Positions 1-64,000 of a stretch of 64,000 bases of DNA are shown here, piece after piece. Every line of letters starts with the position of its first letter. The stretch's first letter is position 1. The DNA is from Rhodoligotrophos defluvii (GTDB lineage: Bacteria > Pseudomonadota > Alphaproteobacteria > Rhizobiales > Im1), in contig NZ_SZZM01000007.1 of the NCBI RefSeq assembly GCF_005281615.1, positions 186,001 through 250,000 on the forward strand. Reading direction: 5' to 3'. Position numbers and translations under genes: made by a program. The notes under the pieces were generated by a model, which was not told where the DNA came from, made no database searches, and saw nothing but the letters and a program-made list of their open reading frames with translations.

Positions 1-247
1 CATATCCAATCTCGGCATGTATGGCATTAAGGATTTCGCCGCGGTCATCAACCCGCCCCAAGCGACCATCCTGGCGGTGGGCGAGGGCGAGAAGCGGCCA
101 ATCGTGATCAATGACGCGGTCGTCGTGCGCACCGTGATGTCGCTCACCCTGTCCACCGATCATCGCGCGGTGGATGGAGCGCTTGGCGCCGAGTTCCTGC
201 AGGTCATCAAGAACCTGCTGGAAGATCCGGCGATGATGCTGGTTTAG
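1..247 (+). CDS. pdhC: Dihydrolipoamide acetyltransferase (pyruvate dehydrogenase E2), C-terminal fragment
   Basis: The window opens inside this gene, and only about the last 80 residues are visible, in the frame that begins at base 2. It is the end of the E2 catalytic (acyltransferase) domain: it reads NLGMYGIKDFAAVINPPQ and later carries DHRAVDG, the catalytic His/Asp motif of lipoyl acyltransferases. E2 moves the acetyl group from lipoyl-lysine to CoA in the cytoplasmic pyruvate dehydrogenase complex. The E3 gene starts 12 bases downstream, which supports pyruvate dehydrogenase rather than 2-oxoglutarate dehydrogenase, although the fragment alone cannot separate the two. Confidence 0.9.
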   Translation, partial: ISNLGMYGIKDFAAVINPPQATILAVGEGEKRPIVINDAVVVRTVMSLTLSTDHRAVDGALGAEFLQVIKNLLEDPAMMLV

Positions 248-259
248 AGGCTGGAGCAC

Positions 260-1657
260 ATGGCGGACAACGCATTCGATGTCATCATCATCGGTTCGGG
301 GCCCGGCGGCTATGTCACCGCGATCCGCTCGGCCCAGCTCGGCTTCAAGACCGCCGTGGTCGAGGAAAAGCATCTCGGTGGCATCTGCTTGAATTGGGGC
401 TGCATCCCGACCAAGGCGCTGCTGCGCTCGGCCGAGGTCTATCATCTCATGCAGCATCCCGGCGATTACGGCCTTTCGGCCGAGAAGGTGAGCTACGACC
501 CGGCCGCGGTGGTCAAGCGCTCGCGCAACGTGGCGGGCCAGCTCAACCGCGGCGTCGCCCACCTCATGAAGAAGAACAAGGTCACCGTCATCGATGGCCG
601 GGCGCGCCTGGACGGGCCGGGCAAGATCATCGTCGCGAAGGACGGTAAGGAGCAGGGCCGCTACAGCGCCAAGCACATCATCCTGGCCACGGGCGCCCGA
701 CCGCGCGTCCTCCCCGGCTTGGAGCCCGACCAGAAGCTTGTCTGGACCTATTTCGAGGCCATGGTGCCCGAGAAGATCCCGGCCTCGCTGCTGGTGATCG
801 GCTCAGGCGCGATCGGCATTGAGTTCGCATCCTTCTATCGCACCATGGGCGCGGAGGTGACCGTGGTCGAGGTACTGCCGCAGATCCTGCCGGCGGAGGA
901 TGCGGAAATCGCCGCCCATGCCCGCAAGCGCTTCGAGAAGCAGGGGATCAAGATCTTCACGTCAGCCAAGGTGGCGAGCCTCAAGAAGGGCCAGGACAGC
1001 GTCACCGCCGTGGTCGACGACGGCAAGACCCGCCAGGAAATCACCGTCGACAGGGTGATCTCGGCGGTTGGCGTGGTCGGCAATGTCGAGGACATCGGGC
1101 TCGAGACCACTAAGGTGAAGGCCGAGCGCGGCATCATCGTGGCCGATGGCTTCGGCCGCACGGCAGAGCCGGGCATTTATGCCATCGGCGATGTGGCGGG
1201 TCCGCCCATGCTGGCCCACAAGGCCGAGCACGAGGGGGTAATCTGCATCGAAAAGATCGCCGGGCTTGACCCCCACCCGCTAGACAAGCTGAAGATCCCC
1301 GGCTGCACCTATTGCTATCCGCAGGTCGCCTCCGTCGGCCTCACTGAGGCGAAAGCCAAGGAAGCGGGTTATGAGATCAGGGTCGGTCGCTTTCCCTTCA
1401 TCGGCAATGGCAAGGCGATCGCCCTGGGTGAGCCGGAAGGCCTGGTCAAGACCATTTTCGACAAGGCCACCGGCCAGCTGCTCGGCGCCCACATGGTGGG
1501 CGCGGAGGTGACCGAGCTCATCCAAGGCTTCGTCATCGCCATGACGCTGGAGACCACCGAGGAAGAGCTGATGCACACGGTCTTCCCCCACCCGACCCTG
1601 TCTGAGATGATGCACGAGTCGGTGCTTGACGCTTATGGCAGGGTCATCCACATGTGA
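260..1657 (+). CDS. lpdA: Dihydrolipoamide dehydrogenase (E3)
   Basis: This 465-residue flavoprotein reoxidises dihydrolipoamide with NAD+ in the 2-oxoacid dehydrogenase complexes. The FAD-binding GSGPGG lies at residues 12-17, the redox-active disulfide in GGICLNWGCIPTK uses Cys43 and Cys48, a second dinucleotide motif (GSGAIG) is present near residue 180, and the C-terminal HPTLSE supplies the His444/Glu449 catalytic dyad. Length and domain order are normal for the family. It follows pdhC by 12 bases with a GGAG ribosome site in the gap, so it is co-transcribed with the E2 gene. Other E3 paralogues may exist elsewhere in the genome. Confidence 0.97.
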   Translation: MADNAFDVIIIGSGPGGYVTAIRSAQLGFKTAVVEEKHLGGICLNWGCIPTKALLRSAEVYHLMQHPGDYGLSAEKVSYDPAAVVKRSRNVAGQLNRGVAHLMKKNKVTVIDGRARLDGPGKIIVAKDGKEQGRYSAKHIILATGARPRVLPGLEPDQKLVWTYFEAMVPEKIPASLLVIGSGAIGIEFASFYRTMGAEVTVVEVLPQILPAEDAEIAAHARKRFEKQGIKIFTSAKVASLKKGQDSVTAVVDDGKTRQEITVDRVISAVGVVGNVEDIGLETTKVKAERGIIVADGFGRTAEPGIYAIGDVAGPPMLAHKAEHEGVICIEKIAGLDPHPLDKLKIPGCTYCYPQVASVGLTEAKAKEAGYEIRVGRFPFIGNGKAIALGEPEGLVKTIFDKATGQLLGAHMVGAEVTELIQGFVIAMTLETTEEELMHTVFPHPTLSEMMHESVLDAYGRVIHM

Positions 1658-1736
1658 CGGGGTCGTGAGCAGCGGCCGCGTCACATAGGCGCTTGCGGGC
1701 GCGAGGGATCGGATCTGGTTGAAAGGAGCGGGGGTG

Positions 1737-1991
1737 ATGGAGGGCGTCGGTTGGATCTCGTGGATCATCATCGGCATCATCGCCGGCTGGATTGCCGAAA
1801 AGGTGATGGACCGCAGCCATGGCCTGTTCACCAATTTTCTCGTGGGCGTGATCGGGGCGGTGCTGGGCGGATGGCTTGCCCGCACGGTCGGGATCGAGGT
1901 GGCGCCGGGCTGGATCGGCTCGCTGATCGTGGCCACCATAGGCGCGATCATCCTTTTGTTTCTTCTGGGCGTTTTTTTCCGCAAGCGGTAG
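1737..1991 (+). CDS. GlsB/YeaQ/YmgE-family small membrane protein
   Basis: This 84-residue hydrophobic protein has three predicted membrane segments, with the Gly-rich pattern IIIGIIAGWIAEKVM and later FLVGVIGAVLGGWLAR typical of the transglycosylase-associated / GlsB-YeaQ family. These proteins are linked to general stress responses, but their biochemical role is unknown. I placed the start at the ATG at 1737 because AGGAG ends eight bases upstream; an in-frame TTG at 1719 overlaps that site and is unlikely. It sits between lpdA and lipA on the same strand. Confidence 0.8.
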   Translation: MEGVGWISWIIIGIIAGWIAEKVMDRSHGLFTNFLVGVIGAVLGGWLARTVGIEVAPGWIGSLIVATIGAIILLFLLGVFFRKR

Positions 1992-2016
1992 CAAGTGCCG
2001 GGTTTGGCGGGTTTGA

Positions 2017-2994
2017 ATGGTCACGCTGATCGACAGGATGGAACCGCCGGCGGCGCGCCACCCGGAGAAGGCGCATCGTCCTGACAGTCCCGTGCTGCGC
2101 AAGCCGGACTGGATCCGCGTGCGTGCGCCGGGTTCGCCCGTGTACCAGGAGACTCGGGCGATCGTGCGCGAGCACAACCTGGTCACGGTGTGCGAGGAAG
2201 CGGGCTGCCCCAATATCGGCGAGTGCTGGTCGAAGAAGCACGCCACCTTCATGATCATGGGCGAGATCTGCACCCGTGCCTGCGCCTTCTGCAATGTGCG
2301 CACCGGGCTGCCGCTGGCGCTCGACCCGGACGAGCCCGCCCACGTGGCGGATGCGGTGGCCAAGCTCGGCCTCAGCCACGTGGTCATCACATCCGTGGAC
2401 CGCGACGACTTGCCCGATGGGGGCGCTGAGCACTTTGCCCGGGTTATCCACGCGGTGCGTGGGCGCAATCCGGCCACCACCATCGAGATCCTCACGCCCG
2501 ACTTCCTGAGGAAAGACGGCGCGCTCGACGTCGTCGCAGCGGCCCGCCCCGACGTGTTCAACCATAATCTCGAGACCGTTCCCTCCCGATACCTGCGGGT
2601 CAGGCCCGGCGCGCGCTACTTTCACTCCCTGCGGCTGCTGCACCAGGTGAAGGAGAAGGACCCGTCCATCTTCACCAAGTCCGGCATCATGGTCGGCTTG
2701 GGCGAAACCCGCGACGAGGTGCTGCAGGTCATGGACGACATGCGCGCAGCCGATGTGGATTTCATCACCATCGGCCAGTATCTACAGCCGACCCGCAAGC
2801 ACATCGCGGTCGATCGTTTCGTAACGCCGGAGGAGTTCAAGGCCTACGAGTCGATTGCCTATGCCAAGGGCTTCCTGATGGTCTCGTCGAGCCCGCTGAC
2901 CCGTTCGTCGCATCATGCGGGCGACGACTTCGCGCGGCTGCGGGCTGCCCGGGCCGCGAAGCTCGCCGGCCGCAAGCAAACCTCGCAAAGCTGA
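2017..2994 (+). CDS. lipA: Lipoyl synthase (radical SAM)
   Basis: This 325-residue enzyme inserts two sulfurs into protein-bound octanoyl groups to make lipoyl cofactors. Two iron-sulfur sites are visible: the auxiliary cluster cysteines 59, 64 and 70 ([12 protein letters not shown]), and the radical-SAM CX3CX2C at Cys85, Cys89 and Cys92 (CTRACAFC). The C-terminal RSS serine motif that ligates the auxiliary cluster is also present ([10 protein letters not shown]). Its position next to the pdh genes makes sense, because the E2 subunit is the lipoylated substrate. A COQ10-like gene starts six bases after the stop. Confidence 0.97.
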
Positions 2995-2999
2995 GCCTG

Positions 3000-3485
3000 A
3001 TGCGCGATTTCAAGACGAGCTATCGCATGCCCTATAGCGCGGACCAGATGTTCGCGCTGGCGGCCGATATCGGCAGCTATCCCGAATTCGTGCCGCTGTG
3101 CGAGAAGGCGGTCATCCATAGCCGGGCACCCCTGGCCGACGGGCGCGAAGCGCTGAAGGCCTCCTTGGTGGTGGGCTATGAGAAGCTGCACCTCAACGAG
3201 ACTTTCGTGAGCGACGTGACCCTGGATCCGGCGCGCGGGCACATCCAGTCGATTTCGAACACCGGTCCTGTCAAGCAGCTCCAGGCGGACTGGCATTTCG
3301 TGCCGCTGAGCGAGAGCGCTTCGCGCATCGACTTCAACCTGACCTACCAGATGCGCTCCTTCACGCTGCAGATGCTGATGTCGGTCATGTTCGACAAGGC
3401 GTTCCAGCGGATCGTGCACGCGTTTCGCGACCGTGCCGACCACATCTACGGCAACACGCTGAAGGCGCAGGTCGCGCGCATCTAG
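3000..3485 (+). CDS. COQ10/RatA-type START-domain protein
   Basis: This 161-residue protein starts with YRMPYSADQMFALAADI and continues with SYPEFVPLC, the signature of the coenzyme-Q-binding COQ10 / RatA-like polyketide-cyclase branch of the START superfamily. In mitochondria and alphaproteobacteria the family is thought to bind ubiquinone or its precursors; in E. coli the related RatA has been described as a ribosome-association toxin. The alphaproteobacterial context next to lipA favours a quinone-related role, but this is inference. There is no signal peptide or membrane segment. The start codon lies six bases after lipA, indicating co-transcription. Confidence 0.85.
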   Translation: MRDFKTSYRMPYSADQMFALAADIGSYPEFVPLCEKAVIHSRAPLADGREALKASLVVGYEKLHLNETFVSDVTLDPARGHIQSISNTGPVKQLQADWHFVPLSESASRIDFNLTYQMRSFTLQMLMSVMFDKAFQRIVHAFRDRADHIYGNTLKAQVARI

Positions 3486-3557
3486 ATCCGCCAGCCGCTT
3501 CCGCGCATGACGGAGAAGGACGTTCAGCGGTTCATGCCGACTGGTAGACCGCGGCCG

Positions 3558-4067
3558 TCACACCGTTGCCGTGCTCTCGTCGAGCTGCTGCGAGATCAGC
3601 ACGAAGGCCGTCCGAACGCTCAGAATGCGGATCCGGTGCCGCCCCTGGTTGCCGAACAGCATGCGACGGTGCAGGGTCGGCCCATTGCGCGCGGCGCAGG
3701 CAAGATGCACGAGCCCCACGGACTTTGCCTCGCTGCCGCCGTCGGGCCCGGCAATGCCGGTGACGCTGACCGCGATATCCGCCTTCGAGCGCTCCAGCGC
3801 CCCTTCGGCCATGGCCCTGGCCACCTGCTCGCTGACCGCACCATGGGTCTCGATCATATCGGCCGGGACGCCCAAGAGCTCGCTCTTGGCCTCGTTGGAA
3901 TAGGTGACAAAGCCGCGATCCACGAAGGCGGAAGAACCGGGTATCTCCGTCAGGCAGGCGCTGATCAGCCCACCCGTGCAGGATTCGGCCGTGGTGATCT
4001 TCATCTTGCGACTGGCGCAAAGGTCGAGCACGGCGCGCGCTTCCCGGATGACTTCGTCATCGAACAT
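3558..4067 (-). CDS. pncC: Nicotinamide-nucleotide amidohydrolase, CinA C-terminal domain only
   Basis: This roughly 169-residue protein is the PncC/CinA C-terminal domain, with ITTAESCTGGLISA and SVTGIAGPDGG, which deamidates nicotinamide mononucleotide in NAD salvage. The N-terminal COG1058 domain of full-length CinA is absent, which is common in this group. I chose the ATG at 4067 because GAGGAG precedes it by seven bases; a longer GTG start at 4082 would overlap the ispDF stop by four bases. It is the second gene of an ispDF-pncC operon and is convergent with the COQ10-type gene. No terminator hairpin is obvious in the 72-base gap. Confidence 0.9.
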   Translation of the reverse strand: MFDDEVIREARAVLDLCASRKMKITTAESCTGGLISACLTEIPGSSAFVDRGFVTYSNEAKSELLGVPADMIETHGAVSEQVARAMAEGALERSKADIAVSVTGIAGPDGGSEAKSVGLVHLACAARNGPTLHRRMLFGNQGRHRIRILSVRTAFVLISQQLDESTATV

Positions 4068-4078
4068 GTCCTTGCTCC

Positions 4079-5257
4079 TCACCTCAAGGGCAGCCGGACC
4101 GTGGCCGTGGCATAGGCCACCATGCCTTCCCGGCGGCCGATAAAGCCCATCTGCTCATTGGTGGTCGCCTTGATCGCCACCCGATCCTCGGTCACGCCGA
4201 GAACGGGCGCAAGCTCAGCCTTCATGGCCGGCACATGCGGCTTTATGCGCGGCGCCTCGCTCACCATGGTGATGTCGCAATGGGCGATGATGCCCCCCAA
4301 GGCATGCACCTTGCGCACGGCCTCTTTCAGGAAGACCGCCGATGCGGCACCCTTCCACTGGGGGTCGCTCGGCGGGAAGTGCACACCGATATCGCCTTCG
4401 CCAATGGCGCCGAAAATGGCATCGGTCAGGGCATGCATGGCCACGTCCGCATCCGAATGGCCCACCAGCCCGTGCGTATGCGGGATACGGACCCCGCACA
4501 GGGTGACATGCTCGCCCGGGCCAAATTGATGCACGTCGAAGCCCTGGCCGACGCGGATATCGGCGAGCGCAGCCCATTCCGCCTGGCGCAACCGGGTATC
4601 AGCCATCTCAATGTCGTCGGACGTGGTGAGCTTCACGTTCTGCCTCTCTCCCTCGACCACTGCGACGGGCACCTCAGCCCATTCCGCCAGGGAGGCGTCA
4701 TCGGTGAAATCGGTGAGATTGCCATCTGCCGCCCGTTTATGAAGCTCGAATATGGTATCGAAACGGAAGGCTTGCGGTGTCTGTGCGCCCCACAAGCCCT
4801 GACGGTCCACCGTGGCCGCGATCGTGCGCGTCTCGCTCACCCGCTTGATGGTCTCGGCAATGGGCACGGCGGGAATGGCAGCGTCATGCTGCCGGAGCGC
4901 GCCGATCACAGTCGAGATCAGGGTGGTACTGACGAAAGGACGGGCGCCGTCGTGAATGAGCACCGCTTGCGGCGCCAATGGCTCGAGCGCCTGCAACCCA
5001 TTGAACACGGAGCCCTGCCGGGTTGCCGCTCCGGCCACGGGGGGGAGCAGATTCAAGCCGGCCAGCGCTTCGGCGCAGAGGGCGTGGTGATCGGGGCCGA
5101 TCACCACCTGAACATGGTCGACCTCAGGATGATGGAGGAAAGCCTCGACCGTCCGCCGCAGCACCGGCTGGCCGCCGATGGTCTGGTACTGCTTGGGCAA
5201 TGGCCCACCGGCTCGGACACCGGATCCTGCAGCGACGATCAGGGCGGCTGTGGTCAT
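4079..5257 (-). CDS. ispDF: Bifunctional IspD/IspF isoprenoid enzyme
   Basis: This 392-residue fusion carries out steps 3 and 5 of the non-mevalonate (MEP) pathway. Residues 1 to about 225 are the cytidylyltransferase IspD (LIVAAGSGVRAGG nucleotide loop, then LPKQY). Residues 233-392 are the cyclodiphosphate synthase IspF, with predicted metal ligands Asp241 and His243 (GFDVHQF) and His275. IspDF fusions are known in alpha- and epsilonproteobacteria, so this is normal for the clade. The gene is divergent from dusB across about 200 bases and is followed by pncC. Confidence 0.96.
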   Translation of the reverse strand: MTTAALIVAAGSGVRAGGPLPKQYQTIGGQPVLRRTVEAFLHHPEVDHVQVVIGPDHHALCAEALAGLNLLPPVAGAATRQGSVFNGLQALEPLAPQAVLIHDGARPFVSTTLISTVIGALRQHDAAIPAVPIAETIKRVSETRTIAATVDRQGLWGAQTPQAFRFDTIFELHKRAADGNLTDFTDDASLAEWAEVPVAVVEGERQNVKLTTSDDIEMADTRLRQAEWAALADIRVGQGFDVHQFGPGEHVTLCGVRIPHTHGLVGHSDADVAMHALTDAIFGAIGEGDIGVHFPPSDPQWKGAASAVFLKEAVRKVHALGGIIAHCDITMVSEAPRIKPHVPAMKAELAPVLGVTEDRVAIKATTNEQMGFIGRREGMVAYATATVRLPLR

Positions 5258-5453
5258 ATCAGCAATGCCTTGCAGTAGAGGAAAGCCACGAGCGCTTTAA
5301 ACAATCTGCCGGAAAAGTCGACCGTCGATTTGTTGCGGGGTCGCTGCGACATCTGCGCTCTCCATCTACCGTCGCATTGCGCAAGCCTTGCGCTTTGGAG
5401 AAACTTGCCGCAGATTGCTCAACAGTTAATCGATGCGGTGGATTGCCTATTTT

Positions 5454-6464
5454 ATGAGCATCGCGATCGGCTCTCGTGACATTCGCAACCGGGTGTTCCT
5501 GGCGCCCATGTCGGGGGTGACGGACCTGCCGTTCCGGCGTCTGGCCTATCGGTTCGGCGCCGGCCTCGTCGTGTCCGAGATGGTGGCGAGCGAGGCGCTG
5601 GTCACCGCTAATCCCGAAACCTTACGCCGCGCCGCCGGGGCAGGGGAGGTCAGGCCGCTGGTGATCCAGTTGGCTGGCCGCGAGGAACGGTGGATGGCCG
5701 AGGGCGCCCGCGTAGCCGAAAGTCTGGGGGCCGACATCATCGACATCAACATGGGCTGCCCGGCCCGCAAGGTGACCAACGGCCTCTGCGGCTCGGCGCT
5801 CATGCGCGACCTCGACCATGCCACGCGCCTGGTGCGGGCAACCGTCCGGGCGGCAACCGTGCCGGTCACCCTCAAAATGCGGCTCGGCTGGGACGAGACC
5901 TCCATCAACGCGCCCGAGCTTGCCCGCCGGGCGGAGGCGGAAGGGGTGGCACTGGTCACCGTACATGGCCGCACCCGCTGCCAGTTCTATACGGGCCGGG
6001 CCGACTGGGCCGCGATCCGGGCGGTCAAGCAGGCCGTCACCATACCGGTGATCGCCAATGGCGACGCGACAAGTCTCGCCGACATCAGGCGGATGCTCGA
6101 ACAATCGGGCGCCGACGGGGTGATGATCGGCCGTGGCGCCTACGGCCGGCCGTGGCTGCCGGGCACCCTTGCCGAGGCGCTGGACCCGGGCCGCGGCCGC
6201 CCGGCGCCCGGACTTGCCGAACAGCACGCGCTCGCGATGGAGCACTACGAAGCCATGCTGGAGCACTATGGGCGTGACATGGGCCTGCGCTGCGCCCGCA
6301 AGCACCTGGGCTGGACAGTCGAGGTGCTGCGCGATGACGGGCACCTCACGGCCGCCGCCGCAGCTGCGTGGCGGCAGCGCCTTTGCGCGGCCGGTGAGCC
6401 GGGCATGGTCCGCCACCACCTCAACGCGCTCTATGGCGAGGCGAGCGACAGGATGGCCGCGTGA
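5454..6464 (+). CDS. dusB: tRNA-dihydrouridine synthase (NifR3/DusB type)
   Basis: This 336-residue FMN enzyme reduces uridines in the tRNA D-loop. Landmarks are [15 protein letters not shown] near the N-terminus and NMGCPARKV with the catalytic Cys102. I start at the ATG at 5454, which gives the usual N-terminus just before the first beta strand; an in-frame ATG at 5433 adds seven unusual residues. It is the first gene of the long dusB-ntrB-ntrC run, the arrangement from which the old name nifR3 comes. Its stop overlaps the ntrB start (TGATG), implying translational coupling. Confidence 0.93.
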
Positions 6465-7588
6465 TGCCGAAAGCCGCAGATCTGTTGCCGCAGCCAGAGC
6501 CGCCGGAGGCGGATATGTTGGTCAGCGCTTTGCCCGACCCGCTGCTGACCGTGGATGCGGACGGCCGTGTGCTGTTCGCCAATGTGGCGGCGGAAGGCTT
6601 CTTCCAGACCAGCGCGCTGCTGCTCAAGCGCCAGCGATTGGCCGAGCTGGTGCCGTTCGCGAGCCCGATTCTCACGTTGGTGGACCAGGTGCGGCAGACC
6701 GGCGTCAGCATCCACGAATACGCCGTGGATGTCGGCACACCGCGCACCGGAGGCGAGCGGCTCGTGGACCTGCAGGTGGTGCCGGTGCCGGAGCGTCGCG
6801 AGCTCGTGTTGATCGTGCTGCAGCCGCGCTCCATGGCGCATAAGATCGACCGCCAGCTGACCCATCGCAATGCGGCCCGCTCGGTCACCGGCATGGCCTC
6901 CATGCTGGCGCATGAGATCAAGAACCCGCTTTCGGGCATCCGCGGCGCCGCCCAGCTGCTGGAGCCGGCCCTTTCGGACGAGGACCGGGCGCTCGCGCGG
7001 CTCATTTGCGAGGAGACGGACCGTATCTGCACCCTCGTGGATCAGATGGAGGAATTTGCCGACGAGCGTCCGGTGGAGCGCGCGCCCATCAACATCCATG
7101 CGGTGCTGGACCACGTGAAGGCGGTGGCGATCAACGGCTTCGCCCGCGGCATCCGGATCAACGAGGAATACGACCCGTCCCTGCCGCCAGTGCTGGCCAA
7201 TCGGGATCAGCTGATCCAGGTGTTCATGAACCTGGTGAAGAACGCGGCGGAGGCCATCAGCTCAGACGGGGACAGTGGCGAGATCACCTTGTCGACCGCG
7301 TTCCGGCCGGGCATGCGGCTCAAGGTGCCGGGCTCGAACGAGCGCGTTACCCTGCCGCTCGAATATTGCGTGCACGATACGGGGCCCGGCATTCCAGAAG
7401 AGCTGATGCCGCACCTGTTCGATCCGTTCGTGACCACGAAGCCCTCCGGCAAGGGGCTGGGCCTTGCGCTCGTGGCCAAGATCATCCGCGATCACGGCGG
7501 CATCATCGAATGCACCTCCCAGGACGGCCGCACCACCTTCCGCATCCTCATGCCCATGCATAACCAGCTGCACCGCGAAGAGGACTGA
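6464..7588 (+). CDS. ntrB: Nitrogen regulation sensor histidine kinase NtrB
   Basis: This 374-residue soluble kinase/phosphatase has an N-terminal PAS domain (about residues 15-120), the H-box [15 protein letters not shown] with phospho-acceptor His150, and an ATPase domain with N box [16 protein letters not shown] and GKGLGLAL. No membrane segment is present, as expected. NtrB phosphorylates NtrC under nitrogen limitation and is controlled by PII protein, whose gene is not in this window. It overlaps dusB by one base; ntrC begins seven bases after its stop. A GTG at 6461 is an alternative start. Confidence 0.95.
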
Positions 7589-7595
7589 CGCGCCC

Positions 7596-9047
<1,452 letters not shown>

Positions 9048-9369
9048 AGCTTTTCTTGCCGCAATCTGAATGCCCGCAGAAAACTGCGCTTCTCCAACTC
9101 AACTGTTGCCGATCGGCAACAACACTGTTGGATTTTCGCAACAGAATCGTCTATCACCTTGCCCTGGGGAGAGGGGCGATTCAAAACTGCGGGCACAGGG
9201 GCAAATCGGTAAGGGCATCGAGCAGCGTCGGAAATGACGCCGTTTGTGACGTGTCGCTGGAGTGCCGGCGCGAAGCTGGCCGTCACTGCCGGGTCACGTA
9301 AGCAAGTCCTTCCTGCGGATGCGTGTCGTGAGCGCGCATCATTTGCGCCCTCGCAATCTGAGCGAGGTC
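9048..9369 (+). promoter_or_regulatory. ntrC-ntrY intergenic region with palindrome and two CAA-N-TTG boxes
   Basis: This 322-base gap separates ntrBC from ntrYX. It holds a perfect 18-base palindrome, TGTTGCCGATCGGCAACA, at 9104-9121. Each side carries a CAA-N-TTG box: CAACTGTTG at 9100-9108 and CAACACTGTTG at 9120-9130. Such boxes resemble the recognition motif reported for rhizobial NtrX (from memory, CAA with a 2-5 base spacer and TTG), which suggests autoregulation of ntrYX. As RNA the palindrome could also fold into a six-pair hairpin with a GATC loop, but no U-run follows. I see no protein-coding gene here. Confidence 0.45.
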
Positions 9370-11832
9370 ATGGTCGTCGGGGTCGAAACAGCTAGACTGC
9401 CTGCCGCGGAGTCCCCGCGCCGCCAGGTCAGGATCGAGGCACAGCCCAGCCAGCGCCGCATTCCGGCGAAGCTGGGGGTGTTCCTGGTGATCACCTCGAT
9501 CGTGACGGGACTCGCCACCTATTCGATCCTGACCGGGCTCACCCCGCTCGAGCCGACGCCGGACCTCATCGTCACCCTGCTCGGGGTGAACCTGGTCCTG
9601 GTCATGTCCATGGCCGCCCTGATCGCCTGGCAGGCCTACGTGCTGTGGCAGGCGCGCCGGCAGGGCATCGCGGGCGCCAGCCTCCACATCCGCATCGTCT
9701 CGCTGTTCTCCATCATCGCGGCCTTGCCGGCCATCATCGTGGCCCTGTTCGCGACCGTGACCCTCAATCGCGGCCTCGACACCTGGTTTTCGGAGCGCAC
9801 CCGCGAGATCGTCGACACCGCCGTCAACGTGGCGGAGACCTATATCGCCGAGCATGGGGAGGTCATCCGCGGCGACGTTGCCGCCATTGCCGCCGATCTT
9901 AGCCGCCGCAAGCTGGAGTTCGACACCGACCGGGAACAGTTCACCCGTCGGCTTGCCACCCACGTGGCCATCCGCGGCCTGGCTGCTGCCTATGTGATCG
10001 ACAGCGACCGCCGTCGCATCGAATCGAGCGTCACCATCAACGACCAGATCCAGTTCCAGCCTCCCAGCGAGACCGAGCTGGCCAAGGCGGCCGAGGGCAA
10101 GCTGGTGGTGGACGGGCCGGGGCGCAGCAATGTCATCCGCGCGCTGCTGAAGCTCGACGGCTTCAACAACTCCTATCTCTATGTGCTGCGGCTGGTGAAT
10201 CCCAAGGTGATCGAGCACCTGCAGCGCACCCGCGAAGGGGTGATCGCCTATGAGGCGATGCAGAACCAGCGCACCGGCGTGCAGGTCACCTTCGCGCTCA
10301 TGTATATCGGCGTGTCCTTCATCTTCCTGCTGGCGGCGGTCTGGCTGGGCCTGTGGCTCTCGGACCGCCTGGTGCAGCCCATCGTGCGGCTGGTGGATGC
10401 GGCCCGTCGCGTCTCGCTGGGCGAGCTGGACGTGAAGGTGCCGGTGCGCCGGGCCGAGGGCGATCTCGCCACCCTGGGGCGCACCTTCAACCGCATGACC
10501 CGCCAGCTCGAATCGCAGCGCAGCGAGCTGATCAACGCCAATGTGCAGCTCGATTTGCGGCGGCGCTTCACCGAGGCGGTGCTGTCCGGCATCAGCGCCG
10601 GCGTGCTCGGCCTCGACCGCACCGGCCGAATCACCCTAGCCAATAGCTCGGCGCAGGCGCTGCTGCACAAGAGCGATGGCGATCTCACCGGCACCATGAT
10701 CACCGACGCGCTTCCGGAGCTGGACACGCTGTTCCGCAAGGCGCTCAAGAAGCGCTCAGGTTCCGCGGAAGGCCACATCAACACGCGTGTCGATGGCGAG
10801 GAGCGCAATCTCTTCGTGCGCATCACCACCGAGAGGGCCCGCGAGGACGAGCAGGGCTATGTGGTGACGATCGACGATGTGACGGAACTGGTGTCGGCCC
10901 AGCGCAACACCGCCTGGTCCGACATCGCGCGGCGCATCGCCCATGAGATCAAGAACCCGCTCACGCCGATCCAGCTGTCGGCGGAACGCCTGCGCCGCAA
11001 ATATGCCAAGGAGATCCGCACCGATCCCAAGGTGTTCGAGCAGTGCACCGAGACCATCATCCGCCAGGTCGGCGATATCGGCCGGATGATCGACGAGTTC
11101 TCCGCCTTCGCCCGCATGCCCAAGGCCGAGCTGGAAGAAGCCGATCTCGCCGCGGCGGTGAAGGAAGCGATGGTGTTGCAACGGGTCTCGAGCAGCGACA
11201 TCGATATCGACGTGCGCGTGCCCGAGGCGCCGGTCGTGGTCGGTTTCGACCGCCGGCTCATCACCCAGGCCATCACCAATCTGGTCAAGAACGCGCGGGA
11301 GGCCGTGGAAGCGCGCGTGCAGAAGGACCCGCGCCATCGCGGCCGGGTCGACGTGGTGCTGTCACGCGAGGGCGACCATGTGGTCATCGGCGTCGCCGAT
11401 AACGGCATCGGCCTGCCCAAGGACAACCGGCAGCGGCTGCTCGAGCCCTACATGACCACACGCCAGAAGGGCACCGGCCTTGGTCTTGCCATCGTCAAAC
11501 GCATCATGGAAGAGCACGGGGGGCAGATCACCTTGTCGGATGCGCCGGCGGCGTATGACGGCGGCGCGCTGGTCCGGCTGCTGCTGCCGGCGCAGGGGGC
11601 GAGCTCGGCGGCAAGCGCGGACGGCGCGACCGACACAGCGCCGACAGGGCTGGCCGCGGCGGGGCAGGGCGGTGATGGCGGCAGCGAGGGGAACACTGAC
11701 GAGCAGGCGCCTGTCGCGGCGATCGCGCCGACGGCGATGCTCGCAACCGCCTCGGCGGGGGCAACGGAACGGAGAGAGCAGAGCGTATCAGGGGCGGTCA
11801 ATCGAGAACCTGGAAACGAGAGGGACCAATAG
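9370..11832 (+). CDS. ntrY: Membrane sensor histidine kinase NtrY
   Basis: This membrane kinase of about 820 residues pairs with NtrX and is linked in alphaproteobacteria to nitrogen, redox and envelope control. In order it has two or three N-terminal membrane helices (starting LGVFLVITSIVTGL), a periplasmic loop of about 150 residues, another helix (VSFIFLLAAVWLGLWL), a HAMP domain, a PAS domain, the H-box [20 protein letters not shown], and an ATPase domain with NLVKNAREA and GTGLGLAI. A low-complexity Ala/Gly/Ser tail of about 85 residues follows the kinase core. The start is uncertain: 9370 (ATG) matches family length, while 9319 (ATG) and 9262 (GTG) are open alternatives. None has a strong ribosome site. 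Confidence 0.93.
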   Translation: MVVGVETARLPAAESPRRQVRIEAQPSQRRIPAKLGVFLVITSIVTGLATYSILTGLTPLEPTPDLIVTLLGVNLVLVMSMAALIAWQAYVLWQARRQGIAGASLHIRIVSLFSIIAALPAIIVALFATVTLNRGLDTWFSERTREIVDTAVNVAETYIAEHGEVIRGDVAAIAADLSRRKLEFDTDREQFTRRLATHVAIRGLAAAYVIDSDRRRIESSVTINDQIQFQPPSETELAKAAEGKLVVDGPGRSNVIRALLKLDGFNNSYLYVLRLVNPKVIEHLQRTREGVIAYEAMQNQRTGVQVTFALMYIGVSFIFLLAAVWLGLWLSDRLVQPIVRLVDAARRVSLGELDVKVPVRRAEGDLATLGRTFNRMTRQLESQRSELINANVQLDLRRRFTEAVLSGISAGVLGLDRTGRITLANSSAQALLHKSDGDLTGTMITDALPELDTLFRKALKKRSGSAEGHINTRVDGEERNLFVRITTERAREDEQGYVVTIDDVTELVSAQRNTAWSDIARRIAHEIKNPLTPIQLSAERLRRKYAKEIRTDPKVFEQCTETIIRQVGDIGRMIDEFSAFARMPKAELEEADLAAAVKEAMVLQRVSSSDIDIDVRVPEAPVVVGFDRRLITQAITNLVKNAREAVEARVQKDPRHRGRVDVVLSREGDHVVIGVADNGIGLPKDNRQRLLEPYMTTRQKGTGLGLAIVKRIMEEHGGQITLSDAPAAYDGGALVRLLLPAQGASSAASADGATDTAPTGLAAAGQGGDGGSEGNTDEQAPVAAIAPTAMLATASAGATERREQSVSGAVNREPGNERDQ

Positions 11833-13221
11833 ATGGCTTCGGATATTCTCGTCGTGGATGATGAGGCCGACATCCGCAATCTCATCGCCGGCATTTTGGA
11901 GGATGAGGGGTATGACGCGCGCCTTGCCCATGACAGCGACAGCGCGCTGGCGGCGATCCATGATCGGCGCCCGTCGCTGATCATTTTGGATATTTGGCTG
12001 CAGGGGTCGAAACTGGACGGGCTCGACCTGTTGAACGTGATCAAGAAGAGCCATCCCGATCTGCCCGTGGTGATCATTTCGGGCCATGGCAATATCGAGA
12101 CGGCGGTTTCCGCCATCAAGCGGGGGGCCTACGATTATATTGAGAAGCCGTTCAAGGCGGACCGCTTGGTGCTGGTGGTGGGCCGTGCGCTCGAGGCCAG
12201 CCGCCTACGGCGCGAGAACGAGGAGCTGAAGGAGCGGGCAGGGGCCCTGGCCGAGCTGATCGGGGAATCCGCGGTCATGCGCCAGCTGCGCCAGTTGGTG
12301 AAGAAGGTCGCGCCCACCAACAGCCGGGTGCTGATCTCAGGCCCGCTCGGCTCCGGCAAGGAACTGACCGCCCGCGTGCTACATGCCTGGTCGCACAGGG
12401 CCAAGGGGCCGTTCGTCATCCTTCCGGCCGCCACCATGGCGCCCGAGCGCATGGAAGAGGAGCTGTTCGGGGTGGAGAATCCCGACGGCACCCTGGCCCG
12501 GGTCGGCGCCTTGGAAGAAGCGCATAGCGGCACCTTGTTCCTCGACGAGGTTGCCGACATGCCGATTGAGACCCAGGGCAAGATCCTGCGGGTGCTGGTG
12601 GAGCAGAGCTTCCAGCGGGTCGGCGGGTCCAAGCGGGTCAAGGTGGACGTGCGCATCGTCTCGTCCACCGCGCGCGACCTGCGGCGGCTCATCGAGCAGG
12701 GGCTGTTCCGCGAGGATCTCTACCACAGGCTCAATGTGGTGCCGATCCGGGTGCCCTCGCTGAGCGAACGGCGTGATGACATCCCCGCCCTGGTCCAGAA
12801 CTTCGTGCGGCAGTACTCGGCCATTTCCGGCCAGCCGCCGCGGGAGATCGCCGAGGATGCGCTGGCGATTCTGCAGACGCTGGAATGGCCTGGCAATGTG
12901 CGCCAGCTGCGCAACAATGTGGAGCGGCTGATGATCCTGGTCGGCGGCGAGCCCGGCACCGAGATCTCGGCGTCCATGCTGCCTTCGGAACTGGGTGGGG
13001 TCATGCCGCCACTCGCCAACGGGAATGGCGCGGAGCAGCTGATGTCGCTGCCGTTGAGAGAGGCCCGCGAGATCTTCGAGCGGGAATACCTGGCCGCGCA
13101 GATCGCCCGCTTCGGTGGCAACATCTCCAAGACAGCCACCTTTGTCGGCATGGAGCGCTCGGCGCTGCACCGCAAGCTGAAGCTGCTCGGCGTCGGCGAG
13201 AAGTCTTACGAACTTCATTGA
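11833..13221 (+). CDS. ntrX: Response regulator NtrX, lacking the sigma-54 GAFTGA loop
   Basis: This 462-residue regulator has a receiver domain with Asp53 (ILDIWLQ), a degenerate AAA+ domain and a C-terminal Fis-type helix-turn-helix (NISKTATFVGMERSALHRK). Walker A is altered to GPLGSGKE. Where NtrC has GAFTGA, this protein reads LFGVENPDGTLARVGALEE, so the sigma-54 contact loop is missing. This is known for alphaproteobacterial NtrX and means it probably acts with sigma-70 or as a repressor. The ATG follows the ntrY stop directly, with AGAGGGA upstream, so the pair is translated together. Confidence 0.95.
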   Translation: MASDILVVDDEADIRNLIAGILEDEGYDARLAHDSDSALAAIHDRRPSLIILDIWLQGSKLDGLDLLNVIKKSHPDLPVVIISGHGNIETAVSAIKRGAYDYIEKPFKADRLVLVVGRALEASRLRRENEELKERAGALAELIGESAVMRQLRQLVKKVAPTNSRVLISGPLGSGKELTARVLHAWSHRAKGPFVILPAATMAPERMEEELFGVENPDGTLARVGALEEAHSGTLFLDEVADMPIETQGKILRVLVEQSFQRVGGSKRVKVDVRIVSSTARDLRRLIEQGLFREDLYHRLNVVPIRVPSLSERRDDIPALVQNFVRQYSAISGQPPREIAEDALAILQTLEWPGNVRQLRNNVERLMILVGGEPGTEISASMLPSELGGVMPPLANGNGAEQLMSLPLREAREIFEREYLAAQIARFGGNISKTATFVGMERSALHRKLKLLGVGEKSYELH

Positions 13222-13230
13222 TCGCCTTTT

Positions 13231-13266
13231 GCATGCAGGCGGGGGCATTGCCCCTCGCCTGCATGC
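13231..13266 (+). terminator. Long GC-rich hairpin after ntrX
   Basis: The arm GCATGCAGGCGGGGGC (13231-13246) pairs with GCCCCTCGCCTGCATGC (13250-13266) apart from one bulged T, leaving a three-base loop. It lies ten bases after the ntrX stop and about 100 bases before trkA. There is no U-run on either side, so it may be a terminator of the GC-rich type or an mRNA-stabilising 3' structure. Confidence 0.5.
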
Positions 13267-13371
13267 GAAGATAACGCCTACGTCTTGGGTATGGTCCATG
13301 CCAATATGGCGCAAGCGCCTTTGCTCAAACGGCGTTTGCACGACCATGCCCGAACTTGCTAGATCTCCTGC

Positions 13372-14751
13372 ATGAAGATTCTCATTTGCGGCGCCGGGCA
13401 GGTCGGCCGTGGCATTGCCGAGCGGCTGGCCAAGGAAGACAACGACGTCACCATCATCGACAAGTCGCCCGCGCTCATCCAGGCAGTCACCGACAGCCTG
13501 GACGTGCAGGGAATCGTGGGCCATGGCTCGCATCCCGACGTGCTGGAGCGAGCCGGGGCGCGCGATGCTGACATGATCATCGCCGTCACCTTCGCCGACG
13601 AAGTGAACATGCTGGCCTGTCAGATCGCCCATTCCCTGTTCGACATCCCGACGAAGATCGCCCGGGTGCGCGCCCAGGGCTATCTCGATCCGCAATGGCG
13701 CAACCTCTATTCCCGCGAGAACCTGCCCATCGACGTGATCATCTCGCCGGAAACGGCAGTGGGCGAGATGGTGCTGCGCCGCCTCGCCCTGCCCGGCGCG
13801 TTCGAGGCGGTCCATTTCGTGGACGAGGCGGTGATCGGGCTGGGCATCCGCCTCGATGAGAACTGCCCGGTGGTCGACACGCCGCTCAGGCAGCTGACCG
13901 AGCTCTTTCCGGATCTCCAGGCGACAGTGGTAGGCATCTTCCGCAACGGCAGGCTGTTCGTGCCCCATGGCGCCGACCAGATGCTCGTCGGCGACGACGT
14001 GTATGTCATTGCCGACCGCCAGCAATCCACGCGGGTGTTGAGCCTGTTCGGCCATGAGGAGAAGCCAGCCCGCCGGGTGGTGGTCGCCGGGGGCGGCAAT
14101 ATCGGCCTCTATGTCGCCCGCAAGCTGGAGGAGCGGCATGGCCGCGCGGTCCATGTCAAGATCATCGAGCAGGATAGGGCGCGCGCCAGCCATATCGCCG
14201 AGGAGCTGAAGCGCACCCTCGTCCTGCACGGAAGCTCCTTAGAGCAGGAGCTGCTGCAGGAGGCGGGCGCCCAGGATGCCGATGCCTTCGTGGCGCTCAC
14301 CAACGACGACAAGGTGAATATTCTCTCCGCGGTGCTGGCCAAGAACGAGGGGGCCCAACAGAGCTTTTGCCTCGTGTCCAGTCCGGACCTCAACCCGGTG
14401 CTCAACACGCTGGGCATCGACACCTATATCAGCCCGCGCGCGGTGACCATCTCCAGCATTCTCCGCCATGTCCGGCGCGGCCGCATCCGCGGGGTGCACC
14501 CGGTGCAGCATGGCGATGGGGAGATCCTGGAGGCCGAAGCCCTGGAAACCTCACCGGTCGTCGGCAAGGCGCTCCGCGATGCGGAATTGCCCGATGGGGT
14601 CCGCATCGGGGCCATCGTGCGCAACGGCAAAGTGTTCATTCCGCAAGGCGGGACCGAGATCCGCCCGCGGGATCGCATCGTGATCTTCGCGCTGGCCGGG
14701 CTGGTCCGCGATGTCGAGCACCTCTTCCGCGTCAGTCTCGAATATTTCTGA
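13372..14751 (+). CDS. trkA: Trk potassium transporter regulatory subunit TrkA
   Basis: This 459-residue cytoplasmic protein gates Trk/Ktr potassium uptake. It is a tandem duplication: RCK_N (MKILICGAGQVGRGIAERL, Rossmann loop at residues 7-12), TrkA_C, a second RCK_N (VVVAGGGNIGLYVARKL) and a second TrkA_C. Length is standard. No TrkH/TrkG channel subunit is encoded in the window, so the partner must lie elsewhere. The trkA-hfq-hflX order after ntrYX is a recurrent alphaproteobacterial arrangement; the gap of about 180 bases to hfq leaves room for a separate hfq promoter. Confidence 0.94.
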   Translation: MKILICGAGQVGRGIAERLAKEDNDVTIIDKSPALIQAVTDSLDVQGIVGHGSHPDVLERAGARDADMIIAVTFADEVNMLACQIAHSLFDIPTKIARVRAQGYLDPQWRNLYSRENLPIDVIISPETAVGEMVLRRLALPGAFEAVHFVDEAVIGLGIRLDENCPVVDTPLRQLTELFPDLQATVVGIFRNGRLFVPHGADQMLVGDDVYVIADRQQSTRVLSLFGHEEKPARRVVVAGGGNIGLYVARKLEERHGRAVHVKIIEQDRARASHIAEELKRTLVLHGSSLEQELLQEAGAQDADAFVALTNDDKVNILSAVLAKNEGAQQSFCLVSSPDLNPVLNTLGIDTYISPRAVTISSILRHVRRGRIRGVHPVQHGDGEILEAEALETSPVVGKALRDAELPDGVRIGAIVRNGKVFIPQGGTEIRPRDRIVIFALAGLVRDVEHLFRVSLEYF

Positions 14752-14930
14752 AGGGGCAGGGTGCTGCGGCGCCGTGCTCTGTTGCAGATCGAAGCGCGAG
14801 TCGATTTATGTTAGCCTGACTTGGGCACCTCTGCCCCAATGCCGTCAGCCTTTTGGTTTAGACGTCGATAAGGACGAGCACGACGTGTGTGTGTGCGGCA
14901 TCGTCTTCAACAAATTACGCGAGAACGACA

Positions 14931-15182
14931 ATGGCATCAGAAAAGCAGCAAAACCTGCAAGACGTATTCCTGAACAAGGTCCGCAAGGAACATATTCCGC
15001 TCACGATCTTTCTGGTGAACGGCGTGAAGCTGCAAGGAGTGATCGTGTGGTTCGACAATTTCTGCGTGCTGCTGCGCCGGGACGGCCTATCGCAACTGGT
15101 CTACAAGCACGCCATATCTACGATTATGCCGAGCGCGCCCATCAAGCTGTACGAGGAAGGCAACGGCGGTAGTGACGAATAG
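14931..15182 (+). CDS. hfq: RNA chaperone Hfq
   Basis: This 83-residue Sm-like protein forms a hexameric ring that binds sRNAs and mRNAs. The Sm1 region ([26 protein letters not shown] in part) and the Sm2 motif with YKHAIS are intact. The short C-terminal tail is typical of alphaproteobacteria. I start at the ATG at 14931, giving [10 protein letters not shown]; longer in-frame extensions are not family-like. The hflX start codon lies inside the last 11 bases of hfq, in another frame, so the two are translationally coupled. In this clade Hfq has been linked to nitrogen-fixation and stress regulation, consistent with the neighbouring ntr genes. Confidence 0.96.
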
Positions 15183-16560
15183 ACGACGACAAGGTGGAGA
15201 CGGGCACAGCAGGCCCGTCTCCTTCCAGATCGAAGGGCCCGAGGCCACGCGCGCCTATGTGGTACATGTGGGCTTCAAGCCGGGCGCTCTCGGGCCAAGC
15301 CATGCGGCCGGTCTTCTGCGGGACGAGGCCGAGCGCCTCGAGGAGGCCCGTGGCCTTGCGGCGGCGATCGACCTGGACATTGTCGGGGACAGCACGGTGA
15401 TGCTGTCACGGCCCGTGCCCGCCACCCTGATCGGCGGCGGCAAGGTGGCCGAGATCGGCACGGCGGTCAAAGAGCTCGAGGCTGAGCTCGTGGTCGTCAA
15501 CGCGACCCTGAGCCCGGTACAGCAGCGCAACCTGGAGCGCGCCTGGGGCGCCAAGGTGCTCGACCGCACCGGACTTATACTGGAAATCTTCGGTCGCCGG
15601 GCCGGGACGAGGGAAGGGCGCCTGCAGGTGGAGCTTGCCCACCTCACCTACCAGAAGAGCCGTCTAGTGCGCTCCTGGACCCATCTCGAGCGGCAGCGTG
15701 GCGGCTTCGGGTTCCTAGGCGGCCCGGGTGAAACCCAGATCGAAGCGGACCGGCGGGTCATTCAGGAGCGCATCACCAAGATCCGCGGCGAGTTGGACAA
15801 GGTAAAGGCCCGGCGCGAGCTGCACCGCGAAAACCGGCGCCGCGTGCCTTATCCGATCGTCGCCCTGGTCGGCTATACCAATGCGGGCAAGTCAACCCTA
15901 TTCAATCGGCTGACCCGAGCCACTGTGCTGGCCGAGAACATGCTGTTCGCCACGCTCGATCCGACCATGCGCCGGCTCGCCCTGCCGCATGGGCGCGTGG
16001 TGATTCTCTCCGACACCGTCGGCTTCATCTCGGAGCTGCCGACCGACCTGGTCGCCGCTTTCAGGGCCACCTTGGAAGAGGTGCTGGAGGCAACCCTCAT
16101 CCTGCATGTGCGCGATATCAGCCACGCGGAGACCGATGCGCAGGCTGCCGACGTGCTGCAGGTGCTGGATGCGCTCGGCATCGATGAGGATCGTCGCGAG
16201 CACATCATCGAGGTCTGGAACAAGGTCGACCGGCTGGATGAGGCCGAGCGCACTGCGTTCGCGAACCAAGCGGAGCGGCGCGATGACGTGGTGATGGTGT
16301 CGGCGCTCACCGGCGAGGGCGTGGCCGACCTTCTGGCCAAAGTGGAAGAGCGGCTGGCCACATCTGCCGATATCCTGGAATTGCGCATCTCGGCAGGCGA
16401 GGGCGCGCGGCTTGCCTGGCTCTACGAGGTGGGCGAGGTGTTGTCGCGCGACGACCTCGACGATGGTTCCGTGGCAGTCACTGTACGCGTGCCGGCGGAA
16501 AAGGCGTCCCTGGTGCGGTCGCGCTATCAGGACGAGATGCTGCGCGCCGCCGCCGAATAA
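15172..16560 (+). CDS. hflX: Ribosome-associated GTPase HflX
   Basis: This 462-residue GTPase binds and splits stalled ribosomes. It has the N-terminal HflX domain with a Gly-rich linker ([16 protein letters not shown]) and a G domain with G1 [10 protein letters not shown]3 DTVGF and G4 NKVD. Translation appears to begin at a GTG that overlaps the last 11 bases of hfq; the preceding GAAGG may serve as ribosome site. No in-frame ATG lies close by. It ends the ntr-hfq run and is convergent with mazG, 11 bases away. Confidence 0.95.
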
Positions 16561-16571
16561 GCCGGATTTCT

Positions 16572-17486
16572 TCAGAGGCCGCGCGCCTTCGCCTCGTCCC
16601 ACAAAGCATCCATGCCTGCCAGACCAGCGGCTTCCGGCGTTTCACCCCGCGCTTCAAGGGTCTGCTCTATATAGCGGAATCTTCTGACGAATTTCGCGTT
16701 GGCAGAGCGCAGCGCGTCTTCCGGGTCGATCTTGAGATGGCGCGCGACATTGGCGATCACGAACAAGAGATCGCCGATCTCTTCGGCCATGTCGCTCCTG
16801 CCGCCGCCATTCTCGAGCACGTCGCGCAGCTCGCCCAACTCCTCCGCCGCCTTGTCCAGCACGGGTTCGAGCGATGGCCAGTCAAACCCCACGCGGGCGG
16901 CTCTGTTCTGGAGCTTCGCCGCGCGGCTCAGGGCAGGGAGAGCCTGCGGCACATCATCGAGCAGGCTAGGGGCGCTTGCGGCGCCTGCCCGGCCGGGCTC
17001 ACCGGCGGCCGGGCCGGCGGCCGCCTTGGCCTCGCGCTCGTCGGCCTTGATCCGCTCCCACATGCCGGGCGTAGCACCCCGTGCCCGTGCCGCCGCATCG
17101 CCGAACACATGGGGATGGCGGCGGATCATCTTGGATGTGATCGCCTCGATCACATCGGCGAAGGTGAAGGCGCCGGTCTCCGCCGCAAGCTGCGCGTGGT
17201 AGACCACCTGCAGCTGGAGGTCACCCAGCTCGTCGCGGAGATCGCCCAGGTCGCCGCGCGCGATCGCATCGGCCACCTCGTAAGCTTCCTCGATCGTATA
17301 GGGCGCGATGGTGGCGAAGCTCTGCTGGAGATCCCACGGGCAGCCGCTCTCGGGATCGCGCAGCGCCGCCATGATGGCGAGCAGCGTATCGATCGACTTC
17401 GGGTCGCCGAGCGGTCCGGCGTCGGCGGCGGCCACATCAGCCTGCCGCGGCTCTTCTGGATCCTGAGCAGGGCTGTCACTGGTCAT
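16572..17486 (-). CDS. mazG: Nucleoside triphosphate pyrophosphohydrolase MazG
   Basis: This 304-residue enzyme hydrolyses NTPs and dNTPs to monophosphates as a housecleaning activity. Two MazG units are visible: residues about 30-130 (CPWDLQQSFATIAPYTIEEAYE with the EExxE-type metal site) and about 190-300 (AEELGELRDVLE, AEEIGDLLFVIAN). Between them lies an Ala/Gly-rich linker of about 35 residues (AAAGPAAGEPGRAG), longer than in E. coli. The ATG at 17486 has GGGAG seven bases upstream; a longer open frame reaches 17696 but overlaps the next gene's coding region. Confidence 0.93.
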   Translation of the reverse strand: MTSDSPAQDPEEPRQADVAAADAGPLGDPKSIDTLLAIMAALRDPESGCPWDLQQSFATIAPYTIEEAYEVADAIARGDLGDLRDELGDLQLQVVYHAQLAAETGAFTFADVIEAITSKMIRRHPHVFGDAAARARGATPGMWERIKADEREAKAAAGPAAGEPGRAGAASAPSLLDDVPQALPALSRAAKLQNRAARVGFDWPSLEPVLDKAAEELGELRDVLENGGGRSDMAEEIGDLLFVIANVARHLKIDPEDALRSANAKFVRRFRYIEQTLEARGETPEAAGLAGMDALWDEAKARGL

Positions 17487-17532
17487 AGGGGGCTCCCGAT
17501 ATCCGCCAGTCGCATAATCTATATTATGGAAA

Positions 17533-18369
17533 CTAAATCGGTGGCCCAAACACCACCGGCAGCCGCATGCCGTCATAGGCTGGCTCGATGCCGTCCGGCA
17601 GGCTTTTCCGCAGGCTCTCGTAATCCAGGTCGATATGCATGTTGGTGAGCACCGCATGCCTCGGCCGCATGCGCCCGATCCAATAAAGCGCTTCATCCAC
17701 GTTGAAATGGGTGGGATGCGGTGCCGGCCGCAGCGCGTCGATTACCCAGGTGTCGAGCCCGGTGAGCGCCGGCAGCGCGGCGTCGGGAATGGCGCTCACA
17801 TCCGGCGTGTAGGCGAGGCCACCAATCCGCAGGCCCAGCGCCGTGATATCGCCATGCACCAGATCGAACGGCAGAATGTCGATCGGGCCGCCCGCGCCTG
17901 GGATGCTCACATGTTCGCCCGCCTCCAGTCGATGCGCTTGCAGGATCGGCGGATAGCTCGATCCCGGCGGGGTTTCGAAGCAGTAGCCGAAGCGATGATA
18001 GAGCTCGCGCATGGTGCGGTCGTCGGCCCAGACCGACACGCGGCGGCGGGCATTGATCGCCACGGCGCGCAGCTCATCGATGCCGTGGCAATGATCCGCA
18101 TGCTCATGGGTGAACACCACGCCGTCGAGCAGGCCCACATCGGCCGCCAGCAGCTGTTCGCGGACGTCGGGCGTCGTGTCCACCAGCACCCGGGTCACGC
18201 CGCCCTCGCCCGCGCGCTCGATCAGGATCGAGCAGCGCCGCCGACGATTGCGGGGATTGGCCGGATCGCACGCGCCCCAATAATTGCCGATCCGCGGCAC
18301 GCCGGCCGACGAGCCGCAGCCGAGGATGGTGATGATCCCAGCCGGCTCTTCGCGCGAGGCAGCCGTCAT
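17533..18369 (-). CDS. MBL-fold metallohydrolase (PhnP/lipoate-phosphodiesterase-like)
   Basis: This 278-residue metallo-beta-lactamase-fold protein has ILGCGSSAGVPRIG at the N-terminus, the metal motif THEHADHCHG (HxHxDH) near residue 87, and further His/Asp ligands downstream (TNMHIDLDY). The start GCGSSxGVP is typical of the PhnP-like branch, which includes cyclic phosphodiesterases. No phosphonate genes are nearby, so the substrate is unknown. Its ATG overlaps the tatD stop (ATGA), placing it last in the metG-tatD-MBL cluster, an arrangement frequent in alphaproteobacteria. Confidence 0.88.
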   Translation of the reverse strand: MTAASREEPAGIITILGCGSSAGVPRIGNYWGACDPANPRNRRRRCSILIERAGEGGVTRVLVDTTPDVREQLLAADVGLLDGVVFTHEHADHCHGIDELRAVAINARRRVSVWADDRTMRELYHRFGYCFETPPGSSYPPILQAHRLEAGEHVSIPGAGGPIDILPFDLVHGDITALGLRIGGLAYTPDVSAIPDAALPALTGLDTWVIDALRPAPHPTHFNVDEALYWIGRMRPRHAVLTNMHIDLDYESLRKSLPDGIEPAYDGMRLPVVFGPPI

Positions 18370-19160
18370 GGCCCCGGCACCTTCGCGAACAGGCGATGGA
18401 AATTCGCCGTGGTGATGTCGGCCATCTCCTGAGCGCCGAGGCCTTTGACCTCGGCCAAAACCTTTAGCGTATGAACCACATAGGCGGGCTCGTTCACCTT
18501 GCCTCGCATGGGCACCGGCGCAAGGTAGGGCGCGTCCGTCTCCACCAGCAGCTTGTCCATGGGCACGGCGGCAACAATGTCGCGCAAGGCTTGCGCGGTC
18601 TTGAAGCTGATGATGCCGGAAAAAGAAACATAAGCGCCAAGCGCCAGGCTGCGCTCGGCCAGGCGCGCCTCCGACGAGAAGCAGTGGAGGAGGGGTTGAA
18701 AAGCCCCCTTCCCCATCTCCTCCTCGAGCACGCGCGCCGTGTCGTCTTCCGCCGAGCGGCTATGGACCACCAGCGGCAATCCGGTGCGGCGCGCCGCCTC
18801 CGCATGGACGCGGAAGCCGGCCATCTGGTTTTCCCGGGCGGAATAGCCGTAGTGATAATCGAGCCCGGCCTCGCCGATGCCGACCACCTTGGGATGGCGC
18901 GCGAGTTCCGCGAGGTCGTCCGCCGTGACGTCCATTTCCTCGTCGGCATTATGCGGATGGGTGCCCACGGTGCAGAAGACATCGTCGTAAGCCTCGGCAA
19001 TGGCGCGGATTTTCGCGAATTGCCGCACCTTGGTCGAGATCGTCACCATCTTGGTGACGCCCGCATCGCGCGCGCGGGCGACCACCGCGTCCAAATCGGC
19101 GAATTCCGGGAAATCGAGATGGCAATGGCTGTCTACGACACCGGACACCGCACTGGTCAT
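18366..19160 (-). CDS. tatD: TatD-family metal-dependent hydrolase
   Basis: This 264-residue TIM-barrel hydrolase shows the TatD metal ligands in order: DSHCHLDF near residue 12, [22 protein letters not shown] and ETDAPYLAP. Family members act as 3'-5' exonucleases or D-aminoacyl-tRNA-related hydrolases; the exact substrate here cannot be read from sequence. It overlaps metG upstream and the MBL gene downstream by four bases each (ATGA), so the three are translationally coupled. Confidence 0.93.
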
Positions 19161-20716
19161 TGGCCGCCCTTGTCCTCGTCTTCCTTCTCCACATAGCGGG
19201 GGAACACGCCCTGCGGCTGTGGCAGTGCCGTGCCGGGCACGAGGCCGTCGCCAAGCGCCGCAAACCCGCGTGCATCAGCCGGAACGGCCAGCATGTCGAG
19301 CAGCTTTCCCGCCGATCGCGGCATGAACGGCTGCGTAAGCAGGCCGATCCGCCGGATGACCTCGGCGGCCACATAAAGCACCGTGCCCATGCGCTGAGGA
19401 TCGGTCTTGCGCAGGGCCCAGGGTTCCTGCTTGGCGAAATAGCGATTGGCCTCGGCCACCACCCGCCAGATCGCATCCAGGGCCTTATGCACCGCCTGCT
19501 CGTCCATATGCGGCCGGATCTCGGCCAGCAGACGGCCGCTCTCGTCCAGCAAGGCCTGATCCTCGGCGGAAAACGCAGCGGGCTTGGGAACTTGGCCGCT
19601 GCAGTTCTTGGCGATCATCGATAGGGAGCGCTGGGCGAGATTGCCCAGGTCATTGGCGAGATCGGCGTTGATCCGGTTGACGATCGCCTCGTGGCTATAG
19701 TTGCCGTCCTGGCCGAACGGCACCTCGCGCATGAAGAAATAGCGCACGGGGTCAAGCCCGTAATGCCCGATCAGCGCCAGGGGATCGATGACATTGCCCA
19801 CCGACTTGGACATCTTCTCGCCCCTGTTGAACAGGAAGCCGTGGCCGAACACGCGCTTGGGCAAGGGAATGCCTGCGGACATCAGGAAGGCGGGCCAATA
19901 GACCGCGTGGAACCGCACAATGTCCTTGCCGATCACGTGCACGTCCGCCGGCCAGAACCGCTTGAACTGCTCCGACTGTTCATCGGGAAAGCCGACCCCG
20001 GTGATGTAATTGGTCAGCGCATCGACCCACACATACATCACGTGCTTGGGATTGTCCGGCACCGGCACGCCCCAATCGAAGGTTGTGCGCGAGATCGACA
20101 GGTCGCGCAGGCCGCCGCGCACGAAGCTGATCACCTCGTTGCGCCGGGTCTCGGGGCCGATGAAATCCGGATTGGCCTCGTAATGGGCGAGCAGCTTGTC
20201 CTGATAGGCGGAGAGGCGGAAGAAATAGCTCTCCTCCTCCACCCACTCCACCGGCGTGCCTTGCGGTGACAGCCGCTGGCCGTCGGGTCCCTTCGTGAGC
20301 TCGCTCTCGTCGTAATAGGCCTCGTCCCGCACCGAGTACCAGCCGGAATAGGTCGAGAGATAGATGTCCCCATTCGCCGCCATACGCCGCCAGATCTCCT
20401 GCGAGGCGGCGTAGTGGCGCGGCTCGGTGGTGCGGATGAAGTCATCATTCGAGCAGTCGAGCGCCGCCACCATCTTCTGGAACAGCGGCGTGTTCCGTTC
20501 GGCCAGCGCCCGCGGCGCAAGCCCTTCCCGGCTCGCGGTCTGCAGCATCTTGATGCCGTGCTCGTCGGTGCCGGTGAGGAAGAACACGTCATAGCCATCG
20601 AGGCGCTTGAACCGGGCGAGCGCGTCGGTGACCAGCGCCTCATAGGCATGCCCGATATGCGGCGCCCCATTGGGATAGGAGATGGCGGTGGTGATGTAAA
20701 AGCGCTTGTCGGACAT
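19157..20716 (-). CDS. metG: Methionyl-tRNA synthetase
   Basis: This 519-residue class I synthetase charges tRNA-Met. The HIGH-type motif is [12 protein letters not shown] and the KMSKS loop is [10 protein letters not shown]. The connective peptide lacks the zinc-knuckle cysteines (it reads [16 protein letters not shown]), and the C-terminal dimerisation domain is absent, so this is the short metal-free-type MetRS usual in alphaproteobacteria. I start at the ATG at 20716; a 15-residue upstream extension has no homology-like character. It ends in a four-base overlap with tatD. Confidence 0.96.
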
Positions 20717-20741
20717 CGGCGTTAGACTTCTCTCGGAGCGG

Positions 20742-21818
20742 TCATGGGCGGGCGGTGGCATCGATCAGCCGCATGGCCTGAACGATCACCTCGCGGCGAT
20801 CGAGGTTTAGGGCATTTGCGCGACCGATGGAATGGACGATCGCCTGGTGCACCTCGCTCCATTGCCCCAGACGGTTGAGCGGCATCCGGCCGGCCCAATC
20901 ATCGACCCCGCGCGCCGCATCGCGAATCCGGCGCGACAGCCACTGTTCCATGAGCTCGGTAAACAACCGATAGTCGTCGAGAGCCTGCGCCCCGCGCAGA
21001 CGCTCGGCAAACTCGAACAGCCGGCCATAGTCGAGGCCGGGCACCTGCTCGAGCAGAGCCGAGAAGTCCCTGAACAGCTTGAGCCCGCCTCCCTGCAGCA
21101 GCTGCAACGCCCGGCCGGGGCTGCCCTCGGCCAGGGCGATTGCCAGCTGCCGCTGCTCCGCGCTCGGCTTGCCTCCCTCCTCCAGCACCACGTCCAGCAC
21201 CCGCTCGACCTCCTCGTCGGCCAGCGGCGCGAGATCGAGCCTGATACAGCGCGAGCGGATCGTCGGCAGAAGCCGTCCGGACACATGGCTCACCAGAAGA
21301 AAGACGGTCCGCGGCGGCGGCTCCTCCAGGCTCTTCAGCAAGGCATTGGCCGCACTGGCGGTCATTTCATCGGCCGCATCCACGATCACCACCCGCCAAC
21401 CGCCCTCGCCCGCGGTTCGCCCGAGAAATTGGCTCGCCTGGCGGGCCTCATCCACCCCGATCTCCGCCTTGAGCCGCTTGTTGCGCGTATCGTAAGCGCG
21501 CGTGATGGTGATGAGATCCGCATGTCCCTGGGCTGCCACCCGGCGGAACACCGGATCCGCCGGGTCCACATCGCAGCCTTCGCGGACGCCCGCCGGCACC
21601 ATTGCCGGATCGGGATAACGCAGCAGGAAGCGCGTGAAACGGTAGGCGAGCGTGGCCTTGCCGATGCCGCGCGGGCCATTCAGGATCCAGCCGTGGTGCA
21701 GCTTGCCCGACCGGTAGGCATCGAGCAGCCGGCGCTCGGTCCCGCCATGCCCGATGAGCACGGCCCGGTGCCGCGGATGCAGCCGCTCATCCAGCTCTTG
21801 CGCGAGATCGTCCTTCAT
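20742..21818 (-). CDS. holB: DNA polymerase III subunit delta'
   Basis: This 358-residue clamp-loader subunit has an AAA+ core with [35 protein letters not shown] and RSRCIRLDL (the SRC motif). The Walker A region is retained, although delta' is generally an inactive ATPase. Some surrounding reading frame extends to 22079, but the ATG at 21818 gives the usual length and sits 14 bases after tmk. The tmk-holB-metG-tatD-MBL order is widely conserved. Confidence 0.93.
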
Positions 21819-21832
21819 AACCCGCGGGCGTA

Positions 21833-22465
21833 TCAGGCCAACAGCCGGGATGCAACCGTCTGCCAAATGGCTGCGGTCACCGCTTCGAGCGGGGCCGCGG
21901 CATCGATGACCACGCAGCGATGTGGATCGGCCTCGGCGGTGGCGAGAAAGGCGCGGCGCAAGGTCTCGTGATACGAGAGGTGCTTTCCCTCGAACCGCCC
22001 TTCCCCACCGCGGCGGTTGGCGGCCCTCGCAAGACCGAGCGCGGGGGCGATATCGAGCACCAGGGTCAGCCCCGGCCAATGATCGCCGATCACGCTGCGT
22101 TCGAGCGCGGCGATCAGGGCGGGATCGGCGCCGCCTGCCGCACCCTGATAGGCGCGGGTCGAGTCGGCGAACCGGTCGCAGACCACGAAAGCACCGCGCT
22201 CGAGCGCGGGCAGGATGATACGCCGCAAATGGTCGTCCCGCGCCGCATAGTTGAGCAGGGCCTCGGCCGTGGCCGACCAGCGGTCGGCGCGGCCGTTGAC
22301 CAGCAAGGTACGGATAGCCTCCGCCCCCTCGGTGCCGCCCGGCTCGCGCGTGAGCACCACCTCGCTGCCGGTTTCCTGCCGCAGCCGCTCGGCCAGGCGC
22401 CGCGCCTGCGTGGACTTGCCGGTGCCCTCGCCGCCTTCAAGGGTAATGAACCGCCGGTGCGCCAT
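21833..22465 (-). CDS. tmk: Thymidylate kinase
   Basis: This 210-residue enzyme phosphorylates dTMP to dTDP. The P-loop is GGEGTGKST (about residues 11-19), followed by TREPGGT, the DRF motif (CDRFADSTRAYQG) and a LID region with Arg-rich AANRRGGEGRFE. Length and motif order are standard. It lies 17 bases after the carboxypeptidase gene and 14 before holB, within a minus-strand operon. Confidence 0.96.
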   Translation of the reverse strand: MAHRRFITLEGGEGTGKSTQARRLAERLRQETGSEVVLTREPGGTEGAEAIRTLLVNGRADRWSATAEALLNYAARDDHLRRIILPALERGAFVVCDRFADSTRAYQGAAGGADPALIAALERSVIGDHWPGLTLVLDIAPALGLARAANRRGGEGRFEGKHLSYHETLRRAFLATAEADPHRCVVIDAAAPLEAVTAAIWQTVASRLLA

Positions 22466-22482
22466 GGGACGGAGGCGCCGGC

Positions 22483-23679
22483 TCAGGTGCCGAACATCAT
22501 GAGGCTGAGGGTGTCCACCGCGCGGCGCAGCATGCCCTCCGCAGGCAGCACTTCGTTGCCGGCATAGAGCGGCACTTGCGACACGAGCTTGCCGTCCAGG
22601 CTGAACCGGAGCTGGCCGATCTCGTCACCCACCCGCACGGGCGCATAGAGGGGGCCCTTATACACGATCTCGGCCGCCATGCGGTCGCGCTCGCCCGGCG
22701 ACATCATCAGCCGCACCGGCTCGTGCGCCACCAGGCCCACCCAGCTGCGGTCGCCACCCCATACCCGGGCCTTGCCCACGGTCTCGTTGGCATTGAACAG
22801 GGTCACCGTCTTGTAGCGGCGGAAGCCCCAGGCGAGCAGCTTGCCGGCTTCGGCCTCGCGCTCCTTGGCCGAGGGAAGGCCCGCCACCACCAGGATCAGC
22901 CGCCGTCCGTTCCGCTCGGCGGATGCCACCAGGCCGTAACCGGATTCTTTGGTATAGCCGGTCTTCAGCCCATCCACCCCCTGCACCACGCCGAGCAGTG
23001 GATTGCGGTTGCGCTGCTTGATGTTGTTCCAGGTGAACTCGGGGTTGCCGAAATAGGTCCGGTAATAGTCAGGGTAGGTCTGGATGATATAGTGGGCGAT
23101 CACCGCCAGATCGCGCGCAGTGGTGTGCATTTTCGGGTCCGGCAGGCCCGAGGCGTTGGTGAACACGGAATCTGTGAGGCCCAAGCGTCTCGCCCGCTCG
23201 GTCATCTGAGCGGCAAATGCCTCCTCCGAGCCTGCCATGCCCTCGGCAATGGCAATGCAGGCGTCGTTGCCCGATATGGTGAGCGCACCCATGAGCAGGT
23301 TGTGCACGGAAACCTTGGAGTTCACCTCCGCATACATGGTCGAGCTGCCGGATGGTGCTCCGCCGCGCCGCCAGGCATTCGGCGATATGGTGAACTCCTC
23401 TTCCGGGGAGATTTCGCCTCGTTTCAGGGCATCGAACGCCACCACCGCGGTCATCAGCTTGGCCATGCTGGCCGGCGGGAACGGAGCATCCGCGTCCTTT
23501 TCGTAGATCACCTCGCCCGAACCCGCCTCCATAAGGATCGCCCGTGGCGCCCGCGAGACAAAGTCGGGCTGGTCGGCGCCTTCCGCGTCACCTTGCGCCC
23601 ATCCAGCAGCAACGGACATGACCAGCGCCGCCACGCTCACCAGCGCGAGCAGCAACCTACAGCGAAGTGCTGCCGTCAT
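22483..23679 (-). CDS. dacA: D-alanyl-D-alanine carboxypeptidase (PBP5/6 family)
   Basis: This 398-residue low-molecular-weight penicillin-binding protein trims the terminal D-Ala of peptidoglycan stem peptides in the periplasm. It has a signal peptide (residues 1 to about 28), the SxxK motif SMAK with Ser71/Lys74, SGN at 136-138 and KTG at 239-241, then the PBP5 C-terminal beta domain. The C-terminus (LRRAVDTLSLMMFGT) looks amphipathic and could anchor the protein at the inner membrane. It is upstream of tmk in the same direction. Confidence 0.94.
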   Translation of the reverse strand: MTAALRCRLLLALVSVAALVMSVAAGWAQGDAEGADQPDFVSRAPRAILMEAGSGEVIYEKDADAPFPPASMAKLMTAVVAFDALKRGEISPEEEFTISPNAWRRGGAPSGSSTMYAEVNSKVSVHNLLMGALTISGNDACIAIAEGMAGSEEAFAAQMTERARRLGLTDSVFTNASGLPDPKMHTTARDLAVIAHYIIQTYPDYYRTYFGNPEFTWNNIKQRNRNPLLGVVQGVDGLKTGYTKESGYGLVASAERNGRRLILVVAGLPSAKEREAEAGKLLAWGFRRYKTVTLFNANETVGKARVWGGDRSWVGLVAHEPVRLMMSPGERDRMAAEIVYKGPLYAPVRVGDEIGQLRFSLDGKLVSQVPLYAGNEVLPAEGMLRRAVDTLSLMMFGT

Positions 23680-23825
23680 CGGGTCTCGCTTGCCTCCTGT
23701 GCCGAAAAGAGCCAGCTCTCCGGTCTTTTACCGCCGCTTGCCGTCAGGGTAGCGGCGTCAACGCTCGAAATCAACAAATCGGGGCGTGAAGGCGCATTTC
23801 GTGCACTGGAGGCGTAAACACTTCG

Positions 23826-24914
23826 TCAGTAGGACGCCGGAACGATCCTGGCATCGGCATAGCCCGCGGCAATGACGCCGCGCAGCGTCGAATCGGCCGA
23901 TGCCGGATCGGTGAGCGGACCGACCCGGACGCGGAATAAGGTGCGCGCGCCGGCTTCGACCGGCATGACCTCGACAGGACCGAGGCTCGCGAGCTGGCTG
24001 CGCACGCGATCAGCATTGTCGGGATTGGACAGGGCGGCCGCCTGGATGTAGTAGCCCTGCCCGCCCGGGCTGCCGGTCGATACGGGGACCGCTGGGGTCG
24101 CAGGCGCCGCAAGGCTCGCGGTGGTGGTCGATGCCGTGGAGCTGGGCGCCAGCGGCGTGGTCGGCTGCGGCTGCGGCTGCGGCGGGTGCGCAGGCGTGGC
24201 GTGCGCCACCATGACCGGCACCCCGCCCCTCCCCGCGCCAACCCGGCTGTCGGCGGCAGCGATCATGTAGCGCATCGGTGTTCCGCGTCTCAGTTCCTCG
24301 TTCATGGCCATGAGATGCCGGCCTTGATCGTTGAGCGGGGCCGGGCCGATATACTGCACGCGGACGGTGCCGGTGCCTTTCCTCTTGACCTCCAAAAGCT
24401 CCGCACTGCGCTTCGACAGGTCGATGATGCGGTTGCCGACGAACGGACCCCGGTCGTTCACCCGCACGATCAGCGATCGCCCGGTGGCCACATTGGTCAC
24501 CTTGGCATAGCTCGGCAGCGGCAGGGTCGGGTGGGCGGCGGAGAGGTATTCCATGTCGAACCACTCGCCATTGGACGTCATCCGCCGGTGGAACTGCGGA
24601 CCATACCATGAGGCCGTCCCGATCTTGTCGTAGCCGGGATCCACCCGCGGGACATAGGTCCGTCCGGCGATCTCGTAAGGCTTGCCCACGTGATAGCGGC
24701 CGCCGCCCTTCGGCAGAGGACCATTGCCGGGGTAGATGGGACTGCCTTTGCCGGCGAAGGGATCACGTTTCTGGGAAACCTTGCTGCTGGAGCAGCCGGT
24801 CAGGGCCACGGCGCCGCCGATGACCAGCAGCGCAGCAAGAGGTGCAAGGAAACGGACCTGGCGGAGCGTGAGCTTCAGGACGGAGCCCCGCCGTCCAATA
24901 CGGATCTTGATCAA
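23826..24914 (-). CDS. rlpA: RlpA-like septal ring lipoprotein with SPOR domain
   Basis: This 362-residue lipoprotein has a lipobox LTGC with Cys41, a double-psi beta-barrel domain (GTASWYGPQFHRRMTSNGE, then RVNDRGPF), a Pro/Thr/Ala-rich linker of about 50 residues (HPPQPQPQPTTP), and a C-terminal SPOR domain (YYIQAAALSNPDNADRVRSQL). RlpA proteins cleave or bind denuded glycan strands at the division septum; whether this one is catalytic is not known. It precedes the carboxypeptidase gene, so peptidoglycan genes are grouped here. Confidence 0.93.
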   Translation of the reverse strand: MIKIRIGRRGSVLKLTLRQVRFLAPLAALLVIGGAVALTGCSSSKVSQKRDPFAGKGSPIYPGNGPLPKGGGRYHVGKPYEIAGRTYVPRVDPGYDKIGTASWYGPQFHRRMTSNGEWFDMEYLSAAHPTLPLPSYAKVTNVATGRSLIVRVNDRGPFVGNRIIDLSKRSAELLEVKRKGTGTVRVQYIGPAPLNDQGRHLMAMNEELRRGTPMRYMIAAADSRVGAGRGGVPVMVAHATPAHPPQPQPQPTTPLAPSSTASTTTASLAAPATPAVPVSTGSPGGQGYYIQAAALSNPDNADRVRSQLASLGPVEVMPVEAGARTLFRVRVGPLTDPASADSTLRGVIAAGYADARIVPASY

Positions 24915-25042
24915 TGTCGCTACCCGGAACGCAACCTCGACCGCGCTTCCCCGCTCGACCGGGCATGCGGATCGCTCCCCGACACTGCGCGAAACGCCGT
25001 AAAGGCGACGTTTACGAACGTGGTTAAGCCGCCGTTAAGACG

Positions 25043-25843
25043 TCACGGCTGGGGTTGAGCCCCTGCGGTCGGGCTCCTGTGCGCCTGGTCACTGCCCTGC
25101 CCCATGGCGGCGAGCCGCTCCAGGTTGCGCTTGGCGCCAGGATTGTCCTTGGCGGCCGCGGCGGCGTAAAGGCGGCGGGCTTCCTTCATATCCTTCGGCA
25201 CGCCCCAACCGAGCTCATAAAGCCCGGCAAGGTTGTTCTGCGCCCAGTCATTGCCCTGATCGGCCGCCTGTTTGAGCAGCCGCGCCGCTTCCTTGTAGTT
25301 CCGCGAAACGCCGTTGCCGGTGAGATACATGAGCGCCAGGCTGTTCTGTGCGTCAGCCAGCCCGTTTTCCGCCGCGCGGCGATACCAGATCACGGCCTGG
25401 TCGGCATTCTTCTCGATGCCCAGCCCATGCTGGAGTGCATAGCCGAGCCGGTATTGCGCTTCGATCTGACCGTACCGCGCCGCGGTCTGGTACATGCTGA
25501 CTGCGAAGGCCGGGTCGGCCGGCAGGTTCTCGCCCCCAACCTCCAAGAGGCGGCCGAGCCGGTACTGGGCATCCACATTGCCCTTGTTGGCCGACTGCTG
25601 GTAAAGCTCGGCCGCACGCCGCAGGTCACGCTTGACGCCGTTGCCGGTTTCATAGGCTGTGCCCAGAACGCATTGGGCTATATCGTTGCCTTTGGAGGCC
25701 AACACGGAATTCTCCCCGGGCGACTGGTCGTTCTGGCAGCGGCTGCCCGGTGCCGGCGACTGAGCGATGGCCGCGGCCGGCGCGATCGCCACCAGGACCG
25801 CCGAAACCATTCCGATCCGCTTCAATCTCGCCTTGTCCTGCAT
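25043..25843 (-). CDS. Secreted Sel1-repeat protein
   Basis: This 266-residue protein starts with a signal peptide (hydrophobic core about residues 10-27, ending AIAQ) and then carries about five Sel1-like (TPR-related) repeats of 36 residues, for example QYRLGRLLEVGGENLPADPA and QNSLALMYLTGNGVSRNYKE. Sel1 repeats form helical scaffolds for protein binding; no catalytic motif is visible. It lies upstream of rlpA in the same direction and is divergent from the acyl-CoA ligase. Its function is unknown; an envelope role is inferred from the signal peptide and neighbours. Confidence 0.87.
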   Translation of the reverse strand: MQDKARLKRIGMVSAVLVAIAPAAAIAQSPAPGSRCQNDQSPGENSVLASKGNDIAQCVLGTAYETGNGVKRDLRRAAELYQQSANKGNVDAQYRLGRLLEVGGENLPADPAFAVSMYQTAARYGQIEAQYRLGYALQHGLGIEKNADQAVIWYRRAAENGLADAQNSLALMYLTGNGVSRNYKEAARLLKQAADQGNDWAQNNLAGLYELGWGVPKDMKEARRLYAAAAAKDNPGAKRNLERLAAMGQGSDQAHRSPTAGAQPQP

Positions 25844-25968
25844 GATCGCAACGCACCCTCTTCAATATCTTTGCCGGCACAGACAAAAGTCACCCTTGAG
25901 GTGCCTGTGGTCCCGCCAGCATGATATCATGGCCTTACGACCAGCGAGAACCACCAGGGGAGGCCTGA

Positions 25969-27669
25969 TTGACGTCCGCAGCCAATAGCCGGGAGTGCCA
26001 GCAATCCCGGCCCGTGCCGCCGAGAGCATATCCTCCTGAAGTTGCATGGGATGCCCCCCTCAATCCCTCCACCCTTCCCGAGATTTTTGACCAGGCGGTG
26101 AAACGCTTCGGTCCAAAGCGCTGTACGAATTTCCTCGGGCAGGTTCTCACGTATGACGAGCTTGCGGCCATGACGGACGAAATTGCCGCCGGGCTCGCCC
26201 GGCAAGGCATCGGCGTCGGCAGCCATATCGGGCTCGTTCTGCCCAACACGCCTTTCTTCATCGCCTTCTTCTATGCCGGCCTCAAGCTCGGCGCCACCAT
26301 CGTGAACTTCAATCCGCTCTATACGGTGGACGAGCTTGCCCAGCAGGCGAAGGACGCCGAGGTGACGGTCATGGTCACGGTCGACATCGCGGCGGTGTTC
26401 GACAAAGTCGGCGAGCTCGTAAATCGAGGCCTCATCGAGAAGGTCATCGTCTGCCCCTTTGCCAGCGCCCTGCCCCCGGTGAAGCGGCTGCTGTTCACCA
26501 CGTTCAAGCGCAAGGAAACGGCCGCGGTGCCGGCGGGCGGCGCTTTTGTCCGCTTGCAGGAGCTGCGCAGCCACGGCCGCAGCTACCCCAAGCCGGATCT
26601 CGATCCGCAGGATATCGCAGTCCTGCAATACACGGGCGGCACGACCGGCACGCCCAAGGGGGTCATGCTCACCCACGCCAACCTCACCATCAACCTGCAG
26701 CAGGTGCGGCTCTGGTTCCACGGGGTGGCCGATGGCGAGGAGCGCATGATGGCGATCCTGCCCTTCTTCCACGTCTTCGCGCTCACGGGCGTCATGAATT
26801 TCTCGATCGCCTATGGCTTCGAGATGATCCTGATGCCGCGTTTCAATCTCATCGAAGCCTTGCGCCTGATTCGCCGCACGCGTGCGACCATCCTGCCTGG
26901 GGTGCCGACGATCTTCGGTGCGATCCTCAACCACAGGGGCGTCGATCCCAGCGATCTCGCCTCGCTGAAGTTCTGCATCTCGGGCGGCGCACCCCTGCCC
27001 GTCGAGATTCGCAAGGGCTTCGAGAAGCTGTCCGGCTGCCGCCTGGTCGAGGGCTACGGGCTCAGCGAGACGTCGCCCGTGACCAATATCAATCCGTTCA
27101 CCGGACCGAGCAGGGACGGCTCGATCGGCCTCCCCGTGCCCGGCACCATCGAGCAGATCCGCTCGCTCGATGATCCAACCCAAGTGATGCCGACGGGAGA
27201 GATCGGCGAGCTGTGCATCGCCGGTCCGCAGGTGATGAAAGGCTATTGGAAGCAGCCGCAGGAGACCGCCAAGGTGTTTACTGGCAATTTCCTGCGCACC
27301 GGCGATGTCGGCTACATGGACGAGGACGGCTTCGTGTTCCTCGTCGACCGGATCAAGGACATCATCATCGCCTCCGGCTACAAGGTCTATCCGCGCCGCA
27401 TCGAGGAGGCTGTGCACGAGCATCCCGCGGTTGCCGAGGTGACGGTGATCGGCATCCCCGATGCGTATCGGGGGGAAGCGCCCAAGGCCTTCGTGAAGCT
27501 GCGTGATGACGCCAGCGTCACCGAGCGGGAGCTTCTGGAATTCCTGCGGCCACGGCTGTCGAAGATCGAACTGCCGAGCGCGATCGAGTTCCGCGGCGAG
27601 CTGCCCAAGACCCTGATCGGCAAGCTCTCCAAGAAGGAGCTGCGCCCGGCCGGACCGGCGGCAAGCTAG
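25969..27669 (+). CDS. fadD: Long-chain-fatty-acid-CoA ligase (AMP-forming)
   Basis: This 566-residue acyl-adenylate enzyme activates a fatty (or aromatic) acid with ATP and CoA. Visible core motifs are the P-loop [20 protein letters not shown], the aspartate-containing [28 protein letters not shown], and the catalytic lysine region [12 protein letters not shown] near the end. The start is a TTG at 25969, chosen because GGGGAGG sits about five bases upstream and no better ATG precedes the conserved region. Long-chain specificity is inferred only from overall similarity to FadD. Its stop overlaps the stop of the convergent cyclase gene. Confidence 0.9.
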
Positions 27670-28433
27670 TCGAGAATCGCAACCGCTCGGGTCCACCCGG
27701 CGGATGCCTTGCGGATCTTCACAGGGAAGCAGGCCACCCGGAAGCCGGTCGGCGGCAGCGCTTCGAGATTGTGCAATTTCTCGATCTGGCAGTAGCCGGC
27801 CTCCCGGCCCGCCTTGTGCCCTTCCCAGATGATCGTGGGGTCGCCGGTCTCGGCGAAGCGGCGCGCCGTGTGGGAAAATGGCGCATCCCAGCTCCAGGCA
27901 TCGGTGCCGACCACGCGAATGCCGTAGCTGGTGAGGTGCAGCGTGGCCGCACGACCCATGCCGCAGCCACTGTCCACATAATCGGCCTTCCCGAAACGTG
28001 CGCCGGCGCCGGTATTGACCAGCACGATGTCCAGCGGGCGCAGGGTATGGCCTATGCGGCGAAGCTCGGCATCGATTTCTGCGGGCGAGACCACATGGCC
28101 ATCCGGCAGATGCCGGAAGTCGAGCTTCACGCCGGGCTGGAAGAACCACTCCAATGGCAGTTCGTCCACCGTGAGCGCCCGTGCCCCGCCATCCATGGTG
28201 GGATGGTAGTGCCAGGGCGCGTCCACATGGGTGCCGTTATGGGTCGAGATGCTGACGGTTTCGACCGCCCAACCCTGCCCGTCCGGCAGATCGTCCGGGT
28301 TGAGACCCGGAAACAGGCTCGCCATTGCGGCGGCCGTTTCCGCGTGGGTCTTGTAGTCGATGCGTGGCCGCTGGAACGGCGGATCCGCCGGAACATCATT
28401 CTCCAGCGGTATGGAGAGGTCGATCAGGCGCAC
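27666..28433 (-). CDS. Cyclase/kynurenine-formamidase-like metal hydrolase
   Basis: This 255-residue protein has the metal-binding signature [13 protein letters not shown] (HxGTHxDxPxH) of the cyclase / arylformamidase superfamily. Members hydrolyse formyl-kynurenine or related amides and lactones, or act in polyketide cyclisation; the substrate here is unknown. Its start is only six bases after the stop of the RND pump gene on the same strand, so it appears to be the last gene of the efflux operon. It also shares a CTAG stop overlap with the convergent ligase gene. Confidence 0.85.
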
Positions 28434-28439
28434 GGCACG

Positions 28440-31400
28440 CTAGCCCGCCGTGGGCGCGGGAGCGCCGGTGCCGCCCGCCTCCAGCGCCTCGAGGCGCTCA
28501 CGCGCGGCCCGGTGGTCACGGGCGACATAGACATAGACGGCCGGTGTCACGAACAGGGTGAACAGTGTGCCAATGGTCATGCCGGCCGCGATCACCAGGC
28601 CGATGTCGAAGCGGCTGCGGGCACCGGCTCCATCGGCAATGAGCAGCGGCACCATGGCCACCACGATGGCAGCGGTGGTCATCAGAATCGGGCGCAGGCG
28701 CACGCCGGCCGCATGGATGATCGCATCCTGTTTCGACATGCCCTCCTCTTCCTGCAGCTTGTTGGCAAACTCGACCATCAGGATGCCGTGCTTGGAGATG
28801 AGGCCGATCAGGGTAACCAGGCCGATCTGCGTATAAATGTTGACGGTGGCGAGCTGAGGAATCATCGCGATGGGCAGCAGCGCGCCGAACATGGATGTCG
28901 GCAACGCGATCAGGATGATGAGCGGATCGCGGAAGCTCTCGAACTGCGCCGCCAGCACCAGGAAGATGACGATGAGGGCGAACACGAAGGTGTAGATCAG
29001 GGTGTTGCCTTCCTGCACATATTGCCGGCTCTCGCCCTGGAAGTCGTAGGTATAGCCCTCCGGGAACAGCTCCTGCGCCTTTTCACGCAGGAAGGTGAGC
29101 ACGTCCCCTTGCGTGCGCCCGGGGAAGGGCACGCCTGAGAGTGTCGCCGAGTTCAGCTGCTGGAAGGTGGTCAGCGAATTCGGCTGCACGGTCTGCCCGA
29201 TGGTGGCGAAGGTCGACAGCGGCACCATCTGGCCGGTGGCGGTGCGCACCTCGTAACGCTTGAGCCAGTCGACCGTCATCCGGAATTCGCGCGGCACCTG
29301 CGGTATGGTCTTGTAGCTGCGGCCTGCGAGATTGAACCGGTTGACATAGTTGCCGCCCAGCATGGTGGCGAGGCTCGCGCCGATCTCGCGCATGTCGACG
29401 CCAAGACGATTCGCCTTGTCATGATCGATCTTGACTTCGATCTGCGGCGAGTTGAAGCGCAAGTCGATGTCGGTGAACAGGAATAAGCCGCTCTGGTTGG
29501 CTGCGTTCTGCAGCTGCTGGGCGATCTCCGCCAGCTCCTCGTAGGGCCCGGTGGTGGTCACCACGAACTGCACCGGCGCGCCGCCGGTCGAGCCGGGCAA
29601 AGGCGGCGGCGATATGGCCAGCACCTGCACGCCGGCAATGCCTGCGAGCTTGCCCTGGAGGTCCTGCAGCACCTGCTGTACCGAACGCTCCCGCTCGCTC
29701 CACGGCTTGAAGATCAGCCCGCCGATCGCCTGGCGCACGCCGGCCGAACCGTTGATCATGAAATAGTTGGCATATTCCGGCACCGCCATGAAGATCTTGC
29801 CGACCTCATCAGTATAATGCTCGAGATAGTCCAGATTGGCATATTCCGGCGCCGAGATGATGCTGAAGATGAACCCTTGGTCCTCGTCCGGGGCGAGTTC
29901 CTTCTGCGCGGTGGTATAGAGGATGCCGGTGGCGATGATCGTCCCGATCAGCACGACGATCATGGCCGGCTTGGCGCGCAGCGTGCCGGTGAGCCGACGT
30001 TCATAGCGCTGGCGCAGGCCCTCGAACCGCCGGTTGATGAACCGGGTGAAGCGGCTATCGCCCGTCTTGGCACTGAGCAGCTTCGAGCACAGCATGGGCG
30101 ACAGGGTCAGCGCGACCACACCGGAGACGATCACCGATCCGGCAAGGGTGAAGGCGAATTCCCGAAAGAGGGCGCCGGTAAGGCCGGTGGTGAAGCCGAT
30201 CGGCGCATAGACCGCCGCCAGGGTGATGGTCATGGCGATGACCGGCAGCGCAATCTCGCGCGCGCCCTTGATCGAGGCCTCGAACGGCGCCATCCCCTCT
30301 TCGATGTGGCGGAAGATATTCTCAACCACCACGATGGCGTCGTCGACCACCAGGCCGATGGCCAGCACCAGGGCGAGCAGGGTCAGGAGGTTGATGGAAT
30401 AGCCCAGCGCCAGCAGCAGCACCATGACCCCGATCAGGGACAAGGGGATGGTGACGATCGGGATCAAGGTCGAGCGCAGGTTGCCGAGAAAAAGGAAGAT
30501 CACGACGATGACGATGACGGCCGCCTCGCCAAGCGTCTTCACCACCTCCTCGATCGAGGCGTTGATGAAGTCGGTGGCGTCATAGGCGATCGAAGCCTTC
30601 ATGCCGGAGGGCAGCTGCGCCTGGATCGACGGCATGGTTTCGCGCACGTCCGAGATGACCGTCAGCGGGTTGGCGGTGGGCGCGGTGTAGATGCCCATGA
30701 ACACTGCCTTGAGCCCGCCGAACACCGAACTCGTGTCCGTGCTCTCCGGGCCCAGCTCCACGTCGGCGATATGGCCTAGGCGGATCAGCGCGTCGCCCTC
30801 GGACTTGATCACCAGCTGGGCGAAGGCGTTGGCGCTCTTGAGCGAGGTGTCCGCGTTTATGGTGGTTTGGATGAAGTTGCTTTTGACCTGCCCGGCGGCG
30901 CTGGTGAAGTTGTTGGCGGCCAGCGCGTTGGCCACGTCCGACGGGGTGACGCCCAATGCCGCCATGCGCTCGGGCTTGAGCCAGGCGCGCATGGCGAAGG
31001 TCTGGCCGCCCAGGATCTCCGCCTTCGACACGCCATTGATGGTCTGCAGCTTCGGCTGCACCACCCGGGTCAGATAATCCGTGATCTGCGCGCCGGTCAT
31101 GGTGTCGCTGTTGAAGCCGATATACATGAGCGCGTAAGGATCGCCCGTCTGCTTCACCACCACCGGGTCGTTCGATTCCTCCGGCAGTTCGCCGCTGATC
31201 TGGTTGAGCTTGGAGAGAACATCGGTCGCTGCCCGATCCGGGTCGGCATTGAGCCGCAGGTTGAGCGTCACCGTGGAGACGTTCTGCTGCGAGGACGAGA
31301 CCAGCGTGTCGATGCCCTCGGTACTCGCCACCGCCTGCTGGATCGGTGTGGTGATGAAGCCCTTGATCAGATCCGCATTGGCGCCCGGATAGGTCGTGGT

Positions 31401-31541
31401 GATGGTGATCGTGGTGTTGGTGAGCTCCGGATACTGCCGGATCTGCAGGCTGAACATGGCGCCCAGGCCCACGAGCAGAATCATCAGGCTGACGACCGTC
31501 GCCAGAACCGGCCGCTTGATGAAGATGTCGGTGAAGGTCAT
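28440..31541 (-). CDS. RND efflux transporter, inner-membrane pump (AcrB/HAE1 family)
   Basis: This 1033-residue proton-driven pump has twelve predicted membrane helices and two large periplasmic loops. Key proton-relay residues are visible: the Asp pair in TM4 (GLVVDDAIVVVENIFR) and the Lys in TM10 (ISKHGILMVEFAN). The N-terminus FTDIFIKRPVLATVVS is typical. Length matches AcrB/MexB. It is preceded by a membrane-fusion gene seven bases upstream; no outer-membrane factor (TolC-type) is encoded nearby, so an outside channel is presumably shared. Substrates cannot be inferred from the sequence. Confidence 0.95.
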   Translation of the reverse strand: MTFTDIFIKRPVLATVVSLMILLVGLGAMFSLQIRQYPELTNTTITITTTYPGANADLIKGFITTPIQQAVASTEGIDTLVSSSQQNVSTVTLNLRLNADPDRAATDVLSKLNQISGELPEESNDPVVVKQTGDPYALMYIGFNSDTMTGAQITDYLTRVVQPKLQTINGVSKAEILGGQTFAMRAWLKPERMAALGVTPSDVANALAANNFTSAAGQVKSNFIQTTINADTSLKSANAFAQLVIKSEGDALIRLGHIADVELGPESTDTSSVFGGLKAVFMGIYTAPTANPLTVISDVRETMPSIQAQLPSGMKASIAYDATDFINASIEEVVKTLGEAAVIVIVVIFLFLGNLRSTLIPIVTIPLSLIGVMVLLLALGYSINLLTLLALVLAIGLVVDDAIVVVENIFRHIEEGMAPFEASIKGAREIALPVIAMTITLAAVYAPIGFTTGLTGALFREFAFTLAGSVIVSGVVALTLSPMLCSKLLSAKTGDSRFTRFINRRFEGLRQRYERRLTGTLRAKPAMIVVLIGTIIATGILYTTAQKELAPDEDQGFIFSIISAPEYANLDYLEHYTDEVGKIFMAVPEYANYFMINGSAGVRQAIGGLIFKPWSERERSVQQVLQDLQGKLAGIAGVQVLAISPPPLPGSTGGAPVQFVVTTTGPYEELAEIAQQLQNAANQSGLFLFTDIDLRFNSPQIEVKIDHDKANRLGVDMREIGASLATMLGGNYVNRFNLAGRSYKTIPQVPREFRMTVDWLKRYEVRTATGQMVPLSTFATIGQTVQPNSLTTFQQLNSATLSGVPFPGRTQGDVLTFLREKAQELFPEGYTYDFQGESRQYVQEGNTLIYTFVFALIVIFLVLAAQFESFRDPLIILIALPTSMFGALLPIAMIPQLATVNIYTQIGLVTLIGLISKHGILMVEFANKLQEEEGMSKQDAIIHAAGVRLRPILMTTAAIVVAMVPLLIADGAGARSRFDIGLVIAAGMTIGTLFTLFVTPAVYVYVARDHRAARERLEALEAGGTGAPAPTAG

Positions 31542-31548
31542 CTGCGGC

Positions 31549-32775
31549 TCACCCCTTGGGCGGTGTCTCGGGCGGAACCAGCGGGTTGGTGTTGTCCACC
31601 CGCGCCGTCATTCCGCCCTGGAGCTTGTTCTGGCCGGAGGTCGCCACCAGCTCGCCAGCCTTCAGGCCCTCGACGATTTGGACGCGATCGCCGATCTGGG
31701 CACCGGTCTTCACCACCCGCCGCTCTACCTTGTAGAGCTGTTGCTGCTGGGACTGGTTTTCCTGGCCGCCTTTGTCGGCTTCCTGCGCCTGGGCGGATTC
31801 GATTACGCCGCCGCTCTTGTTCTGGGAAACGGCCGAGCCGTTCTTGCCCTGGTTCCCGTCCTGCGGCGTCAGCACGAAGACCGTGTCGCCATAGAGGCTA
31901 TAGGTCACCGCGGTGGCCGGCACGGTCACCACCATCTGCTGCTCACCGGCGATCACGTCCACATTGGCGAACATGCCGGGAAGCAGGCGCTTGTCCGGGT
32001 TGGGTAGCGAGGCCCTGACCAGAATGGCCCGCGTCTCAGGGTTGATGCGGCTGTCGAGCGCCTCGATCTTGCCGGTGAAGGTTTCGCCCGGAAAGGCATC
32101 GGTGCGCACCTCCACCGTAAGCCCGTTGCGCAACGATGCCGTCTGCTGCTCGGGGATCGGAAAGTCCACATAGATGGGGTCGAGCGTGTGCAGCCCCACG
32201 AACGGGGTACCGGGCGTCACATATTGTCCGACGTCCACGAGCCGGATGCCGAGCCTTCCGTCGAAGGGCACCGTGATGCGCTTCTTGGCGATCTGCGCCC
32301 GGGTGAGCTCGACCGCCGCCGCGGCCTGGTCGCGCGCGGCCAAGGCATCGTCCAGATTCGCTTGCGACGTCGTCCTCGACTTGAACAGCTGGAGCTGGCG
32401 CTCATAGGTGAGCTGAGCGCTCTTCAGCGTGGCGAGATCGCTCTTGAGCTGAGCCTGCTCCGTCGAGTCGTCGAGCTGGATGAGCTCGGCGCCCGCCTTC
32501 ACGTCCTGGCCGGACTCGAAGTTGGCGATCGTGATCCGTCCGGCGACCTCGGACGTGACCTCGATGCCGCGGGTCGCGCGAACCGTGCCGATGGCCGAGA
32601 TGCGCTGCTGCCACGACTGCTCCTTGGCGGCCTCCGCCGACACCGTCGCGGTCGGCATCGGCGAGCTCATGATGATGTTCCTCACCAGCTCCGGCTCGAA
32701 CACGAGCTTGTAATAGCCGATCCCGCCGACGACAGCGATAACGAGGACGCTGACGATCAGAAACCGCTTTATCAT
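31549..32775 (-). CDS. RND efflux membrane-fusion (periplasmic adaptor) protein
   Basis: This 408-residue protein has one N-terminal membrane anchor (FLIVSVLVIAVVGGIGYY), barrel-sandwich/lipoyl-like halves (GIEVTSEVAGRI; ITVPFDGRLGIRLVDVGQYV) flanking a coiled coil, and a beta-barrel domain. An unusual insertion rich in Asn, Gly and Gln, about 45 residues long, lies near residues 310-355 (GNQGKNGSAVSQNKSGG, later NQSQQQQ), within or beside the C-terminal membrane-proximal domain. It is the first gene of the efflux operon. The 311-base gap upstream separates it from the divergent livG gene. Confidence 0.93.
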   Translation of the reverse strand: MIKRFLIVSVLVIAVVGGIGYYKLVFEPELVRNIIMSSPMPTATVSAEAAKEQSWQQRISAIGTVRATRGIEVTSEVAGRITIANFESGQDVKAGAELIQLDDSTEQAQLKSDLATLKSAQLTYERQLQLFKSRTTSQANLDDALAARDQAAAAVELTRAQIAKKRITVPFDGRLGIRLVDVGQYVTPGTPFVGLHTLDPIYVDFPIPEQQTASLRNGLTVEVRTDAFPGETFTGKIEALDSRINPETRAILVRASLPNPDKRLLPGMFANVDVIAGEQQMVVTVPATAVTYSLYGDTVFVLTPQDGNQGKNGSAVSQNKSGGVIESAQAQEADKGGQENQSQQQQLYKVERRVVKTGAQIGDRVQIVEGLKAGELVATSGQNKLQGGMTARVDNTNPLVPPETPPKG

Positions 32776-33086
32776 GACCCGATCCGAATAAGACCGGCAC
32801 CAAGCCGGGATTTCGCTCCGTTGCGCCAGCTGTTATCAATCCAGCTTGGACGAGCGGTGGCCACCTCTGGAGGCCGCCAGCTGTAGCAGGGTAATCGCTG
32901 CGGTCAAGCCACTTACGCTTGTCTTCGCGGTTACGATAAACTAATGAGGGTGTGGATTAGCAAGATGGCTAGGGGCGTCTGTGGGCAAGCCGCACAAGTG
33001 TTCTATAGGATGCCTGCCGAGGTGTTATAGTCCCGGTCCGTGGAAGCGGCCCTCGACCGGTTGAGCCCGGCTATAGTTGAAGAAGA
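32776..33086. other. Divergent intergenic region between the efflux operon and the HAAT operon
   Basis: This 311-base gap must carry promoters for both the RND operon (minus) and livG (plus). I find no consensus -35/-10 pair, no strong palindrome and no small ORF with a ribosome site. A TTATAG hexamer near 33025 might be a -10 element for livG, but it lacks a matching -35. Confidence 0.4.
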
Positions 33087-33896
33087 ATGGCGCCTATTAT
33101 AGAAGTCAGTCATGTAACCAAACGCTTTGCCAGCCTGATCGCGGTGGATGATTGCAGCCTCGCGGTGGAAAAGGGCTCCATTACCGGTCTCATCGGTCCG
33201 AATGGTGCCGGGAAGTCGACGTTATTCAATCTCATCGCGGGCCGCTATGCCCCTGACGAGGGGACCGTGACGCTAGATGGACGCAATGTCACGGGCTGGA
33301 CACCGCACGCTCTGTTCGCCGCCGGTCTGGTGCGCACCTTTCAGATCCCGCATGAATTCTCCAACATGACGGCGCTCGAGAACCTCATGATGGTGCCGCC
33401 CGTCCAGTCTGGCGAGAGCCTCTTTTCCGCCTGGTTCCGGCCGGCGCGGGTGCGTGAGGAGGAGGCGGCCGTGCGCCGCCGGGCCGAGGACGTTCTGGAT
33501 TTTCTCAAGCTGTCGCCCGTGAAGAACGAGCTTGCGGGAAACCTCTCCGGCGGACAGAAAAAGTTGCTGGAGCTCGGCCGCACCATGATGACGGACGCGC
33601 GCGTCGTGCTGCTCGACGAGATCGCCGCCGGCGTCAACCGCACCCTGCTCAAGGACCTGGCGGAGAACATCCGCCGGCTCAATCGCGAGTTCGACTACAC
33701 TTTCTTCCTCATAGAACACGACATGGACTTGATCGCGCAGCTTTGCGATCCGGTGATCGTCATGGCCCAAGGCAGGGTCATGACCCAGGGCCCGATCGAA
33801 CAGATCCAGGCGGACGAACGGGTGATCGAGGCCTATTTCGGCGGTGCACCGACCAAGGCTCCCGCTGCGCAGCCGGCTGCGGCGGTGCGCGTATGA
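33087..33896 (+). CDS. livG: Branched-chain amino acid-type ABC transporter, ATPase LivG
   Basis: This 269-residue ATPase has Walker A GPNGAGKST, the LivG-type RTFQIPHEF segment, signature LSGGQKK and Walker B VVLLDE. The residues after Walker B read DEIAAGVN instead of the usual DEPAAGLN, a change at the Pro of the D-loop region worth noting. A C-terminal Ala/Pro extension follows. It is the first of four overlapping genes (livG-livF-livH-livM) that encode a hydrophobic amino acid transporter (HAAT) core in the inner membrane; its stop overlaps livF by ATGA. Confidence 0.93.
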   Translation: MAPIIEVSHVTKRFASLIAVDDCSLAVEKGSITGLIGPNGAGKSTLFNLIAGRYAPDEGTVTLDGRNVTGWTPHALFAAGLVRTFQIPHEFSNMTALENLMMVPPVQSGESLFSAWFRPARVREEEAAVRRRAEDVLDFLKLSPVKNELAGNLSGGQKKLLELGRTMMTDARVVLLDEIAAGVNRTLLKDLAENIRRLNREFDYTFFLIEHDMDLIAQLCDPVIVMAQGRVMTQGPIEQIQADERVIEAYFGGAPTKAPAAQPAAAVRV

Positions 33897-34597
33897 GCCT
33901 GATTGCGGCGAGAGAGCTGCATGCCGGCTATGGCGGCATGAACATCCTCAATGGCGTGTCCATTTCGATCGAGCCGCACGAGATCGGCGTCATCGTCGGA
34001 CCAAACGGCGCCGGCAAGTCCACCACGCTGAAGGCGCTGTTCGGGCTTTTGACCATAACCGCGGGGACGGTCACCCTCGATGGCCGCGACATCACCAATA
34101 TGGAGCCCGACCGGCTGGTGCCGCTCGGCATGGCCTACGTGCCCCAGGAGCACAACGTGTTCGTGTCGCTCACCGTCGAGGAGAATCTCGAGATGGGGGC
34201 ATTCATCCGCCGCGACGATTTCCGGCACCTGATCGACCAAGTCTATGCCATATTCGAGCCGCTGAAGGAAAAGCGCCGCCAGCCGGCGGGCGAGCTGTCC
34301 GGCGGGCAGCGGCAGATGGTCGCGATCGGCCGGGCGCTCATGACCGAGCCGAAGCTTCTGCTCCTGGACGAGCCGACTGCGGGGCTGTCGCCCCTGTTCA
34401 TGTCGGAGATCTTCGACCGGATCATCGCCATCAACCGCCAGGGCGTAGGGGTGCTCATGGTGGAACAGAACGCCAAGCAGGCTCTGGCCATCGCGCACAA
34501 GGGTTTCGTGCTCGCCAGCGGCCAGAACCGCTACACCGATACCGGTGCCGCGTTGCTGGCGAACCCGGACGTCGCCAGAAGCTTTCTGGGGGGCTGA
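33893..34597 (+). CDS. livF: Branched-chain amino acid-type ABC transporter, ATPase LivF
   Basis: This 234-residue second ATPase of the HAAT system has Walker A GPNGAGKST, the family segment MAYVPQEHNVF, signature LSGGQRQM and Walker B LLLLDEPTAGLSP. The start is the ATG at 33893, overlapping the livG stop by four bases; a longer open frame to 33743 is only shadow of livG. livH starts two bases after its stop. It should pair with LivG as a heterodimer to energise import. Confidence 0.93.
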   Translation: MSLIAARELHAGYGGMNILNGVSISIEPHEIGVIVGPNGAGKSTTLKALFGLLTITAGTVTLDGRDITNMEPDRLVPLGMAYVPQEHNVFVSLTVEENLEMGAFIRRDDFRHLIDQVYAIFEPLKEKRRQPAGELSGGQRQMVAIGRALMTEPKLLLLDEPTAGLSPLFMSEIFDRIIAINRQGVGVLMVEQNAKQALAIAHKGFVLASGQNRYTDTGAALLANPDVARSFLGG

Positions 34598-34598
34598 G

Positions 34599-35600
34599 AT
34601 GGCCGAGCTCGTATTTTTCCTCAACAAGGTGGTGGTGGCCGGCCTGATCATCGGTTCGATCTATGCCTTGGGTGCGGTCGGCGTCACGTTGATCTTCTCG
34701 ATCCTGCGCTTTGCCCATTTCGCCCATGGCGACATGATGACAGTGGGTGCCGGCTTGAGCCTGATCCTGTCGTTGATCCTGGTCGGGCTCGGCCTCGACG
34801 GCTCGGTGCTGGCGGTCTATCTGGCCGTGCCTTTGGCCATGATCGCGACAGCGGCTCTGGCCATCGGCATCGACAACGTGTTCTACAAGCCTTTGCGCGA
34901 TGCGGGTGCGAGACCCGTTGCCCTGGTCATGGCCTCGATCGGCGTCATGCTCATGATGCAGGGCCTGGTCCGGATAATCGGGGGCACCGCGGCCCGCGAC
35001 ATGTACATTACCGGTCGCAAGGAGATCTACCGCATCCCCCTGCCCTTTGCCGGCGACCGGCCGCTGATCCTCACGGAACCGCAGCTTCTACTGATTGTCC
35101 TGACGCTTCTGGCGGTGGTGGCCCTGCATCTGTTCCTGACCAGGGCGCGGCTCGGCAAGGCCATGCGCGCCATGTCCGACAATCCCATGCTGGCGAAGGT
35201 TTCCGGCATCAATACCGAGCGGGTTGTGCAAGCGACCTGGATCATCGGCGGCGGGCTTGCGGCGCTTGCCGGCACCATGCTCTCCTTCGATGTGAGCCTG
35301 AAGCCAGACCTCTCCTTCAATATCCTGTTGCCCATCTTCGCCGCGGCCATCCTGGGCGGCATCGGCCAGCCCTACGGGGCGATCCTCGGCGGGTTCGTCG
35401 TAGGCTTTGCCGAGACGCTGGCCGTGTTCAACTGGGCCATCCTGCTGCGGCCGTTCAAGGAGACCTGGATCGGCAACCTCGATCTGCCGAACCAGATCGC
35501 CTTCGTGCCGACCGAGTACAAGCTGATCGTGCCCTTCGTCATCCTGGTGGTCATCCTGATCTCGCGGCCGACCGGCATCCTGAGGGGGCGGGTGCTATGA
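34599..35600 (+). CDS. livH: Branched-chain amino acid-type ABC transporter, permease LivH
   Basis: This 333-residue permease begins with a hydrophobic helix (VVVAGLIIGSIYALGAVGVTLIF in part) and carries the LivH-type FAHGDMMTVGAG and the EAA-like IFAAAILGGIGQPYGAILGG near the C-terminus. About eight membrane helices are apparent. The ATG lies one base after the livF stop, preceded by GGGGGG. It overlaps livM by ATGA. Confidence 0.93.
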   Translation: MAELVFFLNKVVVAGLIIGSIYALGAVGVTLIFSILRFAHFAHGDMMTVGAGLSLILSLILVGLGLDGSVLAVYLAVPLAMIATAALAIGIDNVFYKPLRDAGARPVALVMASIGVMLMMQGLVRIIGGTAARDMYITGRKEIYRIPLPFAGDRPLILTEPQLLLIVLTLLAVVALHLFLTRARLGKAMRAMSDNPMLAKVSGINTERVVQATWIIGGGLAALAGTMLSFDVSLKPDLSFNILLPIFAAAILGGIGQPYGAILGGFVVGFAETLAVFNWAILLRPFKETWIGNLDLPNQIAFVPTEYKLIVPFVILVVILISRPTGILRGRVL

Positions 35601-36871
35601 AGGCCATCTCCGACACGCGGCGCGACCTTCTTCTCCTGGCATTGCTGCTGGTGCTGCTGGTCGGCGTGTGGCGTTCGCTCGGTCTGCCCTTCACGGTGCG
35701 CATGCTGGTCGAGGCCAGCTGTTATGCCATTCTCGCCCTCGGCCTGACCATCCAATGGGGCTATGCGGGACTGTTCAACGCCGGCGTCATGGGCTTTGTC
35801 GCCCTTGGCGGCTTCCTGACGGTGTTCCTGTCCTTCCCGCGCAACGACGCGTTCTGGGACAGCAGTCTGCCCGGTGAGCTTTGGCACGTGTTGCTGGTGG
35901 CCGCGGCCGGCGCCCTTCTCGTGGGGGCGGCGAGCCAGATCACCCGGCTTGGCGCGCCGAAAGGCTTGCGAACGGCGTTGACCCTCGTGCTGCTGGCCGT
36001 CGTCTATCTCGTGCTGATGGGCGAACTCGACCCGGTCGCCAGCCAGATCGAGGCGGGTCCTGGCTGGGTCGGCGGCTTGGGCCTGCCGGTCGGGCTCGGC
36101 TGGATCGGCGGCGGCATTGTCGCCGGCCTGGTGGGCTACGCGATCGGCCGGATCTGCCTCGGCCTGCGCAGCGACTATCTCGCCATTGCGACGCTCGGTA
36201 TCGCCGAGATCATCAAGGCACTGCTCAAGAATGCCGATTGGCTCACGCGCGGAACCCTGACCGTCTCCCCCCTGCCCTGGCCCGTGCCCGGGGCGGGCCA
36301 ACTCGGTTTCGTCAGCGCCCGCGCGGCCTATCTTGCGGTCACCGCCTCGATCATCGTGGTGATCTACCTGCTGCTCCAGCGCGCCTACTACGCGCCTTGG
36401 GGTCGGATGATCCGCGCCATCCGCGACAACGAAGTCGCCGCCGCGGCCATGGGCAAGGACGTGAACCAGCGGCGGCTGCAGATCTTCACCCTGGGCTGCG
36501 CCATCATGGGCCTCGGCGGGGCGGCGCTGGCGAGTTTTGTCGGCATTTTCGATCCCGGCGGGTTCGCGCCGCTCAACCACACGTTCCTCGTATGGGTGAT
36601 GGTGATCGTCGGCGGGTCCGGCAACAATCGCGGCGCGATTTTCGGGGCCCTGCTCGTCTATATCATCTGGATCATGTCCGAACCTGCCGCCCTGTTCCTG
36701 TTTGGCCTGGCCCGCGACCTCGGCCACGAATGGTTCGGCTGGGTTGCGCCCGCTGACCTCGACTCGCGCGCCCTGCAGATGCGCGTCTTCGTCATCGGGC
36801 TCACCATCACGCTCGTGCTGCGGCTGGCACCGAAAGGGCTGATGCCGGAACCGGTGCGGCGGAGCGACTGA
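35597..36871 (+). CDS. livM: Branched-chain amino acid-type ABC transporter, permease LivM
   Basis: This 424-residue permease is longer than many LivM proteins because of an extended segment around residues 75-165. LivM hallmarks are LGLTIQWGYAGLFNAGVMGF and the C-terminal IVGGSGNNRGAIFGALLVY. The gene closes the plus-strand operon and faces the binding-protein gene; a perfect hairpin lies between them. Together with LivGFH it forms the membrane part of one transporter. Confidence 0.92.
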   Translation: MKAISDTRRDLLLLALLLVLLVGVWRSLGLPFTVRMLVEASCYAILALGLTIQWGYAGLFNAGVMGFVALGGFLTVFLSFPRNDAFWDSSLPGELWHVLLVAAAGALLVGAASQITRLGAPKGLRTALTLVLLAVVYLVLMGELDPVASQIEAGPGWVGGLGLPVGLGWIGGGIVAGLVGYAIGRICLGLRSDYLAIATLGIAEIIKALLKNADWLTRGTLTVSPLPWPVPGAGQLGFVSARAAYLAVTASIIVVIYLLLQRAYYAPWGRMIRAIRDNEVAAAAMGKDVNQRRLQIFTLGCAIMGLGGAALASFVGIFDPGGFAPLNHTFLVWVMVIVGGSGNNRGAIFGALLVYIIWIMSEPAALFLFGLARDLGHEWFGWVAPADLDSRALQMRVFVIGLTITLVLRLAPKGLMPEPVRRSD

Positions 36872-36879
36872 GTAAAGAC

Positions 36880-36913
36880 CCCTCCGCCCCGGCCATCAAT
36901 CCGAGGCGGAGGG
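36880..36913. terminator. Bidirectional hairpin between livM and livK
   Basis: The perfect nine-base arms CCCTCCGCC (36880-36888) and GGCGGAGGG (36905-36913) surround a 16-base loop in the 54-base gap between convergent livM and livK. The position argues for a shared terminator, although neither side has a U-run. Confidence 0.6.
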
Positions 36914-36925
36914 AACGCCTTGATC

Positions 36926-38134
36926 CTACTGGATTTGGCCGACCTCGACGAAGCGGCCGTCTTTCACCAGCATCTCGACGATGACGCCCGGCACGTCGCC
37001 ATTCTCGTCGAAGGTCATGGCGCCGCCGGCGCCGGCATAGTGGATGTCCTTGCCCTCGGCGATCAGCCGCTTGGCCTTCTCCCACTCGCCGGGCAGGATC
37101 GCCTCGCCCTTGCCGCTGGCGACCTCGCGCAGAGCCTTGTTGAGGCCTTCGCGCTCGGCCTTTCCGCTTTTCTCGATGGCGAGCGCGATCAGGAAGGCCG
37201 CGTCATAGGCCTGCGGCGCATAGACAGCGGTCGGATCGAGCCCGGCATCCCTGGCGAGCTTGGCGAACACTTCCGCGCCCGGGATCTCCGGCCGGCCGGC
37301 CTTGGTGCCGATCATGCCTTCCAGCCGGTCGGCGCCAATGGCGGTCACCAGCTCGTCGGCAATCATGCCGTCGCCGCCCACGAACTTCTGGAAGTCGCCG
37401 CCCTCGATCGCCTGGCGGATGATGGTCTGGCCCGAGCCAGAGGCGTAAGCCAGCACCACCAGCGTGTCGGCACCGGAGGACGCAAGCTGCCCGATCTCGG
37501 CCCGGTAGTCCGCCTTGCCCTCCTCATGGGCCTGCTTCGTGGCAACCGTACCGCCGGCATCGGTAAAGGCCTTCTCCAGGGCGTCCGCGAAGCCCTTGCC
37601 GTAATCGTTGTTCACATAGGTGATGGCGATGTTGTCATAGCCCTTTTCCTTGAGCAGCTTGGCCATGGCCTCGCCCTGGTAGCTGTCGGATGGCGTGGTG
37701 CGGAAGACGAGGTCCTTGTCGTCGAGCTCCGACACCGCCGGCGAGGTGGAGGCGGGCGATACCATCAGCACGCCGCCGGGCACCGCGGCGCTGTTGGCGG
37801 CGGCAATGGTCTCTCCCGAGCAGAGAGCGCCGACGATCGCGATGACCTTCTCCGCGTTGACCATGCGGTCGCCGGCGGCCGCGGCGGCGGTGGCATCGGT
37901 GCAGGTCGAGTCGGCGCTGACCATATTGATCTTTTCGCCGTCGAGCACCCCGCCCTGGTCGTTGACATTCTTCACCGCGAGCTTTGCCCCTTCGAAGATC
38001 GGCGGCGTGAGCGCTTCGATCGGCCCGGTGAACCCGCCGAGAAAGCCGACCTTCACGTCAGCCCAGGCAGCCGGTGCGGTCAGCATCGTGACGCATACCG
38101 CAGCAAGCAGTGACCGTCGCAGAGATCCCATCAT
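36926..38134 (-). CDS. livK: HAAT ABC transporter periplasmic binding protein LivK-like
   Basis: This 402-residue protein has a signal peptide (residues 1-25, ending AAWA) and a type I periplasmic-binding fold: VKVGFLGGFTGPIEAL at the start, then AIVGALCSGETIAAAN and AITYVNNDYGKGFADAL. It presumably delivers an amino acid or related compound to LivGFHM. It is odd in being convergent to the other four genes rather than at the head of their operon. The ribosome site GAGGAGGG lies seven bases before the ATG at 38134. The ligand is unknown. Confidence 0.92.
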   Translation of the reverse strand: MMGSLRRSLLAAVCVTMLTAPAAWADVKVGFLGGFTGPIEALTPPIFEGAKLAVKNVNDQGGVLDGEKINMVSADSTCTDATAAAAAGDRMVNAEKVIAIVGALCSGETIAAANSAAVPGGVLMVSPASTSPAVSELDDKDLVFRTTPSDSYQGEAMAKLLKEKGYDNIAITYVNNDYGKGFADALEKAFTDAGGTVATKQAHEEGKADYRAEIGQLASSGADTLVVLAYASGSGQTIIRQAIEGGDFQKFVGGDGMIADELVTAIGADRLEGMIGTKAGRPEIPGAEVFAKLARDAGLDPTAVYAPQAYDAAFLIALAIEKSGKAEREGLNKALREVASGKGEAILPGEWEKAKRLIAEGKDIHYAGAGGAMTFDENGDVPGVIVEMLVKDGRFVEVGQIQ

Positions 38135-38307
38135 TCCGTTACCCTCCTCATATTGCCCCTGGCCTTCCAGCGGCCCGAGATTGCCCGATAGTGAGCATCG
38201 GAAGCATGGTGTTGTAAAGCTTTGAAAAGCTTGAGCCAGGCGGTGATGGGCCGTTATGGTTTCCCTCGCTGCCAGCCAGCCCCGGTGGCGCCAGCAAAGG
38301 ATGTCGC

Positions 38308-38544
38308 ATGAAGCCCGTATTCGTTCAGATCAAGTGCGCCCTGGGCCAGGCCTATACCGTGGCCACCGCCATCGCGGACGCCGAGATCGCCTCGGAGATC
38401 TACTCGACCGCCGGCGGCTACGACTTGCTCGTGAAGTTCTACCTGCCGGAAGGCGAGGATGTCGGCCACTTCATCAACGAGAAGCTACATGCCATTCCCG
38501 GCATCACCGACACATACACGATCATCACGTTCCGGGCGTTCTAG
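38308..38544 (+). CDS. Stand-alone Lrp/AsnC ligand-binding (RAM) domain protein
   Basis: This 78-residue protein is only the C-terminal RAM domain of Lrp/AsnC regulators: a beta-alpha-beta-beta-alpha-beta pattern with AIADAEIASEIYSTAGGYDLLVK and GITDTYTIITFRAF. The DNA-binding helix-turn-helix is absent from the gene and from the upstream 170 bases. Such stand-alone RAM proteins form oligomers that bind amino acids. Divergent placement next to livK suggests an amino-acid-sensing role, but that is inference. Confidence 0.85.
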   Translation: MKPVFVQIKCALGQAYTVATAIADAEIASEIYSTAGGYDLLVKFYLPEGEDVGHFINEKLHAIPGITDTYTIITFRAF

Positions 38545-38633
38545 CTGCGGCTCTGATGGCCCATTACTCTCGTCACCGCGGGACTGATGGTCGGGCGATG
38601 CAGGCCGCAAGGGGAAAGCGCATGCCGGACGCC

Positions 38634-38655
38634 CCGGCCCTGGCGCCTGGGCCGG
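38634..38655. terminator. GC-rich hairpin between convergent genes
   Basis: CCGGCCC (38634-38640) and GGGCCGG (38649-38655) pair perfectly around the loop TGGCGCCT. It lies between the convergent RAM-domain gene and the lipoprotein gene, a natural place for a shared terminator. No U-run is present. Confidence 0.45.
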
Positions 38656-38683
38656 CAGATGGTATGGCCTTGGCGCCGTCCCG

Positions 38684-39028
38684 TCAGCTCAGCTTGATCT
38701 TGCTCTGCTTGCCGTCGCGTTCGACTTCGTAGCACGCGGTCTCGGCCACCGTCATGCCCTGGAACTGGCGCGGCTGCGGACGATTGACCAGCGTCTCCAC
38801 CACCAGCTTGCATTGTTCGAGGGTCGGCGTGGCGGCGCCGGTGTCGCGCTCCTTGCGGCCGACAGGGTCGGTGAACTCGACCACCGGCACATAAACCACG
38901 TCCAGGGTCTGATTCGCCACGGCGATTCGCGGCTCCTGGGGCAGCGCGGCCGTTGTGCTCGTCGTCTGGCAGCCAGCCAGCACAAGCCCTGCGGAGAATA
39001 ATGGCGGGATCAATAGCGCGGTCTTCAT
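38684..39028 (-). CDS. Small putative lipoprotein of unknown function
   Basis: This 114-residue protein starts with a lipoprotein signal (MKTALLIPPLFSAGLVLAGC, lipid-acceptor Cys20) followed by a short Thr/Ser linker and a domain of about 90 residues with two cysteines (EQCKLV, ETACYEV), which could form a disulfide. I do not recognise the family. The start at 39028 has GAGGAG about ten bases upstream; a longer frame to 39238 is rejected because it runs into rpsD and would bury the lipobox. It lies downstream of rpsD behind a strong terminator. Confidence 0.72.
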   Translation of the reverse strand: MKTALLIPPLFSAGLVLAGCQTTSTTAALPQEPRIAVANQTLDVVYVPVVEFTDPVGRKERDTGAATPTLEQCKLVVETLVNRPQPRQFQGMTVAETACYEVERDGKQSKIKLS

Positions 39029-39118
39029 TCGGAATTCTGCTCCTCGGGACGGCGTTAAACGCATGACAGCATCATCACGACCCTGAGACAACAACGATCC
39101 ACGAAGACGACGCACACG

Positions 39119-39149
39119 TGAAAAGCGGCGGAAGCCGAGCGCTTCCGCC
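39119..39149 (-). terminator. Intrinsic terminator of rpsD
   Basis: On the minus strand GGCGGAAGC and GCTTCCGCC form a perfect nine-pair stem (39127-39135 with 39141-39149) around a five-base loop, followed by GCTTTT. It begins 13 bases after the rpsD stop. This is the clearest rho-independent terminator in the window. Confidence 0.85.
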
Positions 39150-39161
39150 CTGACGTGAAGA

Positions 39162-39779
39162 TTAACGCGAATAGAACTCGACCACCAGATTCGGTTCCAT
39201 GTGCACGGGATAGGGCACGTCGGACAGCGCCGGAACACGGCTCAACCGTGCGGCAAAGCCCTTCTGGTCGAGCTCGATGTAATCGGGCACGTCCCGCTCG
39301 GCGAGCTGCTGGGCCTCGAGCACCAGGGCGAGCTCGCGCGACTTGTCCTTGACCTCGATGAGGTCGCCCGGCTTCACCCGGTAGCTCGGGATGTTCACAC
39401 GGCGCCCGTTCACCTTCACGTGGCCATGGTTCACGAACTGGCGCGCGGCGAAGATGGTCGGCACGAACTTGGCACGATAGACGATCGCGTCCAGACGACG
39501 CTCCAACAGCCCGATCAGGTTCTCGGACGTGTCGCCCCTCATCCGGGCCGCTTCCTGATAAATGGCGTTGAACTGCCGCTCGTTGATCGAGCCGTAGTAG
39601 CCCTTTAGCTTCTGCTTGGCGCGCAGCTGCTGGCCGAAGTCCGACAGCTTGCCCTTGCGGCGCTGCCCGTGCTGGCCGGGCCCATATTCACGCTTGTTCA
39701 CGGGGCTCTTGGGGCGGCCCCAGATGTTCTCGCCCATGCGGCGATCGATCTTGTGCTTCGCCTGAATACGCTTGGTCAT
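39162..39779 (-). CDS. rpsD: 30S ribosomal protein S4
   Basis: This 205-residue primary rRNA-binding protein has the N-terminal S4 domain ([23 protein letters not shown]) and the RNA-binding S4 fold ([39 protein letters not shown]). Alphaproteobacterial S4 lacks the zinc-binding N-terminal cysteines, as here. I start at the ATG at 39779 ([10 protein letters not shown]), preceded by TTGGAG. It has its own promoter and terminator and is a single-gene unit, in contrast to E. coli where S4 sits in the alpha operon. Confidence 0.97.
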
Positions 39780-39944
39780 TCGAGTCTCCAAAAGAAAGAC
39801 GACGGCGCGAGGGTGCGCCATCGACCGGGGAACTCGCCCTCCTCCGCCGAGATCATTCGGCCGACAGATGCGCCGCCCCAAGCAGAAGCGGCAGATCACG
39901 GGCAAGCAGAAAAGCCGGCATTCACGCCTGCCAGCTTGCGGGTG

Positions 39945-39973
39945 CTGATACAGATATTGGCCGGCGCTGTCAA
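39945..39973 (-). promoter_or_regulatory. Putative sigma-70 promoter of rpsD
   Basis: On the minus strand a perfect -35 TTGACA (39968-39973) is separated by 17 bases from TATCAG (39945-39950), which matches four of six consensus -10 positions. It lies between murI and rpsD. Transcription from here would give a leader of about 160 bases before the rpsD ATG, which is long enough for regulatory structure. Confidence 0.65.
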
Positions 39974-39994
39974 ATCAAGCAGGCACAGGGCCTT

Positions 39995-40822
39995 TCAAGC
40001 CATGGCAAGCACCTCATGGTCGGGATAACCTGCGCGCGCGTAGGCCTCGAGCACATTCTGGTTGGCCGGGCGCGCCGTGAGCAGCACGCTGCCCGGCCTT
40101 GCCGCGCCATTCAGCGCTCCGGGCTGCCGGCCCTTCTCCGCCACCACCTGCACCACGCGCCGGGCGATCGCCGGCGCCGGGTCGAGGAAGGTGACCGGCC
40201 AGGGCGCGGCCTTCGCGAGCTCTTCCAAGAGCAGCGGATAGTGGGTGCAGCCCAGCACCACCGTATCGGTCAGGCGGCCATCCCGCTTGCGAAATGCCGG
40301 CCGGATCTCGCGGCGGAGCGCCTTCGGATCCGGCGTGATGCCATAGAGCTTGCCTTCCGCCATGGCGGCAAGCCCCTCGGCCCCGTGCAGGAACACGGTG
40401 CAGTGGCTGGCATAGGTCTCGATCAATGCACGGGTATATTCCCGGCGCACCGTGCCCGGCGTGGCCAGCACGCCGATGAGCCCGGTCTTGGACAGCGCGG
40501 CCGCCGGCTTGATCGCCGGCACCGTGCCCACGAAGGGCATGCTGGGGAAGCGTTCGCGCAGGCGCCAAATGGCGATGGTGCTGGCGGTATTGCAGGCAAC
40601 CACAACCACGTCGGGCCGGCCGCGCTCGATCAACGCAGCCATGAGCACGAGAAGGCGCTCGACCAGGGGTTCCTCCGCCCATGCGCCATAGGGAAAGCCG
40701 CCATTGTCGGCGGCATAGATCAGGTCGGCATTCGGCAGCGCGTCCGCCACCGCCCTAGCCACGGTGAGGCCGCCGGTGCCGCTGTCGAACATGAGGATGC
40801 GCAGCCGCCGATCGTCAGTCAT
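39995..40822 (-). CDS. murI: Glutamate racemase
   Basis: This 275-residue enzyme interconverts L- and D-glutamate for peptidoglycan. The two catalytic cysteines are visible, Cys77 in VVACNTAST and Cys192 in LGCTHYPLLL, along with the N-terminal FDSGTGGLT. The start at 40822 is a clean ATG that overlaps the end of trmJ by eight bases; a much longer open frame to 41209 is trmJ shadow. Confidence 0.95.
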   Translation of the reverse strand: MTDDRRLRILMFDSGTGGLTVARAVADALPNADLIYAADNGGFPYGAWAEEPLVERLLVLMAALIERGRPDVVVVACNTASTIAIWRLRERFPSMPFVGTVPAIKPAAALSKTGLIGVLATPGTVRREYTRALIETYASHCTVFLHGAEGLAAMAEGKLYGITPDPKALRREIRPAFRKRDGRLTDTVVLGCTHYPLLLEELAKAAPWPVTFLDPAPAIARRVVQVVAEKGRQPGALNGAARPGSVLLTARPANQNVLEAYARAGYPDHEVLAMA

Positions 40823-41603
40823 CCTGCGGCTCTCCAGGCTCGAACCGCTGCCGGGCAAGGGATGACACGATACCGTGCAGGGTGCGCACCTCGCGCTCGG
40901 TAAGACCTGCGCGGGCAAACAGGTTGCGCAGGTTGCGCACCATGATCGGCGCCTTTTCCGGCGGATAGAGGAAGCCAGACCGGGTGAGCGCCGCCTCCAG
41001 CCGGGTGAAGAAATTGAGGAGCTCCGCCTTGGTCGCGAGCCGCGTCTCGGACATGGGCGTACCCTGCTCCCCGCTGGGGTCGACCGGGGTTGCCCGCCCG
41101 AGCCCCTGCTCGCCGGCCTGCTTGAACCATTCATAACCCACGAGCAGCACCGCTTGCGCGAGGTTGAGCGAGGCGAAGGCCGGGTTGACCGGCGCCATGA
41201 CGATGGCATCCGCGAGCGCCACGTGGTCGCTTTCGAGCCCCGTCCGTTCCGGCCCGAACAGGACGCCTACGCGCCCACCTGCGGCAATCCGCCCCTGTGC
41301 GGCGCGGGCCGCCTCTTCCGGCGCCAGCACCGGCTTGATCATGTCGCGGCGGCGGGCAGTGGTGGCGAGCACGTAGTCGAGATCGCCAATGGCCTCCTCC
41401 ACCGTGTCGTAGAGCTTGGCGCCGTCGATGACCCAGTCGGCACCGGACGCATTGGCCTTGGCTTGCGGATTGGGCCAGCCGTCGCGCGGCTTCACCAGCC
41501 GCAGTTCGCTCAAGGCGAAATTGGCCATGGCTCGGGCGGCCGCCCCGATATTCTCGCCAAGCTGCGGATGGACGAGGATCACGATGGGCGCTTCGACCGG
41601 CAT
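40815..41603 (-). CDS. trmJ: tRNA/rRNA 2'-O-methyltransferase, TrmJ-like SPOUT family
   Basis: This 262-residue protein has the SPOUT (trefoil-knot) methyltransferase signatures: VHPQLGENIGAAARAMANF at the start, GVLFGPERTGLESD, and the knot segment AFASLNLAQAVLLVGYEW. TrmJ methylates position 32 of tRNAs. A C-terminal helical part of about 85 residues follows and matches bacterial TrmJ layout. The ATG at 41603 is preferred over 41666. It is divergent from icd and overlaps murI. Confidence 0.9.
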   Translation of the reverse strand: MPVEAPIVILVHPQLGENIGAAARAMANFALSELRLVKPRDGWPNPQAKANASGADWVIDGAKLYDTVEEAIGDLDYVLATTARRRDMIKPVLAPEEAARAAQGRIAAGGRVGVLFGPERTGLESDHVALADAIVMAPVNPAFASLNLAQAVLLVGYEWFKQAGEQGLGRATPVDPSGEQGTPMSETRLATKAELLNFFTRLEAALTRSGFLYPPEKAPIMVRNLRNLFARAGLTEREVRTLHGIVSSLARQRFEPGEPQDD

Positions 41604-41690
41604 GGACCGCTTGGGGCTGTTGAGGAATGGGTGAGGCGCTGCCTTTTGCCCGAGGCAGGCGGGCAAGGCTCAATAAGACATCCGGTGGGA

Positions 41691-41718
41691 TTGATCAATC
41701 CGGCGAGAATGCTATGAA
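41691..41718 (+). promoter_or_regulatory. Candidate promoter of icd
   Basis: TTGATC (41691-41696) and TATGAA (41713-41718) are spaced by 16 bases and each matches four consensus positions. It lies about 50 bases upstream of the icd ATG, in the divergent trmJ-icd gap. Moderate support only. Confidence 0.4.
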
Positions 41719-41770
41719 GGCGCCGCATTTCGAGAACCCTGCGGCACACTCCAACCGAGGTCCCCAAGCG

Positions 41771-42988
41771 ATGGCGAAGATCAAGGTCGACAATCCGGTC
41801 GTCGAGCTCGACGGCGACGAGATGACCAGGATCATCTGGCACTTCATCAAGGACAAGCTGATCCTGCCCTATCTGGACATCGACCTGAAATACTACGACC
41901 TCGGCATCGAGCATCGGGACGAGACCGAGGACAAGGTCACGGTGGAGGCCGCCGAGGCGATCAGGCGCTATGGCGTCGGCGTGAAATGCGCGACGATTAC
42001 GCCGGACGAGGCGCGAGTCGAGGAATTCAAGCTGAAGAAGATGTGGAAGTCGCCCAACGGGACCATCCGCAACATCTTGGGCGGTGTCGTGTTCCGCGAG
42101 CCCATCATCTGCTCCAACATCCCGCGCCTGGTGCCGGGCTGGACGCAGCCCATCGTGATCGGCCGCCATGCTTTCGGCGATCAGTACCGGGCGACCGATT
42201 TCACCGTGCCGGGCAAGGGCAAGCTCTCGATCAAGTTCGTCGGCGACGACGGTACGGTCATCGAGCACGAGGTCTTCTCCTATCCCGGCGGCGGGGTGGC
42301 CATGGCCATGTACAATCTTGACGAGTCCATCCGCGATTTCGCCCGGGCCTCGTTCAACTACGGCCTGATGCGCAAATATCCGGTTTATCTCTCCACCAAG
42401 AACACGATCCTCAAGGCCTATGACGGCCGCTTCAAGGACCTGTTCCAGGAGGTGTTCGACGCGGAGTTCAAGGACCGCTTCAAGGCGCTGGGCCTCACCT
42501 ACGAGCACCGGCTGATCGACGATATGGTCGCCTCCGCCCTGAAATGGTCCGGCGGCTATGTCTGGGCCTGCAAGAACTATGATGGCGACGTGCAGTCCGA
42601 TACCGTGGCGCAGGGTTTCGGCTCGCTCGGCCTGATGACCTCGGTGCTGATGACCCCCGACGGCAAGACCGTGGAGGCGGAGGCGGCCCATGGCACGGTG
42701 ACGCGCCACTACCGGCTGCACCAGCAGGGCAAGGAGACCTCTACCAACTCCACCGCCTCGATCTTCGCCTGGACCCGCGGCTTGAGCCACCGTGCCAAGC
42801 TCGATAACAACGAGAAGCTGAAGGCTTTCGCGGCGACACTGGAAAAGGTCACGGTCGATACCATCGAGGCCGGCCACATGACCAAGGACCTGGCGATCCT
42901 GGTGGGGCCGGATCAGAAATGGCTGTCGACCACCGGCTTTCTCGACAAGGTGCGCGAGAACCTCGAAGCGGCCATGGCGCGGGCCTGA
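41771..42988 (+). CDS. icd: NADP-dependent isocitrate dehydrogenase
   Basis: This 405-residue TCA-cycle enzyme belongs to the eukaryote-like (type II) NADP-IDH group. It begins [22 protein letters not shown] and has the substrate segment [12 protein letters not shown], the metal region [18 protein letters not shown], and the cofactor loop [12 protein letters not shown], where the His/Arg pattern indicates NADP use. I start at the ATG at 41771; the frame is open back to 41627 but that part is unrelated to the family. Confidence 0.96.
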
Positions 42989-43005
42989 GCTCGCAAAAAC
43001 AGTGG

Positions 43006-44193
43006 TCATCCGCCCTCGATCGGATCGAAAGTCTCGCCGAGCCGGGCGCGGGCCGTGGCATGAAAGGCCTCGGCCAGGCTCGGGTTCTTGGCCAGCAGCC
43101 GGTCGAGATCCGCGGCATCCAGCACCAGGAACTCGCAAGCCGTGACCGCGCGGATGGTCGCTGAGCGCACCCGGCGGCCGAGCAGCGCGATCTCGCCGAA
43201 AAAGTCGCCGGGGCCGAGCTCGATGGCCTTGCCGTCGAGCTGGACCGCCACCGTGCCGCTGGCAATGAAGTACATGCAGTCGGCGATCTCGCCCTTGCGG
43301 ATGATGACGGTGCCGGGCGGCACGCTGCGCGCCGACAGCATGCGCACCACCTCGGCGATGTCGGCCGCGTCGAGCTCGGCGAAGACCGGCACCCGCGCCA
43401 CCATGCCATAGCTCACCACGAAATTGCGGCGGCGGATCTCGTCCTGGAAGCCGGTGGCGATAATGCCGACCGGCAGTGCGAACAGGCCCAATCCCACCAC
43501 CACGGTAATGCCGCCGATGACCTTGCCGAGCGGGCTTATGGGCACGACGTCGCCGTAGCCAACGGTCGCCAGCGTCACGATCGCCCACCACATGGCGCTG
43601 GGCACGTCGCCGAACTTGTCCGGCTGCACGTTCCGCTCGGCCAGATACATGGCCATGGACGAGACCAGCATGGCGCTCATCATCAGCACCGCTGCAGCAA
43701 ACAGCGAATGGCGCTCCGCCGAGAGAACCCGGCCGATAGTGGCCATGGCGGTGGAATAGCGGGTCAAGCGGAAGAAGCGGATGAAGCGCAGCACCCGCAG
43801 GATCGAGAGGTCGGCCGGAAAGATGATCTGGAGGAAAAAGGGAAGGATGGCGATCAGATCGATCATCATCAGCGGCGAGGCGGCAAAGCGCAACCGCGCC
43901 TTCCAGGGCGAGAGATGCCGCACCATCGGGTGCTCGCGGGCGGTCCACAGCCGCGCGATGTATTCCACGAGGAAGATGGTGACGCACAGGGTGTCGAACG
44001 CGTTGAACGCCTCGCCATAGCTGGCGGCGATCGCGGGAACGGTCTCGATCACGGCCGCCGAAACATTGGCGATGATCAGGATGATGAGAAAGAGATTGAA
44101 GGCCCGGGGCGCGGGGCCGGCCCTTCGGCCCCCTTCCAGCAGATCAAAGGCCGATCGGCGTAAGGACCTGAGCCACGCGGGACCGGCGGCCAC
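43006..44193 (-). CDS. Cyclic-nucleotide-gated potassium channel (MlotiK1-like)
   Basis: This 395-residue channel has six membrane helices, an S4-like segment with regularly spaced arginines (ILRVLRFIRFFRLTRYS), the potassium selectivity filter TVGYGD at 210-215, and a C-terminal cyclic-nucleotide-binding domain (about 265-385). The phosphate-binding cassette reads FFGEIALLGRRVRSATIRA; the key Arg343 that contacts the cyclic-nucleotide phosphate is present. The channel probably moves K+ across the inner membrane under cAMP or cGMP control; voltage sensitivity is possible from the S4 charges. It is convergent with icd, 17 bases apart. Confidence 0.9.
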   Translation of the reverse strand: MAAGPAWLRSLRRSAFDLLEGGRRAGPAPRAFNLFLIILIIANVSAAVIETVPAIAASYGEAFNAFDTLCVTIFLVEYIARLWTAREHPMVRHLSPWKARLRFAASPLMMIDLIAILPFFLQIIFPADLSILRVLRFIRFFRLTRYSTAMATIGRVLSAERHSLFAAAVLMMSAMLVSSMAMYLAERNVQPDKFGDVPSAMWWAIVTLATVGYGDVVPISPLGKVIGGITVVVGLGLFALPVGIIATGFQDEIRRRNFVVSYGMVARVPVFAELDAADIAEVVRMLSARSVPPGTVIIRKGEIADCMYFIASGTVAVQLDGKAIELGPGDFFGEIALLGRRVRSATIRAVTACEFLVLDAADLDRLLAKNPSLAEAFHATARARLGETFDPIEGG

Positions 44194-44222
44194 CGGGCAC
44201 TCCTATATGGCGAATTAGACGC

Positions 44223-44489
44223 TCAGTCGGCAGCGAAGGCGATGCCCTCTTCGACCTCGGCAATGGCCTGGTCCACGAGCCCGATTGCCCGCTCGCGATG
44301 ACCGCCCTTGTTCGGGACCGCATTCTCGAGATTGGCACGGGCTTCCCGGAGATTGGCGAGCGCGTTCTCCATGAAGGGCTGATTGGCGGCAGCCGGCACC
44401 ATGAGCTGCTGCACACCGACAGCCGAAACGATACCCAGAACAAAGGCACCAGCGACGGCCATACGCGGCGCGGTCAACTTCATCCACAT
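44223..44489 (-). CDS. Small membrane-anchored protein of unknown function
   Basis: This 88-residue protein has one N-terminal membrane helix or signal anchor (MAVAGAFVLGIVSAVGVQQL) followed by a helical, charged domain (NALANLREARANLENAVPNKGG, then AIGLVDQAIAEVEEGIAFA). I do not recognise the family; the second half resembles short periplasmic helical-hairpin proteins. I start at 44489 because GGGGAAG lies five bases upstream; an open frame extends to 44612. It lies between alaS and the channel gene on the same strand. Confidence 0.6.
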   Translation of the reverse strand: MWMKLTAPRMAVAGAFVLGIVSAVGVQQLMVPAAANQPFMENALANLREARANLENAVPNKGGHRERAIGLVDQAIAEVEEGIAFAAD

Positions 44490-44622
44490 GACACTTCCCC
44501 AAGCCAGAACAACTGGGCATGCGACATGATCGTCGCCCCATGCAGGCAGGAATTGAACCAGAACACCTGCGATTGGGAAGACGTTTTCTTGCGCGGTCGG
44601 ATTTTCGCGCAAGCTTGCTTAA

Positions 44623-44644
44623 CGCTCCGCCAACAAGCGGAGCG
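44623..44644 (-). terminator. Hairpin downstream of alaS
   Basis: CGCTCCGC (44623-44630) pairs perfectly with GCGGAGCG (44637-44644) around a six-base loop, 22 bases after the alaS stop. On the minus strand it is followed by TTAAGC, a poor U-run. Probable terminator. Confidence 0.55.
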
Positions 44645-44666
44645 CTTGAGGAAAGGCCCTCGCTGC

Positions 44667-47354
<2,688 letters not shown>

Positions 47355-47465
47355 TGAGATGGTCCTGTGGTTTCGCCCGCCCGAGGGCGCGTTCATCGAT
47401 CAGTGAATAGATGGGAACGAACCGGGAGCAGCGCGACCCGCCCCCGGCCAATACATCAGCCGCAA

Positions 47466-49052
47466 TCAGCTTGCGGCCAGAATATTCGGCTTGGCGGCGC
47501 GCCGGGCAAGTAGCTTGTTCAGAGCACCCACATAGGCGCGGGCTGCGGCCACCATGGTGTCCGTGTCGGTGCCGCGTCCGGTGAACGACCGGCCGTCCTC
47601 CTCGAGGCGCACGCTCACATCCGCCTGGGCATCGGTGCCTTCGGTCACCGCCTTCACCTGGAACAGCTGCAGATTGGCCTCGTGCGGCACCGCGCCCTTG
47701 ATGGCATTGAAGGTGGCATCGACCGGCCCGTCGCCGGTCGCTTCCTTGGTGATGTGCTTGCCTTCCATGCTCAGGGTGATGGTCGCCTTCTGCGGCCCGC
47801 CCGTGCCGGCGATCACCGTCAGGGCCTCCACGCGGATATATTCCTGCGAGCGCGAGACCTGATCGTCGATCAAGGCCTCGATATCCTCGTCATAGACGTG
47901 CTTCTTCTTGTCGGCCAAGGCCTTGAAGCGCTCGAACGCATCCTGGAATGCATTGTCGGACAGTTGATAGCCCAGCTCTTCCAGCTTCTTCCTGAAGGCA
48001 TGGCGGCCGGAATGCTTGCCCATCACCAGGGACGACGACTTGAGCCCCACATCCTCCGGGCGCATGATCTCGTAGGTCGAGGCGTCCTTCAGCATGCCGT
48101 CCTGATGGATGCCGCTCTCATGGGCGAAGGCATTCTTGCCGACGATTGCCTTGTTGAACTGCACGGGGAAGGAAGTTGCCGCCGCCACCAGCTTGGAGGC
48201 CCGGGTCAGCATGGTCGCGTCGATATTGGTCGCATAAGGCAGCACGTCGGCGCGCACCTTCATCGCCATCACCACCTCTTCCAGCGCCGCGTTGCCGGCG
48301 CGTTCGCCGATGCCGTTGATGGTGCACTCGATCTGCCGCGCACCGCCCTGCAGCCCGGCCAGCGAATTGGCCACCGCAAGCCCCAAGTCATTGTGGCAAT
48401 GCACGGAGAAAATGGCTTTGTCCGCATTGGGCACGCGCTCGCGCACCGCCTTGAACATGGCGCAATATTCTTCCGGCGTGGCATAACCGACCGTATCCGG
48501 CAGATTGATGGTGGTGGCGCCCGCCTTGATCGCCGCTTCGACGCAACGGGCGAGGAAATCGATCGGCGTGCGGGTCGCATCCATGCCGGACCATTCCACA
48601 TCATCGACCAGGTTGCGTGCCTGGGTCACGGTCGCTACCACGATCTCCAGCACCTCTTCCTGGCTCTTGCGCATCTGGTGCTGCAGATGAATGGGCGAGG
48701 TGGAGACGAAGGTATGGATGCGGGGCCGCTTGGCGTGGCGTACCGCCTCGCCCGCACGGGCGATATCGGCGGGGATCGCCCGGGCAAGTCCCGCGATCAC
48801 CGCACGCTTGGCTTGGCGGGCGATCTCCGACACAGCCTTGAAGTCGCCCTCAGAGGCGATGGGAAAGCCCGCCTCGATCACATCCACGCCCATCTGGTCG
48901 AGCAGATCGGCAACCTCCAGCTTCTCCTCGAAGGTCATGGTTGCGCCGGGCGACTGCTCGCCGTCGCGCAAGGTCGTATCGAAAATGATGACTCGGTCTT
49001 TGTCGCTCTGCGCCGCTACGCCTGCGCCTTGCGTCCGGGAATCCACGGTCAT
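47466..49052 (-). CDS. leuA: 2-isopropylmalate synthase
   Basis: This 528-residue enzyme makes the first committed step of leucine synthesis (acetyl-CoA plus 2-ketoisovalerate). The TIM-barrel begins [18 protein letters not shown] and has [16 protein letters not shown] and [19 protein letters not shown]; the C-terminal LeuA dimer domain (residues about 400-515) binds the feedback inhibitor leucine. Length matches the group I LeuA. The upstream leader appears to be a leucine attenuator (see the leader ORF). AGGAAACGTCCC precedes the ATG. Confidence 0.96.
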
Positions 49053-49087
49053 GGGACGTTTCCTGAAGCTTGGGACCCGACTGTCGG

Positions 49088-49166
49088 CGGGTCATGGAAA
49101 TTCGGGGTTCGGCATCTTCATCCCCTGAATACCCGCCTCGCAGTCGAAGCTGTCGGCACTCAGGGG
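49088..49166 (-). promoter_or_regulatory. Putative leucine attenuator: competing hairpins upstream of leuA
   Basis: On the minus strand region 2, CCCCTGAGT (49166-49158), spans the leader stop codon and can pair over nine positions (one G-U) with region 3, ATTCAGGGG (49130-49122). Region 3 can instead pair with region 4, CCCCGAAT (49107-49100), with one bulged A, followed by UUU. The two pairings exclude each other. This is the layout of a transcription attenuator: stalling at the leader's Leu codons leaves region 2 free to pair with 3, while completing the leader covers region 2 and lets 3-4 form. The U-run is short, so termination efficiency is uncertain. A further small stem, GACCCG/CGGGTC (49093-49074), sits next to it. 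Confidence 0.5.
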
Positions 49167-49330
49167 CTGCTAAGGAGGAGGGCGGCAAGCGCAAGGGCGG
49201 CAGCCGAAGCTGCGGCCAGGGCGGCCAGAGCCGATGCAGCAAGAGCCAAGGCAGACGCGGTGGAGCGCCAACGGTCGGCAGCAGTGCCGATCGTCTCACT
49301 CCATCCGTAGCTGGTGGTCACACCAGACAT
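49160..49330 (-). CDS. Putative leucine leader peptide of leuA (56 codons)
   Basis: This short ORF on the minus strand encodes 56 residues: a polar N-terminus (MSGVTTSYGW) and then an Ala/Leu-dominated stretch with nine leucines in residues 28-53, ending in three consecutive Leu codons (CTC CTC CTT), Ser-Ser-Pro and a stop. It lies 107 bases upstream of the leuA ATG and is followed by the competing hairpins listed separately. The ribosome site is weak (GAGG 12 bases upstream). It is longer than classic leader peptides. The alternative is a real small membrane protein, because residues 25-53 would form one transmembrane helix. Confidence 0.5.
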   Translation of the reverse strand: MSGVTTSYGWSETIGTAADRWRSTASALALAASALAALAAASAAALALAALLLSSP

Positions 49331-49433
49331 TCCCGTCACATGCCTCGCTTGGCGCTGCCCGCTGTTTGGAGATCAGACGCCGATTCGCGCAATCTTCACC
49401 GCGTGCAGCCCGGAATGGATGCACGGAGCCGCC

Positions 49434-49462
49434 ATTTAAACCGATTTCGCCGATGCATGCAA
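49434..49462 (-). promoter_or_regulatory. Candidate promoter of the leuA leader transcript
   Basis: On the minus strand TTGCAT (49457-49462) is followed after exactly 17 bases by TTAAAT (49434-49439); both hexamers are close to sigma-70 consensus. The predicted start is about 100 bases upstream of the leader ORF. It lies just after the glmS stop. The rest of the 451-base glmS-leuA gap holds the leader ORF and hairpins. Confidence 0.5.
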
Positions 49463-49503
49463 CGGCCGATCCAGCCCATGGACGCGAGGGGTCGGCCGGC
49501 AGC

Positions 49504-51330
49504 TTACTCCACCGTGACCGACTTCGCGAGGTTGCGCGGCTGGTCTACGTCGGTGCCGCGCAGCACCGCTGCGTGATAGGCCAGGAGTTGCACAGGGATC
49601 GCATAAAGCAGCGGATTGATGAAGGGATTGGCCTGCGGCACGGTCAGCGTATCGAAAGCGGAATGCCCGTTGCGCCGATGCCCGTCCGCATCGGTGATGA
49701 GCACGATGCGTCCGCCCCGTGCGGCCACCTCTTCCATGTTGGACACGGTTTTGTCGAACAGCTCGTCATGGGGGGCGATGACGATGACCGGCACCTGCTC
49801 ATCGATGAGCGCAATGGGGCCATGCTTCAGCTCGCCGGCCGCATAGCCTTCCGCGTGGATATAGGAGATTTCCTTAAGCTTCAGTGCCCCTTCGAGGGCG
49901 ATGGGATAATTGATGCCCCGCCCCAGGAACAGCACGTCGCGCGCGGTGACGATATGCTTGGCGCTCTCCTCGATCGCCCCCTCGTCCTTGAGGATCTCGG
50001 CCACGTGGCGCGGCACCTCGACCAGCGCCTGCACCAGTTCCTGCTCCTGCTCGGCACTCAGCACCTCGCGCGCCCGGCCGGCGGCAATGGCAAGGCACGC
50101 CAGCACGGTGAGCTGGCAGGTGAAGGCCTTGGTGGAGGCAACGCCGATTTCCGGCCCGGCATAGGTGGGCAGCACATAGCCTGCCTCGCGGGCGATGGTT
50201 GATTCCGGCACGTTGACCACGGCCACGGTCTGTTGGCCCTGCTGGATGCAATAGCGCAGAGCCGCCAGGGTGTCCGCCGTCTCTCCCGACTGGGAAATGA
50301 CGATGGCCAACCCGCCCTTAGGCATAGGCGCCTCGCGATAGCGGAATTCCGAGGCGATATCCACCTCGACCGGCAGCCGCGCGAACCGCTCGAACCAGTA
50401 TTTGGCCACCAGGCCGGCATAGTAGGCGGTGCCGCAAGCGGTGATGGTCACCCGGTCGAGCTTGGCGAAGTCCACCTCGAAGCTCCTCGGGAACGTGGTG
50501 CGGAGCTCCGCGAGATTCACATATTCGGCCAGGGTATGGCCGATCACCTCCGGCTGCTCGGCAATCTCCTTCGACATGAAATGGCGGTGATTGCCCTTGT
50601 CTACCAAGAGGCGCGAGCTCTGGCTAACGCGGATGTCGCGGGTGACCCCTGCCCCGTGCTGATCGAAGATCTGGGCCTGATCGCGGGTGAGCACCACCCA
50701 GTCGCCATCCTCGAGGAAAGCCACCCGGTTGGTGAATGGAGCCAGCGCGATGGCGTCCGACCCCAGGAACATCTCCCCCTCGCCATAGCCGACCGCCAAC
50801 GGACTGCCGCGCCGGGCGCCGATCATCAGGTCGTGCTCGCCGGCGAACAGGATGACGAAGGCGAAGGCGCCGCGCAGGCGCTGCAGGGTCTCGAACACCG
50901 CCTCGGCCGGCTTGCGCCCTTTGGCAAGCGCTCGCTCGATCATGTGGGCCACGACCTCGGTGTCGGTCTGGCTTTGGAACTCGGCCCCCTCCCGCGCCAG
51001 CTCTTCCCTGAGTTCGCGGAAGTTCTCGATGATGCCGTTATGCACGATGGCAACACGACCCACCACATGGGGATGCGCGTTGTCCTCGGTCGGCGCCCCA
51101 TGGGTCGCCCAGCGGGTATGCCCCATGCCGGTGGTGCCGAACAGAGGAGCGGCCGAGACCTTGGCTTCCAGGTTGCGCAGCTTGCCCTCGGCGCGCCGCC
51201 GTTCGATCTTCCCGTCTTCCAGCACCGCGATGCCGGCCGAATCATAGCCGCGGTATTCCAGGCGCTTGAGCGAATCGACCAGCATCCGGTCGACGGGCTC
51301 ATTGCCCAATATTCCAACGATCCCGCACAT
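49504..51330 (-). CDS. glmS: Glutamine-fructose-6-phosphate aminotransferase
   Basis: This 608-residue enzyme makes glucosamine-6-phosphate for peptidoglycan and LPS. The N-terminal glutaminase begins with Met-Cys2 (CGIVGILG), the nucleophile cysteine exposed after Met removal. Two SIS isomerase domains follow (SQSGETADTLAALRY; ALKLKEISYIHAEGY), and the protein ends with the conserved KSVTVE tail. No glmS ribozyme is expected or seen. It starts 11 bases after glmU, so the two amino-sugar genes form an operon. Confidence 0.97.
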   Translation of the reverse strand: MCGIVGILGNEPVDRMLVDSLKRLEYRGYDSAGIAVLEDGKIERRRAEGKLRNLEAKVSAAPLFGTTGMGHTRWATHGAPTEDNAHPHVVGRVAIVHNGIIENFRELREELAREGAEFQSQTDTEVVAHMIERALAKGRKPAEAVFETLQRLRGAFAFVILFAGEHDLMIGARRGSPLAVGYGEGEMFLGSDAIALAPFTNRVAFLEDGDWVVLTRDQAQIFDQHGAGVTRDIRVSQSSRLLVDKGNHRHFMSKEIAEQPEVIGHTLAEYVNLAELRTTFPRSFEVDFAKLDRVTITACGTAYYAGLVAKYWFERFARLPVEVDIASEFRYREAPMPKGGLAIVISQSGETADTLAALRYCIQQGQQTVAVVNVPESTIAREAGYVLPTYAGPEIGVASTKAFTCQLTVLACLAIAAGRAREVLSAEQEQELVQALVEVPRHVAEILKDEGAIEESAKHIVTARDVLFLGRGINYPIALEGALKLKEISYIHAEGYAAGELKHGPIALIDEQVPVIVIAPHDELFDKTVSNMEEVAARGGRIVLITDADGHRRNGHSAFDTLTVPQANPFINPLLYAIPVQLLAYHAAVLRGTDVDQPRNLAKSVTVE

Positions 51331-51341
51331 GCCTTATGCCC

Positions 51342-52769
51342 TCAATCCGCCTGGCCGCCCGCTTTGACGAGCGTGTCCCCGGCTGGCCGGCCCTCGCCCG
51401 CCTCGCCGGCGGCGCCATTGGCGGATTTCGCCTTGGCCGCCGCCTTCTCGGCCCTGAATCGGGTGGCCCAGCCCGGTTTCACCACCTGAACGCCGCGCGC
51501 CAGAGCGAGCGCACCGGCCTCGACGTCCCGCGTCACCACGCTGCCGGACCCCACATAAGCCCCATCCGCAATGGTGACCGGCGCGACCAACGCCGAGTTG
51601 GAGCCAATGAAGGCCCCGGCGCCGATATCGGTCATGTGCTTGTCGAACCCGTCATAATTGCAGGTGATGGTGCCCGCCCCGATATTGGCATTTTCCCCGA
51701 CGCGTGCATCGCCCACATAGCTCAGGTGGTTAATTTTTGCTCGCTCGCCCACGCGGGCGTTCTTGGTTTCGACGAAATTGCCGACCTTCGCCTTGGGCCC
51801 GAGCCGGGTCCCCGGACGAAGCCTGGCGAACGGCCCCACGTGGCAACCAGCCCCCACATGGGTCCCTTCCAGATGCGAGAAGGCATGGATCACGGCACCA
51901 CTCTCCACCGTGACGCCCGGGCCGAAGACCACATTGGGCTCGATGAGCACGTCGGCGGCAAGCTGGGTGTCGAACGTCAGGAACACCGTTTCCGGTGCCT
52001 GCATGGTGACGCCGGCGAGCATGGCCGCTTCCCTCAGCCGCACCTGCATCAGCGTTTCGGCCCGCGAAAGTTCCAGGCGATTGTTGATGCCTTGCACTTC
52101 TGATTCGTCGCAGGTCTGGGCGCGTACTGCCATGCCCCGTTCGACCGCGAGCGCGACCGCATCGGTGAGATAGTATTCGCCCTTGGCATTGTCGTTGCCG
52201 ATGAGCGGCAGAAGCTCGCGCAAGGCCTCGGCATTGAAGGCCATCACCCCGGAATTGCAGAAGGTTACGGCCTTTTCCTCCGGCGAGGCGTCGTTCTCCT
52301 CGCGGATCGCAACCACCTGCCCTTGCGCATCTCGTAGGATGCGGCCATAGCCGGTCGGCCGGCCCGTCTCGAAACCGAGCACCGCGATCGACGCTCCGGC
52401 CTCGATATGGCGAGCCAGATTGGCAATGGTGCCCGGTGTGATCAGCGGCGTGTCACCGAAGAGGACGATGACGGTGCCCGAGGGCCTCGGCAGCGCCATG
52501 AGCCCGATACGCACCGCATCGCCGGTGCCGAGCCGCTCTTGCTGGACGGCGACTTTGCACGCGAGGCCGACCTTTTCGCCCTCTGCCGCGATCTCCGCCA
52601 TATCCGGCCCGATCACCAGCGCGACCTCGCGCGCCCCGATCTCCGCCACGCTGGCCAGCACATGAGTGACGAGCGGCCGTCCGGCGATCTGGTGCATGAC
52701 CTTCGGCCGATCGGATTTCATGCGCGTGCCCTTGCCGGCCGCGAGAACGATACAGGAGAGCTCGGTCAT
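51342..52769 (-). CDS. glmU: Bifunctional GlmU (acetyltransferase/uridylyltransferase)
   Basis: This 475-residue enzyme acetylates glucosamine-1-phosphate and couples it to UTP. The N-terminal half has the nucleotidyltransferase loop LAAGKGTRMKSDRPKVMH and VLFGDTPLI; the C-terminal half is a left-handed beta helix (hexapeptide repeats such as NIGAGTITCNYDG). A Lys/Ala-rich tail of about 30 residues extends beyond the E. coli length. First gene of the glmU-glmS operon; it is divergent from the SPOR-like gene, with a 214-base promoter region between. Confidence 0.96.
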   Translation of the reverse strand: MTELSCIVLAAGKGTRMKSDRPKVMHQIAGRPLVTHVLASVAEIGAREVALVIGPDMAEIAAEGEKVGLACKVAVQQERLGTGDAVRIGLMALPRPSGTVIVLFGDTPLITPGTIANLARHIEAGASIAVLGFETGRPTGYGRILRDAQGQVVAIREENDASPEEKAVTFCNSGVMAFNAEALRELLPLIGNDNAKGEYYLTDAVALAVERGMAVRAQTCDESEVQGINNRLELSRAETLMQVRLREAAMLAGVTMQAPETVFLTFDTQLAADVLIEPNVVFGPGVTVESGAVIHAFSHLEGTHVGAGCHVGPFARLRPGTRLGPKAKVGNFVETKNARVGERAKINHLSYVGDARVGENANIGAGTITCNYDGFDKHMTDIGAGAFIGSNSALVAPVTIADGAYVGSGSVVTRDVEAGALALARGVQVVKPGWATRFRAEKAAAKAKSANGAAGEAGEGRPAGDTLVKAGGQAD

Positions 52770-52983
52770 TGGGTGATCCGTGTCAGGAAATGTCGCGCTT
52801 GGCCTTTTTCATCCCTATAGCATCCCAAGCCGCCCTCGCGAAACTGTGTCCGATCTGGCTCCTGCATCTGCTTGCAACTTAAAATTGCTTTATTGATGGA
52901 TTTAAACGATAGAGAGAAGAGGGCGTGCTGCTGATTCGGGGGGATCTCTGCAGCCCTGAGGCTCGACCAAAAGCAGCAAGCGC

Positions 52984-53541
52984 ATGCCGATGCACCAGGA
53001 TCAGCCATCCAAGAAGCGTGCTTACGGGCGCAATGCCCCTCGATCTTCCGTGGTGCTGGCGGCAGCGCTTTCACTGATCTATGTCAGCCTGGTCCTGTTG
53101 TTCCCGCCCAATGATGCATTGGCGATTCTCACACAGGATGTGGTCAAGAGCGAGTACGACCCGCGCCTGCGCAAAGCCTCCCGCCTCTCGCCGGCGCAGA
53201 ACAGCAGCGTGCCAACCAACCGGCCCGAGGTTGCCACCAAGTCCGACCTGATCACCCCGTCATTCGGCATCTTGCTGGGCATGGTCTCTTCTCATCTGGA
53301 GGGGATCAGGCTGTGGCGCGTGCTGGCCAGCCGGCACGGCGACCTGCTCGCGCTGCTGCGCCCTCGCCTGTTCGAAGCCGCCCGCAGCCGCAATCAAACG
53401 GTGTATGGCGTGATGGCCGGCCCGTTCGACACCAGCCGCGCCGCCATGGAAACCTGCAGCATCCTTGCGGCGCGCGGCGTTGAATGTTCCGTGACCGAGT
53501 TCCGCGGCATTTCCCCCACCGCGCAGAGGGCGGTGCCCTGA
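52984..53541 (+). CDS. Membrane-anchored SPOR-like domain protein
   Basis: This 185-residue protein has a basic cytoplasmic N-terminus, one membrane helix (about residues 22-41, SVVLAAALSLIYVSLVLLF) and a periplasmic part whose last 80 residues follow the SPOR pattern (repeat motifs around LLALLRPRLFEAARSRNQTVYG and VMAGPFDTSRAAMETCSIL). SPOR domains bind septal peptidoglycan, so a cell-division or envelope role is likely, but it is a divergent member. It is divergent from glmU. A CGTGGCTT/AAGCCACG inverted repeat (53553-53608) lies 3' to it and might be a weak terminator. Confidence 0.65.
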   Translation: MPMHQDQPSKKRAYGRNAPRSSVVLAAALSLIYVSLVLLFPPNDALAILTQDVVKSEYDPRLRKASRLSPAQNSSVPTNRPEVATKSDLITPSFGILLGMVSSHLEGIRLWRVLASRHGDLLALLRPRLFEAARSRNQTVYGVMAGPFDTSRAAMETCSILAARGVECSVTEFRGISPTAQRAVP

Positions 53542-53765
53542 TACCGTTAGGGCGTGGCTTCTAGCGCACCTCCCCGGGGGCGACATCGGCTTCAACTGAA
53601 AAGCCACGTCACATCTCCTTTGACCGCCCTCGACACACTAGATCTTTGGGATCGCCAAGCGGCAGCACGCGTCTTAGCACCGCATTCACCTGTCTGGGTT
53701 GTTTATCCCTTGACAGTGCGCGTCCTAAGGTGGTGGAAAGCGGCAGCTTCCGCTCAACGCGCGGG

Positions 53766-53841
53766 GAGCCCGTAGCTCAGTTGGTAGAGCAACTGACTTT
53801 TAATCAGTAGGTCCAGGGTTCGAATCCCTGCGGGCTCACCA
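53766..53841 (+). tRNA. tRNA-Lys (anticodon UUU)
   Basis: The 76-base cloverleaf has acceptor arms GAGCCCG / CGGGCTC, D-arm AGCTCAGTTGGTAGAGC, anticodon stem-loop ACTGA-CTTTTAA-TCAGT giving anticodon UUU, T-arm with GGTTCGAATCC, discriminator A and an encoded CCA (53839-53841). A TTGACA hexamer at 53710-53715 is a plausible -35 element, although the matching -10 is poor. Confidence 0.96.
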
Positions 53842-53845
53842 TCAC

Positions 53846-54063
53846 TCAGGTTGTCCGGGCCGGAGACACAGGTAACAGTTTGTCCCTAAGACATGGGTGA
53901 CAACCTCGTGCCGAACGGGTTGTCGATGGTCTGCAGGTTTTCTGCTCCAGGTCGATATATCCCAGGTCATAGTGCATGAAGCTCACGAGCCAAATGCCAT
54001 CGTCCACCTCCTTGATACCGAGCCGCTGACCGGCGAGCACGGTGCTGGCCTCACATTTCCGTT
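53846..54063 (-). mobile_element. Decayed 3' end of an IS481-like transposase
   Basis: On the minus strand the translation STVLAGQRLGIKEVDDGIW, then VSFMHYDLGYIDLEQK, matches the C-terminus of DDE integrase-core transposases of the IS481-like group. A one-base deletion near 53936 breaks the frame; restoring one base gives LQTIDNPFGTRLSPMS and the expected stop at 53886-53888. Only about the last 60 residues remain; the catalytic domain is gone. The remnant begins five bases after tRNA-Lys and ends exactly at the aminotransferase stop. The family name is from remembered sequence patterns, not a search. Confidence 0.75.
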
Positions 54064-54978
54064 CTAAGCCGGATCCAGGGCGCGCACCTCGGTACGGTGC
54101 CAGCCTTCCTCGTGCTTGCGCCAATAGGCCGCTTTTAGAGCCAGTGAAATCGGCCCCGGCCGGTCGTTGCTGAGGATGGCCGAACCAATCCGCGAGATCG
54201 GCATGACGCCTCCCGCCGTGGTCGCCGCAAAAGCCTCGTCCGCACCCTCCAGCGACGCGCGCGGGATGGCGCATATGCGGGCTTCGATGCCCATCTCCGC
54301 GCAGAGCTCCAGCACCGACTTTCGGGTGATGCCATGCAGGCTGCCGCGATCCGGCGTCATCACCTTCCCGTTGCGAACCATGAAGATGTTGAAGCCCGGC
54401 CCTTCGGTCACGAACCCGTCGGCATCGCACAGAACCGCGGTATCGAAACCATGATCGTGGGCCTCGAACAGGCCCGACGTCAGATCGCTCCACTGATAGT
54501 TCTTCACCGTGGGGTCGACCGATGCGTCGGGAACCCTCGGTGTCGACGCGATCCAGAGATGGGCGCCCCGCTCCTGCACATCCTTAGGGATGACGTCGAT
54601 CCACGGAATGGCATAAGCGACCAGATGGTTGTCGCAATCCTGCGGCCGACGGGAGCCGGCAACCCGCGGCCGGCCGCGCAGCGCCACCATGGCCACATAA
54701 GCGTTCTCCAGCCCGGCAAGCCCCACGCAGCGATGCAGGATGGCTTCGATTTCCTCGCGGCTCTCCTTGGGCTTCAGCCGGCGCGCCGCCATGGATGCCA
54801 TGAACCGGTCGAGATGGTCGTCCAGCCGGAAGAAACCGTGGCGAAACACGTGAACCACATCGTAAACCGCGTCAGACCGGGTGAAGCCCCAATCCGTCAC
54901 CGGGATCTTGGCTTCGTCAATGGGGACGAACTGGCCACCGATATAGGCGGCACCTGCGGCAAATCTCGTTGGCTCCAT
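54064..54978 (-). CDS. Class IV (branched-chain/D-amino-acid type) aminotransferase
   Basis: This 304-residue PLP enzyme has the fold-type IV pattern: TDWGFTRSDAVYDVVHVFRHG at the N-terminal part, the PLP lysine in TVKNYQWSDL, the glutamate in TEGPGFNIFMV, and GITRKSVLELC. It may act on branched-chain or D-amino acids; the exact substrate cannot be read. The stop codon abuts the transposase remnant, so its last residues may have been reshaped by the insertion. The ATG at 54978 has GAGG upstream. It is divergent from the amidase. Confidence 0.85.
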   Translation of the reverse strand: MEPTRFAAGAAYIGGQFVPIDEAKIPVTDWGFTRSDAVYDVVHVFRHGFFRLDDHLDRFMASMAARRLKPKESREEIEAILHRCVGLAGLENAYVAMVALRGRPRVAGSRRPQDCDNHLVAYAIPWIDVIPKDVQERGAHLWIASTPRVPDASVDPTVKNYQWSDLTSGLFEAHDHGFDTAVLCDADGFVTEGPGFNIFMVRNGKVMTPDRGSLHGITRKSVLELCAEMGIEARICAIPRASLEGADEAFAATTAGGVMPISRIGSAILSNDRPGPISLALKAAYWRKHEEGWHRTEVRALDPA

Positions 54979-55151
54979 GACAGCAATCCTCGCGTGGCGC
55001 CTGCGGCATGCTTCGGCAATTCCATATTGCCCACCGAGCTTAGCCACCTTACTGTTCGCAACGCAAACAAAGCTGCCGCCCCACATCGCGGTCTCCTGGG
55101 GAAGGCAAGGATATACGGGGTGAGTTTCCGCGCTCGAGGGCAGCATCAGGG

Positions 55152-56672
55152 ATGAGTATAGAGGCGCCGTCCGCTCAGGATCTCGCCGCGCTCGCGAAAC
55201 GGTTCGGGCTTGAGCCATCGGACGCGGATCTTTCAGCTTTCGAGGCGTTCGCGGGCGGGCTCAGAGTGTCCTATGACTGGCTCGATGAGCAGACGGAGCC
55301 GCAGCCGCCCAGGTTCGCGGGCGAACGCTTGCCAGGCCATGCACCCCGCGATGCCGAAAACCCCTACAATGCGTGGGCGTGGATGAGCGACATCAGAGGC
55401 AGTGCCAGCGGCCCCCTCGCCGGTATACGCATCGGCGTGAAGGACAATATCGCGGTGGCGGGTCTGCCTATGCGCAATGGCAGCCGCACGCTCGGCAATT
55501 TCGTGCCCACCATCGATGCCACTGTCGTCACCCGGATACTCGAGGCGGGCGGCACCATCGCCGGCAAGACAACCTGCGAGGACCTCTGCTTCTCCGGGGG
55601 CAGCCATACCAGCTGGCCGGCACCCGTCAGAAATCCGCGCAAGCCCGGCCATGCCGCCGGCGGCTCGTCCAGCGGCAGCGCGGCGGCCATCGCGGCTGGC
55701 GACGTGCGCATGTGCTTGGGCGGGGACCAGGGCGGCTCGATCCGCACGCCGTCCAGCTGGTGCGGCACCGTGGGGCTGAAGCCTACCCACGGCCTGGTGC
55801 CGTATACCGGGATCTTCCCGGTAGAGCCGACACTCGACCATTGCGGGCCGATGGGCCGCACCACGGAGGACGTTGCCCGCCTGCTGGCGGTGATCGCTGG
55901 GCCCGACGGGCTCGACCCGCGGCAGCACAAGACGGTTGTTCGCGATTACATAAGCGCGCTCAACCTGCCTTTGCACGGGCTGAGCGTGGGCGTTGTCCGC
56001 CAGGGCTTCGGGCGGCCGGAGAGCGATCTGGCAACGGATGAAACCGTGCGCGACGCGCTGAAGGTACTGCAGCAGAACGGAGCCGAGGTCGAGGAAGTGT
56101 CCATTCCCTGGCATCCCGACGGCTTTCACGTCTATACTGCCATCGTGCTCGAAGGCATTGCCGAGATGATGCTGAAGGGCAACGCCATGGGCTATGGCTG
56201 GCAGGGATATTATTCGACGGAGATGCTCGAAGCCTTTGCCGGGCACTGGCGGTCGCGGCCCGATGAGCTGCCGCTGGCGGCCAAGTTCGTGCTCCTGGCC
56301 AGCGAATATATGCGCGACAAGTACCACGGGCGGCACTATGCCAAGGCGCAGAACCTGCGGCCGGCCTTCCGGGCTGCCTATGATGAAGCCTTGCAGCGAT
56401 TCGACGTGCTGGCCATGCCCACCATTCCGTTCCGCGCGCCGCCGCTGCCGGAAACCGATTGCGGCCCCGAGGCGACAATCCTGCATTCCTTCAATATGGA
56501 GGGGAATACCGGGCCGTTCGACGTTACCGGCCATCCCGCCATTTCCGTGCCGTGCGGCGCGGTGGACGAACTGCCCGTGGGTCTGATGTTCGTCGGCAAG
56601 GCCTTCGACGAGATCAGCGTATTGAGGGCCGCCCATCATGCGGAAAGCCTTGCTCGTGCAGGAGGACGATGA
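55152..56672 (+). CDS. Amidase-signature-family amidase (nitrile-pathway type)
   Basis: This 506-residue hydrolase has the Ser-Ser-Lys triad: Lys97 (GVKDNI), cis-Ser172 (GGSSSGSAAA) and nucleophile Ser196 (GDQGGSIRTPSSWCG). The stretch HGLVPYTGIFPVEPTLDH and the GGDQGGSIR variant resemble the enantioselective amidases of nitrile pathways, which hydrolyse aliphatic or aromatic amides to acids and ammonia. No nitrile hydratase lies nearby. A binding-protein gene starts 52 bases downstream, so amide uptake and hydrolysis are probably linked. Not the GatA subunit: there is no gatC/gatB. Confidence 0.85.
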   Translation: MSIEAPSAQDLAALAKRFGLEPSDADLSAFEAFAGGLRVSYDWLDEQTEPQPPRFAGERLPGHAPRDAENPYNAWAWMSDIRGSASGPLAGIRIGVKDNIAVAGLPMRNGSRTLGNFVPTIDATVVTRILEAGGTIAGKTTCEDLCFSGGSHTSWPAPVRNPRKPGHAAGGSSSGSAAAIAAGDVRMCLGGDQGGSIRTPSSWCGTVGLKPTHGLVPYTGIFPVEPTLDHCGPMGRTTEDVARLLAVIAGPDGLDPRQHKTVVRDYISALNLPLHGLSVGVVRQGFGRPESDLATDETVRDALKVLQQNGAEVEEVSIPWHPDGFHVYTAIVLEGIAEMMLKGNAMGYGWQGYYSTEMLEAFAGHWRSRPDELPLAAKFVLLASEYMRDKYHGRHYAKAQNLRPAFRAAYDEALQRFDVLAMPTIPFRAPPLPETDCGPEATILHSFNMEGNTGPFDVTGHPAISVPCGAVDELPVGLMFVGKAFDEISVLRAAHHAESLARAGGR

Positions 56673-56724
56673 GCGTAAAGGGCGCGGCGCCTTGCTGCAC
56701 GAGTGATCAGACAGGGAGAGGACA

Positions 56725-57837
56725 ATGATGATGATCCATCGCGCGAGGCGGTTGCATGGGCTGACCCGTCGAGGCCTGCTCACGGGAACCGCTGCCGGTC
56801 TGGGGCTCGCCTTGGCCGGCCCCCTGATCACGTCGAGGGCTGCCGCCCAAGTCGAAGACCAGCTCAGCATGATGGGCTGGGCCGACTATATCAGCCCGGA
56901 CAACATCTCCGCCTGGGAGAGCGCCAATAACAGCCGCTTGATCTATGATTCCTATGCCAGCAATGACGAGATGTATTCCAAGCTCCAGCTGGCCCAGGGC
57001 AACAGCGGCTATGATGTGGGCATGAACACCGACTTCATGATCAAGCTGCTCATTGACAAGCAGCTGATCCAGAAGCTGGACAAGTCGTTGATCCCCAATA
57101 TCGGCAATATCCGCCCGGAGGTCGCCAATCCGAATTTCGATCCCGGCAACGAGTACACCGTGCCGAAGAGCTGGGGCTCGCAGGGCTTCATCTACGACAA
57201 GTCGGTCATCACCCGGCCTATGAAGAGCTGGAGCGACTTCCTGGAGGCAGTGGTTAACGAGGCGAGCGGCCAGGTGTCGCTGCTCGACGACCCCTTGGCG
57301 ATCGCCCCGCTGTTCTGGTCGAAGGGGCTGTCGTGGAACACCACGGACGAGGCTGCACTGAAGGATGCGGAACAACAGGTGGAGCAGCTTGCCAAGCACA
57401 TCAAGGCGTTCAACTCCTATCCAGTGCAGGACGTGGCCTCCGGATCCGTCATCCTCGCCCAGTGCTGGAACGGCAATGCCAAGCAGGCGATCGATTCCTC
57501 GGGAAACGAGAACCTCGTGTTCGTCTATCCCGAGCCGATCTCGGAGATGTGGCTCGACAGCTATCATCTGCCGGTGGGCGGCAAGCACCCGAAGGCCGCC
57601 CATTCCTGGATCAACTTCGTGCTCGACCCGGAGGTGGCCGCAAAAGAGGTCACCTATACCGGCTTCCTCTCGCCGGTGGTCGCGGTTGAGAGCAAGCTCG
57701 ACCCGAGCATTGCGGACAACCCGCTGATCTTCCCGCCGGCCGATGCGCAGAAGCGCGGCGAACGCACCCTGCGCAACGAGACCTATGACCGCCGCATCGC
57801 CATCCTCACCAAGTTCAAGGCGGCAGCGGCGCAGTAA
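56725..57837 (+). CDS. Polyamine-type ABC transporter binding protein (PotD-like)
   Basis: This 370-residue protein has a twin-arginine-type signal (TRRGLLTGTAAGLGLALAGPL) and a type II periplasmic-binding fold: LSMMGWADYISPDNISAW, then YDSYASNDEMYSKL and SGYDVGMNTDFMI. It is the spermidine/putrescine family by pattern. The ligand is not certain: pairing with an amidase suggests an amide or modified polyamine. First gene of a four-gene transporter operon. Confidence 0.9.
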   Translation: MMMIHRARRLHGLTRRGLLTGTAAGLGLALAGPLITSRAAAQVEDQLSMMGWADYISPDNISAWESANNSRLIYDSYASNDEMYSKLQLAQGNSGYDVGMNTDFMIKLLIDKQLIQKLDKSLIPNIGNIRPEVANPNFDPGNEYTVPKSWGSQGFIYDKSVITRPMKSWSDFLEAVVNEASGQVSLLDDPLAIAPLFWSKGLSWNTTDEAALKDAEQQVEQLAKHIKAFNSYPVQDVASGSVILAQCWNGNAKQAIDSSGNENLVFVYPEPISEMWLDSYHLPVGGKHPKAAHSWINFVLDPEVAAKEVTYTGFLSPVVAVESKLDPSIADNPLIFPPADAQKRGERTLRNETYDRRIAILTKFKAAAAQ

Positions 57838-57876
57838 AGCCGCCATTAACGATCCCTCCACGTCCCGGATGAGAGG

Positions 57877-58986
57877 ATGGCAAGCGAAGTCAATATCGTT
57901 CGGATCAGCAAGGCTTATGGCGGGTTCAAGGCGGTCGACAATGTGTCCTTGCGCATAAGGCAGGGCTCTTTCGTCTCGCTGCTCGGCTCGTCCGGGGCGG
58001 GAAAGTCGACGGTTCTGCGCATGATCGGCGGGTTCGAGCTCCCCGACACCGGCCGGGTGGAAATCGGCGGGAGGGACGTGACGCAGCTGCCGCCTTATCG
58101 GCGGGACGTCAACACCGTCTTCCAGAACTACGCGCTGTTCCCGCACATGAGCGCTGCCGACAACGTAGCTTATGGCCTGCGGCAGGACCGCGTGCCGGCG
58201 GATGAACGGCGCAAGCGGGTGCGCGATGCGCTGGAGATGGTGCAGATGCTATCCTTCGCCCATCGCCGTCCAACCGAGCTCTCGGGCGGTCAGCAGCAGC
58301 GCATCGCCCTGGCGCGAGCCCTGGTGAAGCGCCCGTCCGTGCTGTTGCTGGACGAGCCGCTCGGCGCGCTCGACCGCAAGCTGCGCCAGCAGATGCAGAT
58401 CGAGTTGAAGCTGCTGCAGGCACAGCTCGGTCTCACCTTCATCTTCGTCACCCATGACCAGGAGGAAGCGCTGGCCATGTCGGATCAGATCGCCATCATG
58501 CGGGATGGACGTATCGAGCAGCTCGGCAGCCCCACCGATCTTTACGACACGCCGCGCACTGCTTTCGTGGCGAGCTTCATCGGCGCGCAGAATTTCCTGG
58601 TGGGCGCACGTATAGCCGATACCCAACAGCTCGATGCGGAAGGCACACGATTCACCGCAAGCCGGATTGCCGAGGGCCTGCAGCCCGGCGCGACGGCACT
58701 TGGCGCGGTGCGGCCAGAGCATGTGGTGCTGACCACGGACGAACCTACCGATCAACCCAACCGTATCGCCGGTCGGGTCGCGGCCGTGGTGATGCTGGGC
58801 GACGCACTGGAATATCTGGTCAAGCTCGCGGGTGACCGCGAGCTGATCAGCAGGGTACAGAGGGGGCGCGCCGCCGGCCTGCCCAATACGGGCGAAGCGG
58901 TGTGGGCAAGTTGGGATGCAGCCCATTTCAGCCTCTATCCGTATGAGGACCTGCAGGCCCAGTCCAGCCGCATGAAGAGCAACTGA
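57877..58986 (+). CDS. potA: Polyamine-type ABC transporter ATPase (PotA-like)
   Basis: This 369-residue ATPase has Walker A GSSGAGKST (about 37-45), signature LSGGQQQRIALARAL, Walker B VLLLDEPLGALD, the switch His in FVTHDQEEAL, and a C-terminal TOBE domain of about 120 residues. It energises the PotB/PotC-like permeases downstream. The potB gene starts three bases after its stop. Confidence 0.93.
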   Translation: MASEVNIVRISKAYGGFKAVDNVSLRIRQGSFVSLLGSSGAGKSTVLRMIGGFELPDTGRVEIGGRDVTQLPPYRRDVNTVFQNYALFPHMSAADNVAYGLRQDRVPADERRKRVRDALEMVQMLSFAHRRPTELSGGQQQRIALARALVKRPSVLLLDEPLGALDRKLRQQMQIELKLLQAQLGLTFIFVTHDQEEALAMSDQIAIMRDGRIEQLGSPTDLYDTPRTAFVASFIGAQNFLVGARIADTQQLDAEGTRFTASRIAEGLQPGATALGAVRPEHVVLTTDEPTDQPNRIAGRVAAVVMLGDALEYLVKLAGDRELISRVQRGRAAGLPNTGEAVWASWDAAHFSLYPYEDLQAQSSRMKSN

Positions 58987-58989
58987 GCC

Positions 58990-59922
58990 ATGGCCCAGGA
59001 CTCTGCAGCACCGAGCCTGCCCGTAGCGCCGAATCTCAAGCCGTGGCCTCTGCCGCGCTGGATCCTGGCCTGGCCGGCGCTGGCCTGGTGGATCATCTTT
59101 TTCGTCCTACCCATCGCCTGGATCGTGCTCTACAGCTTCGGGTCGAAGCCGCAAGCGACCGAGCAGGGCTTCGTCTCCCTTAAGACGTTGTCCTTCGACA
59201 ACTACTTGGCCGCAACCAGCGAACTCTTCTTCAATGTCTTCCTCGGCACGCTGCAGATCGCCGGTATCGGGACCATTGCCTGCGCGCTGATCGGCCTGCC
59301 CGTGGCCTACACGCTCGCCTATTACGTGGCGCCACGCTGGCGGCCTCTGCTCATCTTCCTGCTGATCCTGCCCTTCTGGACAAGCTTCCTGCTCAGGACC
59401 TTCGCCTGGCGCATCATCCTCGCGCCCCAGGGCACGCTGTCCAAGGCGTTGCAGTCGCTTGGCATCATCGATGGGCCCTTGCTTATCCTGGATACCAGCT
59501 GGGCTGTTCAGCTCGGCATCGTCTACAATTATCTGCCAGTGATGATCCTACCGATCTACGTGGCCTTCGAGCGTATCGACCCGGCGCTCGCCCGGGCCAG
59601 CATGGATCTGGGTGCGGGTCCCATCCGCACCTTTTTCCAGGTGACCCTGCCGCTTGCCGCGCCCGGCCTGTTCGGGGGCCTGCTGCTCACCTTCATTCTC
59701 GCCGCCGGCGATTATGTGGTGCCGACCATTCTCGGCGGCACCAAGGGGCTCATGGTCGGCAATCTGGTGGCCACCCAAATCCTGTCCGCCCAGAATCTTC
59801 CTGTAGGCGCCGCCATGGCCATTCTGCTCATCCTCATGCTGGCGGTGGTGATTGCTGCTGCCGTCGTGGTCCTCTGGGGCGCCTCACGCACACTGCGCCT
59901 CGTGCGGGGAGCAGCCCTATGA
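58990..59922 (+). CDS. potB: Polyamine-type ABC transporter permease (PotB-like)
   Basis: This 310-residue permease has six predicted membrane helices and the cytoplasmic EAA-type coupling loop SMDLGAGPIRTFFQVTLPLA. The first helix begins WPALAWWIIFFVLPIAWIV. It overlaps potC by ATGA. Confidence 0.92.
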   Translation: MAQDSAAPSLPVAPNLKPWPLPRWILAWPALAWWIIFFVLPIAWIVLYSFGSKPQATEQGFVSLKTLSFDNYLAATSELFFNVFLGTLQIAGIGTIACALIGLPVAYTLAYYVAPRWRPLLIFLLILPFWTSFLLRTFAWRIILAPQGTLSKALQSLGIIDGPLLILDTSWAVQLGIVYNYLPVMILPIYVAFERIDPALARASMDLGAGPIRTFFQVTLPLAAPGLFGGLLLTFILAAGDYVVPTILGGTKGLMVGNLVATQILSAQNLPVGAAMAILLILMLAVVIAAAVVVLWGASRTLRLVRGAAL

Positions 59923-60740
59923 GCCTTCAGCCACGCAACATCCGCCGCATCATCGGCCTCACCTGGATGGCGCTGGCGTTCATCTTCCTGTTCCTGCCGA
60001 TCTTCGTGATCGTGGCCTATTCCTTCAACGGCGGGCGAAACCTCTATGTCTGGCAGGAATTCTCGACCCGCTGGTATGCGGTCGCGCTGGACAATCCCCG
60101 GGTTCTGAGCGCCCTGGCGGTGTCGTTGAAAGCGGCGGCCATAAACGCACTCATCGCCGTGAGTCTTGGCGTGCTCGCCGGCCTCACGCTTGCCCGCCGC
60201 AAGGGACGCTGGCTGGTGCCCTATGTCATGCTGATCTTCGTGGTATTGGGCACGCCGGAGCTTGTCTCAGCCATCGGCCAGATGATCTGGCTGGACCGTC
60301 TCGGCATTTTTGACGGCATCACGAGGCTGTCCATCGGCCATTCAGTGTTCAATGTAGCGGTGGTCACGCTCATTGTCCGCGCACGGGCGGAGGGCATGGG
60401 CGACCAGCTCGAGCAAGCCGCCGCCGACCTCGGTGCCGTTCCCTGGCGTGCTTTCGTCACCATCACCCTGCCGCTGCTGTTTCCAGCGGTGCTGGCGGGC
60501 CTGCTCCTGTCCTTTACCTTCTCGCTGGACAACGTGATCACCTCGGTCTTCGTCCAGCGGCCGGGCACGACGACGCTGCCGCTCTATATCCTGTCCTCGT
60601 TCAAAGCCGGGCTGAAGGGCGACGTGGCGGCGATCGCCGTGATCATGCTGGGCGTCAGCATCGCGGCTATCGCCATCGCGGCGCTGCTGCTTAACCGTGG
60701 CGCGCGGCGCGGCAGCGTCATGGGCGGAGCGACGGGTTGA
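59919..60740 (+). CDS. potC: Polyamine-type ABC transporter permease (PotC-like)
   Basis: This 273-residue second permease has six membrane helices and the coupling loop QAAADLGAVPWRAFVTITLP. It completes the importer. The gene is convergent with the thiolase; the 65 bases between hold no clear terminator. Confidence 0.92.
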   Translation: MSLQPRNIRRIIGLTWMALAFIFLFLPIFVIVAYSFNGGRNLYVWQEFSTRWYAVALDNPRVLSALAVSLKAAAINALIAVSLGVLAGLTLARRKGRWLVPYVMLIFVVLGTPELVSAIGQMIWLDRLGIFDGITRLSIGHSVFNVAVVTLIVRARAEGMGDQLEQAAADLGAVPWRAFVTITLPLLFPAVLAGLLLSFTFSLDNVITSVFVQRPGTTTLPLYILSSFKAGLKGDVAAIAVIMLGVSIAAIAIAALLLNRGARRGSVMGGATG

Positions 60741-60805
60741 TCCAAGCTAGCCCAGAGGCCGTGCTTATCATGGGGCCCGGCCATCCACTTCGCTCGAAAA
60801 ATGCC

Positions 60806-62053
60806 CTAGGCCTGGTTGGGGGCGGAGAGAATGCCGACCACGGCGCTTGCCTCCTCGATACCGTAGAGCCCGCCGCTGTTCTCAACGATGGCATAGCGTG
60901 CGTCGGGCACCTGCCGTGGGCCTGCGCGGCCGCGCAGCTGCGTGACCAGCTCGTGTATCTGGGCAAGCCCGGTGGCACCGAGCGGATGGCCGCGTGATTC
61001 GAGGCCGCCCGATACGTTGATGGGAATCTTGCCGCCGAGCCGCGTCTCGCCATTCTCCGCCGCCCGGCCGCCTTCCCCGCGCGGCACGAGGCTCAGGTTC
61101 TCCGAATGCACCAGCTCGCCGAAGGCGGTGGCATCGTGCATCTCGGCAAGGTCGATATCGTCCGGCGTGACCCCGGCCTTCCTGTAAGCGATATCGGCGG
61201 CGATTCGGCCGATATGGCGGTCCCAGTCCATAGGGTCGCGGTCGACGCTGGAGCACAGCACCAGCGCCTCTATGGGAACGGCGATGGCCTCCGCGCCGAG
61301 CTTGCGCACCCCGTCCGCCGTGCACAGTAACGCCGCGGCCGCCCCATCCGAATAGGGCGCGCACATCGGCACTGTCAGCGGATAGGAGAGCGGACGGCCG
61401 GCCAGCACTTCCTCGATGGTGAACGGCCGCTGGAATTGGCAGTAGGGGTTGAGCATCGAATGGCCGTGGTTCTTGGACGAGATCGCCGCAAGCTGCGCTT
61501 GGGTGGTGCCGAAGTCGCGCATATGGCCACGGATCCAGTAGCCATAGACATCCATGAACACCGAGCGATGACCGTTCACCGGCGGCGCCTCCGGCCCGCC
61601 CGCGGCCACCGACTCGAGCGCGCGAATGACGCCCGCCCGATCGTAAACGTCCAGCCCACCGGTGAACAGCGCATCGCGCTTGTCGCCGGTGTCGGCGGAC
61701 AGCTTTTCCGCCCCGACCGCAAGGGCGACATCGCCCTCCCCCGCCTTCAGCTGCAGCCAGGCCGAATAGAGGGCCGTCGATCCGGACGCGCAGCCATTTT
61801 CCACATTGGCGATGGGAATGCCCTCGAAACCCAGCGGACGCAGCGCGATCTGCCCCGGCGTCGCGGTCTGCCCCTCCAGCACCGCCTGGCCCATATTGGC
61901 ATAGTAGATGGCATCCACGTCCTTCGGGCCGGCGCCCGCATCCTTGAGGCATGCCTCAACCGCCTCGCGGATCAGGTCTTTGATGCTCCGCTCCGGGTAG
62001 AGCCCGAAGCGGGTCATGCCGACGCCGACCACATAGATCCTGTCTGGTTTCAT
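60806..62053 (-). CDS. Thiolase-family acetyl-CoA acetyltransferase (SCP-x type)
   Basis: This 415-residue thiolase-fold enzyme has the nucleophile Cys88 in ENGCASGS and the C-terminal GHPLGATG with its catalytic His. The SCP-x-like branch lacks the usual CxG motif near the end (it reads IVENSGGLYG), so it may catalyse thiolysis or a related cleavage on unusual acyl-CoAs rather than standard acetoacetyl-CoA. Placement beside HAAT genes suggests a catabolic gene cluster. The ATG at 62053 follows AGAGGGTAGGCAG. Confidence 0.85.
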   Translation of the reverse strand: MKPDRIYVVGVGMTRFGLYPERSIKDLIREAVEACLKDAGAGPKDVDAIYYANMGQAVLEGQTATPGQIALRPLGFEGIPIANVENGCASGSTALYSAWLQLKAGEGDVALAVGAEKLSADTGDKRDALFTGGLDVYDRAGVIRALESVAAGGPEAPPVNGHRSVFMDVYGYWIRGHMRDFGTTQAQLAAISSKNHGHSMLNPYCQFQRPFTIEEVLAGRPLSYPLTVPMCAPYSDGAAAALLCTADGVRKLGAEAIAVPIEALVLCSSVDRDPMDWDRHIGRIAADIAYRKAGVTPDDIDLAEMHDATAFGELVHSENLSLVPRGEGGRAAENGETRLGGKIPINVSGGLESRGHPLGATGLAQIHELVTQLRGRAGPRQVPDARYAIVENSGGLYGIEEASAVVGILSAPNQA

Positions 62054-62126
62054 CTGCCTACCCTCTCGTTGGGATGGCGGGCCGCTCGCCGCCTGTGACT
62101 CGCCGCCTCGTCGCTCGCCACCTGGC

Positions 62127-63350
62127 CTACCACTTGGTGATGTCGGTCGGCACCGGGATCCATTCCGGCGTGGCGAGCACATATTCGCCATCCTTCACCG
62201 TCTCGATCTTCACCGAGCCGGTCAGCGGGAAAGGCGCATCCGCCGTGAACTTGAGGTCAGCCAGGATGCCCATCAGCTCGTCCTCCGTGAAGGTATGGGT
62301 GCGCAGCGTCTCGAACACCGCTTCCCCGGTGATCTTGTCGGCGCCCACCCGCTCGGCCGTGTGCTCGATGGCGCGCACGGCAACGAGGCCTTGGCTGATG
62401 CCCAGCAGGGTCAGCGGGTCCCAGTCCTCTGGCAGCCCATAGTCCTTGGCGAGGGTCTGATAGAACTCCCAAGCCTTGCCGGATTTTTCAGACGTGGGCG
62501 CGATGCCGGTTGCCACCATGTGCCCTTCCCACGGCGCATAGCTCTTCATCGCCTGCGAGACCGGCCAGATCGTGTGCCACGTCGCGGCGATGGTCGGAAT
62601 GCTGACCCCATGCAGCTGCTCGGCCCGGATCGCCGCGCCGGCCAGCGTGGTATTCGCCGTGCCGATGATCACATCGGCCTTCGCATCGACGATCTTCTTC
62701 ATGGGGCTCGCGAGGTCCACCGGCTGCGGCTCGACCCATTCGGTCACCGCCACCTCCGCCAGCCCTTTCGGCTTCAGCACGTCGTTGATGTATTTCGTCA
62801 GGCCATTGACAATATCCACGTAAGCCGGCGAGGCCTGTGACGACAGAAACGCGACCTTCACTGGCCGCTTATCTGGATTCTGGTCGATGAACCAGCGCAG
62901 CGCGGCCGCCCATTCATGCACATAGGTCGGCCGAATGGTGAAGATCCACTGGTCGGGCAGCCAGGCATAACCGTAGCCGGGCGGCGCGTAGAGGATGGGC
63001 ACCTTGTCGCTCGGCAGGCGCTGCTGCAGAGCCGCCACGTCGGAGCCGCCGAGCCCCAGAGCCAGCACTGGCTCGTCCTCGCTCAGAATGCCCGGCCACA
63101 AGCTTGCCACCACCGAGGGGTCATAGCGGGTGTCGTAGTCCTTCGGCTTGAGCACAACGCCCAGTTCCTTGCCCTTGGTGTCGCTCCACCACTGGAGAAC
63201 CTTGTTGCGCGAGATCAGCCGTTTACTGAGATCGGCGAAGGGGCCGGAATTGTCCACCAGTGTCGGTATGGTGTATTCCGTCTGCGCAAAGGCGGGCATC
63301 GCGGTCATCAGCCCCATCGCCACCGCCATTGCCAAGCTGCTTAGTCTCAT
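62127..63350 (-). CDS. HAAT ABC transporter binding protein (second system)
   Basis: This 407-residue protein has a signal peptide (residues 1-23, ending AFAQ) and a type I periplasmic-binding fold (IPTLVDNSGPFADLSKRL; VKVAFLSSQASPAYVDIVNGL). The ribosome site GGGAGGAA is five bases before the ATG at 63350. It differs clearly from the LivK-like protein at 36926 and likely binds a different ligand, perhaps an organic acid or amide. It follows a LivF-type gene. Confidence 0.88.
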   Translation of the reverse strand: MRLSSLAMAVAMGLMTAMPAFAQTEYTIPTLVDNSGPFADLSKRLISRNKVLQWWSDTKGKELGVVLKPKDYDTRYDPSVVASLWPGILSEDEPVLALGLGGSDVAALQQRLPSDKVPILYAPPGYGYAWLPDQWIFTIRPTYVHEWAAALRWFIDQNPDKRPVKVAFLSSQASPAYVDIVNGLTKYINDVLKPKGLAEVAVTEWVEPQPVDLASPMKKIVDAKADVIIGTANTTLAGAAIRAEQLHGVSIPTIAATWHTIWPVSQAMKSYAPWEGHMVATGIAPTSEKSGKAWEFYQTLAKDYGLPEDWDPLTLLGISQGLVAVRAIEHTAERVGADKITGEAVFETLRTHTFTEDELMGILADLKFTADAPFPLTGSVKIETVKDGEYVLATPEWIPVPTDITKW

Positions 63351-63389
63351 CCATTCCTCCCTGTCGTTTTTCTGCCGCACCCGCCGAAC

Positions 63390-64000
63390 TCACCCGAGCC
63401 AGCGCTTGCGCCGCTTGTAGTGCTTGACGTCCCTGAAGCTCTTGCCCTGCCCCGATAGGCTCATGCCGAGGTAGAACTCCTTAATATCCTCGTTCTCGCG
63501 CAGCTCGGCGCCGGAGCCTTCCAGCATGATGCGGCCGTTCTCCAGCACATAGCCATGATCGGCGATCGCCAGCGCCACCTTGGCGTTCTGCTCAACCACC
63601 AGGAAGGCGATTCCCTCCTCGCGCCGCAGCCGCTCGATCAGCCGGAAGATCTCCGCCACGATCAGCGGGGCCAGGCCCAGCGACGGCTCGTCCAGCAGCA
63701 CGATGCGCGGCTTGGCCATGAGCGCGCGGCCGATGACCAGCATCTGCTGCTCGCCGCCCGAGAGGTAGCCCGACACCCGGTTGCGCAGCGCAGGCAGCTT
63801 GGGGAAATAGCCGTAGACCTTGTCCAGCATCTCCCGCCGCTCGGCCCGGCTGCCCAGGATCTTGCCTCCCACCAGCAGGTTCTGCTCGACCGTCATATGC
63901 GGCAGGATCTTGCGGCCCTCCACCACCTGCACGAGCCCGCGCCGCACGATGTTCTGCGGCTCCTCGCGCTGGATCTCGTCGCCGTTCAGCCGTACGGCGC
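63390..64000 (-). CDS. HAAT ABC transporter ATPase LivF-like (partial)
   Basis: The gene enters from beyond the window edge; about 203 C-terminal residues are visible and the frame is open to base 64000. Signature YLSGGEQQM and Walker B IVLLDEPSLGLAP are present; Walker A lies outside. The family segment VQVVEGRKILPHMTVEQNL identifies the LivF branch. A basic C-terminal tail (KSFRDVKHYKRRKRWLG) extends past the usual end. It is the ATPase of a second HAAT transporter whose other genes should lie to the right. Confidence 0.92.
   Translation of the reverse strand, partial: AVRLNGDEIQREEPQNIVRRGLVQVVEGRKILPHMTVEQNLLVGGKILGSRAERREMLDKVYGYFPKLPALRNRVSGYLSGGEQQMLVIGRALMAKPRIVLLDEPSLGLAPLIVAEIFRLIERLRREEGIAFLVVEQNAKVALAIADHGYVLENGRIMLEGSGAELRENEDIKEFYLGMSLSGQGKSFRDVKHYKRRKRWLG

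Follow-up and report, generated by a model that had tools for sequence, protein, structure and literature searches.

Whether and how the expression of leuA responds to the supply of leucine in Rhodoligotrophos defluvii is a question raised by the unusual leader in front of this gene, in which a long open reading frame (ORF) ends in a run of leucine codons. The window that we analyzed is a stretch of 64,000 nucleotides, and all the features of interest are located on its minus strand (Table 1). Below, we ask which parts of the leader are conserved, with which downstream sequence the leucine codons have coevolved, and which mode of control explains these observations best.

Organization of the leuA leader

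Based on its sequence and on general knowledge we take the regulated gene to be leuA, its match to TIGR00970 being under the family cut-off. It is the next gene after glmS (49504-51330, minus strand), and the gap of 451 bases between the two genes contains the leader ORF, whose 56 codons are counted from the ATG at 49330. Start codons, including the presumed start of the leader ORF, were assigned by rule. The first-pass annotation had described a minus-strand ORF of this length ending in CTC CTC CTT AGC AGC CCC TGA, and the sequence bears this out, with the stop codon at 49162-49160. It had also placed a sigma-70-like promoter upstream, for which a simple scan at 49000-49620 gave no sigma-70 match at its threshold. 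No Rfam family matches the leader locus; the sole Rfam match in the 64-kb window is a tRNA gene (53766-53838, plus strand). On the plus strand, an open frame of 542 codons (47682-49310) runs antisense to leuA and the leader; it is probably a side effect of the high GC content of this coding sequence.

Table 1. Features of the leuA leader, in window positions.
Feature	Position	Strand	Basis
leuA, 2-isopropylmalate synthase, regulated gene	47466..49052	-	ORF; TIGR00970 match below cut-off
Leader ORF, 56 codons from ATG 49330-49328 (59 from GTG 49339)	49160..49330	-	predicted start
Control codons CTC CTC CTT (Leu-Leu-Leu)	49172..49180	-	Leu at -18 and CTT at -12 in relatives
Base stem, 5' strand TCCTTAGC, Leu codons as putative anti-Shine-Dalgarno	49169..49176	-	pair probabilities 0.71-0.95; coevolution
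Leader stop TGA	49160..49162	-	conserved stop position in relatives
Conserved hairpin with leader stop: outer stem CCCCTGAGTGCC and GGCGGGTATTCAGGGG side, inner stem, GACAG-type bulge	49122..49166	-	30/30 relatives; covariation
Second hairpin of predicted junction (genus level)	49094..49121	-	MFE of locus and L002
Third hairpin GACCCG/CGGGTC (earlier "competing stem"), no U-tract after it	49074..49093	-	MFE fold
Base stem, 3' strand GCTTCAGGA, with leuA SD AGGA 49064-49061	49061..49069	-	folding

Conservation is confined to the end of the leader ORF and the stop-codon hairpin

Leaders of 140 relatives were selected by demanding CCC at position -3, YTN at -12 and TGA, TAG, TAA or TGG at the stop. 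The stop codon is TGA in 123 of them, TAG in 10, TAA in four and TGG in three; the selection itself accounts for the CCC and for part of this stop count, which carry no independent weight. The last Leu codon (-12), on the other hand, is CTT in 138/140 relatives, although CTT accounts for 5.4% of the Leu codons of leuA, and this bias is independent of the selection. Leucine is likewise encoded at codon -18 in 138/140 relatives, and codon -15 specifies Leu in 106 of them and Arg in 34. Conservation of the Leu run, on which the proposal of a leucine leader had been made to depend, is thus confirmed. The leader frame is open upstream in all 140 relatives, more so than the other two frames. Within the ORF, only the last 6-7 codons are conserved and the first half is not; two congeners become similar in DNA sequence only from positions 49248 and 49186 onward, both of which are within the ORF, and the leaders are predicted to differ in length (23-48 codons in the 10-90% range). 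Conservation limited to the end, together with similarity that starts inside the ORF, argues for a presumed leader peptide and not for a conserved small protein. Three loci (L297, L298 and L299) read CCCCTGG or CCCCCGG and have thereby lost the leader stop, so that the ORF would run a few codons further; a hairpin-like CCCC/GGGG is retained.

The second conserved part is the hairpin that includes the leader stop. Its core, CTTANNNGCCCCTRR...GGGG, is located upstream of leuA in 30/30 relatives, a few of which are off by one base. Bases 49166-49158 (CCCCTGAGT) pair with 49130-49122 (ATTCAGGGG) with a folding probability of 0.99-1.0, and the pairing is kept in relatives, as had been anticipated. 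In the relatives, 94.4% of the hairpin cells are paired, against 85.9% in shuffled alignments, and 42 cells have changed on both sides, against 14.8 in the shuffles, so that the covariation predicted for these two segments is indeed present. In the Hyphomicrobiales the bulge is conserved in sequence (GRCWG) and CCCC/GGGG is near-invariant; the bulge is not retained in other orders. The hairpin may set the geometry, delay the ribosome, or keep the Leu run away from alternative pairing partners.

The leucine codons coevolve with the Shine-Dalgarno sequence of leuA

The Leu run reads CUCCUUA in the Hyphomicrobiales and often CUUCGACUUA in other orders. CUCCUUA resembles the anti-Shine-Dalgarno sequence at the 3' end of 16S rRNA. 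We compared, by permutation, the duplex that the Leu run of each species forms with its own leuA Shine-Dalgarno (SD) sequence and the duplexes that it forms with the SDs of other species; composition is constrained in SD and anti-SD sequences alike. For 140 non-redundant leaders the mean duplex energy was -10.92 kcal/mol with the own SD and -9.13 kcal/mol after permutation (z -9.3; 0/1000 permutations). Other leader windows mostly gave z values between -2.9 and +0.7, and the two that overlap the Leu run gave -5.2 and -6.9. When the downstream window was slid along, the peak was found at the SD only. A matrix of segments held one large value, that of the Leu run with the SD (z -9.5); the runner-up (z -4.0) paired the Leu run with the region 12-30 bases past the hairpin, which may approach the SD in short leaders.

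The signal holds for each leader type (CUCCUUA, z -7.7; CGACUUA, z -6.9) and was found again in 112 leaders of named genomes that form an independent set (z -7.4). Shared ancestry was limited by forming 128 disjoint pairs of nearest relatives and exchanging the SDs within each pair: the own SD gave the better duplex in 95 pairs and the swapped SD in 30 (sign test, p 4.7e-9), while the control windows gave p >= 0.04. Most controls of the analysis were flat, and some windows reached z -2 to -4, a level attainable by relatedness and shared composition. At the level of words, complementary sequences co-occur (TCCTTATC/GATAAGGA, CTTAGC/GCTAAG, TCCTAA/TTAGGA and TCCTTCG/CGAAGGA), and some species, for example that of locus L153, have long matches between Leu run and SD. 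The register of the pairing varies, and covariation in a fixed register beside AAGGR was not significant over all species; in the A-U subset it was seen in 12/20 cases, with 7.7 expected. A conserved motif was also looked for between the hairpin and the SD, but k-mers were enriched there only weakly, or probably via related species.

A further observation comes from family f74, in which the element can stand ahead of a cupin-leuA operon (L319, L327 and L343, and also L144 and L148); the SD region that the Leu run matches there is that of the cupin gene. At L319 and L327 the matches are exact over eight bases, UCCUAAUC with GAUUAGGA and UCCUAACC with GGUUAGGA, judged by eye and not by permutation; the two pairs differ from each other on both sides. 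Locus L343 has the same gene order, cupin before leuA, and a shorter match. Most of the f74 loci that we read have a hairpin of CCTCTGAG with CTCAGAGG or CTCAGGGG, and at many of them CCCC/GGGG is changed on both sides to CCTC/GAGG. A first permutation test on this family gave z -3.3 at the SD and -4.0 downstream of the chosen start, values that we do not rely on because many of the starts had been wrongly chosen.

Predicted folding and accessibility of the Shine-Dalgarno sequence

In the minimum free energy (MFE) fold, the Leu run and the SD form a base stem that closes a junction, with 49176-49173 and 49171-49169 pairing with 49069-49067 and 49064-49061 at probabilities of 0.71-0.95. This base stem is short (seven pairs and an internal loop), and the fold of the leader as a whole is only mildly better than shuffles (z -1.84). 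It had been suggested that a stem before leuA competes with the stop-codon hairpin. The stem exists (49093-49088 with 49079-49074, with comparable stems in the MFE folds of L002 and L003), but the competition does not: both stems coexist in the MFE fold as branches of the one junction closed by the Leu run and the SD.

Computed over 140 species, the probability that the SD is unpaired is 0.22 in the free RNA; it is 0.51 if the Leu run is masked and 0.44 if the stop codon is occupied by a ribosome. Chimeras that carry foreign SDs give corresponding values of 0.34 in the free RNA and 0.50 with the Leu run blocked. The predicted gain is small in the species of the window (0.27 to 0.34) and larger in its congeners (0.09 to 0.40 and 0.35 to 0.56). 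Coevolution and folding together thus point to a leuA SD that would be sequestered by pairing with the leader.

Distribution of the element

At the first 90 loci read, the element stands upstream of leuA with few exceptions, and in no case before another gene. Of 297 genomes of the order, 250 were positive with a covariance model, nearly all of them with a single match; the element also occurs in other alphaproteobacterial orders. In samples that, like the phylum-wide one, contain many match-free genomes with or without this type of leuA, this model was positive in 102/385 genomes of the class, and a class-wide model in 112/372. In the phylum-wide sample, 39 of the 40 matching genomes belong to the same class, and the remaining match is weak (E 0.005). 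An exact-pattern scan of named genomes placed 118/120 of the matches listed upstream of leuA. The 80 matches listed by name include one Treponema; the others are assigned to the Alphaproteobacteria, to subgroups of these, or simply to the Proteobacteria, and no Actinobacteria occur among them; Bradyrhizobium, Methylobacterium, Bosea, Acetobacteraceae and a Caulobacter are named among the matches listed.

Fourteen element-negative genomes were checked. Seven are without a close leuA, and among the seven that have leuA, four show weak matches at E < 0.01 and one more at 0.14. Four genomes of family f23 (G025, G070, G105 and G135; 6-7 Mb, same order) have neither an element match nor a close leuA relative at E 1e-60. 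In two genomes of 1.3-1.4 Mb (L293 and L294), leuA is located, as read from the sequence, close behind an ilvC-like gene; the element was looked for at these loci and none was found.

Proposed mechanism and alternatives

The Leu run covaries with the SD of leuA, which argues for control of translation initiation, and the conservation of the leader together with this coevolution favours translational control. In our view the best explanation, which we regard as probable, is that the leader is a leucine-responsive translational attenuator of leuA. The Leu codons are complementary to the SD region of leuA, and the predicted base stem encloses the stop-codon hairpin. When leucyl-tRNA is plentiful, ribosomes would translate the leader to its end and dissociate, the Leu run would pair with the SD, and translation of leuA would be low. 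When leucyl-tRNA is scarce, a ribosome would stall on the Leu run and cover it, so that the SD would be freed and leuA translated. In our computations the Leu run is masked as well while a ribosome occupies the stop codon, and the model therefore needs a release that is fast relative to starvation stalls. Both the response to leucine and the direction of the effect are inferred.

Four other readings have to be weighed. In the first, the transcript would be protected by translation of the leader or of leuA, and Rho would end it early when leuA is untranslated. In favour of this, the stretch from the hairpin to the SD is rich in C and poor in T (C 0.33, G 0.27, T 0.15), and an intrinsic terminator was not found at the locus; however, the first 60 bases of leuA hardly differ in composition (C 0.33, G 0.23), and the coevolution of Leu run and SD is left unexplained. 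We consider Rho unlikely as the principal mechanism, but Rho termination may operate on top of translational attenuation, to which it could add a secondary polarity.

Classical transcription attenuation, in which the stop-codon hairpin would be an antiterminator opposed to a terminator hairpin before leuA, is what the first-pass annotation had put forward. Leu attenuators with such hairpins are known in gammaproteobacteria, and a Leu-rich leader ORF, the stop-codon hairpin and the stem 49093-49074 are all present here. The comparative data strongly support the first half of that proposal, a putative leucine-responsive leader before leuA, but not its antiterminator/terminator scheme. A scan of 49000-49620 found no terminator-like site, and the longest T-run between the stop and leuA is four or fewer in 241/254 leaders. 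Moreover, no downstream segment covaries with either arm of the hairpin (z -2.2 to +0.7), and the stems fold together instead of excluding each other. Classical attenuation is thus improbable.

It is more doubtful still that the hairpin is the site of an RNA-binding regulator, as proposed for the actinobacterial LEU element, with the leader ORF being incidental. The conserved bulge and the near-invariant CCCC/GGGG in the Hyphomicrobiales would fit such a site, but the bulge is absent in other orders, many f74 loci have altered CCCC/GGGG on both sides, and conservation at the level of codons (TGA/TAG/TAA in 137/140, Leu at -18, the CTT bias) would have no place in it. Finally, the 56-codon ORF had been credited with a possible dual role as attenuator and small membrane protein on account of its Ala/Leu-rich, hydrophobic product, a reading that we find hardly credible given the varying lengths, the late start of congener similarity and conservation restricted to the last codons.

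Relation to known systems

The leader of the enterobacterial leu operon (Leu_leader, Rfam RF00512) is a known system that ends in an intrinsic terminator. It shares with the present element a Leu-rich leader peptide before leuA; it differs in its terminator, none having been found here, and the locus is without an Rfam match. In the rtpLP-rtpA (anti-TRAP) system of Bacillus subtilis, Trp control codons in a leader ORF set the translation of the next gene, and the SD is probably blocked by ribosomes that reach the end of the leader. In the present element, by contrast, the codons are Leu codons and the SD would be blocked by pairing with the Leu run. In the translational attenuators of the erm type, for example that of ErmB (PMC8274638), a ribosome stalled on the leader frees the SD of the next gene, as we propose here. 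The signal in these systems is an antibiotic, whereas we propose low leucyl-tRNA. A further difference from the erm type would be that the sensing codons themselves are the strand that pairs with the SD.

In its layout the leader is similar to the LEU element found upstream of leuA in Actinobacteria, the mechanism of which was left open (Seliverstov et al. 2005, PMC1262725); mutations in the leader of Streptomyces coelicolor were inconsistent with classical attenuation (as cited in PMC1262725). The two elements share a leader ORF with a Leu run before leuA and a base stem of Leu run and leuA SD around an inner structure (PMC1262725), a likeness of layout that is drawn from the published description and not from sequence comparison. 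No terminator was reported for the LEU element (PMC1262725), and none was found at this locus. On the other hand, the phylum is another one, and the inner structure is a pseudoknot there (PMC1262725) and a stop-codon hairpin here: in an indirect test for a pseudoknot of the LEU type, no inner segment covaried with downstream segments above control level. Our literature search found no description of an alphaproteobacterial leuA leader; two studies outside its coverage (Vitreschak 2004; Lopatovskaya 2010) may describe one.

Taken as a whole, the case is evenly balanced for a wider proposition, namely that leuA is governed throughout much of the Alphaproteobacteria by a switch that has no Rfam entry and may not have been described before. 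One set of nucleotides would serve in it both as leucine sensor (as codons) and as effector (as anti-Shine-Dalgarno), and the switch would correspond, by convergence or by ancient origin, to the LEU element of Actinobacteria. The covariance models supplied here describe an element that Rfam lacks. If the proposition is true, the coevolution favours a translational mechanism based on tRNA charging where the 2005 work on LEU left the mechanism open, so that an old unexplained actinobacterial element would be linked to a testable mechanism. It would also provide a simple design rule, control codons that double as anti-Shine-Dalgarno, and a testable explanation for leucine control throughout a large class of bacteria.
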